From: Gigantopelta aegis
Lineage: Eukaryota > Mollusca > Gastropoda > Neomphalida > Peltospiridae
Assembly: GCF_016097555.1 (NCBI RefSeq)
Contig: NC_054702.1
Span: forward strand, 86,570,525 to 86,634,524
Reading direction: 5' to 3'
Length of the DNA stretch: 64,000 bases
The notes beneath the pieces were generated by a model. That model was not told where the DNA came from, did no database searches, and saw nothing but the letters and a program-made list of their open reading frames with translations. Below are positions 1-64,000 of this stretch, in pieces. Position 1 is the stretch's first letter; every line of letters starts with the position of its first letter. The position numbers and the translations under genes are program-made.

Positions 1-1757
1 GCAGTTATGTCAGTGCTTTGAAAGAAACTCTTAAGATATTTAATGTCCACATGCTGTTTAGGAATGGCTGTTGTACTTAATTTGGAAAGGTGTGCAAGTG
101 TGGCTATCCTAATTAGAAAAATTAATACTGGTAGAGATACATAAAAGTGTATGGTTGAACTTCTATTATATATATAATTGGTTGATTAATTATTGCATGA
201 CTATAGATTTGCATCATAAATAAAAAGCATGTGACTCACTGTTTAAGGTAATATTTCAAAATAATTTCAAACAAAATAATTCTGGTTAAAATACACGTGT
301 TTCAGAATTTTAGATTGTCAATATAGATACATACTAAGGAGGATAGCACCAACACTAACAGCAGAGAGTGACCACAATCAAAATGTTCATCAATAGTGTC
401 GTTCAGTGTCACATTACATCTCTATACTTTATACAAACATTACCATGCTAATAGTGAAATAAATTTCATTTACATTACCAAGTGTCTCCCTTATATCATC
501 CTCTAAGTATATATTGTGTGGACCAAGTTTAAAGTCATTACATGTTCATGATTATACACGTAATGCCCATAATTAGTCCTTATTTAGTCATTAGAATAGC
601 ATGATGTTTGTTTGTGTCTTGTTTGTGCGTATGTTTTACATCCAGTTCCGTATGTGGAATGTCTATATGCAATAAAGTTTTATCTTATCTTTATCTTTAT
701 CTTATCTTTAGTCCAGTTATTTCCCTTGTTGTAGATTGTGTGAGGTACACGTAAACCTAGTATAGTACTTGTACTTTATGTTTATTTAAGTCTTGCTTTG
801 AAACATGCTGTCAGTCAATTGAATAAATACGGTTTTTTATAGCAGGTATTTATGGCAATGGTAGTGCTTCGGTCGTTTGGTGGAATGGCACCCTGACAGA
901 CATTTTTCCATTCCTGTTTCTTCCATTCAGTGCTTCGAGTCTTCACTTTTTTACTCGAGTGAAGAATCCAACTTTCACTTTATCCATCATCACAGAATAA
1001 TGCTATAAGCATCAGGTGAATTCCTTCGAGCACGGCGAATGCTGTTATACACCTCTTTGAGGTGGAAACAACAAAAAACATACACTGCTTAGCTCATTAC
1101 AAGTCATAGAAATTACTTGTAACTATGAAGATGGTATTTTGGCATCAGTGCTGATGGTTGCTTTGTGATTCGCTCACTTGAAAGGAAAGCAATTGACTAG
1201 CGACAAGCGAACAGACAAGCGAACACGTAACTTATATCATTGATGTGTATGTGTGTTTGGTTCTGTTTACATTTTCACCTGTTTGGTACTTTAGTTTTCA
1301 CCTGTTTAGTGGAGAGAAAAAAACAGAAAAGAAAAACTTCCAAAAATAAACACTACCATGACTAAAAAAAGCATTTCTTGTATAACATTGTGAATATGTC
1401 GGACTGAATACCTATGTAATCAGCAAGTGTTGGAACACTCTCGTACTTTGATGTTAGCCTTGGGCAGTTCGGTGATACAGCCGATTTCACTATTCACAGA
1501 TATGTTCTATCTTTCTTCTGCGGCATTGTTTATAACTTATTCCCTACAATCTGTGGTAAGAATAATAAACGAAAGGTGTGAGTGTGAACCTTGTAAGTGT
1601 TACAGCGAGCATTCGGGTGTGAGAGCTGAATTTTGATCATTTATAATCAAACGGTTTGGATTATATTCAGATATATCACCTGTTCAATGTACTAGACAGG
1701 TGTAAGTTATAGGTATTACTTTTAAGAAGTGTTCTCTTTTATGACACCACAGATAAT

Positions 1758-1819
<62 letters not shown>

Positions 1820-4056
1820 AAATATACGATTGTTGTTTTTCAAAGATTTAAATGGGCACAAAATAAACCAAAGAAATGTTTATAAATACATTAAATGTAA
1901 AATATTCTAAAAAATATATTAAAAAAAAGTTACATGTGACATGTGTCCAATAATGTTTTCAATCTTATTTTTTTCATCTATCATATTACTGGGGTAAACT
2001 ATTTCTATTCTATTGAGGCACAAATAACATATGCAATTATGTAAAAATATAGAAAAAAGAGAGAGATTTAAATTTACCATTTTGGTAATAAAATGGTAAA
2101 TAAGAGCATATTTTCAGTTTAATTTTCTTGTAATATAATAAGCAATATAAAATAATATTTAAAATGATCTAGCAAAAAATGTGTGTACGTCTGTACAATG
2201 TAAGCTTCCTCAGGAGTAATCAAGTAAAAAAACTCTGCATAATGTGCTGTTATTTTTGCAGTTTTAACATAATTCAGTTAATGGCCGACAAATTCTCACA
2301 CAGATTATTTCACAGAGGCTCGCCTTTCCTTGCACACCTTCCTCCTGAGCTAATAACACCAACAGTCTTCTTAAAACATCGGAAAAAAGACAAATTTTAC
2401 TCAACTTGCTTGACAGCCGACACCGGCAGTGATGGTCTGTGACTAAAACATAACATGTGTAATATGCCCAGTTACTTGTAACGTCTGACAGCACCGAGTT
2501 CATTGCGTTGTTCTCTTATTTGTCTTCCAAATCTCTCTCATGGCCAGTGTTTTTACAAGTCACTGAAAACATACCAAAACATACCGGGCTAAATGAAATC
2601 CTCTTCACAATTTTTGTCTGTCGACATGGAGGGGTTTTTCCTGAATGTCTGGGTTTTCGTGAATGTCTGGGATGACTGTCATGGCAGAAGAATGCAGTGT
2701 GGAACATATTATGAAGATGTAGTTATTAAAGCTGACTAATAAAATACAGAAAATATTTTTCTATTTGTTTATATACTGTTTCAAGCATTCATAATAATTG
2801 TAGTGTTAAAAAATCTAAAATAAGTAAGACTTCCAAGAATTGTTTTGTATGATACAAAAAAAATGTCTCCATTATATAAGACAGCTCTTTACAAATTCTA
2901 AAGTATATCAGTTACAAATTTGCAAATAATTTCTTGTAACATGAAAAATCTTAATTTTTTGTCTGACCTCAAGGCCTGTGAGATAAAGGTATTGAGCCGA
3001 ACTTACAAACTAGATTTTGTCTTTTACATGTGTTTTTATAATGCTTAAAGACCTGCATTTAAGATTTTTTTTGTCAATTCAGCCTATTATATTTAATATA
3101 GTGATGGTGGCATTTAGCTCAGTGTTAAGTTTTCATCTTTGTCCATGTTTCTGACTAATAAGTCCTAGATTGATAAAACCTCAGTCATAGTTGCATTTGT
3201 GAATGCATGTTCTCCTCACAAAGTAACAATCTCCAGTCTTATACTGTACTACCAGATAATCTCTTTGTTGTAAGCAGAGAAGCCTTCAGAAGAAAAAATA
3301 GTTTTCATATTAACTTAATATACATTTTAACACAGCTGTTTGACTCCACTGGCAAATATTGCTTTGTGCTTTATATGTTATATTATAGCGTTTGGTATCA
3401 TATTTGCGACACCTTTAAAATCATAAGAGATGAAGCCTGCTGTTGCCATGTAATGATGCACATATTTTCAATAATCCAACAAGGGTTGGTCCTTTATATG
3501 CTCTTTCTCACAAAGAGTAAACACCTGTTCCATTGGCGTATTGTCTCCATTTGAAGTTCAGCCGAATAACGAAAATCGAATGCATGCAGACTGTGCACAC
3601 ACTGGTGGCAGTACTGTCTACATGTGCATGTATTATTGTAACAAATATTAATATTGGTGTATACGTGTATTGAGAAAGTATTTTCTTTGTTCAGACTGCA
3701 TTAATGCATCTAGAGATATGGGTTATTGACATTAAGGATCATACACTTTTAATCAATGACTTAATTTACATCAAAGACTTAATTTACTAAGCATTGTCCC
3801 AAACAAAATATATTGTCTCCTAGATAATATTATCCATAAAAACATAAGCAGGTCAGTTGGTAAAACCATTAAAAAATGTCAGTAATCAGTGTCAATAAAT
3901 GTGAAAGCTGTTAGAATTGTCTTTGTTTTCTGTTTTAAAGATTGTAAGGCTTGCATCTGTGGGATTTAAAAAAAAAAATTACTTGTTGTTTTTAGCTAAA
4001 GATGATCATTCTTACAGTAAATAAGCATTCATTTATTGGTTTATTTGTTTTATTGT
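1..4056 (+). other. Probable intron of the TRIM9-like gene
   Basis: AT-rich sequence upstream of the SPRY exon. I found no exon with coding-like translation and good splice sites. The short open frames here look like chance. Apart from the GT microsatellite at 1761-1818 I recognise no repeat family. Confidence 0.5.
1761..1818. repeat. (GT)n microsatellite
   Basis: Pure GT dinucleotide run of about 29 units. Confidence 0.97.
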
Positions 4057-4218
4057 TATTTTCTGTTTTCAGGTAAATATAATAAGGTGTGGGCTCTACT
4101 TATTAGTGTTTCTGTATATGTTTTGGTTATTTTGAGTTTTCAGGTAAAGACTAAAAGGCATGAAGTTTGTACTTGTTGTTTCTGCATATTTTTAATATGT
4201 TATTTTCTGGGGTTTTAG
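4057..4218 (+). pseudogene. Two decayed tandem copies of the TRIM9 intron/exon junction
   Basis: Two units, starting near 4057 and 4128, repeat the branch/acceptor and first 30 or so bases of the real exon, whose unit starts at 4201. The acceptor AGs lie at 4071-4072, 4142-4143 and 4217-4218, a spacing of 71 and 75 bp. After each AG the reading starts GKYNKVWALLI (first copy), GKD-stop-KA-stop-SLY (second copy) and GKDDKAWSMYI (the real exon). The second copy has in-frame stops. The first stays open until the TAG of the real acceptor. The likely origin is an old tandem duplication of the junction. Each copy keeps an acceptor-like sequence, so low-level use of the false acceptors is possible. 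Confidence 0.7.
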
Positions 4219-4517
4219 GTAAAGACGATAAAGCGTGGAGCATGTACATCGACTATCAGCGCAGTTGGTTCATTCACATGGATGAACACACCAATCGTAC
4301 GGATGGGGGAATCAAACGAAGCACCGTGATTGGCTGTCTACTTGATCTAGGTCACCACACACTTAGCTACTACATCGATGATGAACCTCATGGACCAATC
4401 GCTTTCACAGACCTTCACGGTGTGTTCTTCCCCGCCGTCAGCATCAACCGCAATGTTCAGGTTTCTCTACGCACCGGTCTGGAACCCCCAGTTGACAGCG
4501 GCAGTGAGGAGGAATAG
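4219..4517 (+). CDS. TRIM9: TRIM9/TRIM67-like E3 ubiquitin ligase, terminal exon (C-terminal half of SPRY domain)
   Basis: This is the last coding exon of a TRIM9/TRIM67-family gene (MADD-2 in nematodes). These are RING-B-box-coiled-coil-COS-FN3-SPRY ubiquitin ligases that bind microtubules and netrin-receptor pathway proteins in neurons. The exon follows a TTTTAG acceptor at 4213-4218. It starts with the last two bases of a Gly codon and encodes about 98 residues to TAG at 4515-4517. It begins GKDDKAWSMYID and contains HTNRT, a GG-I turn, LLDL, GPIAF, FFPAVS and NRNVQVSLRTGL, which match the SPRY end of TRIM9 as I recall the family. The tail after the SPRY is acidic (SGSEEE) and differs from the vertebrate tail. 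The upstream RING, B-box, coiled-coil and FN3 exons are not in the window. TRIM67 cannot be separated from TRIM9 here, since invertebrates usually have one gene for both. Confidence 0.85.
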
Positions 4518-4550
4518 ACACATGTGACAATATCAAAACGGTGTGCAGAA

Positions 4551-4556
4551 AATAAA
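4551..4556 (+). promoter_or_regulatory. Possible polyadenylation signal AATAAA of the TRIM9-like gene
   Basis: An AATAAA hexamer lies 34 bases after the stop codon. The distance is short for a 3' UTR and the region is AT-rich, so it may be unused; longer UTRs are possible. Confidence 0.3.
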
Positions 4557-4577
4557 CACTGCACAAGTTCACTCAGT

Positions 4578-4753
4578 TTACTCTGTCTAAAGATAGCATC
4601 AACAAATTTCTAACTGTTACACTGATGACCACGTGCAGATTGTTCATTATCAGAGCTTACTTACTCTGTCTAAAGATAGCATCAACAAGTTTCTAACTGT
4701 TACACTGATGACCACGTGCAGATTGTTCATTATCAGAGCTTACTTACTCTGTC
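4578..4753. repeat. 83-bp tandem duplication in the TRIM9 3' flank
   Basis: Two almost identical units at 4578-4660 and 4661-4743, with the first bases of a third at 4744. Each starts TTACTCTGTC. The units appear to differ at a single base, so the duplication is recent. It lies 60 bp past the stop codon, probably in the 3' UTR. Confidence 0.93.
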
Positions 4754-4800
4754 CATTGCAAAAGTAAATGATTGCTAATTTTTATACAAAGTGGCTACAA

Positions 4801-5030
4801 TTTTGTTTGTTTTGTTTAATGACACCACTAGAGCACATTGATTTATTAATCATCCGCTATTGGATGTCAAACATTTGATAATTTTGACAAATACAAATAT
4901 GGTCATAGAGAGGAACCTACTACAGGTTTTCATTAGTAGCAAGGGATCTTTTATATGCACCATCCCATACACAGGATAGCACATACCATGGCCTTTGATG
5001 TACTAGTCATGGTGCACTGGCTGGAGCAAA
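4801..5030 (-). mobile_element. SINE family A, head-truncated
   Basis: Matches the commonest short repeat of the window. On the plus strand the tail comes first (TTTGTTTAATGACACCACTAG), then the GATCTTTTATATGCACCATC core, then GTGCACTGGCTGG. In full copies the far end carries a tRNA-like head (see 43372-43646), so this copy is in minus orientation and lacks its head. Confidence 0.8.
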
Positions 5031-7332
5031 AGTGGCTACAAATTTTAGTCTTTGGCTAATAAAATGTTCTTTAAATTAGCCACTTTTGAATAACTTTCAA
5101 GGAAATATGCTACATATGTGAAAATTGGCTAAAAGACCATTTGTTCCAGTTTGAGGCCTGCATTAGTAGGTGACAGCTGGTAATCTGCCATGGCTGTTGC
5201 TACCCACACCTCCAACTAATTGTCTTACGTACATACAAGTATTCACTTCACTGTGCTCAGTAGATGCAGAGTGTTCTACTTTTCCTCACCAACCTATTTT
5301 GAGTGATAACGAACACACTGCATGTGGTATTTGGCTAACAGAAATTTGTTAAAGTGACTATTTTACAATTGGAAGTAAAAATGTTAATGCCTACTAGTGT
5401 GCATGTACACATGCACATTTAAACTTTTTGTTTTATAAGCCAAAATCAACAATTGTGCTAATTAGCATGCAGGTTAATCACATTGTGTGTTTGACTAATA
5501 ATACTATAGGCTATTGAAATCAGTGATTTGTTGATTATCAAAAGCATAAATTCATCACATTGATTTTATATACTCTGATGACTTAACATGTTTCAGAATA
5601 CACTAGCTTATTTAATTTACAGTCTTTGATGTCAAATTCAACTACTATACTAAGTTATAATTCTTAAGTAGTTTAACTGCATGTATTTGGCTAGCAGTAT
5701 TTTGATAATAACAATCACTGGTTGACTATATAAAACACCAAAAGACCAAAACCCAAAATAATGACAATCAAGGTTTTATTCCTATTTTATATTTAGCAGC
5801 ATGACATCTATTTACATTGCACTTTGGTATTTCTTTACTTGACATACTTTTACAAACTGTTTAGAATGATTTTGCCCATTGTATGAGGAGATGAGGGACT
5901 AAACCACCACGTGGTAATACCACAGTCTACCTCAGCTAGTGTTTCTCAAATCCAGGACATACATCACATATATCACATGTACTCAGTCCTGCTTCACACT
6001 AAACACTAACCATGTTGCTATATCATCAACATTATCGTTTTTAGGTTTTTAAAATATATTACCATGTCATTTCTTAAATCAGTTTTTAGCATTTTGTAAT
6101 TTATTATTACAAAGTTTACTTCACTCTGTGACACCACTGGAGTGTCAAGACATTTTAAGCAAGGAAATCTGTTGTTTTTTAATTTGTATCAAATCATCTG
6201 GTCCCACAGTATTTATGAAACTACTAATTGGCAAATGTTTTCATTGTCAAAGTTGTCCCACCAGTATCTTTGATACTCTGTTCAAATGAGAGAAATCCTG
6301 AACATAAATAAGTGTTAGTGATAAAATAGAAAATAAATTGTTTTGTGTCTACTTATATCTGCATACAAGTAAAATATAGTCCAGGTGAGTTTTTATATCC
6401 AAGAAGCTTGCCATGTGGCAGCTTACACTGTAGAAATGGCATTTCTGATGTAATCCAGATCCGATGTCTGGGTGACTAGCATTCACAAGTTGTACATGAA
6501 TAACACAAAATAATTTAGAGATTTCTAAGTCATTATCAGTGAGGAATAACTGATTGTGCTGATATGGTTTGAAAAGTGTTAGTTTAATTTTACTTCCACT
6601 GAAAATGATATTTTATTTAACATACTAGTGCAATTGTGAAACAGTAGAATCAAAAGTACAAAAAAGCATCTTTTTCTTTCATCCAAAATCATGTTTCTTT
6701 TGAAATAGAATGAAAGGGTCACATGACTGAAATAAGTACAATTGTTAAATCAGTGCATACAAAGTTATAAAGATGAATGTGATTAAACTGCATTGCAGTT
6801 GATTATTTTTTAATATATTTGTTATATTAGTTGACACAGTTAGGTTATCATATCATGATACATCTAGATAACTCCCTTTTATTCTTTATTTATTGTACAG
6901 TGTTGCAACATGACCAATATGGTGCTAGTTTTAGGTGCACTGACATAGTGTTATCATTTACCATGCATGATGTGTATTTCTCAGTGTTCTAGGACCATTT
7001 GTACCATTCTGTCTGGTACCATGACCAATATTTAGACGTTTGTAAAAAGACATTGAACACTTTTGTTCACCAATAATTGTTCTGTACAGTTGAGTGTGTG
7101 AAATGTATGTAAAATAACCTTGTTTATATATTTGTATATTTATTGCCCTTGTGTACAGTCTGTTGTGTTTATGGTTTGTTTGTATTTTTTCTCAATAGTG
7201 AACATATGGTGCATATGAATTCTTGTTGCTTTGCAAACACAAATATTTGTAGATTTTGTACTAAATTAACCCTGAAGATGTAATGGATATTTAAATCTAT
7301 ACTTTCAAAAGCAAAGTTAGAGTCATTTTTAT
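5031..7332. other. AT-rich gene-free stretch
   Basis: No convincing gene, RNA or known repeat seen. It may be extended 3' UTR or intergenic DNA. Confidence 0.4.
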
Positions 7333-7551
7333 TTCAACTTATTTTCATGCTTATATCCAAATAAGGTTAATGTACGCTGTCCTGGGCACACACCTCAGCT
7401 ATCTGGGCTGTCTGTCCAGGACAGTGGGTTAGTGAGAGAGAAGAGGGTGTAGTGGCCTTGCATCTACCAACTGAACTGGCTCTGGGTAGGAACCTTGTAC
7501 CTACCAGCCTGCAGTCGATGGCTTAACCACGACATCACCGAGGCCGGTCAT
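7333..7551 (-). mobile_element. SINE family C copy
   Basis: The tRNA-like head is at the right end. Read on the minus strand, GGCCTCGGTGATGTCGTGG carries the A-box and is followed by a degenerate B-box. The body contains GCTGTCCTGGGCACACACC and the left end matches 8593-8712 and 41333-41560. I read it as a tRNA-derived SINE different in body from family A. Confidence 0.75.
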
Positions 7552-7904
7552 TTAGAGTCAAATGCTAAGACTTCCTAAGTTAGCAGTTATTTCCCATGTT
7601 GAGTTCTCCAATAAAACACAAATAATATGTACCGGTATTACAAATCGATTGAAGTAAATAAATATGAATAACAAATCATATTTTTTCTCTGTATTTTTAT
7701 TAAGTGATCACATTTTGGAAATGTTGATGGGAATTTAGATAATTTTTACTTTGGTTTTTGGCATGGTTTTAGATATGCATGATAACACATTATGCTTGAT
7801 AAGCTAATTTTGCGTTTACATATTTGTAATCAGTAAAATGTACAAAGGCATGCTATTGAAGATGAATAATTTTGCAAAACCATAATAATCCTTTGAGAGT
7901 TCAG

Positions 7905-8150
7905 CAAATGCTTAGATTTTCTAATTCTGAACGAGAAAACTGCAGCATGTGATCAATGCCGTATCTCTGCACAATGCAGAGTTGAATGGCCATTTGGCAA
8001 AATAGTGGTTGATTCCGTGAATCTCTGTCTAGTGCCTCGTCTATAGCAGGACATCTACTCTCGAGAAGAGCCTTTACTGGAAATTTCATCCTTGCATTGC
8101 CATAAAGAGGACTGCCACTCTGGACTAGTTTACTAAATCAAAACTAGTAG
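7905..8150 (-). repeat. Unknown dispersed repeat F, copy 1
   Basis: About 230 bp shared with 38885-39115 (for example AAAATAGTGGTTGATTCC and CTAGTTTACTAAATC occur in both). On the minus strand both copies give similar peptide, e.g. PVKALLESRCPAIDEALDR here and PVKDLLGSGCPPIDETLDR there, so it may be a coding piece of a transposon or a retropseudogene. I recognise no family. Confidence 0.65.
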
Positions 8151-8363
8151 CAGACAAAGCTGAAGAGCTAATATTGTGATTAGAGTGTAATGCCAGTACA
8201 TCATTGTACATACACAGTGTTGACTTCAGTGATTCAGTTGCTTCAGTAAATACGCAAGGTGACTGTTACATGTATTAATATTGTATGTCTGCTAATATTA
8301 CTGCTTTCAATAGTTGAGATGCATTCCCACTGTGTGACATGGAGTAATGATTTGTACCGAAGT

Positions 8364-8816
8364 TAAAGTTTGTTTTGTTTAAAGATACCACTGGAGCACA
8401 TTAATTTATTAATCATTAGCTACTGGATGTCAGACATTTCTTTTATGAAGTCTTTAAGAGGAAACCTGCTACAATTTTCCATTTGCAGCAAGGTATCTTT
8501 TATATGCTCGTTCCCACATATAATATGGGATAGCACATACACGACCTTTGATATACCAGTTGTGGGGCATTGGTTGTCATGGGAAAAAGTAAAATCATTT
8601 TCATTTCACTTCAACTTATTTCTGTGCTTATATCCAATAAATGTTCAAGCACGCTGTCCTGGACACACACCTCAGCTATCTGGGCTGTCTGTCTAGGACT
8701 GTGGGATAGTGGTTAGTGGTTAGTCCAATCAACGAATGGGTCCACTACTGGTTGAACACCTTTGACCCAAGACCTTAGACAAGTGCTTTGCTGACTGAGC
8801 TAGATTCTGCCACTGA
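8364..8816 (-). mobile_element. SINE family A copy split by a SINE C insertion
   Basis: The family A tail and core run 8364-8592. A family C segment (8593-8712, with GCTGTCCTGGACACACACC) interrupts it. A family-A-type head then resumes at 8713-8816, ending near GCTGACTGAGCTAGATTCTG. The nesting means C inserted after A. Confidence 0.65.
8593..8712 (-). mobile_element. SINE family C fragment nested in SINE A
   Basis: Body of family C without a recognisable tRNA-like head; closest to the left half of the copy at 7333-7551. Confidence 0.65.
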
Positions 8817-9410
8817 TTTATACCATGTTGTGTTAATAAAACATTGGTAGTGCCACAAAAGTTGTAAGGTATTAAAGTGATTGAAGAAAGTTAAAATACA
8901 TGTCATCCAATTAATAACCTACAGTGTATATTAGCCAGCAGGTATTTCTTTCATTATTAACCAAGTGTTTGACACCTGATAGCTACTGGTTAAGCAATGT
9001 TTCTTGCTGGGGTGTCATTAAACAAATATTTCTATCTCCTGTTTGCTACAGAACATTATTACATGTCACACTATGAGAGTACCACTTTAGGAATACTCAA
9101 GGGCACTTTGTGGTGTATATGAACTCAGGTGTTGATGCCAGAAAGTTGTGATCTCAGTTTTCATCCAGTTGTTATGAACATCCATCCAGCTTGTTACATG
9201 ACCAACTTCAGTTTCAGTTAAGTATTATGCCAAGGAAAGTGTATTGAAACTTGTGGTATTCTGAAAGTAAAGCAATATGTCCAAGAAGCTGAATGTACAT
9301 ATCTTATGAGTGTGGCTATGTTTCTTAATTATACTGAAATCTATTGAAAACACACCAGTCAGATTTGTAGTTGTAAAAACAAGATATAAGAGAAAACATA
9401 TTACATTTAA

Positions 9411-9780
9411 AATTGCAGATACTAATTTCAGCCTGTAAAAATTGATACTAAGTTTAGTTAATCTACAAATCTGAAAAACATTTGGAGAAGGTTATAAAAG
9501 AAAGAAGCTAAAATATGTGATGTTTAAACGTCATCTGAAAAATAACTATAGCTTGTCTCAATAACCATTACTTCTCAGATGGATGTGCATTTTTAGAATT
9601 TTTAAAAATGCATTTTGGAATAATACAAAAACCTGGATGTCCAAAATCCAAAATCCGTCCAAATGTATGAAAATGAATATTCTAAATAATAAAATGTATG
9701 TACTTCTAATTTAAATGATCAAAAACAACTCTTAATAGTGAAAAAATATGTTGTAGTGTTTAAAAACTAGGGTCTATCAC
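9411..9780. mobile_element. TTAA-flanked MITE, family G, copy 1
   Basis: 370 bp between TTAA at 9407-9410 and TTAA at 9781-9784. The left end reads AATTGCAGATACTAATTT; the right end, reversed, reads GTGATAGACCCTAGTTTT. Related to 11092-11545 and 42841-43222. TTAA target sites point to a piggyBac- or Kolobok-type transposase. No coding capacity is seen. Confidence 0.7.
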
Positions 9781-10227
9781 TTAAACTGATTTTGTATATA
9801 ACTAGATATATTCTGGTAGGCAAGAGATAAAGAATAAAAAACTGTGTGTATGGTTAGGGTTATCATGTGATTGTAGCAACCTCACTCATGTCAAAATTAG
9901 TAACAACTAAAAATAGAGTGGAGTGTTTTCACTGGAGTTCTGTATTAAGATAATAGTTGAAGTACTGTATTTAATAATGAAATATTAATATTGTTCATAC
10001 AAATATTGTGTACCTTTACTAATATTATTTGATAGCATTATGAATGTGTATAATATCAATCACGGGATTCCAAATCCCCTACTTTTAAATACAAACTAAT
10101 TTGCTATTCATGCTATGGTTGAGTGAATCTGTATTTCAGGACCTGTGTTTGTTTTAGATTAATTCGAACAGTTTCAAACACAGATCAATAATTTGTCTTG
10201 GAATTTTGAAATTTACACTTTATATAC

Positions 10228-10500
10228 ACTTGGCTGTGGCAATTCCTTGTAGTATAAAAATAGTTAGAAACTCATGTCACATATTTTATCCATTTTAGAT
10301 TCTTGATAAAAGTATTAAATCTGTATGTTAAAAACATCTGCTCTGTTTAGTTTCTAGATAATTTAGAAATTTACAACAATTTATAACACTTGGCTGTGGT
10401 AATTCCTTACAATATAAAAAGTCATGTCAGTTATTTATTCTGTCTTGATAAAAGTCTGAGCGTGTGTGTTAAAAACATCTGCTCTGTTTTGTTTTTAGAG
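10228..10500. repeat. Diverged tandem duplication, period about 159 bp
   Basis: CACTTGGCTGTGG occurs at 10228 and 10387, each time followed by AATTCCTT, TATAAAAA, CATGTCA, CTTGATAAAAGT and GTTAAAAACATCTGCTCTG in the same order. Confidence 0.85.
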
Positions 10501-10886
10501 ATTACATACATTCTGAGATTTGAGTGGACCCAAAATAATAAAAATACCAAGTGTATATTGATGACATTTGAACCTCCTGTACAGATTCACATGAGATTCA
10601 ACAGACCCTGACATTAACCTTGTAATAAAATTTTACCTTGAACTGATGTGACCCACAGATAAATATGTATATCATTTACTTGTCATATGCACCTTCAAAG
10701 AAACACAGCATTTTTAATATTAGTGATATTTGTACTAATACATATATTAGTTTGTACCTAGAAAAAAAGGTGTATGTTTTGTTGTGTGTTTATATTATTA
10801 AATTATAATATGGATGACTGGTTTTGCGAATGAACAACCTAGCATTCTTGCCAACTTAAAAAAACCCCATGAGCAATGCAAATCAA

Positions 10887-10975
10887 GTTTATTGATTAAT
10901 GTATTAAAATATGCTAACAATCATCTAAAACGTTTATTGATTAATGTATTAAAATATGCTAACAATCATCTAAAA
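10887..10975. repeat. 45-bp perfect tandem duplication
   Basis: Two identical units at 10887-10931 and 10932-10975, each starting GTTTATTGATTAATG. Confidence 0.95.
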
Positions 10976-11091
10976 TATAACAGACTTTTAACCCTTCTGT
11001 TTATACAATGCTCAAAATTTCATAACAATACCAAATGTACATGTTAGATCCTCTAGCTTTGACAAGCTCTTTGTGCTATGATATATTTTAA

Positions 11092-11545
11092 AGTTACAGA
11101 CCTTAATTTTAACTTGTAAAAATGGACACTAAGTTTTGTTAACCTACAGACCTGTAACACATTTGGAGTGTAAGAAGTGCCTGTGATGGTGATGTAGAAA
11201 TGGTGAAATACCCATAAAAATAGACTAGAATTCATCTCCATAAGCATTACATCTCACAGGTACATGTGTTTTTAAAACTATACAAAAAATGAATTTCATG
11301 GTATTAGAAACACCAGGATGACCAGAATCACATCAGATGTATGTAAATGGGTAATCTATACAATAAAATCTGTCCTGGATTGAGGAGCCAGCCAAGTCCG
11401 GCTCTTGTGCCCAGGACAGGCGTGCGCTACAACAGCTTGCTCTGAATGTGCACATAAAGCTCTATGACCTGACCTGACAATAAAATAAAACCTGATTTCA
11501 ATTATCAAAAATGGCTCTATATAATGAAACCTAGGGTCTGTCACT
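11092..11545. mobile_element. TTAA-flanked MITE, family G, copy 2, carrying a nested element
   Basis: Flanked by TTAA at 11088-11091 and 11546-11549. Terminal inverted repeats AGTTACAGACC and AGTGACAGACC (right end reversed). Interrupted at 11370-11476 by hairpin-headed element E. Without that insert it is about 340 bp, close to copy 1. Confidence 0.72.
11370..11476 (+). mobile_element. Hairpin-headed short element E, copy 1
   Basis: About 107 bp, flanked by a perfect 10-bp direct repeat ACAATAAAAT (11360-11369 and 11477-11486). The head can fold: CTGTCCTGG pairs with CCAGGACAG around an inner stem. The body CGTGCGCTACAACAGCTTG is shared with 18528 and 21064, and the end is CCTGACCTG. No tRNA or 5S promoter boxes were recognised, so the class is unknown. 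The length and target duplication resemble a SINE. Confidence 0.75.
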
Positions 11546-11549
11546 TTAA

Positions 11550-12531
11550 ATAGAAAACTTATAAAACCATATCAGTTTTAATACAAACTATATTCTAATT
11601 AATTCTAGGTTTTATCTATTTATTTTTATGAATAATTTACTGTCATACTTTTTATTTAATCAAGAAGTGTGGTCTGCTTTGATGTCCTTATAAACTTGAT
11701 GTTTTACTATGTACAATTTTAGAATATTATGCATAAAGCTTCATGTAAATGAGGTATTTGTTTACAGCATTTGTGTTATCTATTGCTAAACTTTGTTTGG
11801 GATTTTTTTTTTCGTTAATAGCTGATTAATTTGCTTCTCTGAAATTGCTTTTATTATTGCAGCTATTAATAACCCATTGACTGTTGTAAAATGAATGACA
11901 TTTTAACAAGTTAATTGTGCACAGTCTAAAAGATGAACTACTTCTATTAAAAGAGTTATTTTGTCCAGTGAGAATCATTATTACAACTGCTTCAAGATTA
12001 TTTTAGCCAATGACAACCTCTATTACAGTGGCTCTAACTATGGATTTTTTGCTAACCAATAAAATGATGTCCAACATAACAATTTGTGTCAATAAATTAT
12101 ATTTATAATCCTGATATGTTGGTGTAGATAAAGTTATTTTCTGTTGTTCAGATTTGAATTAAATAATCTTTTTGAATACCCATTGATCAGTTCATTTATT
12201 AATAATTTTATTTTCGTGAATTAAAAAAATGTATATTGTCACATCCTACAGCAAAGCAATCATTTGTTCAACATTGTCTCAATTTTGTTCACTGTTGCCA
12301 AGTAGAAACAATTATGTCCATATTTTACTGTACATGTATATGATACGTGTCATTTTGTGCAATGAAATATTAAAATTGAAAAAAATGCATTGTGGTTGTT
12401 CGTTTTGTTGATATCTGTAATATATACATTTATATGTGCAGTTAAGACTTGCATAGCTATTGGACTTGGCATTTCCAATGTCGGCTGGTGAGAATTCCAT
12501 GTAATATGTATATGTATTTAGTCTTATTCAG
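11550..12531. other. AT-rich gene-free stretch
   Basis: No gene or recognised repeat seen. Confidence 0.4.
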
Positions 12532-12577
12532 CTTACCGTACTAGCACAACAACAATGCTATACGACCCTGAGTTATA
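12532..12577 (+). repeat. Left inverted terminal repeat of the DIRS element
   Basis: AACAATGCTATACGAC at 12551-12566, then CCTGAGTTATA. It is complementary to 17004-17043 at the other end, where a short spacer separates the two blocks. Confidence 0.85.
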
Positions 12578-15500
12578 ACCTCCACTGCAGAATTATCTCC
12601 CCTTGCCGGATGTATAACCTACACCCGCGCATGGGTAGACCGTATATCCTCATTTTTTGATTCTGCAGTCCTCCATTGCAGTCGTGTTCGAGTTCTGTAG
12701 TAAAAATTTTGTCAAATTGTCAATTTTTTTATTAATTTGTAATTTTGTTTTAATCTGTCATATGAGGTCTTTTGGGTAATTTACACAGGGGGTTAATGTC
12801 TGACACGGCTTCCTCGGGCTCCAACCGGTTGGTTGTGTGTGCCGAGGGGGGTTGTCTTAAACGACTGCCCCATTTTGATGAGCATTTGTTATGTCGTTCT
12901 TGTTGTTTTGAACGCCAGTGTCATATTTGTGTAAATTGGTCCCCCTCCACGTGGGGGAAGGCTAAGAAGCTGTCAAAAGACGCCGAGCGGAAGAGGATGA
13001 TTAGACGTGAACGGGACGGGCGGAGCACAGTGGCAACCTCCGGGGTCGTGCTCCATACCGATTTGCCGGCGGTCGGCAAGTCGGTGTCCAGTTCAAAGAG
13101 CCCGCGGACAAGTAGTAGGCGCAAGGGCGCCTCCTCGTCTGTTCGCCATCCTCATGGTGATACCAGTAAACCCGAAGCGCCGCTTGGCGCGGAGGGGGCG
13201 CTGTTGCTCCCTGTTTCGGCTGAAGCAGGGAAGGTTTCTTCCAGGTCGGGCTCCGTTCGACCTGGGGATTTGCTTTTGCCTCCGTCGGTGGAGGCGGCGC
13301 CGGTTACGGTTGTAACGGGGGCGTCAGTCGGAGGGAGTGCAGTCGTGGATGGAACGACTGTCTTTCAGTTCCGACTCCCATCTTGCTGATGGGGGCAGGG
13401 TTATCGGTCCTTCTGTGGAGGGGTCGATTAGCTCTAGAATGAAGTCCGCTTTGCGGCGCCGTTTGGCTCACCAGATTTCTGGTGCAGGGTTGGTCGTGGC
13501 GTCCGAGGGCGCCGTTTCGGCCAACGCGTCTTTCGGCGCTACTTCGGTGATCTGCCACTTGGCGACATCGCGAAGTCTTACAACGTTGTCTCGGTCACGG
13601 AGCCGGGTGGCGTTGTTTCGGGTGCGAAGTCAGTGGGCGTCCCTTCTGTTGTTGGGGCGCCTGTACAGCGTCATCAACTTTTAGATCGTTCGCATGTGGC
13701 TACGTCAGCTGGGTTGGCTAATCCACACGTGGTACGTTGGGTTCAGAATTCGGCGCAGGATTCGTACGTGTACGAATTTCCTGACGGTCCGGTTCAACCG
13801 ACACCACCAGTCCCTTTGTCTGTTTCGGCAGGGATCAGGGAAACTGCAGCTTTCTTGGGTGCGCCTGTGTCTACACCGATGGTCAATCCGGACCTGTCAG
13901 ATCGGGGTAGAGGTTCCAGGCGTTATCCCTCGACTGCGTGGGCGGAACCTTTCGTTCAGGGTCCGATGGTTTCGGGTCGCCCTCAGGGGCGGACTCGGGG
14001 GGACTATGTTTCTCTTTTTGAGAATTTCATGGCCTGGCTAGGGGAATCGCCTCCACCAGTCCCTCCACCGCCGGGGTTTCCAGCGAGACCGGGGTTGGAC
14101 CAGTTTGCAGATTCGGCCGGTCCGCATCGTCCTGCCCATGCAGGAAGACGATTTTCCCTCCGAATCAGTGTGTGGTTCGGGGGAAGGTTCGGTGCTTGAC
14201 GAGATTCCCAATTTGGCCGATGGTACGCCAGACGGCGATTATGATTACCAGGCGGTTCTTGGTTTTGTACGGGAACAGGTCCGACTGGTGTGCGCGGATG
14301 CAATTCCGTCGGAGGAGGCTGTTCAGTCTTACAAGGGTGTTTCGTTTGGAAACCGGCCTTTAGCGACGGACGCTCCGCGGCAGGATTTCGGCTTGCCGTT
14401 AGCGCACGAGGCGCATGAATCTCTTGCGGAGATTGATGCTTTGATTGCGGGTAGCGATCGTATTTTGGAGGCGGTGGTGAAAGAGTTTCCGGCAGCGTTA
14501 GCTACCGGGAAACTGTTGTCTGCGGCGAAGGTTTTGTCCACGGCGAAGGTTTTGTCCACGTCTTCTTATAAGACATTGGGAGCTTCCTTCCTTTCACATC
14601 CAGCGGTCGTTTCCGCTAGGGTGAAGGCAGACTGCTACCCATCTCCTAATGTCAGTGTGCCACACACGGATTTCAATAACCATTTAGGTACGTTCCTATT
14701 TGGGTTAGATAAAGCAGTCACGGGTCTTCCGCCGATGGCTAAGGGTTGTTTGTTGGCGGCTTCTAAAGCCTCTCATCACGTCGCTCAGCTTGCTGGGCGT
14801 GTTTTTGCCAACAGTCTACTTCTGCGTCGGGATCACTACCTGGCGGGACTGAGAGCGACGGGTGTGGTTAAAACCTACTTTCGTAGTCGCCCAGTAAGGG
14901 AAAACTTACTTTTTGGGACCAATTTTGAAGCGGCAAAATTCGTCCCTGCTGCTCCGTCCCGAACTGCTCGTAAGCACCAGGCGGCGTCTACTTTTAAGCC
15001 TCCACCTGTTAAGAAATCGACTTTTCTTGACAGTTATCAGATCCCTGTGGTGTCTGATTCGGGCGTGCAGTCTGGTAATGCCTGTGGTTCATCGAAACAG
15101 GGACGTTTTCGGGGGAAGCCGGCACGTTTTCGTGGTTGCGCTCGGGGCAAGGCGCTCAAGGGTGGGAAGCGGCCGGGATGAGGGTGCGTGGACAATCGAC
15201 ATCTGCTTACGGAGGTTCCGTTAGCAGATCTTCCTGTGTGTGTGTGGGGGGGGGGGGGGGGGGGGGCAGATTGCGCCATTTTGTTCAAAGTTGGTGCAAA
15301 CTGCCAGATCTGGACCCATGGGTTTTGTCGGTTGTCCGCAACGGATACAGAATTCCGTTTTCTTCACCCCCTCCACTGATGTCCTCCCCCCGGTTACCTG
15401 CAGTACCGCCTGTCGACAAACGAGTACTGGTGGAGAAGATGGTTGTCGAGTTTCTCGACAAGAAAGCCATCCAGGAGGTGGATTTGGGCACTCCGGGATT

Positions 15501-16999
15501 TTATTCCCATCTGTTCTTCGCCCAGAAGAAGAATGGCGAGTGGCGACCAATTCTAAACCTGAAGCCGCTGAATTATTTCGTCGTTATTCCATCTATGAAG
15601 ATGGAGACGGTTCAGTCTGCTCGCGCTTTGCTTCAGGTGGGGGAATGGGCGGCGTCCATCGATTTGAAGGACGCTTACCTGCATGTTCAAATCCATCGGG
15701 ATTTTTGAAAGTACTTGCGATTCCTCTACGACGGCATAGCTTACGAGTTTCAAGTTCTGCCGTTCGGATTGGCCACAAGCCCTCACGTCTTTACTCGGGT
15801 AGTAAAGGCAGTGGTGGGGCGTGTACATCTGTTGGGTATACTGATGCACAATTACCTGGACGATTGGTTAATTCCGGCGGCGTCACAAACGGCATGTCTC
15901 GTGGGCGTGGAGTTTGTGATTGACATGATTCTCCGATTGGGGTTTATTCCCAATTGGGTCAAGTCGGAATTAGTGCCAACGCAGGTTTTCACTTATCTCG
16001 GGGTGGTTTTCAACCTTGTGGAGGCGTCCGTTCTTCCGACGGATTCGCGAGTTCACAATTTCAGGACGTTGGCGCAGCGTCTTCTGGTGGAGCAAAGTGC
16101 GTCGGTGCGCACGCTCCATGTGTTGATAGGCCATCTCGAATCGCTGGCGGCGCTGAATGTGCGGTTCAGACGGTTCAAGAGACCGCTTCAATGGCATTTG
16201 TCCCGAGTGTGGGATGGTCTCAGCTGGGATTTGGTGATACCATTGGGGCCTTGGTTCATTCTTCCGATCCAAGAGTGTCTAGTGGACAAGTGTATGTCCC
16301 AGGCCGTTCCTTTACACCCACTTTCTCCAGAGTTGGTCCTGTTTACCGATGCTTCCCTCGAGGGGTTCGGTGCACACCTTTCGGATCAACATCTGTCAGG
16401 GGTGTTTGAGATGGAAGCAGTGCGTCGCGCTTGTCTCCATTTCAGGACTGTTATTCGACATCGTCGAATTTTGTTGAGGTCGGACAACACGTCGGTTGTT
16501 GCGTACCTCAATCGGTGGGGAGGCACCAAATCCCTGTCATTGAGTCATGCGGTTTTGGAGATTCTGGAATGGTGCGACGATTGGGGAGTGGTGTTATCGG
16601 CCAAACACATTCCTTCGTCCGTGAACGTCTTGGCGGACGCTTTGAGTCGTCGTTCCCCGGTTCAGACGGAGTGGATGTTGCACCGGACGGTGGCTTATCG
16701 AGTTCTTCAGTTGTGGGGGAGTCCTCAACTCGATATGTTTGCCACTCGCCTGAACAGTCAGTTGCCAGTGTTTGTATCGCCGATACTAGACCCACTGGCA
16801 CTGGAGTACGATGCGTTGAGCATGGACTGGACGGGACTGGATGGGACTGGATGGGACTGGGGTGGATGGTTGACTATCTGGAGCAGTCGAGTGTCTTTTA
16901 CCATTTATTGGTGTGCGGGTATCCTCACCTTGTTAACTTGGTTTACTTTTAATTGGGGTTGTTGTTCTTCAGTTTCTTAATTCTATACCTCGTGGATGG

Positions 17000-17075
17000 T
17001 TGCTATAACTCAGGGACGAACACTACTGTCGTATAGCATTGTTTTTTACCTCCTCCCTGTCTAGTACTAGGTAAG
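17000..17075 (+). repeat. Right inverted terminal repeat of the DIRS element
   Basis: GTCGTATAGCATTGTT at 17028-17043 and CTAGTACTAGGTAAG at 17061-17075 mirror the left end. Confidence 0.85.
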
Positions 17076-17224
17076 TATGAATAATAATGAAAATAGTAAG
17101 AAAGAAACACAAACAAGCAAAGAAAGCTGACGGTGGGTGGAGTGAAAAAAAGGGATAGAACATTAATATAATGTGTATTAAATGTTTCAAAATAAACATT
17201 TTCAATTACTGACATAACAAAATG

Positions 17225-17325
17225 AGATGTTCATCTCAAGATACCATTCCGTATAGCAAACTTCCTTCTTCCGTACGAAATGCAATATACTGTACGGAAT
17301 GGTTCCTTCGCTTGTGAAGATGAAA
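17225..17325. mobile_element. Diverged foldback element, related to 62069-62159
   Basis: The right arm GGAATGGTTCCTTCGCTTGT ends in GAAGATG and matches the right arm at 62.1 kb. The left arm is decayed but still has CATCTCAAGATACCATTCCG. The same sequence is present in the duplicate near 19743-19843. Confidence 0.6.
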
Positions 17326-17651
17326 TATACCAGACTCATCTGCCAGTTATGCATGTTTTTGTTACGACATAAAAGTGTTTTTGTTTTTGTTTTTATTTCA
17401 ATCGTAGAAAATCACACGGAATCAGTATTTTCTTAGTGAACTGTAAAATAATGTGTTTTCGTATTGCCTCAAAAGACCTTCGCAATTGACAAAGACTGAT
17501 GCGATACTTGCTTCATATTACGACAGAAGCACAACTATAGGCGTACGAGCTCCCATTTTTGTTGGGGGGTGGGGGTGCAGGGAGGGAGCAGGCCCAATTT
17601 TACCAGAATTAAACGAAAATGCTCAAATCAGGATAACATTTATTTATATTA

Positions 17652-18072
17652 ACGGGGCGGGATGTAGCTCAGTGATACAGCGCTTGCCTGGTGCGCGATC
17701 GATCTAAGATCGAATCCCATTGAGCTATTTCTGCTAATCGAAAAGAGGTAACCGGACATAACCCCACTGGATAAAAACCTAATCGGACAAAATCCCACTG
17801 GACAGAACCCCACTCATTCGACAGTCCATTTGGACAAACCTCACTTCACTCATATTAAACAATAATCTTCTTTCTTTTTTTATTCATTTAACACAACTAT
17901 AACAATACAACCGTCTCCAGTTCCATCGCACACTGAGAAAGTGCATATAAAAGATCCCTTGCTGCATTAGGAAAAATGTAGCGGGTTTCCTCTGACCAAA
18001 TGTTTGACAGCCATTAGCCGGTGATTAATTAATCAATATGCTCCAGTGGTGTTGTTAAACAAAACAAACAAA
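17652..18072 (+). mobile_element. SINE family A with complete tRNA-like head and an internal insertion
   Basis: The head GGGATGTAGCTCAGTGATAC has an A-box, followed by a B-box-like GATCGAATCCC near 17711. About 180 bp of other sequence (roughly 17749-17930, with short repeats of the type GGACAAAATCCCACTGGACA) separates the head from the usual core and tail (17932-18072). Repeated at about 20185-20607 in the duplicate block. Confidence 0.7.
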
Positions 18073-18527
18073 CTTATTCATATTAGCATTGCTCCTAAGG
18101 TTGCAAACGAATCACTAAGCATTTTTACGTGGATTAAACTAATATTATGGGTAAAATGGTGGAAATGCATTGTGAAAAGGTGTCATGCGAGCTCATACGT
18201 CCTTTTTGCCCAAGTTTAAACATTTGCTCCCACACTGGGGGCAGATGCCAATTGTTCTTCCCTTCCTGTCTCGTACGCTTATGAGCACTAAACAGACATG
18301 GTGGCTTGGAAGAGAAAACCTAGTACTAATGTCAATTTGTTTCTTTATTTTTCAGGACCGTACATAACCTAGAAAAAAATGGTGTGCAATTATTATTTTA
18401 AAAAAGGAACATTGATACATAGAATGTAATTCTTCAGGCTTGACTTTCAAACTAAAAAGGGTATTTTTAATGTTTTGGAGGTGGGGGAGATGTCTGTATT
18501 TATTTAAGTCTTAATCACGCTGCTATG

Positions 18528-18641
18528 TCCTGTCCTGGACGGAGGAGCCGGCCAAGGCCGGCACCTGTGCACAGGACAGGCGTGCGCTACAACAGCTTGC
18601 TCTGAACGTACACGTTAAACCCTCTGATCCTACCTGACCTG
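18528..18641 (+). mobile_element. Hairpin-headed short element E, copy 2
   Basis: 114 bp between perfect 11-bp direct repeats ACGCTGCTATG (18517-18527 and 18642-18652). The head has nested inverted repeats: outer CCTGTCCTG with CAGGACAGG, inner GCCGGCC with GGCCGGC. Same body as copy 1. Confidence 0.85.
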
Positions 18642-19042
18642 ACGCTGCTATGGATACACACATCAGCTGTAAGTACGGGTTAATGGTCACTTGTATTGTA
18701 ATGACAGATCAGGTGGCAAAACCACAATACAAGAAAGGTGATTTTACTTTATTTATATTTACACAGACCATATACTCTACTCTAATAACCAAATACTGGG
18801 GTAGTTACAGAACACCTGAATTGGTTTTGTTACAGGCTTTCAATTTAATTTATAGGTCATGGTTATGGAAAAAGAAAATGTCCACGCATCTCGTTGTAAT
18901 AATTCCTGGTTCAGCTTTAAATAACTAGTAGTGTGTGGAATAATTCTTTGTCAAACTTTAGTCAAATATGTGTATTCAGCGGGTCAAAAAAAGTCAGATA
19001 AATACAATTTCTGATTGCAAACGTAGAGCAATCTTCATTTCC

Positions 19043-19242
19043 NNNNNNNNNNNNNNNNNNNNNNNNNNNNNNNNNNNNNNNNNNNNNNNNNNNNNNNNNN
19101 NNNNNNNNNNNNNNNNNNNNNNNNNNNNNNNNNNNNNNNNNNNNNNNNNNNNNNNNNNNNNNNNNNNNNNNNNNNNNNNNNNNNNNNNNNNNNNNNNNNN
19201 NNNNNNNNNNNNNNNNNNNNNNNNNNNNNNNNNNNNNNNNNN
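19043..19242. other. Assembly gap, 200 N
   Basis: Exactly 200 N, the usual placeholder for a gap of unknown size. Confidence 1.
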
Positions 19243-19741
19243 CGGAACAGTCGGGTTCGTACCTCAATCGGGGAGCACCAAATCCCTGTCATTGAGTCAT
19301 GCAGTTTTGCGAGCTTCTGGAATGGTGCGACGATTGGGAGTGGTGTTTTCGGCCAAACACATTCTTCGAATCCGTGCGTCTTGGGATTTGAGTCGTCGTC
19401 CACGTCGCGGTTGTTGCTCCCGACGTGGGGAGGTTCTCCAATGCCCTGTCAATGAGTTCACTCGGCTGAACTGAGATCTGCAATGTTGCGACATGGGTGG
19501 GCGTTATCGGCCAAACACATGCCTGTACGTCCGTGAACGTCTTGGCGGACGGCTTTGGGGGAGCGTGGGGTGTTCCATTGCAGACGAGTGTTTTGTTTGC
19601 ATCGGTGGCGGGTCCTATCTGAGTTCTTGCATTTTATGGGGGAGTCTCATCAACTTTGAATTTTTCCGCTACTGCGGTTGTACGTCAGTTGCCATTGATT
19701 ATCGCCGATATAGTACCCACTGCTTCTTACGTCCTCCGATT
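19243..19741 (+). mobile_element. DIRS fragment (RNase H part) next to the gap
   Basis: Resembles the RNase H region of the element at 12532-17075, in a poorer form with part of the sequence repeated within the fragment. It joins directly to the second copy of the flank at 19742. It is either an old broken fragment or a low-quality contig end derived from the same element; the context favours the second. It counts as broken. Confidence 0.75.
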
Positions 19742-20184
19742 GTGAGATGTTCATCTCAAGATACCATTCAGTATAGCAAACTTCCTTCTTCCGTACGAAA
19801 TGCAATATACTGTACGGAATGGTTCCTTCGCTTGTGAAGATGAAATATACCAGACTCATCTGCCAGTTATGCATGTTGTTTGTTACGACATAAAAGTGTT
19901 TTTGTTTTTTTGTTTTTATTTCAATCGTAGAAAATCACACGGAATCAGTATTTTCTAGGTGAACTGTAAAATAATGTGTTTTTCGTATTGCCTCAAAAGA
20001 CACCTTCGCAATTGACAAAGACTGATGCGATAATTGCTTCATATTACGACCAGAAGCCAACTATAGGCGTACGAGCTCCCATTTTTGTTGGGGGGTGGGG
20101 GGTGGAGGGAGGGGGCAGGCCCAATTTACCAGAATTAAACGAAAATGCTCAAATCAGGATAACATTTATTTATATTGAACGGGG

Positions 20185-20607
20185 CGGGATGTAGCTCAGT
20201 GATACAGCGCTTGCCTGGTGCGCGATCGATCTAAGATCGAATCCCATTGAGCTATTTCTGCTAATCGAAAAGAGGGTAACCGGACATAACCCCACTGGAT
20301 AAAAAAACCTAATCGGACAAAATCCCACTGGACAGACCCCCACTCATTCGACAGTCCATTTGGACAAACCTCACTTCACTCATATTAAACAATAATCTTC
20401 TTTTTTTTTTTATTCATTTAACACAACTATAACAATACAACCGTCTCCAGTTCCATCGCACACTGAGAAAGTGCATATAAAAGATCCCTTGCATGCATTA
20501 GGAAAAATGTAGCGGGTTTCCTTGACCAAATGTTTGACAGCCATTAGCCGGTGATTAATTAATCAATGTGCTCCAGTGGTGTTGTTAAACAAAACAAAAC
20601 AAACTTA
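20185..20607 (+). mobile_element. SINE family A, duplicate of 17652-18072
   Basis: Same head, same internal insertion and same tail as the first copy, so it was copied with the block and is not an independent insertion. Confidence 0.7.
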
Positions 20608-21063
20608 TCATATTAGCATTGTGCTCTAAGGTTGCAAACGAATCACTAAGCATTTTTACGTGGATTAAACTAATATTATGGGTAAAATGGTGGAAATGCA
20701 TTGTGAAAAGGTTTGTCATGCGAGCTCATACGTCCTTTTTGCCCAAGTTTAAACATTTGCTCCCACACTGGGGGCAGATGCCAATTGTTCTTCCCTTCCT
20801 GTCTCGTACGCTTATGAGCACTAAACAGACATGGTGGCTTGGGAAGAGAAAACCTAGTACTAATGTCAATTTGTTTCTTTATTTTTCAGGACCGTACATA
20901 ACCTAGAAAAAAAAATGGTGTGCAATTATTATTTTAAAAAAGGAACATTGATACATAGCATGTTAAATTCTTCAGGCTGACTTTCAAACTAAAAGGGTAT
21001 TTTTAATGTTTTGGAGGTGGGGGAGATGTCTGTATTTATTTAAGTCTTAATCACGCTGCTATG

Positions 21064-21177
21064 TCCTGTCCTGGACGGAGGAGCCGGCCAAGGCCGGCAC
21101 CTGTGCACAGGACAAGCGTGCGCTACCACAGCTTGCTCTGAACGTACACGTTAAACCCTCTGATCCTACCTGACCTG
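21064..21177 (+). mobile_element. Hairpin-headed short element E, duplicate of 18528-18641
   Basis: Carries the same 11-bp flanking repeats (21053-21063 and 21178-21188). Confidence 0.85.
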
Positions 21178-21574
21178 ACGCTGCTATGGATACACACATC
21201 AGCTGTAAGTACGGGTTAATGGTCACTTGTATTGTAATGACAGATCAGGTGGCAAAACCACAATACAAGAAAGGTGATTTTACTTTATTTATATTTACAT
21301 AGACCATATACTCTACTCTAATAACCAAATACTGGGGTAGTTACAGAACACCTGAATTGGTTTTGTTACAGGCTTTCAATTTAATTTATAGGTCATGGTT
21401 ATGGAAAAAGAAAATGTCCACGCATCTCGTTGTAATAATTCCTGGTTCAGCTTTAAATAACTAGTAGTGTGGAATAATTCTTTGTCAAACTTTAGTCAAA
21501 TATGTGTATTCAGCGGGTCAAAAAGTCAGATAAATACAATTTCTGATTGCAAACGTAGAGCAATCTTCATTTCC

Positions 21575-22620
21575 GTTGCAGAGAGAAATTTACGCTTATT
21601 GCATAGCAAATTTACTGGACGATTATCGCTGTAATGAGCTTTTGAATGTCAAATGACGAGACATTTTTAAAAGGAAAAATCCGATTCACTTAAAATTGCA
21701 GGATGCAAGCAGTAACCCGTACAGCGTATTGTCTGGACGGTGATGCGGTAATAACCGGTTAAATCTCAGACGCCTACATCGCAATGGTTTTGAAACTTTA
21801 CGCCAAACCGGGTGAAAATAACCAGTAATAAAATTAAGGGGATAACGAGCAATCGATTTGCCTGTCAGAGTAATGAAGCCGTTATTAGTTGGTTATACAA
21901 TGTGCTTGAGCAAAACAAATGGGACACGAAATAGTATCCCATTGTCTGGCGAGACCGTCTTCAAAAGAACAGCGGCACGCGGCAGTCTTCCGTGTCATTT
22001 AACTGCAGAAACTTGGCGCCAGTAGCTAATGGCGTAAAGTGGGCGCGCGTGTCTGGGTGCAGAAAAATAATATATTTCTATGGAAAACTGTTAAATCAAG
22101 TTTAAACTCTACCACAGATGCTATTGTGACATCGCGACACCAATAATTTATGCGCCAATAAACGGATATCGTAAACAAAGCAACTACAGCGAAAAAAAAC
22201 ACAATGCGGATATTAAAGGAAATAATTTCTTGAAATATACACCGTGTATCATTCACCCGTGACGTATAAGTTAACACAATCCGACAACATTATAATGTCT
22301 CGACTGAATTTAATACATGATAGCTGTCTGCAGTTCGTGATTACATACATGGTGAAATGTATACGTTGTCGTGATATAACAAAGTATTTAATCTGTCTCG
22401 CCATCTACGTCAGTGTATCAAACTGATATTATGCCGGTATTATTATTATGTCAGTGGAGAGGTATTCAACATTACCCACTGATTAGTTAGACGGGTAACT
22501 CACGAAAAGTAGTTTAGTTATACTTGGATGCACTCCCTTCTCCATTGCAAAAGTATGTCCACGAATTTAAAGAGTGGATATCGAAAGTACGTTTTAAGAT
22601 CATGCTGTTTGATAGTTCAT
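21575..22620. other. Gene-free stretch, apparently single copy in the window
   Basis: Less AT-rich than the neighbours, with a GC-richer patch around 21960-22060. No coding exon, RNA or known repeat recognised. Confidence 0.4.
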
Positions 22621-22625
22621 CGCAA

Positions 22626-22688
22626 GAGAGAGAGAGACAGAGAGAGAGAGAGAGACAGAGAGAGAGAGAGACAGAGAGAGACAGACAG
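22626..22688. repeat. (GA)n microsatellite with CAGA interruptions
   Basis: GA dinucleotides with periodic ACAG breaks; abuts the tail side of SINE D at 22696. Confidence 0.93.
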
Positions 22689-22695
22689 AGTAAAA

Positions 22696-23091
22696 AGTTT
22701 GTTTGTTTTATTTAACGACGCCACTAGAGCACATTGATTTTTTATCTTATCATCGGCTACTGGACGTCAAACATATGGTCATTCTGACACTGTTTTTTGA
22801 GAGGAAACCCGCTGTCGCCACATAGGCTACTCTTTTACGACAAGCAGCAAGGGATCTTTTATTTGCGCTTCCCACAGGCAGGATAGCACAAACCATGGCC
22901 TTTGTTGAACCAGTTATGGATCACTGGTCGGTGCAAGTGGTTTACACCTACCCATTGAGCCTTGCGGAGCACTCACTCAGGGTTTGGAGTCGGTATCTAA
23001 GATTAAAAATCCCATGCCTCGACTGGGATCCAAACCCAGTACCTACCAGCCTGTAGACCGATGGCCTAACCACGGCACCACCGAGGCCGGT
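22696..23091 (-). mobile_element. SINE family D, full-length copy
   Basis: About 395 bp. The tail AACGACGCCACTAGAGC is on the left. The tRNA-like head is on the right; reversed, it reads GGCCTCGGTGGTGCCGTGG, then a B-box-like GGTTTGGATCC. The core includes AAGGGATCTTTTATTTGCGC and is related to family A, while the head is related to family C. Family D therefore looks like a C-type head on an A-type tail. Confidence 0.85.

Positions 23092-23098
<7 letters not shown>

Positions 23099-23151
<53 letters not shown>
23099..23151. repeat. (GA)n microsatellite
   Basis: Pure GA run directly next to a SINE core. Confidence 0.96.
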
Positions 23152-23153
<2 letters not shown>

Positions 23154-23320
23154 GCGTTTTTCGATTAAAAGCAAGGGATCGTTTGGTTTTATGTATACCA
23201 TCCCACAGATAGGATATATAAAACAAACCACGGCCTTTGTTACATCAGTTGAGGAGAACTGGCTAGAAGGAGAAATAACCCATGTGCCATGATGATCGAT
23301 TCTAAACATGTTCGTCCCCT
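23152..23320 (-). mobile_element. SINE fragment, inverted partner of 27580-27740
   Basis: From CTGCGTTTTTCGATTAAAAG to a GATCGATTCTAA-type segment. It is the near-exact reverse complement of 27580-27740. Both copies have the same side next to a GA/CT microsatellite. Confidence 0.75.
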
Positions 23321-24028
23321 CTCCCTCCTGCAATGTTAGAGTGAAGTCAGATAATGGATCAATAGACAGTGCAAAGGCTTAGTAGCTAGATAACAGGTCA
23401 TGCAGTTTCCACATCAGGTATTTTATACCAAGCGTTCTTTTAGTGTAAAAACACTTGGTTCATCAACTCACCCATCTTATTTGCCCATTCTGCGTGTCCT
23501 CATATTCCGCCGCCAGTATGTAACCCAGCAATCTATCGTACTTCAGTGATACCCTTTGAACAAATCATATAGAACAAAATTACTTATGATGGGGACCCTC
23601 AAATTTAACTAATATTTTATTAGATGAAGATGTTACTATGGAGTTTTAATTACCATCTAACGAAAACCTTTAGAGCATTTTTACCTTTTCATCAACATGA
23701 AAAACTAATAATATAGTTTTATATATATATGACAACACAATATCCAAAGTTCTCAGTCAGCGACTCTTGTCATGTGCGCCAAGAGCCACAAGACCACCTC
23801 TGTTTTGACAGTTCATGTGTATTAAATATCTCTCTCTAATTTGTTTACATAGTTATTAAATCGGCAGCAGAGCCTTTCCAAGCATCACCCAAAGGTTAAC
23901 AAACTTCGTGATAAGTATAGTTAATACATTGTTGACGTGGTCTGAACGTGAAGAGTAGTGATGAATTACCGGCCATGTTTCACGGGGTATGCAGACCAGA
24001 CATCCTGGCTTGCACGTAAGACCGTAAG

Positions 24029-24469
24029 TCATATACCGCTGTAACGAATACGGCGTGGAATGACTAGCTGTATAACCCTACACTGACTGCGTTTTTCTTC
24101 GTAACAAGTAGGCTGAAGGTTGCATTGTACCAAAAAAAAAGAAAGTTCCGAGTCATAGTTCGACATGAAATATTCACGGAGTAAAAACAGCTGCGGTCCT
24201 GATTGGTAGTAATGTGTGACATTGATTATTTGTGTAAATACTGTTATCCATTGGCAATAAATAAATACACTTTTATTTGTTATAAAAGTTGTTATACAGT
24301 AGGGTAGACCGGGGTTGGTTGTTACAATGGCCATATCTTTTCCATTTAAACGGCGTAAGCGAACTGGACTAAGACAGGTATGTTGCTTGAAATCTTTATA
24401 GTCCGCCATATTTAACAGGGTGGAAACCAGTGCAAGGTACCCCAACAATGGAACTGCGATTTTCAGCAA
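24029..24469 (-). other. Unexplained 146-codon open frame
   Basis: Longest open frame outside repeats and known genes. The first 22 residues are hydrophobic (MLKIAVPLLGYLALVSTLLN), like a signal peptide, and Cys are scattered later. There is no family match and no clear promoter, and the second half has AT-driven composition. It is more likely chance or an old repeat than a gene; I keep it only because of its length. Confidence 0.15.
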
Positions 24470-24630
24470 AAATAAATGTTACTAATAAAATCATTCATCA
24501 AATCTTTTAAATTGTATTTCACCCCGTATTTTCTTGCAGGTAGATTAAATGTGAGATGCCACACGTTTTATTGTTGTACTGTCTGGGTGTGTTGATACGC
24601 TACTTGTATCAGTTTTATTAGTAACCGTTA

Positions 24631-25017
24631 GATCGGCCTCGGTGGCTTCGTGATTAGGCCATCGGTCTACAGGCTAGTAGGTACTGGGTCCGGATCCCAG
24701 TCGAGGCATGGGATTTTTAATCCAGATACCGACTCCAAACCCTGAGTGAGTGCTCCACAAGGCTCAATAGGTAGGTGTAAACCACTTGAACCGACCAGTG
24801 ATCCATCACTGGTTCAACAAAGGCCATGGTTTGTGCTATCCTGTCTGTGGGAAGCGCAAATAAAATATCCCTTGCTGCCTGTCGTAAAAGAGTAGCCTAT
24901 GTGGCGACAGCGGGTTTCCTCTAAAAAAAAACCAGTGTCCAATAGCCGATGATAAGATAAAAAAAAAATCAATGTGCTCTAGTGGCGTCGTTAAATAAAA
25001 CAAACTTTACTCTTGTT
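24631..25017 (+). mobile_element. SINE family D with 13-bp target duplication
   Basis: Head GGCCTCGGTGGCTTCGTG at 24635, core, and tail GTTAAATAAAACAAAC. Flanked by perfect direct repeats TTAGTAACCGTTA (24618-24630 and 25018-25030), the mark of L1-type target-primed insertion. It gives the true ends of family D. Confidence 0.92.
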
Positions 25018-25030
25018 TTAGTAACCGTTA

Positions 25031-26483
25031 ACATTACCGGCAATAGGAATTGATTTGGTAGACTGGAACCTGAAATCTAAGTTTTCCAGTCTTCGAATGT
25101 CAGACAAATCGTAGATCTTGATTTCTTGTTGGAGGTATTGTAATACTAACACGCTCATCGCATAATGTATGTGTCTGCCTTCTTTTAGAATATCATTCTG
25201 TATTACGCGTTGCTATTTACGATCAAGTAAAGTATCGTATATATGTTACGAGTGAAACTTATTTCTCTTGGGATATGACATTGATAATAAATTTGTTGGG
25301 AGTTAATTTTCCATTTAACACCCCAGACAGGTTTTAATCCCCCCTCTCCCACCCAAAATCCCCTATATTTTCACAGAATTATTGTTTACAATTATTTAAA
25401 TTTCCATTAAAACAGGCGCCAAAGGAATTGCTTAACAGACGTAAGTTTTTACTACTTTTGCTCGACCGGCGTTGTAAGAGTGGAAATAACCCGGATGAAA
25501 GGAAGTTATATTTTATGCTGCACTTTGCTACATCACGTAAACACCATGTTTATGTCCAATAAGGCCAATGCTTACACTCCCAGCAATAAAATGTCTGAAT
25601 ACGGATTTTGTGTTCTATTGGGTTTTTTTTTTAATGTATTTGTTATATTTGACTACTGGGGAAAAGACATAAACTGTGCTATGGTACATTGATTCACTTT
25701 TTGTCTTCTAAAAAACCCGAAACAAAACAAACAAAAAACACTTTTAAAAATAATTGTATATTTAAAACCCCCCAAATATGTTCTTACTAAAACAATATTA
25801 ATGAAATCAACGTCTTTGAATACAATGGAACAAGTTAACATAACTATTTTCGAAGAGAAATATTCTGACAGCCATGAACCCTTCGGTTATTACAAAAAGG
25901 TGCAGGATGTTGCATGATTTTCACAGTTGGTACTATTAAATAATAATTAATATTTGACAAGTACAAAATCACAGCAATTTGTGTTTTAATTTTCTGTGAT
26001 AATGCGACAAGATTGGCCCCGTAACACGAACCATCCTTTGAATTAGTGCCGTGAATTAGATTTAATTGTAATCACGACAGCCCACTGAGAACATCATTCA
26101 AGACAAAAAAAAAAAAAAAACCTACAGAAAAACTCTCATAGCACAATAAAACAATATTTATAATTCATTATAATTGATACTTTACACTAATAAAAACCAA
26201 TTACATGCGTTTTATTTTTGATAAAATATTTTCATATTCACAAAATAATAGTTTATATATATTTTTAATTAATGTTCTCTATGCTAAATGAACTAAACGT
26301 TTTTTGTTTGTTTAAAACAAGAATAGATCCACAATGTAACATGTACACAGTATTTGTCGTAATAAAGATGATAAAACATGAAACTACCACATGCTGTTAG
26401 AATAATTGTTTCCGAGTTGTGAATACTGTAAATAGTATTATACAACGTCTGGTTTTGAGAAAGATACTCTGATGAATTATATT
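25031..26483. other. AT-rich gene-free stretch
   Basis: No gene or recognised repeat; homopolymer A run near 26105. Confidence 0.4.
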
Positions 26484-26487
26484 ATTA

Positions 26488-26660
26488 CCCAGTGGCGGAT
26501 CCAGAAAATTCATTTGGGGGGGGGGGGGGGCAATGGCATGAGGTGAAATGCCAATGGAACTTTGGGGGAGATTTGGAGGGGATCGTAAAAAAAGGAAAAT
26601 TGATATATAATAAAATTATAACTGTCGCAAAATTTAGGGGGGCGGGTGAAACGGTGACAA
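26488..26660. mobile_element. Possible hAT-type terminal fragment
   Basis: CAGTGGCGGATCCAG at about 26491, followed by a G-run, resembles the conserved CAGTGGCGG start of many animal hAT elements. No matching right end or 8-bp duplication was found. Confidence 0.25.
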
Positions 26661-27219
26661 AGAGAATGGCACGAATCACACACTGCGTGTAACCATGTAC
26701 ATATCCCCGCTCGGGACATAACTTGCACGTGAACCTTCCCTCCGTACATACTAATTTATGGTGACTGCTATTCTTCCGGAACAGTATTTCGTCCCTAATC
26801 AGAGATATTTGGCAACGCCAGAGTAACGACTGTCACGGAATTACCAGAATAGATGAATGGCAACTGTCATAAGAGGCTCCATGCCTTTCCCTGGGCCTTG
26901 TTTTACGACCTAACGCTTAATTAATTCCAAACGAAATCTGCTCGCGATGGTACAGGCGCTGTGACGAATGGCGAAACTATGATGTGATTATTAGGATTTA
27001 TAAAATTAGACCCGGCCTGTGTGCACAGGGTGCCAGATTTATGGGGGTCGCAACGGGCCACTCTCAGCACTTCAACAACTAAGTGGAAGTAATTCTTCTA
27101 ATATACGGCGAAATGTTGGTTTTAGAAAATGGCCTACCTTTACCATTTCAGTTTTCAGTTTTCATCCAGTTATAAAATACCCAATTCTGCTGAAGAGGAC
27201 CGCGATCGCGATGGTGTGA

Positions 27220-27487
27220 TAAACGACACCACTAGAGCACATTGATTTATTAATCATCGGATATTGGATGTCAAACATTTGTTAATTCTGACACATAGCT
27301 TTTGAGGAAACCGCGACATTTTTTCCATATGCAGGAAGGTATATTTTCTATGCACCACCCCACACAGGCCAGCTCATAGCACTGGTTGGGACGGGGAAAA
27401 GTCCAATCAGAGCAATGGTCCACCGAAAGAGTTCGACCCTACGACTCGAGCACCTCAGACAAACGGTCTACTGAGGTAGACTCCGCA
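27220..27487 (-). mobile_element. SINE family A copy
   Basis: Tail AACGACACCACTAGAGC on the left; degenerate head near 27425-27487. Confidence 0.75.
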
Positions 27488-27740
27488 CTGTGGTGGTGTA
27501 GTGGCTGGTAGGTACTGGGTTTACATCCCTGTACTGGTTCCCACAAGGATGGAGTCATAACGGTTCAATGAGGTGTAGGGCCATTAGAATCGATCCTCAT
27601 GGCACATGGGTTATTTCTCCTTCCAGCCAGTTCTCCTCAACTGATGTAACAAAGGCCGTGGCTTGTTTTATATATCCTGTCTGTGGGATGGTATACATAA
27701 AACCAAACGATCCCTTGCTTTTAATCGAAAAACGTAGCCC
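27488..27740 (+). mobile_element. Composite SINE (C-type head, A-type core)
   Basis: The head GGCTGGTAGGTACTGGG at 27502 is family C/D in type. The core 27580-27740 ends at GATCCCTTGCTTTTAATCG and is the reverse complement of 23152-23320. Confidence 0.6.
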
Positions 27741-27802
27741 ATGGAGTGTAGTGAGTTCAAGGTTTCCGGACTCTCCCCCGCCTCCCCCCTCCTCCCCAAG
27801 GC

Positions 27803-27806
<4 letters not shown>

Positions 27807-27876
<70 letters not shown>
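27807..27876. repeat. (CT)n microsatellite
   Basis: Long pure CT run. Its partner in opposite orientation is the GA run at 23099-23151. Confidence 0.96.
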
Positions 27877-27879
<3 letters not shown>

Positions 27880-27990
27880 TAACTACATGCACTAACAACC
27901 ATCAAATCACTGCTCTAAACAGATTGCCCAGATAGCCGAGGTGTGTGTGTGTGTTATGAACTGTTATTGGATATAAGCACGTCACTCAAA

Positions 27991-28253
27991 TTAAAGTTTT
28001 TGTTTAAAGACAGTACTAGAACACATTGAATAATCAATCATCGGCTATTTGATGTCAAACGTTTGGTAATTTTGTTTTTGATTAGCAGAGGGATCTTTTA
28101 TATGCATTTTCAAGAGACAGGATACCACATACACGGCCTTTCTATACCAGTGGGGCACTGGTTGGGATGGGGGACAAGTGGGCACGACGAGGAGGTTCGA
28201 TCTTACGACCCAAGCACTCCAGGCGAGCGCTCTACCGACTGATCTAAATCCTG
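27991..28253 (-). mobile_element. SINE family A copy
   Basis: Tail and core present. The head near 28195-28253 has a B-box-like GGTTCGATCTT (as read on plus) and CGAGCGCTCTACCGACTG. Confidence 0.75.
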
Positions 28254-28461
28254 ATCACAGTTAAAATGAACTCAAAAATGCAGAAAAATACCTTCACAAG
28301 GTGTCAAGAAATCCTTCATTGCAACCAGTTCAGAATTGTTTTACTTAAAATAAAACCTAACACAGACAAAAAACCAATAACCCACCCCCCCCCCCCCCCA
28401 TACACACCTTGTTACGAGTTTTGCACATATTGGTATACATGTACATGTACTCTTCCCCCAA

Positions 28462-28738
28462 ACGGGGACGGGATTTAGCTGTCAGTTGAGTGCTCGCTTG
28501 AGGTGCTTGCGTCGCAGGATCGAACCACCTCAGTAGATCCATTCAACTGATTGGTTTTTTTTTCGTTCCATCAAGTGCACCACAACTGGTCAAAGGCCGT
28601 GGTATGTTCTTTCCTGTTTGTGGGAAAGTGCATATAAAAGATCCCTTGCTGCATCAGGAAAATCGTAGCGGGTTTACCAATAACCGATGATTAATTAATC
28701 AATGTGCTCCAGTGGTGTCGTTAAACAAAATAAACTTT
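28462..28738 (+). mobile_element. SINE family A copy
   Basis: Head GGGACGGGATTTAGCTGTCAG, B-box-like AGGATCGAACC, core with TATAAAAGATCCCTTGCTGC, tail GTCGTTAAACAAAATAAAC. Nearly complete. Confidence 0.8.
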
Positions 28739-28739
28739 C

Positions 28740-29560
28740 TCCCCAACACCCCCATTCTCAGTCCATAGTTAATTTTAAATTCTACATTTTGACAAGACAG
28801 CAAGCCGTGGTTACACTATGGAATACACGACACTTTGTTGAGTATGGTTAAGGCAATTGAGAATGAAAGACAGATGGAAAAAAAACCTTATTCAGGTCAT
28901 AATTATGTATTAACCTCCACGTTCTGACAGCAATCCCCAGGACGCAACACCTATATGTACCAGGCCAGCAAATTTGATTATTTCTCTTCCCTCTAGTACT
29001 GTTAATAAATATAGTCCTACTTCTGTCTTTCATCCACGTCTGAAAAATAACAAGACGGATTCTACTCATGGAATCAAACGAGACTGAAGATGGCACTACT
29101 GAACACTGCACATCGCACGGAGCTGGTGAGGAATACGTAATCACTATCAAACAGAAAGTCTGGCAGTGAGTTAAAAGCTGTCCCGTCTCACATCCTGAGG
29201 ACATCTGCCAAAACAAGACTGTTGCAACAGTTTATTATCGCCTTTTGAAAGTAAGCAAACATCTACCGCATAACATTACACAACTTCATTTGGGATGCAC
29301 GTGCTGCTTCCTGAAGCCAGGTATACTTGTTTATGACAAAACCCTTTTCTGCAAAGGAGGAAACTTCAAAATAAAGCTACAGTCTAGACGGAGTGTAATA
29401 CTGGTCGATAAATATAGCCAGTTATAATGTCAGAATATTTGTTTCGTATTGCACATCCGTTTAGTGGTGTAGCCAGATATTATGCCAGAATATTTGTTTT
29501 GCATAGCACGTAGGATTAGTGGTGGTGATCGTAGGTCGATGGTTTATTTTGTAATGCAGC
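28740..29560. other. Gene-free stretch
   Basis: Open frames here give no recognisable protein. No repeat family seen apart from its edges. Confidence 0.4.
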
Positions 29561-29766
29561 CAGTGCACCACGACTGGTATATCAAAGTCCGTGGTATGTG
29601 CTATCCTGTCTGTGAACTGGTGCATATAAAAGATCCCTTGCAACTAATGAAAACAATTAGCGGGTTTTCTCTCTATGACAATGTCAAAATAACTAAATGT
29701 TTGATATCCTATAGCCGATGATTAATAAATCAAGGTGCTCTAGTGGTATCGTTAAAGAAAACTTTA
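29561..29766 (+). mobile_element. SINE family A, head-truncated
   Basis: Starts at GTGCACCACGACTGG and ends at the ATCGTTAAAGAAAAC tail. Confidence 0.75.
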
Positions 29767-29777
29767 TTTTGTAATGA

Positions 29778-30170
29778 TGCTGGGGAAAGCTAAGATGGTT
29801 GTGATGATGGTGGTGATATAAATGACGGTAGTGACGATGTGTGAAGTTGTGTAATGGTTTTATACTGACTGGTGGTGACAGTGCTAGTGGTGGTGATGGT
29901 GCTAATGGTAACCATGGTGTAAGAAGTTGTGTAGTGGTTGCATAGTGACAGGTAGTTGTGACAGTGTTAGCGGTGGTGGTGTTGGTGGTAACCTTGATGT
30001 AAGAAACTGTGACATTGGTAGTGATGAGTATGCTAGTGGTGGTGGTGGAGTTGATGGTAACCGTGGTGCAAGACATGTAATAATCGCATAGTAACGTTAG
30101 TGAAGGTGTACGAAGTTGTGGAGTGGTCGAAAAGTGTTGATGTAGTGGTGACATTGGTGTTGGTAATTGT
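29778..30170. repeat. Degenerate GTGGTGATGGT-type minisatellite
   Basis: Irregular repeats of GTGGTGATG and GAAGTTGTGTAGTGG units. It lies immediately left of the large array and is unlike it in sequence. Confidence 0.7.
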
Positions 30171-31431
30171 ACGTGTAATTGTAAGTGCACTGTGTTACGT
30201 AGTATTTCTCCGAAGTTTGGCTCCCCACAGCATAAACAACTATTTAAGAATCGTTGAGCTCTAGATGGAAAGAGAATAAAACCATCGACTTCATATATTA
30301 CACGGCAATGCGCTTTACCCACTAAGCTTGATATTCCACTTATCTTACAATGACAAATGACGTCACGCAATTGTTAGACGCTTGGAAGGGAACTTTGGCT
30401 CCACACTGCATAAAACGTGGCCTTCTAATCCAAAACGATATCCCGTTCTACCCACTAAGCTCAATATTGCAATTAAGTTACAATGACAAATGACGTCCCG
30501 CAATTTTTAGAGCTTTGTAGTGAGGTTTGGCACAGCATAAACAAGTAGTTAAGAATCACTGAACTCTAGATGCGACGAGAATAAAACCATCGATTTCATA
30601 TATTACACGGCATTGCGCTCTACCTACTAAGCTCCATATTCAACTTAAGGAGCAATGACTAATTTCTTCACGCAATTGTTATACTCTTGGAACCTAAGTT
30701 TAGCTCCACACAACATAAACAACAGTCTAAGAATCGTTGGGCAGTGTTTGGAATGAGTTATAAAACCATCGACATGATATATTACAAAACAAAGTACTAC
30801 CCACTAAGCTCAATATTGCCATTAACTCACAATTAAAAAAAATGACATCACGCAATTGTTAGATGCTTAGAAGCGACGTTTAGACTGGTTGGGACGAGAA
30901 TCAAACCATCAACTTAATATCCTACACAACATTGTGCACAAGCCAATTATGTTACAATGACAAATGACGTCACGCATTTGTTAGACCCTTGGAAGCAGAG
31001 TTTAGCTCCACACAGCATAAATAATGATTTGAGAATCGTTGAGATCTAGATGGGAGGAGAATAAAACCATAACTCCATATCTTACACGGCATTGCGCTCG
31101 AGACAGTAAATTCGATATTCCAGTTATGTTACAATGACAAATGACGTCACGCAATAGTTAGATGCTTGAATTTCAATTAATGTATTATGTCAAATTATAT
31201 CGTGGAGAGGCATTTAGATAGGCCTACAGCCTGTTTGCCGATCCATTTCAATTATTTCAAATGAATAAATATTGTTTTAAAAAAAAGAAGAAAAAACGAA
31301 AAACGAAAGCGAAGTTTGGCTTCCCCACAGCATAAACAACGATCTAATAACTATGGCGCAGTGGTTGAGACGAGAATAAAACCATCAACTTCTTATCCTA
31401 CACGACATCGTGCACGACCCAATAAGCTTAA

Positions 31432-32199
31432 TGCCGCACACCCTAGTTCCATCCAGCGAAAATAAATTATAATTTAGTTTATCTACAAACCTGTAACACA
31501 CTTAGATCACGTTTTTATCAAATGGAGTGAAAAAGCAGGTTTTATATCGATAAATACCATGGGAATCCCCATGTCCCAATTGCTTGAAATAATTTTGAAA
31601 GTTAGTATTCTGATGTCACCGGTAGAAGCACAACAATGCCTACGTCACGACAAATTTCACAGACTTGGGTTTTCCGTTGAACCTCTCCTGGACATGTTCC
31701 AACTGTTCTGTCCTGGTTGTATCCCCTCTCCAGATTCGTCTTCTTAGCAAAGGTTAGCGGTTTTAAGGGTTTGTAACGTTTTGTATTGAGACACTTACTT
31801 GTTTGCCACTTTATTGTGGCTGAAAATGTTCACCGCCGCTGGAAACGTCTCCAACTTCCTCCACCTTCGGATGTTTCTTCGCGAATCGTGCACAAGTATC
31901 CGTACACCAAAATGATCACGGTTGCCCGATATACCAACGTCTGTATTAGACAATATACTGGATCAACGCTTCCTTAACGTTTTTTCTCCAACACGTTTTG
32001 TGAAAAAATGCAAAAAATGCACAGCACACTCGACAAACATCTGGTTACCAAAAAGCACTTTTGTGAATGGAAATGTAGTATGGTCTAAATAATTGGTAAG
32101 TAAAGTGCAATTTTATTTGTGAAAAACCACCAACATCATAGCGAAACACAACACGCCGTAATGGTTAACAACTAAACGTAACTTGCCATTAATGTCCCT
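31432..32199 (+). mobile_element. TTAA-flanked DNA transposon, family H, copy 1
   Basis: 768 bp between TTAA at 31428-31431 and 32200-32203. The left end TGCCGCACACCCTAGTTCC matches the right end (reversed) of 62876-63449; its own right end is diverged. The empty site at 35247-35250 shows a single TTAA. A stretch at 31559-31747 keeps an open frame with LLDMFQLFCPGCIPSP, also open in copy 2; no transposase is recognised. piggyBac- or Kolobok-type by target site. Confidence 0.82.
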
Positions 32200-33477
32200 T
32201 TAAAATTGATATCACGCAATTGTCAGACTCTTGGAAGAGCAGTTTCACTTCCCACAGCATAAATAACCATCTAAGAATAATTGGGCAGTAGTAGGGACGA
32301 GAATAAAACCATCGACTTCATATTCCAACACAACGCCCGTACTAACAAGCTCAATATGTAATTTTGTTACAATGACAAATGACGTCACGCAATTGTTAGA
32401 CGCTTGGAAACGAAGTTTTTCTCCCCACAGCATAAACAACAATATAAGAATCGTTTTCATTGTCCACTAGTATGGGACGAGAATAAAACCATCGACTTCA
32501 TATATTACAGCTCTAATCTGCTCTAATATTGACTCTTCGATATTCCAATTTTGGGGCGTGACAAATGACGTTCTGCAATTGTTAGACGCTTGTCGAGGTA
32601 TCTTTGGCTCCCAAACAGTATAAACAACAATATAAGAATGTTTTCATTGTTGTAGGGACAATAATAAAACCATCAACTTTCATGTCGTACAGAAATCATG
32701 CACTAGCCACTAAGCTTAATATTAACGTCTCTTTACTGACAAAAAAAATTTCGCCTTCAGCATGTCACGCAATTGTTAGACACTTGGAAGCGACGTTTTC
32801 CCACACCCCACCACTCATCACAAATCGTTGGGCACTGCAGGTGATGAGAATAAAACCATCGACTCCACATCCTATACGACATCGCGTTCTAACCAATAAG
32901 CTCAATATTGCCATTATATTACAATGATCTAAGAATCAGATATTACACTACAACGCCCTCTACCCACTTAGCTCAATATTGTAATTATGTTAGAATGACA
33001 AAAGACGTCATACAATTGTGAGACGTTTAGAACCAAAGTCTGGCTCCCAATATCATAAACAACTATTTAAGAATCGTTGAATGGGATGGGAGGAGAATAA
33101 AACCATCGACTTCATAAATTACACTGCAATGCCTCAATATTAAAATTATGTTACAATAACAAAATGACGTCATTCAATTATTGTTAGACCCTTGGAGATA
33201 AAGTTTGACTCTCCAAACCATTAACAACGATCTAAGAAACGTTCGGCACTGGTTGGGACGGAAATAAAAACATAACCTTCTTATCGTACACGACATCGCA
33301 CTCTGCCCATTGAGGTCAATATTGCTATTATGTTACAACAGCGAATGACGTCACGCAATTGTTAGACACTTGAAAGTGAGGTTTGCCCATTCCCCCACCA
33401 CACGGCAGAAATCGTTTGGCACTGGCTGAGATGAAACTGATACCAGCGACTCCATATCCTATACAACATCGCACTAA

Positions 33478-33864
33478 CCGGCCTCGGTGGCGTCGTGGTA
33501 GGCCATCGGTCTACAGGCTGGTAGGCACTGGGTTCGGATCCCAGTCGAGGCATGGGATTTTTAATCCAGATACTGACTCCAAACCCTGAGTGAGTGCTCC
33601 GCAAGGCTCAATGGGTAGGTGTGAACCACTTGCACCGACCAGTGATCCATAACTGGTTCAACAAAGGCCATGGTTTGTGCTATCCTGCATGTGGGAAGCG
33701 CAAATAAAAGATCCCTTGCTGCTAATCGGAAGAGTAGCCTATATAGTGGCGACAGCGGGTTTCCTCTCAAAATCTGTGTGGTCCTTAACCATATGTCTGA
33801 CGCCATATAACCGTAAATAAAATGTGTTAAGTGCGTCGTTAAATAAAACATTTCTTTATTTTCT
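33478..33864 (+). mobile_element. SINE family D inserted in the array
   Basis: Head GGCCTCGGTGGCGTCGTGG, tail AAATAAAACATTTCTTTATT. The paralogous monomer at about 36490-36530 lacks it. Confidence 0.85.
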
Positions 33865-34507
33865 TTCTAGCTAATAAGCTGAATATTGCCTTTGTGTTAC
33901 TATGGAAATCAAATGACGTCATACACCCGGTGTGTTTTGGGCCTTATCCTACACGACATCGCGCTCTACCCATTGAGGTCATATTACAATAGAAAATGAC
34001 GTCACGCAATTGTTACGCGCTGGGACGCGACGTTTGCCCACACCCCCACCACACAGCACAAATCGTTGGGAACTGACTGGGATGAGAATAAAACCATCGA
34101 CTCCATATCCTACACGACATCGCTTTCCAGGCAATAAGCTCAATATTGCCATTGTCGTACAATGATAAATGACGTCATACAATTATTAGACTCTAGAGCT
34201 CTAGATGGGAAGAGAATAAAACAATCGACTTCATATATTACAGGGCAATGCGCTCTACCCACTTAGCTCGATATTCCACATATGTTACAATGACAAATGA
34301 CTTCACATAATTGTTAGAAGCTTGGGGGCGAAATTTGGCTAATCCCAGTATAGACAACGATTTAACCATCTTTGGATGAGTGGTTGGTACGAGAATCAAA
34401 GCACCAACTTCATATCCTACACGACATCGTGTTCTAGCCAATAAGCTCAATATTGCCAATATGTTACAAAGACAATGATGTCATACAATTAGTATACTTC
34501 TGGAACC

Positions 34508-36570
34508 GAAGTTTGGCTTCCCACAGCATAAACAACTATTTAAGAATCGTTGAGCTCTAGATGGAAAGAGAATAAAACCATCGACTTCATATATTACACG
34601 GCAATGCGCTTTACCCACTAAGCTTAATATTCCACTTATCTTACAATGACAAATGACGTCACGCAATTGTTAGACGCTTGGAAGGGAACTTTGGCTCCCC
34701 ACTGCATAAAACGTGGCCTTCTAATCCAAAACGATATCCCGTTCTACCCACTAAGCTCAACATTGCAATTAAGTTACAATGACAAATGACGTCACGCATT
34801 TGTTAGACCCTTGGAAGCAGAGTTTAGCTCCACACAGCATAAATAATGATTTGAGAATCGTTGAGATCTAGATGGGAGGAGAATAAAACCATAACTCCAT
34901 ATCTTACACGGCATTGTGCTCGAGACAGTAAATTCGATATTCCAGTTATGTTACAATGACAAATGACGTCACGCAATAGTTAGATGCTTGAATTTCAATT
35001 AATATATTATGTCAAATTATATCGTGGAGAGGCATTTACATAGGCCTACAGCCTGTTTGCCGATCCATTTCAATTATTTCAAATGAATAAATATAGTTTA
35101 AAAAAAAGAAAAAAAAGAAAAACGAAAGCGAAGTTTGGCTTCCCCACAGCATAAACAACGATCTAATAACTATGGGGAAGTGGTTGGGACGAGAATAAAA
35201 CCATCAACTTCATATCTTACACGACATCGTGCACGATCCAATAAGCTTAATATTGACATCACGCAATTGTCAGGGTCTTGGAAGAGCAGTTTCACTCCCC
35301 ACGGCATAAACAGCCATTTAAGAATCATTGGGCAGTAGTAGGGACGAGAATAAAACCACCGACTTCAAATATTACACTACAACGCCCTCTACCAACAAAG
35401 CTCAATATTGTAATTTTGTTAGAATGACAAATGACGTCACACAATTGTTGGATGCTTGGAAGCGAATTTTCTCTCCCCACAGCATAAACAATAATATAAG
35501 AATGTTTTCATTGTCCACTGTATGGGACAATAATAAAACAATCAACTCCATAGCTTACAGGACAACTCGCTCTACCCACTAATCTGAATATTGACTCTTT
35601 ACAATGACACATGTCACGCAATTGTTAGACACTTGAAAGCGACGTTTTTCCACACCCCACCACTCATCACAAATCGTTGGGCACTGGAGGTGATGAGAAT
35701 AAAACCATCAACTCCACATCCTATACGACATCGCGTTCTAACCAATAAGCTCAATATTGCCATTATATTACAATGATCTAAGAATCAGATATTACACTAC
35801 AACGCCCTCTACCCACTTAGCTCAATATTGTAATTATGTTAGAATGACAAAAGACGTCATACAATTGTTAGACTTTTAGAAGCAAAGTCTAGCTCCCAAT
35901 ATCATAAACAACTATTTAAGAATCGTTGAATGGGATGGGAGGAGAATAAAACCATCGACTTCATATATTACACGGCAATGCCTCTACCCAATACATTCGA
36001 TAGTCCAGTTATGTTACAATGACAAATGACGTCACGCAATTGTTAGACGCTTGGAAGCAAAGTTTGACTCCGCACATCATAAACAACGATTTAAGAATCA
36101 TTGAACACTGGATGGGATAAGAATACAACTATCGACTTCTTACCCTATACGGCAATGCGTTCTAATCATTAGCTCAATATTAAAATTATGTTACAATAAC
36201 AAAATGACGTCATTCAATTATTGTTAGACCCTTCGAGATAAAGTTTGGCTCCCCAAAGCATTAACAAGGATCTAAGAAACGTTCGGCACTGGTTGGGACG
36301 GAAATAAAAACATCGCCTTCTTATCCTACACGACATCGCACTCTGCCCATTGAGGTCAATATTGCGATTATATTACAACAGCGAATGTTAGACACTTGGA
36401 AGCGAGGTTTGCCCATTCCCTCACCACACAGCACAAATCGTTTGGCACTGGCTGGGATGAAACTGAAATTAGCGACTCCATATCGTATATGACATCGCGC
36501 TCTAGCCAATAAGCTGAATATTGCCTTTTATTTGTGTTACAATGGAAATCAAATGACGTTATACACTTGT
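34508..36570. repeat. Higher-order segment of the array, copy 2
   Basis: Collinear with copy 1, lacking about 470 bp of monomers corresponding to 30495-30965 and both transposon insertions. Empty target sites lie at 35247-35250 and near 36500. Confidence 0.8.
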
Positions 36571-38884
36571 TATATGTTGTAATAACAAAATAAGAAATGG
36601 CATCACTCAATTGTTGGACGTTTGGAAGGAAGGTTTGGCTCCCCACACCATAAACAACGATTTAAGAATCGTTTAACACTGGATGGGACAAGAATAAAAC
36701 CATCGACTCGATATCTTATATGACATCGCACTCTAACCAAGACGCTCAATATTGTCATTATGGTACAATGGCAAATGATATAATACAATTGTTTGACCGT
36801 TGCAATCGACGTTTGGCTTCTCACAACATAAACAACGATTTAAGATTCGTTGGATACTGAATGCGACGAGCATAAAACTATCGACTCCTTACCCTATGCC
36901 GCAATACGCTGTATGTATTAGCTTAATATTGGCATTATGTCGTAATAACAAAATTACATCACGTAATTGTTGTTAGACCCTTGGAAGTAAAGTTTAGCTC
37001 CCAAAGCATTAACAATGATCTAATAATTATTAGGCAGTGGTAGGGACGAGAAAAAATGCATTGATTTCACATATTACACAACAAGCGCTCTACCCAATAA
37101 ATTCGATATTCCAGTTATGTTACATTGACAAATGACGTCACGCAGTTGTTAGACGCTTGGAAGCGAAGTTCGCCTCCTCACAGCATAAACATTTGATTGG
37201 AAGAAGAATAAAACCATCGACTCCCTATCTTACAGGACATCGCGTAATCTGAATATGGTCATTCATTTACAATTTATGATGACAAATGACGTCACGCAAT
37301 TATTACAAGCTTGGACGCGAAGTTTGCCCTACCCCCAGTACACAGCACAAATGGTTGAGCACTGACTTGGATGAGAATAAAACCATCGACTCCATATCCT
37401 ATACGAAATCGCGCTCTAGGCAATAAGCTCAATATTGCCATTGTCTTACAATGACAAATGACGTCATACAATAATTAGATCCTTAGAACCGAAGTTTCGC
37501 TCCACACAGAATAAACAACGATTTAAGAATCGTTGATTTCTAGAGAATAAAACAATCGAATCCACTTATGGTACATTGATTCCATATCTTAAATGATATC
37601 GCGCTCTACCCACTAAGCTCAGTATTGCCATTATGTTACAATGGCAAATGATGTCATGTTAGACAGATCGAAGTTTGGCTCCTCAAAACAATGGATGGGA
37701 CGAGAATAAAACTATCGACTTCTTGCCCTATACGGCAATGCGCTCTACCAATTAGCTCAATACTGAAATTATGTTACACTAACAAAATGACGTCACGCAA
37801 TTTTCGTTAGACCCCAGGAAGTAAAGATTGGCTCCCCAAACCATTAACAACGATCTAAGAATTATTAGGCAGTGGTAGGGATGAAAATAAAAACTTCACC
37901 ATCTTATCCTACACGACATCACTCTCTACACATAAAGGTCAATATTGCAATTATGATAGAATCGCGAGTGACGTCACGCATTTGTTAGACGCTTGTAGGT
38001 GAGGTTTGGCTCCCCATAGCATAAACAACTATTCAAGAATCCTTGGGCAGTGGTTGGGACGAGAATAAAACCATCAACTTCATATCCTACACGGCATCGT
38101 ACACGAGCCAATAAGCTCAATATTAGCATTATGTTACAGTGACAAATGACGTCACGCATTGTTGGACGTTTGGAAGCGAAGTTTGGCTCCCCACAGCATA
38201 AACAACAATATAAAAATCATTGGGATCTGGTTTGGAGAAGAATAAAACCATTGACCCCCTATCTTACAGGACATCGCGCTGTACACACTAATCTGAATAT
38301 GGCCATTCATTTACAATTTATAATGACGAATGACGTCACGCAATTGTTACATTTTTGGACCAAAGTTTGGCTCCCCATAGCATAAACAACTATTCAAGAA
38401 TCCTTGAGCAGTGGTTGGGACGAGAATAAAACCATCAATTTCATATCCTACACGGCATCGTACACGAGCAAATAAGCTCAATATTAGCATTATGTTACAG
38501 TGACAAATGACGTCATGCAATTGTTAGACCCTTGGAAGGTGGCTCTACACAGCATAAACAATTATTTAATAATCGTTGGGTCTAAATGGAACGGGAATAA
38601 AACCATCAACTTCATATATTACACAGCAATTTGTTCTACCCAATAAATTCGATATTCCAGTCTTGTTACAATGACAAATGATGTCACGCAATTGTTGGAC
38701 GCTTGGAAGAGAAATTTGACTCTCCATAGCATAAACAACTATTTAAGAATCCTTGGACAGTGGTTGGGATGACAATAAAACCATCGACTTCATATGCTAA
38801 ACGACATCGTGCTTGAGCCAATAAGCTCGATATTCCACTTATGGTACAATGACAAATGACGTCACGCAATTGTTAGACCATGGA

Positions 38885-39115
38885 AGTAAACCGTTATCCG
38901 CGATCAAGACCGCATTTCTGCACAATATAGAGTCGAATGTGAATTTGTCAAAATAGTGGTTGATTCCATGAATTTCTGTCTAGTGTCTCGTCTATAGGAG
39001 GACAGCCACTTCCGAGGAGATCTTTTACTGGAAAATACTGGTACACCCTTCCTGCACCGCCAAAAAGAGGACTGTCGCGCTCAGACTAGTTTACTAAATC
39101 CAAACTAGCACAGAA
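38885..39115 (-). repeat. Unknown dispersed repeat F, copy 2
   Basis: Pairs with 7905-8150. Sits exactly at the right edge of the tandem array. It carries an extra 10 or so bases near 39040 relative to copy 1. Confidence 0.65.
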
Positions 39116-39402
39116 CAGGGCTTATTGGAATACATATAGCTGTGATGACATGCACTCTTGAATCATTGTCAAAACAGCGATGATATCAGGTGTTCGCAAA
39201 AGTTGAACATTTCCAGCAGCCGTCGTGAGTTCTGCTATTATAGCTATGAAGACCGTCACTTCATCTAATACGATGAAAAAAAATGTGTAAGAGTTTCGCC
39301 AAAGAGATGAAAAGGTATGCACACATTCAAAATATGGAATAGCATCAGCCATCATATTAGTCATACGCATCGTATTTAATAAACATAGTCTCTAAATGTA
39401 AT

Positions 39403-39560
39403 GAATGAATGAATGAATGAATGTTTAACCGACACCCCAGCACGAAAAATACGGCATGAGTTCGACCCGTACCCTCTTTCAACGGTTGGGTAGTTTTAGG
39501 GTTAGGGTTAGTTTTAGAGCCTTTGATATAGAATACATCGGCTATTGGGTGTCAAACCCT
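39403..39560 (-). mobile_element. SINE family B tail with (AATG)n
   Basis: AATG repeats, then TTTAACCGACACCCCAGCACG and later CGGCTATTGGGTGTCAAACC. The same tail in the other orientation is at 45585-45655. Two TTAGGG units at about 39496-39507 lie inside it. Confidence 0.55.
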
Positions 39561-39682
39561 CTAAATGTCTACCATAAAAGGTTTTTTATTGCCATTAGGA
39601 GTCCCCCAGGAGTGAAAAGGCAATACTTTTTATATTAAAACGCACTTTTAATTCAACATCTCTGGGAACAATTTAACAGCTA

Positions 39683-39988
39683 ACGTTTGTTTTGTGTAAC
39701 GACACCACTAGAGTACATTAATTAATTCATCATCGGTTATTGATTATCAAACATTTGGTAATTCTGACATATAATGTTCGAGGAAACCCGATACATTATT
39801 TTCATTATCAGCAAGGAATCTTTTATGCGCACTTTCTCCACAAACAGGATAGCATATACCACGGCTTTTGATATATCATTCGTGGGGCATTAGTTGGGAT
39901 GGGAGAAAAACACAATTAGATAATGGGTACACCGGGTGTTTTCGATCCTTCGACCAAAGCACCCCAGGCGAGTGATCTACCGACTGGA
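39683..39988 (-). mobile_element. SINE family A copy
   Basis: Tail AACGACACCACTAGAG on the left; head to about 39988 with GAGTGATCTACCGACTGG. Confidence 0.78.
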
Positions 39989-41332
39989 GAAAGTATTGAT
40001 AATATATCACATCAAACTTGAATTCAGTCTGTAATCATCCTGTTCAGTAATTTTCCGCTTCGCCAGTTCACGGGGCAGGAATTCTGTGTTTTGTTGATTT
40101 AGTATAATTGGGGTTTTCCTTCGTTTTCTTCTGAAACTGCTTTTCAGCCATAAGAAGTGTGGCCTTTCTCCACGACATCTACTTAATCAAATACATTTAA
40201 TTTTTTTTTTTTTTTTTTATATATTTTGTTTACCATTCTGTAGGACCTCTCTCCTTTCTACGCCAATATTTGTAGTCTAATGAATGGGGCTCATTTGTGT
40301 GGCAACAGTGTGTCGTTGTCATCACTTTGTGCACGATCATCAGTGTGGGTCTTTGGGTGTTGCTGCCCGTTATACCGTTGTTAAGGGATAATTGGGCCCG
40401 TAGGAATCGGAGGGGGCAGCGGAGGTGAGGGCGGCTGATATCCCCACTTGAGAACGAAAATGTGTTTTTTGGCCCTACTCTATATAAATAAAGATAAAAA
40501 TATGACATATCTGCGTCCCCACCACCATCACACCCGTCACTAAAGACATCCACTAGAGACTGTGATATTACGGCTTTGAGTGTGATAAAATGCACTGTCG
40601 TGTTCTTCAACAATGTTTTTCAAAGTAAACAAATCGACCGTCTCGGTGGTAATTAGAGGTATACGCATTTGCGATTGTAGGCAAAATTAATTATAGGAAA
40701 AAATGGACGAAACCAATATTTGTGTCTTATCTATTTGATTCAGATTCAGGAGACAGTAAAGATCTGTCTGGTATTTGGTATCTTGTTGTTTATAAAGCAC
40801 GAACAGCTATGAAGAGATCTGTGCGGGAATGTGAAAAGTAGCACTTAGCACCTCCCCCGCACCACATTTCCAGTTTAAAATGCACTTTATGTATTAACTG
40901 TTTTGTTCATGTAGATTTCATCATCGTTTTACATGAATTATTTACTCACTGCTTCATTAAGATGCAAGGTTGAGTCTTTGTCATATTATGAACACCATAG
41001 TTTGGAATAATGTGAGACACAAACATCAAAAACGACACTTTCTGTGTTAACCCCTCGCTTTGAAAAACATGCGTGATGCCTCATTGAAATGGTATTTTGA
41101 CTTTTCATTAAAAAAAAAATCACAGGAATTTGAAGTGTTGAGATCTCAGGTATAATTTCTTTATTCGAGCATTCAGGGTGAAAATAACATGTCATAGCAT
41201 GAACTTTTAATTGTTTCAGGTTTGTGTATGTTGATAATGCATAAAACAAATTTAATGTTTTAAAAAGTCGCTGAAAATAACAATTCCGGACAACATGCCT
41301 AAAAGGACAAAATAATCCATAACATGAAGGTC
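39989..41332. other. Gene-free stretch
   Basis: Holds a T-run near 40200-40219 and an unconvincing 127-codon minus frame (40230-40613) with no recognised family. Nothing else seen. Confidence 0.4.
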
Positions 41333-41560
41333 AGCCCTCAGCACGAGGATATGAGGCTGGTATGTACTGGGTTTGCATCTCTGTACCGGTTCTCATCTAC
41401 AGCGAGTTTTAACGACTCGCTAGGTAAGACCATTACACATACTTCTCTCTCACTAACCACTAACAACTAACACACTGTCCTGGACAGACAGCCCAGATTG
41501 CTGAGGTGTGTGCGTGGACAACTTCAACCTCAATTGGATATCAGCACGAAAATAAGTATA
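41333..41560 (+). mobile_element. SINE family C copy
   Basis: Head GGCTGGTATGTACTGGG, body CACTGTCCTGGACAGACAGC, CTGAGGTGTGTG, ending TTGGATATCAGCACG. Confidence 0.75.
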
Positions 41561-42375
41561 AATGAATGAATAATATGAGCTGGTATGACTGTCGAATAGT
41601 CGTAGATGTCTTAACAAAAGCACGTTGCGATTTATATCAAATCAAATCCAATATTTTAAAATTTGACAAAATTCGTGGAACTGGGTTGAATATCAACATT
41701 TAAAAAAACAATTTTAGAGACCCAAAAAACAAAGTATGTCATAACTTGAGATCCAAGTGACGTAGAATGGTTATTCGTTCACTTATTCATCCATGTTTCC
41801 ATCCACATTCATCCATCCATGATCCACCCATAACACCACACACCTATCCAGTCTTTTATATATCCATTCATCCATCATTGGATACTAACTTAATAACGAA
41901 CATAACCACCATCATTTCCAGCACATGCATATTATGTACTTTAATTTACGAATTTTACCTATTTCTTTAACTAGATCCTCGTGCACTAACAATATAACAT
42001 ATCGCTTTTGTTATCAGGGGCTACGTATGAACTGATATTACACACCCTCCGGGGAACGAGCATGAACCGGGCAGCTGGCGGAGGCACACGCCCTTTCAAT
42101 CAAGATACGCCATTTACTTCCAGGAGGAATCTTTCTTTTGTGTTCCGTGTTTGATTCTATTGCCAACACTGGCCCTTTAATACAACATGGCGGTAATTTC
42201 TTTGGAAGACCATAGACACGTGGACGCGTGGAACCAGCATTGAGAGTATAAATATACACGTGTAATTAACATGTCAGCCTCTTATTGGTTTCCAAACACT
42301 CAAACATTGTCCTTTCTGACAGCGAGAAGAAAAAACTAAATTAAAATCTTCTCAAACGAAAGGAAAAAAAACCCC

Positions 42376-42535
42376 GTTTGTTGAACTGTCCAGCTCAGTG
42401 TTTACTCATTGATTGTTAGGTGTCAAACTCTTTTTCGATTAGTTACGAGTGTTTTTATAAGCACTTTACCACAAACAGGACAGCACATGTCTCGGTCTTT
42501 AATACATATAGCATCGATTGCATGGAACAGCGGAA
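42376..42535 (-). mobile_element. Old SINE A fragment
   Basis: Heavily diverged, recognised from TTAGGTGTCAAACTC, TTTATAAGCACTTTACCAC and CAGGACAGCACATG. Confidence 0.5.
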
Positions 42536-42840
42536 TTTTTTTTTCTTCAGACGGGAATCGATTTGAGGAATATTATCAAAAGACAAGCTATTATTGATTC
42601 TGTATTTGCTAAATGTCAAAGAAGATCAGCAAAAAATGGAAAGGAATTCAATTTGTTTAATATGTTTTAGGATAGTGTGCGACCCCTAAACAAGTAACCG
42701 TGGAAACTAATCAAATTGGTCAGTCAAATGTAATTGAAGTTTTTTTTTTTTCTACAGTTAACTGATTTAAAATATTACGAGCCGAACACAATATTAAAAG
42801 AATGTACATTATTAGTTTAAATGTCACAGAAAACTATTGA

Positions 42841-43222
42841 AGCCGCTCACCCTACTTTCTGAGGTAAGGACTTTGTATTTATTCCATTTGTTCGTAATCG
42901 GTATGCGTATACGTGTACGTAATTAATGCATAGATACGAACACACGTACGGAGACGCATAAATGGAATTTACTCCACCTACTTGCATAGAAAATGACTGC
43001 TACGAATTACGCATTGCGGTTTTACGTATTATGTACACACATGTATATAGGGATTACGACCAAATGGAATATGCGTCAACCAGTCCGATCAGGCCGACAT
43101 GGAACATATTGGATTTGCTAAAAGTGATAATTTAAGTGAAGACTTGTAGGTAATGTGCAAGTTAATAGAAACGCTGTAATAGACGAAAACACTTTACTGC
43201 TTAAAAACTAGGGTCAGCGGCT
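42841..43222. mobile_element. TTAA-flanked MITE, family G, copy 3
   Basis: Left end AGCCGCTCACCCTACTTT after TTGA (42837-42840, a decayed TTAA). The right end reversed is AGCCGCTGACCCTAGTTTT before TTAA at 43223-43226. 382 bp, no coding capacity. Confidence 0.65.
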
Positions 43223-43371
43223 TTAATGAAAACTAGACACACGGGGAGAATGGGTGGTAGTAAAAGTCCCTCAGTATGCTTGATTAAAGTAATGTTTGTA
43301 AAGCAAAATAAGGCAAGTCAAAACAAGATAGGGCAGGGTTGGTCAAGACTAAGTGGGTTTTTTTTTTTAAG

Positions 43372-43646
43372 TTAAAGTTTGTTTTGTTTAACGACACCAC
43401 TAGAACACATTGATGTATTAATCATTGGCTATTGCATGTCAACATTTGGTAACTCTGACATAGTCTTATCAAGGAAACCCGCTACATTTTTCCATTAGTA
43501 GCAAGAGGTCTTTTATATGCACCATCCCAGACAGTGTAGCACATACCACGGTCTTTGATATACCAGTCGTGGTGCACTGTCTAGAACATTAAATAGCCCA
43601 ATGGGCCCACCGACGGGATGCTTTACCACTGGACTACATCCCGCCC
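43372..43646 (-). mobile_element. SINE family A, complete copy
   Basis: Tail TTTAACGACACCACTAG on the left; head at the right, ending CACTGGACTACATCCCGCC. On minus the head reads as a tRNA (GATGTAGTCCAGTGGTAAAG). A good reference copy for the family. Confidence 0.85.
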
Positions 43647-43649
43647 AGT

Positions 43650-45584
43650 CTTTTTATAATGATTCTGTATTGTTAAGGAGATTGGTTCGGTTTTAAAAGA
43701 TACTCTTGCACCATGGTCGGAATCATTATCTTGTTCACTGTCAAAGTTGATGCCGATCTCGTTGTAAAAAGTCCGTGTTTCAGGCAGAATCCAAGTACCT
43801 TATTATTTAGTTTACATTTATATTCATTTCACTTGCTTTTCCACCTTACCCGATAATGTTCTTTTCCACCTACGTTAAATTTATATGCTTCAGTTCACAC
43901 AGATGACTTTTTAAAAATTGTTATGTGAGACAGCAATACACTTGGAACCGTACCGCAGAGGACTCAGATCGATATTGTCTAAATATATAAAACCTCATCA
44001 AATCGGGGATCATCATGTGCGAAATGAATTAAATATTATTTAATAATAATAAATATAAATGAAATGATAATTTGATGACGTCCGTATTCTCCAAGCACTC
44101 GTTTGGCGATATCTATATCTTTCTTTAATATTTTTAGATGCTAAATGAAATTCCAGATCTACAGATACAAAAAACACGATGTCTTTATTTTTTGAAGTTT
44201 TTATAGACCAATTTGCAGGTCCCAGATGTGTTGTTTAATTGATTACATGTCGACGTTTTTAAGAAAAAGTTGAGTTTACGTGATAAATTTTTCACATCTC
44301 ATATACGCCGTTAGATACAGAGGTAATCATCAAGCAATAATAATTGAGTTCACTTCCTCACAGTAGTTTAACAGCTATCATTAGCTTTTCTGCTGGGAAT
44401 ACATTAACCACTTCAGAAGTTCGGAATATCCGGAAATACTTTTTTAAGCACATGTCGCTTCCCTGCGGAATAATACAATTCCAGCTTTGCAGTATCAAAA
44501 CATGTTATCTTTAATGGCTTTCTTTTAATTTCCCACGTGAAGCCAACAGGCGTGGCATTTTTTTTCTTCAGTTATAAATATCTTAATACAATAGGCTAAT
44601 CGTATTACTCGTTTAGCAAATACGTGTCTATATCAGTTTTGTTGTTAGGACAGATGACCGTTTGGCATTTATAAAAAACATAACAGCATAATTACAGACA
44701 CTACTTTATCATCTTACTGGTACTATCATTGACATAAACAAATTGTACAAAACTGGTATATGATTTCACATGTTATTTACCAATGAATCATGTAACACAA
44801 CTGAATTAATTCCCAAAAATTGTGTACTGATATTGCAGTGATTAAAATTGATGTTAGGATATTACTTACTACTTCTCTATCAGTCAATTTACAGTTGATT
44901 CCAAATGATCATCAAACCTGTTTTAAGCGGCTACACATAGGAGTAGTCAAAAGTGGCCACTTAGTGCAGGTGGTCACTGATAACAGGCTGCCACTTTTAC
45001 AATCTTTAAAACAGTTTTTTTAGTTGTTGTTTTGTTTGTGTATTTTGTATGTTTTGTTTTGTGTTGTGTGTGTGTGTGTGTGTTTTGTGAACTTTTTTTT
45101 TTAATTTTTTTTTTTTTTTTTTTTTTTTTTTGGTGGTTTTTTTGTGTTGTTGTTTTTTTGTTTATTTTTTTTTGTTTTTTGGGTGTGTTTTTTTCGTGGG
45201 GGGTGGGGACTGGTTGCCAATGTAGTGCTAATTAATGGATGAGCTCTCTATAGTTTATATAAATCAACTTTCCACATGCTGCCTTCTTCACAAATAATAA
45301 AATGTAACTTAAAACTATAAATGTGCCCTTTTGAAATTAATTCTTTTACTAGTTTATTTTCTTTGTTGATCCCCTGCGTGTGCTGTAACCTCACCGTGGT
45401 GCAGGGGTGTAACATTCTCTTTGAGAATGGCCAATACAGCACAAAACTGAAGTTTTGAGTAAAATTCAGTATCCGTAAAATTCTGTGATATTTGTGTTTT
45501 TGCACAGTTCTTTACACTGTTTTTGTTTGTCTTGAATTTTTATATTGATGTTGATCATCACTTTATTTATTTGCATTACCATAG
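43650..45584. other. AT-rich gene-free stretch
   Basis: Contains a strong T-rich low-complexity tract at about 45030-45205. No gene recognised. Confidence 0.45.
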
Positions 45585-45655
45585 TTTGACACCCAATAGC
45601 CGATGTATTTTTCGTGCTGGGGTGTCGTTAAACATTCATTCATTCATTCATTCTC
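45585..45655 (+). mobile_element. SINE family B tail with (CATT)n
   Basis: TTTGACACCCAATAGCCGATG, TGCTGGGGTGTCGTTAAAC and (CATT)n. Opposite orientation to 39403-39560. Confidence 0.55.
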
Positions 45656-46932
45656 TGTTGATAAAATTACTACTTCACGAGATGTATTGTCATAAAAGAC
45701 GAAGGTACAAATGAAAAGCTTAGCTAACCCGAGTCATTTCACTATAGCAAATGCATGCCACACTGACAGTTTCTTAATACTCATTTCCTGCACCATATTG
45801 TTCTTTAAAATAACCCTTTTATAGAACAATAATAATTAGTGGTCATTTAACAAAAATATTTTAACAATTTGGGTTTCAGTTTAGGTGGCCATTAGAGACA
45901 TTTCAGTTGCCACTTAAGACAGGTGGCCATTTGGGTAGGTTTGACTAGTAATTTTGCCTAAAACCAGCATGCAGCCATGGTGACATAATCCCGATAAAAT
46001 GCTCAATTGGCAAATGTTGTAATCTCGTCTCATTCCTTCTGTAGCGTTACATCTAACTCAGCTCATTTTTCAGTGGTGGGTTTAGACATTTTTAAAAGGT
46101 GGTTAAATATTTTTGGAGTCATAAAATGCAAGGCACAGAGTGCTTTAGTGCACATGTGACACCTAGGGTGGTCTGCAGAAATGCTTTCTTCGAAATTTTT
46201 AAAAATAAGATGGCTTGAAAGACGATTTGCTGGCATCTGTAAAAAATTAGTCATTTTCTGATTATCAGTTTATATCACTGTAAGGGTTTTTTGTGGGTTT
46301 TTTGTTGATTGTTTTTGTGGTTTCACACTTTTTTTTTAAATCTTAGTTTTCATAATGCAATATATTTTTTGTTTGTTAGTTGACACACATTTGTTATAAA
46401 GGAACATCTTTGCCACCTCCTGTTTGGGAATCTTAACACGAATCTGCCTTTTAGTGTGCTAATCCGCAAAAAAACATTGTTAAGAAGGAAGAAATGCACT
46501 AAAGCTGGATTTACATTTACTGAGGTGGACTACTTTTAGCCTTTCTAACACCAGTAACTGAGACTTTTAGTCCTACCTTTTGTCAACAAGTGCAAGAAAA
46601 TTATACAATAATTATTCAGTTAAGATTTCAAAAAGGATACATATCAAAACAGACAGTATTGACAAACTGAACACAGATCATGACCATATGATGTCCTTGA
46701 TGCCTTCTGATAGGAGAAATTATGTTCCAGAATGTAATAATGTCATAGTCTCAAATCCACAATCTTGCAAACAATGTTTAGGTGACATTTAGATTAAGAG
46801 ATAAATGGTAACTATTTATAAAAACACTGTTTGCTAGTCCAAATAATTATATTTTGCTGAGCAAAACAAAAGAAAAACATTCACCACAACCCCTAAATTC
46901 ACCAATCATTTCTTGGATGCCAATGTTGAAGG

Positions 46933-47242
46933 AAAGGAAGGAAATGTTTTATTTAACGACGCGCTCAACACATTGTATTTACGGTTATATGGCGTCGGAC
47001 ATATGCTTAAGGACCACACAGACATTGAGAGAGGAAACCTGCTGTAGCCACTTCGATTAGCAGCAAGGGATCTTTCATGTGCACCATCCCACAGACAGAA
47101 GAGTACATACCACGGCCTTCGGTACACCAGTTGTGGAGCACTAGATGGAACAACAAGTAGACCAATGGGCCCACCGACGAGAATCGATCCTAGATCGATC
47201 ACACATCAGGCGAGCGCTGTACCATTCAGCTACGTCCCACCC
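46933..47242 (-). mobile_element. SINE with D-type tail and A-type head
   Basis: The left end AAATGTTTTATTTAACGACGC is family D; the right end, reversed, GGGTGGGACGTAGCTGAATG with a B-box-like GGATCGATTCTC is family A. A second mosaic of the two families. Confidence 0.75.
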
Positions 47243-48249
47243 TTGCTGATGTCATGACATCCAGGTGTTCAAAAGGGCTAGGTAGGCCATTGTGGTGTGT
47301 TAATGGTTTTGAGATTTGAATCACATTTTATGTACCCGTAGTACTGTTTCATATTTGAATTAAAATATCCCCTACTTATTTTGAACACTATATATCAAAG
47401 ATTCATTTTAGGAAGTGTACCACAGAATTACTATACCTGGTACACACTACAAATGGTATAGCATGAAATCTTGAAATAATTCATACCAAACTGTGTCAAG
47501 TGGTTCCGTGCACCATTAAAATATAAAAACATAGCAAAGTGAAATAATAGAAAAATAACTCCAATATCAATAAATGTAAGAGTTTATTCACCAATTTTTA
47601 TGAAACTTTAGAAACAATACTTTGGCTAATTATTAAGATCACAATTTTGAAAACATTAATTAATATGCACTTCCTTTTTTAAATATATATACAAATGAGT
47701 ACAAGAATATTGCAGTAAGAAAGACAAAACTAAACAGACAATCACAGAATAACAAAAAGAGAGTGGTAAAACATACAACGTTTTGGCTTTCTTCTTACTT
47801 GATTGATTACAGTAAAGCAATGGCTGACTGCTGTACAAAAGGCAATGATATTGGAAGTTCTAGATCATTATGAGACTCCAGCTCTACTCACCAACCCCCC
47901 ACCCCTTCCCCCACCTGTTACCAGTCTTGTTCACATGCCTTGACCTATGTCATAACTTCACAACAGATCAGCATATCAAGTTTTCAAATTATGAAGAAAA
48001 ACTCAGAAACAGAAGTTCTATCACAGATAATGATATTATTGTACAACAGAGCAGACAAAGTTACACATCTTGCAATAACAAAAATATATATATATTTATT
48101 ACAAATAAAAAGGTCTTACTGATGCAACTGATACCTTTCTGTAACCATTTAAATGTATTTGCTTTCACAAATATGTTTCAGCCTTTGTTGACAATATGGA
48201 ATAGTGAATAAAAGTCTGATGGATCCATGATGGAGTGTTTCCATTATTT
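47243..48249 (-). other. 3' flank of the radial spoke gene
   Basis: AT-rich. On the minus strand an AATAAA lies at 48100-48095, about 150 bases after the stop codon, and a second one at 47588-47583. Either could end the transcript. Confidence 0.5.
48095..48100 (-). promoter_or_regulatory. Possible polyadenylation signal of RSPH4A/6A
   Basis: TTTATT on plus, AATAAA on minus, 150 bases past the stop codon. Confidence 0.4.
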
Positions 48250-48478
48250 TTAATCCTCGTCCTCTTCTTCTTCATCTGCCTCCTCCATCTCCTCTGCAGC
48301 CTCTTGAGCTTCCTGCTGTGCTGCTCTTAAAGCGGCTTCCTCTTCTGGGGTGGGATCGTCAGCCTCCGAGATCTCGATACCGCTGGGGAACTCCTCCTGC
48401 ACTGGCGGTGGGGGTGGTGGGCTGTAGTTCTCTTGGCAATACTTCAGTCCAAAACCAATGTAAATGTTCTCAAATTTC
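48250..48478 (-). CDS. RSPH4A: RSPH4A/6A exon 10 (terminal)
   Basis: Acceptor TTTCAG. Encodes [37 protein letters not shown], then an Ala/Glu-rich helix and a poly-acidic C-terminus to TAA at 48252-48250. Confidence 0.93.
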
Positions 48479-51400
48479 CTGAAAGAAAATTTGACACTTT
48501 TTTATGACTTAGTTGATAAGATAAAATAACATTCTGCCATATCCAAAGATTGATTTAAAAACATACCAAAAAATTTCTGTTAAAAATGTTATATATGGTT
48601 AACTTTGAAATATATTTTTCTGAAAATTTTGCATTCAGTGTGAAACATTAAAACAAATGTAAGAACATAATAGCTCAAAAAATGTGTTTTACAAAACGTA
48701 AACAAATTGTTTCAGTAATGTTATTTAATAATACATATTCTAGGCCTACAGAACCAACATCATTAGCTTTAAGTAGTTCTACTTATACTAAACCAATCGA
48801 TATGCAGAACACTTCCTTTTCACTCTATTATATATGAAACTTTAATAACAATATCAAAATCCAGATTGTGCCATATATGTACTACCAAATTAAGTGTAAA
48901 TTTGTTGACTGCTAAATCCAAATAACTGCAATAACACTAAAATATTAAGCAAAAATACTGACTGAAAATGAATTTTTGAACATCTACAATCCTTCAACAA
49001 ATGGGGGCTGAATAGCTTCCCATACCCCTCAAATGTTGATTAATCTGTTACACTCAGAAAATATGTCACTTTGTTTTTAAAAAACCCCAATACATACATC
49101 AAAAGCCCTGTTTGTGGAGGCTTGGTTTTAATACTTACTTCTCAAAGGCAAAGGCATGTGCGCCAGGCCAGAGATTGGAGTGCATCACAGCTATAGAATA
49201 CTGTGGAATGAGGTAGGAGGAGAGAGATGGGGTCCAGGGGATGAGACCGGCGATCTCCTCGTCCTCAGCGAGGGGGGTCAGCAGTGGGGGGCCCACCTCC
49301 GGCTCAGGCTCATCCGGCTCCTCACGGTCCTCTTCCTCATCTTCCTCCTCAAAATCATCCTCGTTTTTCTGAACCGGATTCCACCAAGAACACCGACCCT
49401 AAATTGTTTTAAAAACATTTATTAAACAAGGCAAATGGTTCTTTTAACACTACATAAAATGTAAAGTGTACTGAAATAAAGGTTTATCCCCAGTTCAATT
49501 ATAAAAAAAACCCCATCAATTCAACAACTTGACAAATACATTAAGTTCTACAAATCGGCAATGTGTGTCTTAGTATTAATATGGAAACTTGATTTAGAAC
49601 AACCAAAGTTTATTTTGAATTTGTGCAGAATTAATTAAAAGGAAAGTATCAGACTAACAGGGTTAATTGATCAAAGCTTTGAACAACTGGGCCCTGGTTC
49701 TCATTTAGTGCTTTACAAAATGTTACAACTATTTCAATGTATACATTATATACTTGGAATAAACTGTTTGTGGATAATTATCACAATCGATACAAAAAAA
49801 CAACAACATTAATTTCAAACATGCCGATATCACCTACCTGAGGTAAAACATGCTGAACATGGTGGACCCAGTTGGAAAGATTTGGATCAAGAAGATCTCG
49901 GACGGACAAACCCTCGAAGTCAAGATTTTCAATAAAGTGATCACGTGCTGGAATACAAAACATAAACTATTAAACATGCAGTGTGTGATTGATAAGTCTA
50001 CAAACCAATAGTTAACAAGAATTAATCATATAACATAAGATAAAACATTATAATCATTGGGGATAAGGGGGGGGGGGGATCTGAACTCAACAAAAGTGAT
50101 ACACTAAGCAATGGATTAGATGGAATGAATAGACGGACATCATACTTAAACAATCTATTTAGACAGAATGTAAACTTAATATAATGTCAGTTCATTCATC
50201 TACCTGTTTGAATAACAAATTGCAAGTCTGCTAAATTTGCATTTAGTATTTTACAAATACTAAGTTCTAACAATGAAAAGTAAAATAAATATAGCAACTG
50301 GTACAGAAGTTCCAACTGAAAAATAGATTTAAAAAAAAAGAAATGTAATATTTAATTATACATATTAAAATCTTAGTGCCAAGTTTACAAAGTCTGTTTT
50401 TCACTTACATGTGTGTAACTGCAGTTATTTAATGCTTAAATACCGGAGTTTAAGAAAAATAGGCTACGTAAATTCGGCTTTAATCTTTTCTAAGAATATC
50501 AATGACACAATTTGGTTTTTTGCAATGGCTCAGGCTGGAATGAATTTTTGTACATGGTACATGATATATTTTTCTGAAAGTTATATTAGCAGGCATGATT
50601 TGACACTTTATCATACTTTTAAACTACAGATATTTGGAAATAACAGAGTTATTTTAACACTTGGTCTAAAGAGTGAGAGTGGAAGCCTGCTGTCATTACA
50701 TAGATTACTGCTAATAAAATTGTAGAAATCTGACATCTAGCAATACCAAGGGCATCTACTGAATAAAAACATCTTTTTGTTTTATAAAGATGGTCTTATA
50801 CAGACAGATTAGCCAGCATTACAATATGAAACACAATGTTATCAAAACAGAACAAGACTAAGAGTCCAGTAATAAAAAAAAACTCCAAAAACTTACAAAC
50901 AAATAATAAGAAGAAGAACAACCAATAAACATCCCCATAAAGTTGATGAATGTTTAATATAATACAAACCTTCACCCTCCTCCTCTTCCTCCTCCTCCTC
51001 ATCGAACTGGTAGAAGCCGAGTGGAGAAATGTGAGTTCCCGCTGATATCCGTGCGATCTGGGCTCTCAGATAGTTTGCCTCATTGCCTAGAAATGGGGGA
51101 TAACTCACAATCTAAAACAAAAAGAATATATATATATTTATTTTTGGGGTATTAAAGTACATTTTGTTTTTCAAAATGATAATTATTATTATTTATTTTT
51201 TTTTTTTTTTTAAAGGAACACCTTTATTATCGTTTTCTAAAACTTAGTTGCTCTACATCTCAAGGTCTATAGTCCATATAAAAATCTTATTTGTAAATAG
51301 TTTCAGTTTAGTTTGACATAAGAAAAGTAAGTGATTTGGAAATAACAAAAAAATACTATTGTGTGTAATTTAGAAAAAACAATTGGCTCAGAAATAAATA

Positions 51401-54400
51401 ACTTGTAGTAAATAAAAAAAATAAAAAATGCATATAACTTGTGATAATGTGACAAATGTATACTTACTGGGGCATCTAGTCTTCCTGTAAAGAACTTCTT
51501 TATTTTCCTCGCTACTTGTATATGTGCAGGAGTCACTGTGGGGAGCTTAATCCACATTTTCCCAGCTAATAAAACAAAACAAAAGTTAAGTGAAAATTAA
51601 CAAATATATTTAGATGAATACAAAAAACAAATCTAACTTACAGTTGTACAAAAAGTTAATAATAAATTATGATATTTCAATTCTGTGTAAGTAAGAGTAA
51701 TATTGAGACCTAAGTTATTAATGGATGTTAAGCGAGAACTATTATTGTTTATAATGCCTAAAAGTATACTACAGTTACTTCAACTGAATAACTAGTTAAC
51801 TATGTAATAATGTGACTAATAACTGTAACTGCAACTAATAAATTTGTTTTAAAATGACAATTTTAACAGACTTACTGGTTGTAAAAATAAAACATGTTTT
51901 AACTGTACAAAATAAAAGTAAATTCAACTTAAACTCACGGTCATTGCAGACAAAATATGTTTTCTTGTTGGCTCCAGTTCTGTTTTCTTCTTTTGGGATT
52001 GGTGGTGGTGGCTTGAAATCTGGCTTTGGGTAGTCATCCTCCTCTGCCTCATCTGTAGATAAAAATCACATGGTTAATATTAAACAAGATTCTACAGAAA
52101 TGTACAGTGACCTAAATTCAAAACCAATGTCAAATCTTTACAGCAATAATCAACTCAAATTTTTATGTTATTTTCATAATAATAATAATAATAATGTCAG
52201 AATACAGACAAACAGTGTACATATTTGGTTTATAAGATAAAACCTTTACTGCATGTAAAAAAAACCCAGTATACAGTCAAACTATTCCAAGCAGCCACCT
52301 CTATAAAGTAGCCATCTGTAATAACAGGACACCATATTATTCTTCCATTATTTATAACAATCATTTTTAATTCCTTAACATTATTTTAATTTTTGTATCA
52401 AATTATGATTCAAGCATGACGTCCTGGACCCATATTTTCAAAGCAATCTTAGCGCTACGAAATTATAAAACCATTGTAGGGTGTTACGTCATAGCCTACA
52501 ATGGTTTTACAAGTTCATAGCACTAAGATAGCTTCGAAAATATGGGCCCAGATCATATACCTCAGCTATTTACGTGGTCTGTCTAGGATAATGGGTTAAT
52601 GGTAAGTGTCCGGTAAGTCAATGTAGTTGCCTTAAAACTTCTTGTTGAGCCCTTAAAAACCTGTCTTGTTAGGATTTGATACTGGGAGGTGAAACCTATG
52701 TATCCCAGACTAAGTGTGATGGTCTAACCATCATGTCACCAAGGGCAGTACAACTTAATTACATGACATGTGTTTTTTTAGTGAACTGTCTTCAGAGGTG
52801 ACCTGTGTATTTGTTAAACATTGGCCTGACTGTAGAGTTTCACAAGTTTAAAAATAGTGCTTACCTTCCTCTCCTTCCTCGGCTTCTTCTTTCTCATTTG
52901 AATCTTCTTCATTCTGTTCCTCCTGAAAATATGCATGTTTTATAGCATTGACCTATTATATTTATTGCAGGGGCTTGGCAGAAACAATATGTATAGGTAC
53001 TCAGTCTAATAAGTATATTTCAATGGCCATGATTTATGTGGTACATGCAATTACAATTTGAACTAACTAATAATGCAAAGTAACCATCAGATTTGGAAAA
53101 GGTATATCATGGGTGGACCAGTTTCAGTGAGCATAAGCATTCGATTCAAAATCATATCAATATTTATACACAGGCAGCTGCTATTCAAATAGCTACCTTT
53201 TTATTAGTATTTCTACGCTTCAAATGAACACTAAACTGACTGCTATATAGCAAAGATCACTGTACTGTGTCAAAAACTGTAGCATGCATGAGCAGTAAAT
53301 ATTGTTAACTACCTCACCTGTTTTGGTGAGTGAAACGTTTAGTGGTATAGCTTACAGCCAAAACTTTCCAACACAAATTTGTTCAGTGTTTTATCAAAAC
53401 ATGTATGTTGTTCAACAAAACATGTACTTATAATAGTTTATAAAAAATATTCCAAATATTTTAAGACAAATTACAAAATGGAGTCCTCGAGAACCAATGT
53501 TAATAGACAACATTTTAGGAGCACGAATATAACAATTCTGATGTCTTGCAGTTGTGTTAAAAGTTGAACAAATGAATAGTTATAATGGTAAAATTGTTTG
53601 ATTAAAACATATAAGCTGCATTCTGAATTTTAATAAATATACAAACAGATATCCAGAAATATGTTTATGTTAAAACATATAAGGACCATATATTTTTGGC
53701 AAGTATCTGTAAAGAGAGTTTTGCCAGCAGACGCTGTGACAACAATGTGACTTCAATAACAAAATAGCAGTACAGCTGAGAAGAGACAAAAATAGTTTTT
53801 AAAAATAAGTTTTGTTTCAAATAACAGTCTTCAAAAATCAAAGACAAAGGGTATTAAGAAATATGCTGTGTTTATGACTGGATAAAGTTCGATCTTGTTT
53901 TCTTTGCTTGTTTTAACTTTATTTTTACGAACATTTCTGTGAGTGTGATAGACATTTGTTTACTTTCGCCACGCAAAAGTCTACAATGTCAGAAATCTTC
54001 AAATGTACGTACTGTTGAGCACAAACGATGAAACCACAGAAATAGGGACCTCACTGAAACAGGGCCATGGTGGATAAGTTTTACAGCTTACTTTTCAATA
54101 TCTCAGGATGCCAAGGCTCGAAATTAATTTTATAGAATGGGAAGTAAGCAGTTCTAAAACTGGCCTCAAAATTACACTTGTATTGTAACCTTTTCAACAG
54201 CAGTGTAGAAGACTTGATACAAATGTGGATAAAGTTTCTGATTTATATTATCTTTCTTTAAAATGAGGAATTCTTGATATAGGCTATCTGAAATATTGTC
54301 CAAAATAAGCACTTTAAGCACATGCTCTGGTGGCTATGGGTTTAACATTGCAAACTGTCAAATGACATGCACACTGAAGGCCATAGGATTTTAAATTTCA

Positions 54401-57400
54401 TGGGAAACACTTTGCCTTGTGATCATGGGAACCCATTGAAAAATGTTTTTAAAAAATAATTATATATTATTTTCACTCAATAGTTACATGATTTTACCGA
54501 CATGGTAAATGATAGTTTCTAAAAAATCTGAGGGTCTGCATTGGTGCAACAGATCAGCCCTGCATGGTGCTAATAAAACACTTATAGTCTAGATTTGAAA
54601 CTCTAATAGAGTCTGAGACACTAATGTCATGACAAGCCCATAAAAATTGTATGTGTGTGACGTCATTAGAGACTGAGTCTGAACTCTAAAAGTTTTATAA
54701 GCATGGGCCATGAATCCTGCCAGTTGACAGTGTGTATTAAAATAGTCATAATATACCTCTTCCTCCTCCTCCTCCTCTTCATCCCCCTCTCGGTACTCCA
54801 CCTCGGCAACATAGTAATTCTGTTCCCGACCAAAGATCTTGCCCCAGAACCTGACGTGCTGCAGTGGGTGGTTGTCCACCAGGTTCTTGAGTGCGAGCCA
54901 CACACGGATCATCTCTTCGCGGTTCATCCCAATGGCTGCTTGCTCGAAGAAGAAACACAGCTCCATGATGTTTGGTAGCGGAGTCTCGACATCCTCGTCT
55001 GGTGGCATTTCATCTTCTTCACCTTCACCTTTCTAAAACAAATAAACGCATACAAATTCATGTTACACAATAGATGACATAGCTGGGGTGCGATCTGAAT
55101 GTGGGGGTTTTAAAAGTACATTCAAATTCAAAAAGTCAAACTTGTAAAGTGAATTGTTCTAAAACTTAGCTACCTGTCCTAAGAATCCACCTTATTATTC
55201 TACAAAAATCATCTAATAAATACAAAGTTACTTTAAACAGCCATTCTGCTATTTAGGTTAATTTACAGGCCTCTGAAACTTAGAGAACAATCCTTTCCTG
55301 CATGAGTCTCTCACATAAGTCTATAGTCTATATATTTAAACCCATTTTTCATTCAAGCACTGAATTAGAAAATCTTTTACAGGGTCATGACAGGTTATGC
55401 AAACAGAAAAAGGGTTATCTGAATTTGTTTTTGCAATACCCATAAACGAGTTACACAAATGTTTATTTCTCAGAGGCTTGCTTTAAATATATAGCACCTT
55501 GGGTGCTGCTTAAAAAAGGTTTGGCAGCATAGGTGAGTTTTGACATTATTTTTACTCCACAATCTACATCAATATAAAATTCTGGAATATTGCTCATTGC
55601 CAATTTCACATACTATAAACAGAATTCAGTTAAAATATCTTTCATTGTTGTGATTTAAACTGGACCCAAAACATTATCAACAATTTTTCTAATTTGGTTA
55701 CAAAAAATTGGTAGACAAATTGAAATTTCATTTGCAAGAAACATATTTATTTGAAATGTTTTATTAAAACAGGGCATAAATTTCACGAGAACTGTTGTTC
55801 TGTTCACGTGTCAGTTACGCAACTTTAAAATCATGAGAACCGCCCATATATCGGTAATGAAAGAGAAAATCAGTTGTTTTTAAATACATTTGAATCACCA
55901 ATATAGCACAGAACCATAGTTCAAGTGTTTTAGGATTAGGTGGGCCTAACTCATTGGTTACAAGACAAGACATTTATTTTTAATATGCACAAAGACAGGA
56001 TAGTACATACCATGGCCTTTGTTATGCCAGTTGTTGATCACTGGCAGGAACAAGAAATGAATGGATACTACTTTAATATAAATACCAGGCCTATATATTC
56101 CAAATGACCTCTAATTAGCGTCAATTGTAATAACGTCTTCACTTTTTCATATGCAAGAATGTAATTGGTACATCTTTACTCAGTGACACATATATCCCGG
56201 GAGGTAGCAAAGAAGGTTGATGTATTCAGATTTGGAAACAAATTATGCCAGATACAAAAATACATTTTCAAAGAAATGTACACATAATGAAAATGGTGGA
56301 AGATCTACAAATGGCAGGCAATTTTCTAATTAGCTTTTGGTCATTTAAAATGAAATACCTTAATTAAATTAAATACAAATATATATTTTTTGAGCTGAAT
56401 CCCTGCACTGACAGTCTTTGTATACTGACAGTTTTTTAAGACAAATAAATGTCCAGTTAGATGCAGAGTGAAAGAACATTTATGGCACAAAACGAAATGC
56501 ATACAGACTGTAACTATGTTTAATGTCTTCATTTACAAATCATATTTAATAAAAGTTTATTTTGTTTAACGGTACCTCTAGAGCACATTGATTTATTAAA
56601 AATCAGCTATTGAATTTCAAACATTTGGTAATTTTAACATGTAGAGAGGAAACATGCTACGTTTTTCCATTAGTAGCAAGGGATCTTTTATATGCACCAG
56701 CCCATAGACAGGATAGCACATAGCAGTTGTGAGGCACAGGCTGGAATGAGAAATAGCCCACCGACAGGGATTGATCATTGAGCGACTGTGCATCAGGAGA
56801 GCACTTTACCACTGGGCTACATCCAGCCCCATAATATTGAATAACTGTCAGTAAATATTTACATTTAGTCCTATATGTTGTTTCAACACTAAATACTTCG
56901 AAAACTAAAAGTATACAGCATCAGCATGTCTAATATATATACATAAAAATAAATATGTATGACTGTAAATTAATTCTTACTGAAAACAATTTCTTTTGCA
57001 CTTGAGCTAAAGCAACTTCTGTGGACTGATCAATTTTGTCGTGCACTGTATCGGTGTCAGATATAAATTTAGCTCGTTTAGAGTCCTTGCTGATATCTTC
57101 AAAAATATCCACAACATTGGCTGGTCGCTCGTCAAGAACTTTTGAAAGAACATGTGAGAGATGGTCATAGCTGAAATAAAACAACAAACAGAAATAAGGA
57201 ATGGATTTCAGACACTGCTTTTTGGGACTTTTTTTTAAAAAATACTGTCAGAACAGTAAAAATTATGTAATATATAAAGGATACTCCCCGAGTGTCTTGT
57301 GATATCATAATTTATCAACACGAGTTAATAAAAGTATGAAATTCGAGGCTTGCCAAGGATTTTTATACTTTTATCAATGTGTGCTGATAAATTATGATAT

Positions 57401-59739
57401 CACAAGACACTCGACGAGTATTCTTTTTATCATCCATTATCATTCTTTTCATTTGTGACAATTGTAAAAAAATGTCAGTAATGTGGGCTGAATGTCACTA
57501 TATTTGGCAGTGGTAGACTTGTTAACTAGCAGAACGACAGTGGCATGACGTCACTAATGATAGGTTTAGCATTGAAACATACACAGTGACGTAACAAAAG
57601 AAGCGATACCTCCTAGGAGAATATCGCAGAATTATAGTGCCAGTAATATCTCCTACAAAAGCCTTTAATGGATGATAAATTTATTTATTCATCTCATAAT
57701 CATGCACTTCCTTCCCAAAATCTTTTTCTAACATTTCGCTAAATATTTTGTGTGTAAAAATTATAATTTTTAGGGACGTGAAATTTCACATCTTAAACTT
57801 GAGAGTGTAAGAGTTGACAGGTCAAATATAACATTAAAAAAATACTTTTGGATGTGCAGGGAACATTTTGTTTTCAAAATCGTGATAGCGATATATCTAG
57901 ACAATTGAAAATTTATTAGCAACTACTGTTTAGGTAGAAGACCACAGTTATTTGTGAATCTTCAGCTGAGATTTATGCATACCAGTCCATAGCCTCCTAA
58001 ATGCCCACCTATGGTTTAAAAATAAAGACAGACACAGGTAGTTTCAAGGAAATAATAAAAAGAGTCATAATTATAAGGACTTATTTTAAATATTTTTAGT
58101 TAAATATTTATGTTACTTCTATCAAAATGTGTCCAAACTGCATGCTTTTGGGTGTAATTTTGGCAATGTTCACACCCATACAACCACACCCAAGCAGACG
58201 TTGGCAGATATCACACATATATTTATGGAAACTTTGCTCATCAAACCTTACAAAAAGCCTCATTTGAATAAAGGTTTATCTATTATATTTTTCACAAAAG
58301 CAGCCATTTGAAAATGACCCAACATGCACCACTTTTGTCACAAGGAAAACCTGGTGTATCAATACCAAGCCTCATTACAGTTAAACCATTTGCACTGCTG
58401 GTGACAAACCAATTGTCATTTTAAAAAATAACTCTTTGGCTATCACTCAGCTTAAGAATTTACTTCCTATCCCAAATAATTAGCCTTCAAACATGGAACT
58501 GTGCAGACCCAACAAGCGCACTCTTTGCGCGCCCGCTTACACAATGGAATTAACTGTGAACTGCTACTTTAATGTTTTAACATTGTGTAGCAATCTCTGA
58601 AACTTGCGTAGTGAATCGTGATGTGATACTGAACAAAATGTTCCCTGATATGTCTTATGTATTGTGTACAAAAACTAAAATGCTGTGGGAATAGGCTGTT
58701 GTCAATCTTAAGGCCACAACAAATATATATATAGCCAGTCTCTGGTCAGACCAAAGTTCCAAAACTGATGCAGTGATGTGTTTTTTTGGTTGTTTTTTTG
58801 TTGTTGGGTGGGGGTGGGGGGTCTTGGGAGGAAAGTTTCTGTTTTTTCTTTTGTTTGTTTTTTCTCCTTTTTTTTTTTTTTTTTTGTTAAAAAGCATGGA
58901 CTGAACAAAAAAGGTAGGTATATTTTTGGGCCCTCAGTTATCTTGGTACCCCTAAATGCTCATCTTCACAACCTTGTCCCCAAATTACTTCATTTAGATA
59001 CAAAATGACTTGGTGTGTCACAATATTATTAGTTGAGGCAGTGCACATTATTTCTGGTATAGATGATGCTGTTGTAGGTACCACAGTAAATATGAAATAA
59101 TGTTTTTAATTTTGATGCGCAAGGACAAAATCAACATGCATGCTGATCAGATACCAGCAATATATTTTGTTTGCCTAGTGCTGAAAGGAAGGTTGTTTGG
59201 ACTTAAATTTTAACAATTCTAGATAGATCGATGCAGACCTCTGAAAACTGTGAGAACAATAGTTTTGCTCTCACATAGCAAATTTTGAATTCCTAGAAGC
59301 CTATGATGAATGGAAAATATAGTTTCTGAGGGGGTGGGGGTGGGAATTTGAGGAACTATGCTAGTGGATATTTTGATGGTGGATGAGGGGGGGGGGGGGG
59401 TAATGGTTGGATATTTTACCAAATGTTTACTTATTATATAGCCAAATAAAAGGAAAATACTTACATATTAAGACCAGTATTTGTGCTAGCTGTAAGAAGA
59501 TATGATTTCGCTTTGATGAATTCCTGTTCTTTAGCCGCAAACGTGACATCAGAAGCATTCACAGAGGGCTGCGATAGTGTTTGCACTGACTGTATTGTTT
59601 GAGATAGCATAGACGGCTGAGACGGCTGAGATGCTGTTTTCTCGGTAGACACGGTCAGGGCAGAGTCCATGTTTTGACTCTCAGACTGGGAAGGCTCCTC
59701 CGTCTTGGTTTCCGATTCTTGTGGACCGGCTTCTGACAT
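48250..59739 (-). CDS. RSPH4A: Radial spoke head protein RSPH4A/RSPH6A homologue, ten exons
   Basis: Structural protein of the radial spoke head in 9+2 motile cilia and flagella, passing signals between the central pair and dynein-bearing doublets; the homologue of Chlamydomonas RSP4/RSP6. Exons (descending): 59739-59465, 57170-56981, 55032-54757, 52922-52865, 52052-51939, 51565-51468, 51111-50970, 49947-49838, 49398-49139, 48478-48250. They sum to 1752 bases (583 residues and stop); every junction has GT-AG and keeps frame. Residues 1-75 are Ser/Gln/Glu-rich; the conserved Radial_spoke domain runs from about 80 to 560 with [101 protein letters not shown] and LIPQYSIAV. Acidic linkers occur between blocks and at the C-terminus. 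Human RSPH4A is longer (about 716), the algal protein shorter (about 465). Vertebrate 4A and 6A are a later duplication, so the symbol stands for both. Confidence 0.95.
49139..49398 (-). CDS. RSPH4A: RSPH4A/6A exon 9
   Basis: Encodes [16 protein letters not shown], an acidic stretch, [36 protein letters not shown] and AHAFAFE. Donor GTAAGT. Confidence 0.93.
49838..49947 (-). CDS. RSPH4A: RSPH4A/6A exon 8
   Basis: Encodes [19 protein letters not shown] and [14 protein letters not shown]. Acceptor TTCCAG, donor GTAGGT. Confidence 0.93.
50970..51111 (-). CDS. RSPH4A: RSPH4A/6A exon 7
   Basis: Encodes [34 protein letters not shown] and a Glu run. Non-standard donor GTTTGT, chosen because it keeps the frame and gives the family sequence across the junction. 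Confidence 0.92.
51468..51565 (-). CDS. RSPH4A: RSPH4A/6A exon 6
   Basis: Encodes [19 protein letters not shown] and [11 protein letters not shown], among the most conserved blocks of the family. Acceptor ATTAG, donor GTAAGT. Confidence 0.93.
51939..52052 (-). CDS. RSPH4A: RSPH4A/6A exon 5
   Basis: Encodes [18 protein letters not shown] then [10 protein letters not shown], a Pro-rich linker before a conserved strand. Donor GTGAGT. Confidence 0.9.
52380..52752 (-). mobile_element. SINE family C in RSPH intron 4, split by a foldback element
   Basis: Left part ends GACGTCCTGG; after the foldback (52425-52551) it resumes at CATATACCTCAGC and ends in a C-type head near GTCACCAAGGGCAG. Diverged, so old. 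Confidence 0.6.
52425..52551. mobile_element. 127-bp foldback MITE in RSPH intron 4
   Basis: Arms of about 55 bases: GGACCCATATTTTCAAAGC at the left pairs with GCTTCGAAAATATGGGCCC at the right, and TAAAACCATTGTAGG with CCTACAATGGTTTTA around a short loop GTGTTACGTCATAG. Nested in SINE C. Confidence 0.85.
52865..52922 (-). CDS. RSPH4A: RSPH4A/6A exon 4 (58 bp microexon-like)
   Basis: Short acidic exon, 19 codons and one base, 11 of 19 residues Glu. Acceptor TTTTCAG, donor GTAAGC. It keeps frame but carries little sequence information, so it could be alternatively used only together with another exon, because its length is not a multiple of three. Confidence 0.85.
54757..55032 (-). CDS. RSPH4A: RSPH4A/6A exon 3
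   Basis: Acceptor TTTTAG. Encodes [26 protein letters not shown] and [11 protein letters not shown], ending in a run of eight Glu. Donor GTATAT is weaker than the others. Confidence 0.92.
55960..56060 (-). mobile_element. SINE A core fragment in RSPH intron 2
   Basis: Only the CAGGATAGTACATACCATGG part and its surroundings are left. Confidence 0.5.
56552..56830 (-). mobile_element. SINE family A in RSPH intron 2
   Basis: Tail TTTAACGGTACCTCTAGAGC on the left; head on the right, ending ACTGGGCTACATCCAGCCCC. Confidence 0.8.
56981..57170 (-). CDS. RSPH4A: RSPH4A/6A exon 2
   Basis: Acceptor TTTCAG. Encodes [19 protein letters not shown] and a helix ending KKLFS; ends in phase 0 at donor GTAAGA. 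Confidence 0.9.
57280..57425. mobile_element. Long foldback element in RSPH intron 1
   Basis: About 145 bp, arms of some 55-60 bases. GAGTGTCTTGTGATATCATA at the left mirrors TATGATATCACAAGACACTC at the right, with TAATAAAAGTATGAAATTCG as the inner part. Confidence 0.85.
57426..57676. mobile_element. Segment bounded by 14-bp inverted repeats next to the foldback
   Basis: TTTATCATCCATTA on the left and TAATGGATGATAAA on the right, perfect. Abuts the foldback at 57280-57425 and may be the other half of one composite element. No target duplication identified. Confidence 0.5.
57677..59464 (-). other. RSPH intron 1, remaining part
   Basis: No further exon. G/T-rich tract near 58780-58880 and a G-run at 59386-59400. 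Confidence 0.6.
59465..59739 (-). CDS. RSPH4A: RSPH4A/6A exon 1
   Basis: Start ATG at 59739, no competing upstream ATG in frame seen. Encodes the Ser/Gln/Glu-rich N-terminus, then [14 protein letters not shown], where the conserved domain begins. Donor GTAAGT at 59464; the last codon (Ile) is split 2/1 with exon 2. Confidence 0.9.
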
Positions 59740-59877
59740 TTTGGAAAGGTTAAAAAGTAGCCAAACACAAACACGTCCCGTCGGGTTTGCTAATATTTAG
59801 TGAGCAAATAAACTTCTGGCAAATTTCTAATCTTACCAGAACGATTGTGTACAAGATGCAAGTTTATCGTCTAGAGA

Positions 59878-59892
59878 GTTGCTAAGGTAAAC
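59878..59892. promoter_or_regulatory. Imperfect RFX X-box upstream of RSPH4A/6A
   Basis: GTTGCTAAGGTAAAC, about 140 bases upstream of the ATG. It fits the X-box pattern RYYNYY-N(1-3)-RRNRAC with one mismatch, and its right half contains a forkhead-like GTAAAC. RFX and FOXJ1 drive ciliary genes in animals, and X-boxes usually lie within a few hundred bases of the start. Confidence 0.5.
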
Positions 59893-59912
59893 GCCGCAAC
59901 GGTGTAAAACGT

Positions 59913-59920
59913 CACTTCCG
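59913..59920 (-). promoter_or_regulatory. ETS-like site upstream of RSPH4A/6A
   Basis: CACTTCCG on plus reads CGGAAGTG on minus, the core of ETS/GABP sites common in TATA-less promoters. Confidence 0.3.
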
Positions 59921-60162
59921 TCATTTTCAGCAATTTGTATGACGTACTTCACACAAGTCGTAGGTATTTCCTATCGGTTCTTGTTTGTTGTCAAAGTAAA
60001 TTTATCATTTTGTTATCTACTGTTGCATCGATAGATTATTAAATCATGCCATAAGAAATATAAATATGATTTCTTCCTAACTACTTATTTTTCAAAATGC
60101 AGGCGTTCCATTTATTACCTGAACACCTATTAATAGTATTATTTGCTGGAATTTAACAGGTG

Positions 60163-60187
60163 CCCCCCCCCCCCCCCCCCCCCCCCT
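60163..60187. repeat. Poly(C) tract
   Basis: Run of about 24 C with a single change; likely length-variable. Confidence 0.9.
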
Positions 60188-60353
60188 CCATAATTTAAAT
60201 GGCAGTGTTACTGTAAACATGTTGCAAGTAATTGTTACATTGTTTCCACAAACAATAATTGTTTTTATTGCCTGTTGGTAAAAAGAGACCTGTGGTTATA
60301 ATTATAATAGTTCTGTACTTGACAAATTGAGAAGGGAAGATAATAAATGTGAC

Positions 60354-60453
60354 ATGGATAAGCGAAGAATGCTTTCCAAGAAAAAGGACTGTGGACTCAA
60401 TGAAGGCATAGCAGGAAGATATGTGAAGCGGGATACACCACCAGTTCTTCGCA
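60354..60453 (+). CDS. Possible first coding exon of an unrecognised gene
   Basis: ATG in strong context (G at -3, G at +4), 33 open codons starting MDKRRMLSKKKDCGLNEGIA, then GTAAGT donor at 60454. Basic, helix-like composition. About 600 bp from the RSPH start in divergent orientation, which would give a shared promoter region. A candidate next exon lies at 61462-61525; it joins in a good frame only if the weaker GT at 60458 is used. I do not recognise the protein. Confidence 0.3.
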
Positions 60454-60489
60454 GTAAGTATTACAATACGTAATATCATCAAATTAGAG

Positions 60490-61200
60490 GGATGCGGTGA
60501 ACTTGTATGGAAACTAACTCGTATGAATGAAAAACGTGTATGGAAAACGAACTCGTGTGTAAAAAATAACGGTGAACTCGTATGGGGATGTATGGATATG
60601 CAGATATACTTTGATATTTCTCTTAAATGTGTATTTTGATGATCGAACCGAACACCACCAGTAGACCAGAGCAGGAGCCTTCCTTCCATCTTGTGTAAAT
60701 TTTACAAACAAAACAAACATTAATAACCATTGCTCATAAAAAAAAAAAAAAAAAAAATAATAATAGGACTGCTTGTAATTCAGTTGCAACTGTGTACTTT
60801 ACAGTTCTTGATATTACAGTATATAGATAAAAAAATATTTAGTGCATTTTAATTTTTATAAACATGTAGGCCCTATAATTTGATGTAGAAAATAAAAATA
60901 AAATTAGAGTTTCTTAGCCAAAAACATTATGTGTGAAATTAACTACCACGTGACTTGCCCAACCAATCAAAACACCTATGTCATTAAACTTATTTTCTGT
61001 GACAGAAACCGTAAACAATGCATGCATGTTTTGCGTTTCTCACTAGCCCGAACTTAAAAACCACTAGCCACGGACGTCAGGCTAACAGATTTGTTGAACT
61101 CTGCATAAAAACTACACACAAGTTGCTATACAGTATTGGATGTATCACTTTATAATTTCCCTCCATACAAGTAAGTTTTCCATACGAGTTCACCGCAAGC
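60490..61200. mobile_element. 711-bp MITE with 10-bp target duplication (MULE-like)
   Basis: Terminal inverted repeats of about 24 bp: the left end has TGCGGTGAACTTGTATGGAAA, the right end reversed TGCGGTGAACTCGTATGGAAA. Perfect direct repeats CAAATTAGAG at 60480-60489 and 61201-61210. The motif GGTGAACTCGTATGG recurs inside near 60571. A target duplication of 9-10 bp is typical of Mutator-like elements. No transposase. It lies in the presumed intron of the unrecognised gene. Confidence 0.85.
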
Positions 61201-61432
61201 CAAATTAGAGGTCTGTTTATTAATATTTTACTTTTCTTGAAAGTGTATCCACTTAAATACGGTGCATTCAATCCTCAATCAGAATGCAATATGACGGCAT
61301 ATCATTAAGCAAAATATTCATTATCAAATTGGCATTATATAAAATACATCTGTTAGCCTATCTGTTTCTATATTCATATTTAATATTTATGTAGGCCTAT
61401 GTATAAGCAGGGCTCACAATAGGAAGTAAAAT

Positions 61433-61525
61433 ATGGCCTGCTGTTATTCGTTTTTAAATAGCATGCCAAAAGAAATATCACCAACTAAGAAAAAATCTGA
61501 CCTGCTGGAAATAAGACAGCACTGG
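61433..61525 (+). CDS. Possible second (or alternative first) exon of the same unrecognised gene
   Basis: Reads MPKEISPTKKKSDLLEIRQ then HW before donor GTGAGT at 61526. Either it starts at an ATG at 61433 (A at -3, G at +4), or it is spliced in at the AG at 60-61 of the same block (61460-61461). Its composition is coding-like, unlike the surrounding AT-rich DNA. No family recognised. Confidence 0.3.
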
Positions 61526-61672
61526 GTGAGTGGGGGGTTTGGGACAATGTGCAGAGAATTAGGACCTTTGATATGTATTTTAGAGCTTTATAAAATTGAA
61601 ATATAACAATCACGAGCTCAGTCTCAGCTAAATAGAAGATAAAATCATCATACATGCATTTGTATTTTAAAA

Positions 61673-62058
61673 GTGGTGTTGTGGTTAGGCCATCGGTCTA
61701 CTGGCTGGTAGGTACTGGGTTCAGATCCCAGTCGAAGCATGGGATTTTAAATCCAGATACCAACTCCAAACCCTGAGTGGGTGCTCCGCAAGGCTCAATG
61801 GGTAGGTGTAAACCACTTGCACCAACTAGTGATCCATAACTGGTTCAACAAAGGCCATGGTTTGTGCTATCCTGCCTGTGGAAAGCGCAAATAAAAGATC
61901 CCTTGCTGCTAATCGGAAAGAGTAACCCATGTAGTGGCGACAGCGGGTTTCCTCTCAAAATCTGTGTTGTCTGTAACCATATGTCTGACACCATATAAAC
62001 GTAAATAAAATGTGTTGAGTGCGTCGTTAAATAAAACATTTCTTTCTTTCTTTTTGTA
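61673..62058 (+). mobile_element. SINE family D copy
   Basis: Slightly shortened head (GTGGTTAGGCCATCGGTC), B-box GGTTCAGATCC, tail TTAAATAAAACATTTC followed by (TTTC)n. Confidence 0.88.
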
Positions 62059-62068
62059 TTTTAAAGAA

Positions 62069-62159
62069 CATCTTTGCAAGCCAAGGTATTATTCCATATA
62101 ACTACTGTATTTCGTAATGGAGTAGTTATACAGGAATGGTACCTTGGCTTGCGAAGATG
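62069..62159. mobile_element. 91-bp near-perfect foldback (hairpin) element
   Basis: Arms of about 38 bases with 4-5 mismatches: CATCTTTGCAAGCCAAGGTA at the left mirrors TACCTTGGCTTGCGAAGATG at the right. Loop of about 14 (GTATTTCGTAATGG). Inserted right behind SINE D. A diverged relative is at 17225-17325. Confidence 0.88.
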
Positions 62160-62235
62160 CTTTCGCTTTTCACAGGCCATTCTTTCAAGCCCTGATAGTC
62201 AACATGTACTTGTGAAATATTTGTATGTACATGTA

Positions 62236-62237
<2 letters not shown>

Positions 62238-62277
<40 letters not shown>
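62238..62277. repeat. (TA)n microsatellite
   Basis: About 20 TA units. Confidence 0.95.
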
Positions 62278-62281
<4 letters not shown>

Positions 62282-62875
62282 TATTATGTAAGTATGCTAT
62301 GACTGGATGGTTCATATTTATAATAATTAACTGGAGGTTCAGCCATTTTATTTTCAGTTCAATCCATCAGTGTTTTCCCTGCTGTAAAACAAATGTTATA
62401 CTGTTAACAAAACAAAAGGTAGGGTGGAAAGCATCCAGGACTAACTCTAGCACTCCCCAAATTCACCAGTTGTGAATTTTATAAACTCTTGACAAAATTA
62501 ATATTAATTTGGTAAAATAATTTGGATTTTGCAAAATTTAAAATTTAATAGATAATTTGGCAAAATTGTTTGCTAATTTAAAGTTATCCATGGCACCCTT
62601 CTTGATCTGCCCATGTTATACCGACATTTAATATGGCAATTAAAGTCTCATACACGGTGTTTATGTATAAAACTTTGCTTCTGTCATAACACAAAAATAC
62701 CTGACCCATGAAAATGTCAAGAGATTAAACACAAGTTGTCATTACTAAATATGTGAAATGTGCAACATTCAGACAAGTTTTCTCATGTGATTTAGAATGC
62801 TTTTTGGAAAAGCTTTTATGAGAAACAATTTTGTTATTACTCAAATTCAATAAAATTATATTTTATTATTTTTAA

Positions 62876-63449
62876 AGGGACACACCCTAGTTACGGCTAT
62901 TTGTTAACCATTACGGCATTGTTTTTTGCTATTAAACCCCATTTTTCACAAATAAAATTGCACTTTACTTACATTTTATTATTTAGAATACACATTTCCA
63001 TTCACCTTCATTTGTGAGATTTTTCTTCACAGTTCGTGAACATTTTCAGTAACAATAAAGTTCAGACAAGTAAGTATCTCAATACAAAACGTTACAAACC
63101 CTTAAAACCAATAATTTTGCTAAGTCTTACGATAACTGGAGAGGGGATACAACCAGGACAGAACAGTTGGAACATGTCCAGGAGAGGTGAAAAGAACGCA
63201 CCCCAAGTCTGTGAAATTTGTCGTGACGTAGGCATTGTTGTGCTTCGAGCAACATCTGCCGGTGACATCAGAATACAAACTTTCAAAATTATTTCAAGCA
63301 ATTGGGATATGGGGATTCCCATGGTATTTATCGATATAAAACCTGCTTTTTCACTCCATTTGATAAAAATGTGATCTAAGTGTGTTACAATTTTGTAGAT
63401 TAACCAAATTATAATTTATTTTCGCTGGATGGAACTAGGGTGTGCGGCT
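62876..63449 (-). mobile_element. TTAA-flanked DNA transposon, family H, copy 2
   Basis: 574 bp between TTAA at 62872-62875 and 63450-63453. Ends AGGGACACACCCTAGTT and (reversed) AGCCGCACACCCTAGTT. Same order of blocks as 31432-32199 in the opposite orientation, with a shorter middle. Keeps the LLDMFQLFCPGCIPSP frame. Confidence 0.88.
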
Positions 63450-63942
63450 TTAAGTAGCAAAATAACTTTCATTAGGTATGTATTTGCTACAAGTATTATA
63501 TTTATGTGTAATTTTATAAAGTTCTTATAAGAACTGCCATGTAATATATACATGTATATAGAATATCACGTGACAGGCTGTAATTAATGATGTTAAATGC
63601 CAAACTTCAGCACTACACTTAGCCATGCAAGTACATGCAGAAAAATAAACCTCTCTTTTAAGATCAGGGTTTCTGCCAGAGAGTGAAAAAGGGTATGGCA
63701 CCATACCCAAAGTTAATCTTTTGACAAAATTAATTACTCTTATCATTACTGATGATTTTCTTAACCCTAACCTTTAACTTAACCCATTTTCTTTGTAGCA
63801 GAAACACTGAAGATGGATTTATAGTTGTAGTTTGTATTTCACTAGTTATAGGTTTTATATTATTGAGGGGCTATTGATTTATGTATTCAGTGGATTTCGG
63901 ACTACATTTTGCAAATGTTAGAATGGTTTTCATCAAATTTAA

Positions 63943-64000
63943 AGGGGCAGGACACAGCCCAGAGGTAAAGTACTTGATCAACGTGCTTTAGTAGTGTCAG
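63943..64000 (+). mobile_element. SINE family A head, cut by the window end
   Basis: GGGGCAGGACACAGCCCAG, an A-box-type start like other heads, then GTGCTTTAGTAGTGTC, which resembles the tail. Possibly a short, deleted copy. Confidence 0.45.

Follow-up and report, generated by a model that had tools for sequence, protein, structure and literature searches.

The 64,000-nucleotide stretch of Gigantopelta aegis DNA analysed here (the window) contains a tandem array that, judged by profile comparison, is a SINE-derived satellite. Satellites of this kind are known from reptiles and a limpet; the present one carries an oddly persistent CRE-type site, the eight-base palindrome TGACGTCA. Further loci of the same satellite family lie on many contigs. 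We lean, with modest confidence, towards the explanation that the retained palindrome is a putative bZIP-bound site and that the pol III role of the ancestral element has been lost.

Organisation of the array and its family

Profile matches and TRF place the short unit, which is approximately 178 bp long and has its tRNA-like reading on the minus strand, head to tail in tandem (Table 1). The 7077 bases inside profile matches (30192-38909) equal approximately 39.8 monomers, so the 40-45 monomers counted in the initial annotation were a fair estimate. The array holds 24 exact copies of TGACGTCA, whereas whole-window shuffles held a mean of 0.78 and at most 4. In the 42 array units that span the columns of the palindrome, it was exact in 24, had one mismatch in 9 and took another form in 9, in keeping with the earlier statement that most units carry the palindrome or a near match. 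The distance from the palindrome to the A-box-like block, previously described as fixed, is nearly so: it was 34 bases in 261 of the 404 monomers pooled from 15 loci and 35 bases in 52 more.

A 21-base core gave 448 matches on many contigs and its reversed control gave none; a 19-base core gave 0 matches in viral contigs. The listed positions of the family on large contigs are interior, and a rough extrapolation puts the family at approximately 1,600 monomers, or 0.28 Mb. Monomer identity was 0.77 within loci and 0.72 between loci, and a higher-order repeat of approximately 1815 bp occurs in copies that are 99.6% identical. The initial annotation had proposed a search for dispersed monomer copies; all seven of the lone-looking sites checked, which were not an exhaustive set, sit in tandem clusters. 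For the analyses below, 421 near-full-length monomers were kept from 555 profile matches, and 413 distinct ones were used for the tree. Loci L001-L008, which overlap other loci, were omitted, and the conservation counts also omit L059-L067, selected with the palindrome 21-mer except for L064, which was chosen otherwise.

Table 1. Coordinates of the array, its internal features and related repeats in the window.
Feature	Position	Strand	Remarks
SINE-derived satellite array (by profile)	30192..38909	+	48 nhmmer matches, one orientation; TRF period 175-181
First exact TGACGTCA palindrome of the array	30358-30365
Final exact TGACGTCA palindrome of the array (24 in all)	38857..38864	.	exact count
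Best tRNA-like monomer stretch of the window array	34551..34632	-	16.8 bits; D-arm/A-box good, rest weak
Second-best tRNA-like monomer stretch	30266..30337	-	15.5 bits
Block	30249..31432	+	aligns to 34061-35251 at 79.9%
Block	30210-30689		aligns to 34506-34990 at 87.9%
Block	32235..33475	+	aligns to 35126-36342 at 77.3%
Block	32200-32525		aligns to 35247-35574 at 87.0%
A-rich insert, ~128 bp	31171..31297	+	second copy at ~34993-35115
Inserted second dispersed repeat	31433..32206	+	related to window 63454-63036 and 63005-62864
tRNA-headed SINE inserted later into a monomer	33477..33867	+	tRNA-model head 29.7 bits
Dispersed SINE copy, head and core like the monomer	28471..28738	+	search seeded with it converged on monomers
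Dispersed SINE relative	39681..39981	-	seed of the second SINE profile

SINE relatedness and pol III features of the monomer

The parent SINE is dispersed in the same genome: the 333 kb surveyed (60 records) held 85 off-array matches. A profile of the 79 copies that matched over more than 100 bases aligned with approximately 100 of the 178 bp of the monomer consensus at 26.4 bits (E 2.8e-10), whereas the best of 5000 shuffles reached 5.5. A second SINE HMM, built from 45 copies found with the array monomers masked but from a seed first picked up through its likeness to the monomer, gave 21.2 bits versus 5.6 for shuffles. These scores bear out the earlier proposal that a SINE-like unit was amplified in tandem, and on the profile evidence the unit is SINE-derived and tandemly amplified. 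Individual monomers scored at least 8 bits with the SINE profile in 155 of 421 cases, compared with 0 of 2105 shuffles; a match was present in 279 monomers, always on the transcript strand, and lacking in 142 of the 421. With three SINE profiles (185-318 positions), homology ended in the core domain, and the 3' LINE-like region and tail of the SINE were absent from the monomer. As part of the explanation that we favour, the monomer would comprise a 5' SINE part (head, spacer and first part of the core domain; approximately 100 bp) joined to approximately 78 bp of other sequence bearing TGACGTCA. Since the palindrome is located in this non-SINE part, the initial annotation's view of it as part of the ancestral unit holds for the satellite unit and fails for the SINE.

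The distance from the A-box to the core was 57 in 143 of 312 landmark pairs at array loci (at least two of the pairs being dispersed SINEs), versus 80 in 15 of the 38 measurable dispersed SINEs. Also in favour of a SINE origin, loci L066 and L059 contain longer units that keep the anticodon-arm segment.

Of the A-box- and B-box-like blocks described earlier at tRNA spacing, the former stood as a modest excess and the latter did not. The A-box motif TRGYNNARNNG was matched with at most one mismatch in 294 of 419 monomers versus 124 of 419 shuffled sequences (two of the 421 rows were too short), and the mean best mismatch was 1.23 in columns 46-80 versus 1.47-2.79 in nine other slices, some of them overlapping. 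Excess conservation of the A-box, at first sight a second peak, was not significant (P 0.66). The minus-strand block GGTTTTATTC matched GGTTCRANNCC with at most two mismatches in 6 of 421 monomers, as against 27 of 421 shuffled sequences and 26 of 421 monomers read on the opposite strand; a B-box at tRNA spacing was thus no better represented in the 421 monomers than in shuffled sequence. By sequence comparison, the block previously taken as the B-box is the SINE spacer, and our reading of the alignments suggests that the homologue of the SINE B-box (AGGATCGAACC in the SINE) is AGGATATGAAG, already degraded. The tetranucleotide TTTT, a stop signal for pol III, lies in the body of the unit, where the B-box was claimed, in 327 of 421 monomers.

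Rfam gave no tRNA match on monomers, either in 11 kb of the window (up to E 5) or in six loci (up to E 10), the sole tRNA match on the arrays being the head of a SINE inserted in the window; a tRNA model was therefore built from 16 tRNA genes of the same genome. With this model the D-arm of the monomers was good and the remainder poor. The three best monomers reached 15.5-18.9 bits, the rest scoring lower, a range that overlaps the 8.5-29.7 bits of dispersed SINE heads. The long-form units were no more tRNA-like, with no match up to E 1 in L066 and 11.3 bits in L059. The array unit is probably no longer transcribable as its parent mobile element was.

Conservation of the palindrome and its possible causes

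After correction for base composition, the palindrome was the most conserved block in the pooled monomers (0.122 versus a permutation 95% point of 0.085; 0 of 5000 permutations), and the conserved block reaches AAATGACGTCA, which includes ATGACGT. The initial annotation had named, as evidence against itself, a lack of excess conservation over neighbouring bases combined with a lack of tRNA-model score above shuffled sequence; in the pooled monomers the palindrome exceeds its neighbours, so that this combination did not occur. Parsimony changes in the palindrome were fewer than in all 20000 composition-matched draws and 0.8% of unmatched draws were as low, values to be read with the shared ancestry of the monomers in mind, since it makes column counts non-independent and tree-based parsimony corrects it only in part. 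By locus, the palindrome ranked fifth or better among 163 windows in 7 of 15 loci, 14th in the window array, and 116th, 81st and 62nd in three loci of 7-12 monomers.

The palindrome CpG was kept in 82% of pooled monomers versus 33-63% at ten other CpGs, and it lay above the mean of the other CpGs in 15 of 15 loci. Compared with the best other CpG, it was ahead in 4 of 15 loci, tied in 5 and beaten in 6, the best-kept other site differing among loci. As a group, CpG positions scored only slightly below other C and G (0.708 versus 0.762 and 0.748); together with a CpG observed/expected ratio of 1.0 in the window array, this indicates that CpG decay is not strong here. Since just 4 of 15 loci kept the palindrome CpG better than every other CpG, we weighed the bZIP explanation slightly down and protein-free conservation slightly up.

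In the bZIP explanation, a few units would have arisen by duplication, with unequal exchange and segmental duplication, and not retroposition, behind their later growth and spread. The pol III role of the SINE ancestor would have been lost in the satellite, and the kept element would be a site bound as double-stranded DNA, its most likely partner being a CREB/ATF-type bZIP dimer that may protect the palindrome through selection or occupancy. If a protein does keep the palindrome, a new bound site would have taken the place of an old pol III promoter in the satellite, and the persistence of some satellites could be addressed by a simple binding test; this otherwise ordinary satellite merits such a test because its palindrome has resisted decay unusually well. 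It is a further and doubtful step to suppose that the family forms dense clusters of bZIP (CREB/ATF) sites genome-wide and was kept or spread because TGACGTCA binds a nuclear factor. If so, the clusters could work as a satellite motif in the style of the CENP-B box, phase nucleosomes or serve as a sponge for the factor, replacing the lost pol III promoter.

We consider it rather unlikely, though worth serious weight, that the satellite is inert and that mutation context, hypomethylation, conversion bias or shared ancestry conserved the palindrome without any protein. The strong divergence of monomers between loci, the generally slow change of AT positions, the three small loci without palindrome excess, the 11 of 15 loci in which another CpG is kept as well or better and the CpG ratio of the window array would all fit such a satellite, but the composition-corrected peak far above permutation and the position of the palindrome CpG above the other-CpG mean in every locus, with a best rival site that varies by locus, argue against it. 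It is very unlikely that the units are individually transcribed by pol III from internal A and B boxes with the help of an upstream CRE, as in 7SL. The A-box matches and the three highest tRNA-model scores point that way, and a CRE at -51/-44 aids transcription of 7SL and 4.5SH RNA (PMC7279448); however, the B-box does not exceed shuffles, TTTT lies inside most units, the A-box has no special conservation, and the palindrome would sit at approximately -29/-22 relative to the tRNA-like start. The seven sites checked yielded no lone dispersed copy and, according to PMC7279448, SINE copies and tRNA genes are without such CRE sites. The earlier suggestion that the palindrome may act as an external pol III promoter element was not supported, in view of its position, the TTTT and the A-box result.

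A role of the palindrome as a recombination promoter that drives array growth, like the CRE-like M26 heptamer ATGACGT of fission yeast (PMC9775316), is highly improbable. The heptamer is contained in the conserved block, and conserved motifs have been proposed to promote satellite rearrangement in nematodes (PMC3694981), but CRE sites that are not hotspots are also known (PMC9775316), and breakpoints were not enriched at the palindrome: of 43 phase jumps in 517 adjacent pairs, 14 lay within 25 bases on the left and 4 on the right, with 12.3 expected on each side, in a test biased by model edges. Least probable of all is a larger transposable element, of Helitron or pearl type, that carries the array as its internal tandem repeat, as is known for some bivalve repeats. 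The many separate loci, several of similar length, would suit such an element, but the flanks of 12 arrays (a few short, one reading N) had no constant terminal sequences, and all that they shared were dispersed repeats, in many cases recognisable SINEs, whose distance varied; the same 12 arrays begin and end at different phases of the unit, with no shared frame. A retrozyme or other ribozyme-bearing tandem repeat was rejected, Rfam giving no hammerhead or other known ribozyme match in the searches described above (11 kb of the window, E 5; six loci, E 10).

Related systems and interruptions of the array

Long tandem SINE arrays are uncommon, as the initial annotation stated, yet SINE-derived ones have already been described (PMC10702118, PMC11121367). 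Like the SINE-derived satellites (sSats) of scaled reptiles (PMC10702118), the Gigantopelta satellite repeats in tandem a part of a tRNA-headed SINE family of which dispersed copies exist in the same genome, and it has many loci, partial homogenisation and a unit of satellite length; unlike in them, the SINE part is fused to approximately 78 bp that are not SINE and that bear a conserved CRE-type palindrome. A longer terminal unit, reaching the SINE end at an array edge, was not noticed in a non-systematic look at the flanks of 12 arrays. In the limpet Patella caerulea, PcH-sat has a 179-bp unit of which 118 bp derive from the tRNA-type Nin-SINE (PMC11121367), so that both are gastropod satellites of similar unit length and partly tRNA-type SINE origin. 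PcH-sat is described as lacking A and B boxes, mainly pericentromeric and reaching approximately 10% of the genome (PMC11121367), whereas the present family uses a 5' SINE part with the A-box and is small (~0.28 Mb). The amphibian families newt PolIII/TAN, Rana/polIII and Hydromantes Hy/polIII are likewise tandem with tRNA- or pol III-like blocks, and Hy/polIII lacks box B as our monomer does; by the summary in PMC10702118 no dispersed SINE parent was known for them, whereas the Gigantopelta genome contains both the satellite and its parent type.

The type 2 pol III promoters of the 7SL, EBER, vault and 4.5SH RNA genes have TGACGTCA or a close variant upstream, the tabulated ATF/CRE sites being at approximately -54 to -43 and that of adenovirus VAI at -38/-31 (PMC7279448). 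Genes of the 7SL type combine boxes A and B with a site near -50, whereas the type 2 combination of a CRE near -50, a B-box and no T4 in the body was not found in our unit. A literature search judged by titles and abstract openings found no satellite DNA with TGACGTCA. The few published SINE-satellite examples that were examined are judged inconclusive in PMC10702118; here the path from SINE to satellite is readable because a single genome contains the SINE type that was the parent, longer units that look intermediate and the satellite in its finished form.

In loci L012 and L020, SINE copies adjoining TGACGTCATTT were considered as ancestral chimeras and rejected. The array resumes beyond them and target-site-like repeats were seen by eye, so they are later insertions; the three in L012 look like one event copied. 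In the window, the sequence at 39816-39911 was an off-array match to the monomer profile (E 3.2e-08) and the first sign of the downstream SINE relative. Three kinds of interruption had been missed in the initial annotation: a full SINE, another dispersed repeat and an A-rich insert. To the left of the inserted SINE the array match stops at model position 47, and to its right it restarts at 47. The A-rich insert occurs at two places in the array and therefore probably predates an internal duplication.

Organization of the satellite family

A profile grown from one unit gave 48 matches in the array, all on the + strand and where the initial annotation had placed a tandem repeat; the array amounts to approximately 40 monomer equivalents, in agreement with the 40-45 monomers described there. 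The profile had one off-array match, which was weak and turned out to be a dispersed SINE. Of the 26 copies of the eight-base CRE-type palindrome TGACGTCA in the window, 24 are inside the array, and shuffles contain 0.78 on average. Among the 42 array units covering the palindrome columns, it is exact in 24 and has one mismatch in nine. The observed/expected CpG ratio was 1.0 in the array (30211-38889) versus 0.67 in the remainder of the window.

The window is part of contig C4 of the 1.149-Gb assembly. A 361-base query had at least 288 matches in the genome, those listed sitting in arrays on several contigs, and a 21-base core, allowing up to one mismatch, had 448 (reversed control, 0). A set of 20 stretches and then 9 more were retrieved. 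Each of the seven apparent lone copies checked proved to be a cluster of units in tandem or broken tandem order, and one contig (locus L066, C1485:1501-5600) carried a higher-order repeat of approximately 1815 bp with 99.6% identity. The mean identity of monomers was 0.77 within loci and 0.72 between loci. In a comparison of 12 arrays, of which a few had short flanks and one a flank reading N, the flanks had in common only dispersed repeats, many of them recognisable SINEs, which were out of register, and the unit phase at the start and stop of the arrays varied. From these tandem clusters, the higher-order repeat, the unregistered flanks and the varying end phases, the family behaves as a satellite, unlike the inner repeat of a transposon. 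The 100 exact core matches listed were on contigs C3-C6 and C8-C11 and on unplaced contigs, and none of them was on C1, C2, C7 or C12-C15; judged from these 100 among 448 in all, the satellite is possibly restricted to certain chromosomes.

Homology to dispersed SINEs

At lax cut-offs, the sole Rfam tRNA match in the window array was the head of an inserted SINE, and there was none in six other array loci. With a tRNA model made from 16 tRNA genes of the same genome, the inserted SINE head scored 29.7 bits and the top three array monomers 15.5, 16.8 and 18.9 bits. Matches with E up to 10 lay opposite the array strand in 20 of 23 cases in the window and in 67 of 80 in six other locus pieces; at E<=1, 37 of the 38 in these pieces did so, the exception lying outside the array. 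The D-arm of the monomer fitted the model well and the remainder poorly. Since dispersed SINE heads scored 8.5 to 29.7 bits, and long-form units (longer monomers still holding an anticodon-arm segment) scored no better than other units, the tRNA model alone was not conclusive. The A-box proposed in the initial annotation was found with at most one mismatch in 294/419 monomers, compared with 124/419 shuffled; the proposed B-box block, which contains TTTT on the tRNA-like strand in 327/421 units, failed to fit better than shuffles.

The decisive test of tRNA/SINE derivation asks whether the unit is homologous to SINEs dispersed in this genome. With the head of one such SINE of the window as seed, a search gave 46 matches initially, 1 in arrays, and grew to 588, 503 in arrays; because it had absorbed monomers, profiles were made from off-array copies alone. 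A profile of 79 off-array SINE segments matched the monomer consensus with 26.4 bits, compared with 5.5 for the top scorer among 5000 dinucleotide shuffles; a profile of 45 copies, collected with array monomers masked and from a seed first spotted for its likeness to the monomer, scored 21.2 bits (shuffles, 5.6). An earlier profile had scored 12.4 bits (3.5 in 2000 shuffles). The SINE origin of the unit suggested by the initial annotation is thus borne out. The aligned part, approximately 100 bases of the 178, starts at the A-box, takes in the spacer TTCTCGTCCCAACCAGTGC and extends into the core domain; it is gapped in the anticodon arm, close to the B-box and within the spacer. On our reading of the alignments, the homologue of the SINE B-box in the monomer is AGGATATGAAG, with the motif core gone. 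Individually, 155/421 monomers reached 8 bits or more with the 79-segment profile and 142/421 had no hit. The anticodon-arm segment is still present in units of L066 and L059, which look like intermediates. In the higher-order repeat of L066, all three units per repeat have the palindrome intact, and two of them retain this segment.

Conservation and position of the palindrome

The palindrome lies inside the 78 non-SINE bases of the monomer. In the 421 near-full monomers, drawn from 15 loci, conservation over eight bases peaked at the palindrome (windows there, 0.935-0.941; mean, 0.83). After correction for base and CpG class, the top nine windows all overlapped it, and the palindrome itself had a value of 0.12 that was reached in none of 5000 column permutations, verifying greater conservation than that of neighbouring bases in the pooled monomers. 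The next separate window was the A-box at 0.047, a value reached in 66% of 5000 permutations and hence no excess. In a tree built from 413 distinct monomers, the palindrome changed less than any of 20000 composition-matched draws; AT-rich windows change slowly too, which leaves it 6th of 161 in raw rank. Its eight-base window ranked poorly in three small loci, and in the window array it came 14th of 163.

The palindrome CpG was intact in 82% of pooled monomers versus 33 to 63% for ten other CpG sites, and its retention exceeded the mean of the other sites in 15/15 loci. Against the best other CpG of each locus, which was not the same site from locus to locus, it was better in 4, tied in 5 and worse in 6. 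Conservation of CpG positions as a class was slightly below that of C and G positions elsewhere. The arrays gave no sign that the palindrome favours rearrangement, as their 43 phase jumps were not clustered there. Outside the satellite, TGACGTCA occurred five times in 92 kb of tRNA-centred loci (L029-L058), which exceeds the window-shuffle expectation of 0.78 per 64 kb.

The A-box core was 34 bases from the palindrome in 261/404 units; by our count, this spacing places the palindrome at approximately -29/-22 of the tRNA-like start, whereas the CRE of 7SL is at -51/-44 and the CRE-type site of adenovirus VAI at -38/-31, according to excerpts of PMC7279448, in which SINE copies and tRNA genes are stated to be without such upstream sites.

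Proposed origin and further features

We infer that a fragment from the 5' part of a tRNA-headed SINE and an adjoining short stretch with TGACGTCA were duplicated, and that this pair became the satellite unit. The arrays most likely grew at the DNA level, given the block duplications (77-88% identity within the window array), the higher-order repeat, and the other SINEs and repeats inserted later into arrays. Three SINE copies in locus L012 (2392-2698, 4844-5144 and 8398-8684) occupy nearly one spot of the monomer and are apparently a single insertion copied along with the higher-order unit. The pol III promoter would then have decayed while the palindrome did not. The simplest reading of this persistence is a putative bound site, for which CREB/ATF-type bZIP factors, named in the excerpts of PMC7279448, would be the obvious candidates.

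SINE-derived satellites are known from scaled reptiles (PMC10702118) and from the limpet Patella caerulea, in which a Nin-SINE contributes 118 bp of the 179 (PMC11121367). That the Gigantopelta aegis satellite is a further member is well supported; its own features are the SINE's A-box end and the persistent CRE-type palindrome. Titles and abstract openings, in a partial coverage of the literature, yielded nothing joining TGACGTCA with satellite DNA.

Features of the window and their coordinates
Feature	Position	Strand	Description
Retroelement	13000-17000		Open frames in a GC-rich block, one with a match to Pfam RVT_1 (reverse transcriptase domain; E 1.6e-10)
Direct repeat, ~1.8 kb	17223-19042 and 19743-21574		97.4% identity; nearby stretch reads N
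Head of dispersed SINE	28465-28600		Seed of SINE search
Minisatellite	29801-30170		GTGGTGATGG-type, imperfect; abuts left edge of array
Satellite array	30192-38909	+	Tandem monomers
Dispersed SINE	39816-39911		Weak off-array match of monomer profile
Radial spokehead-like protein frame	54589-55008	-	Pfam PF04712, E 7.7e-31; ~16 kb from array

The retroelement is probably a relic.
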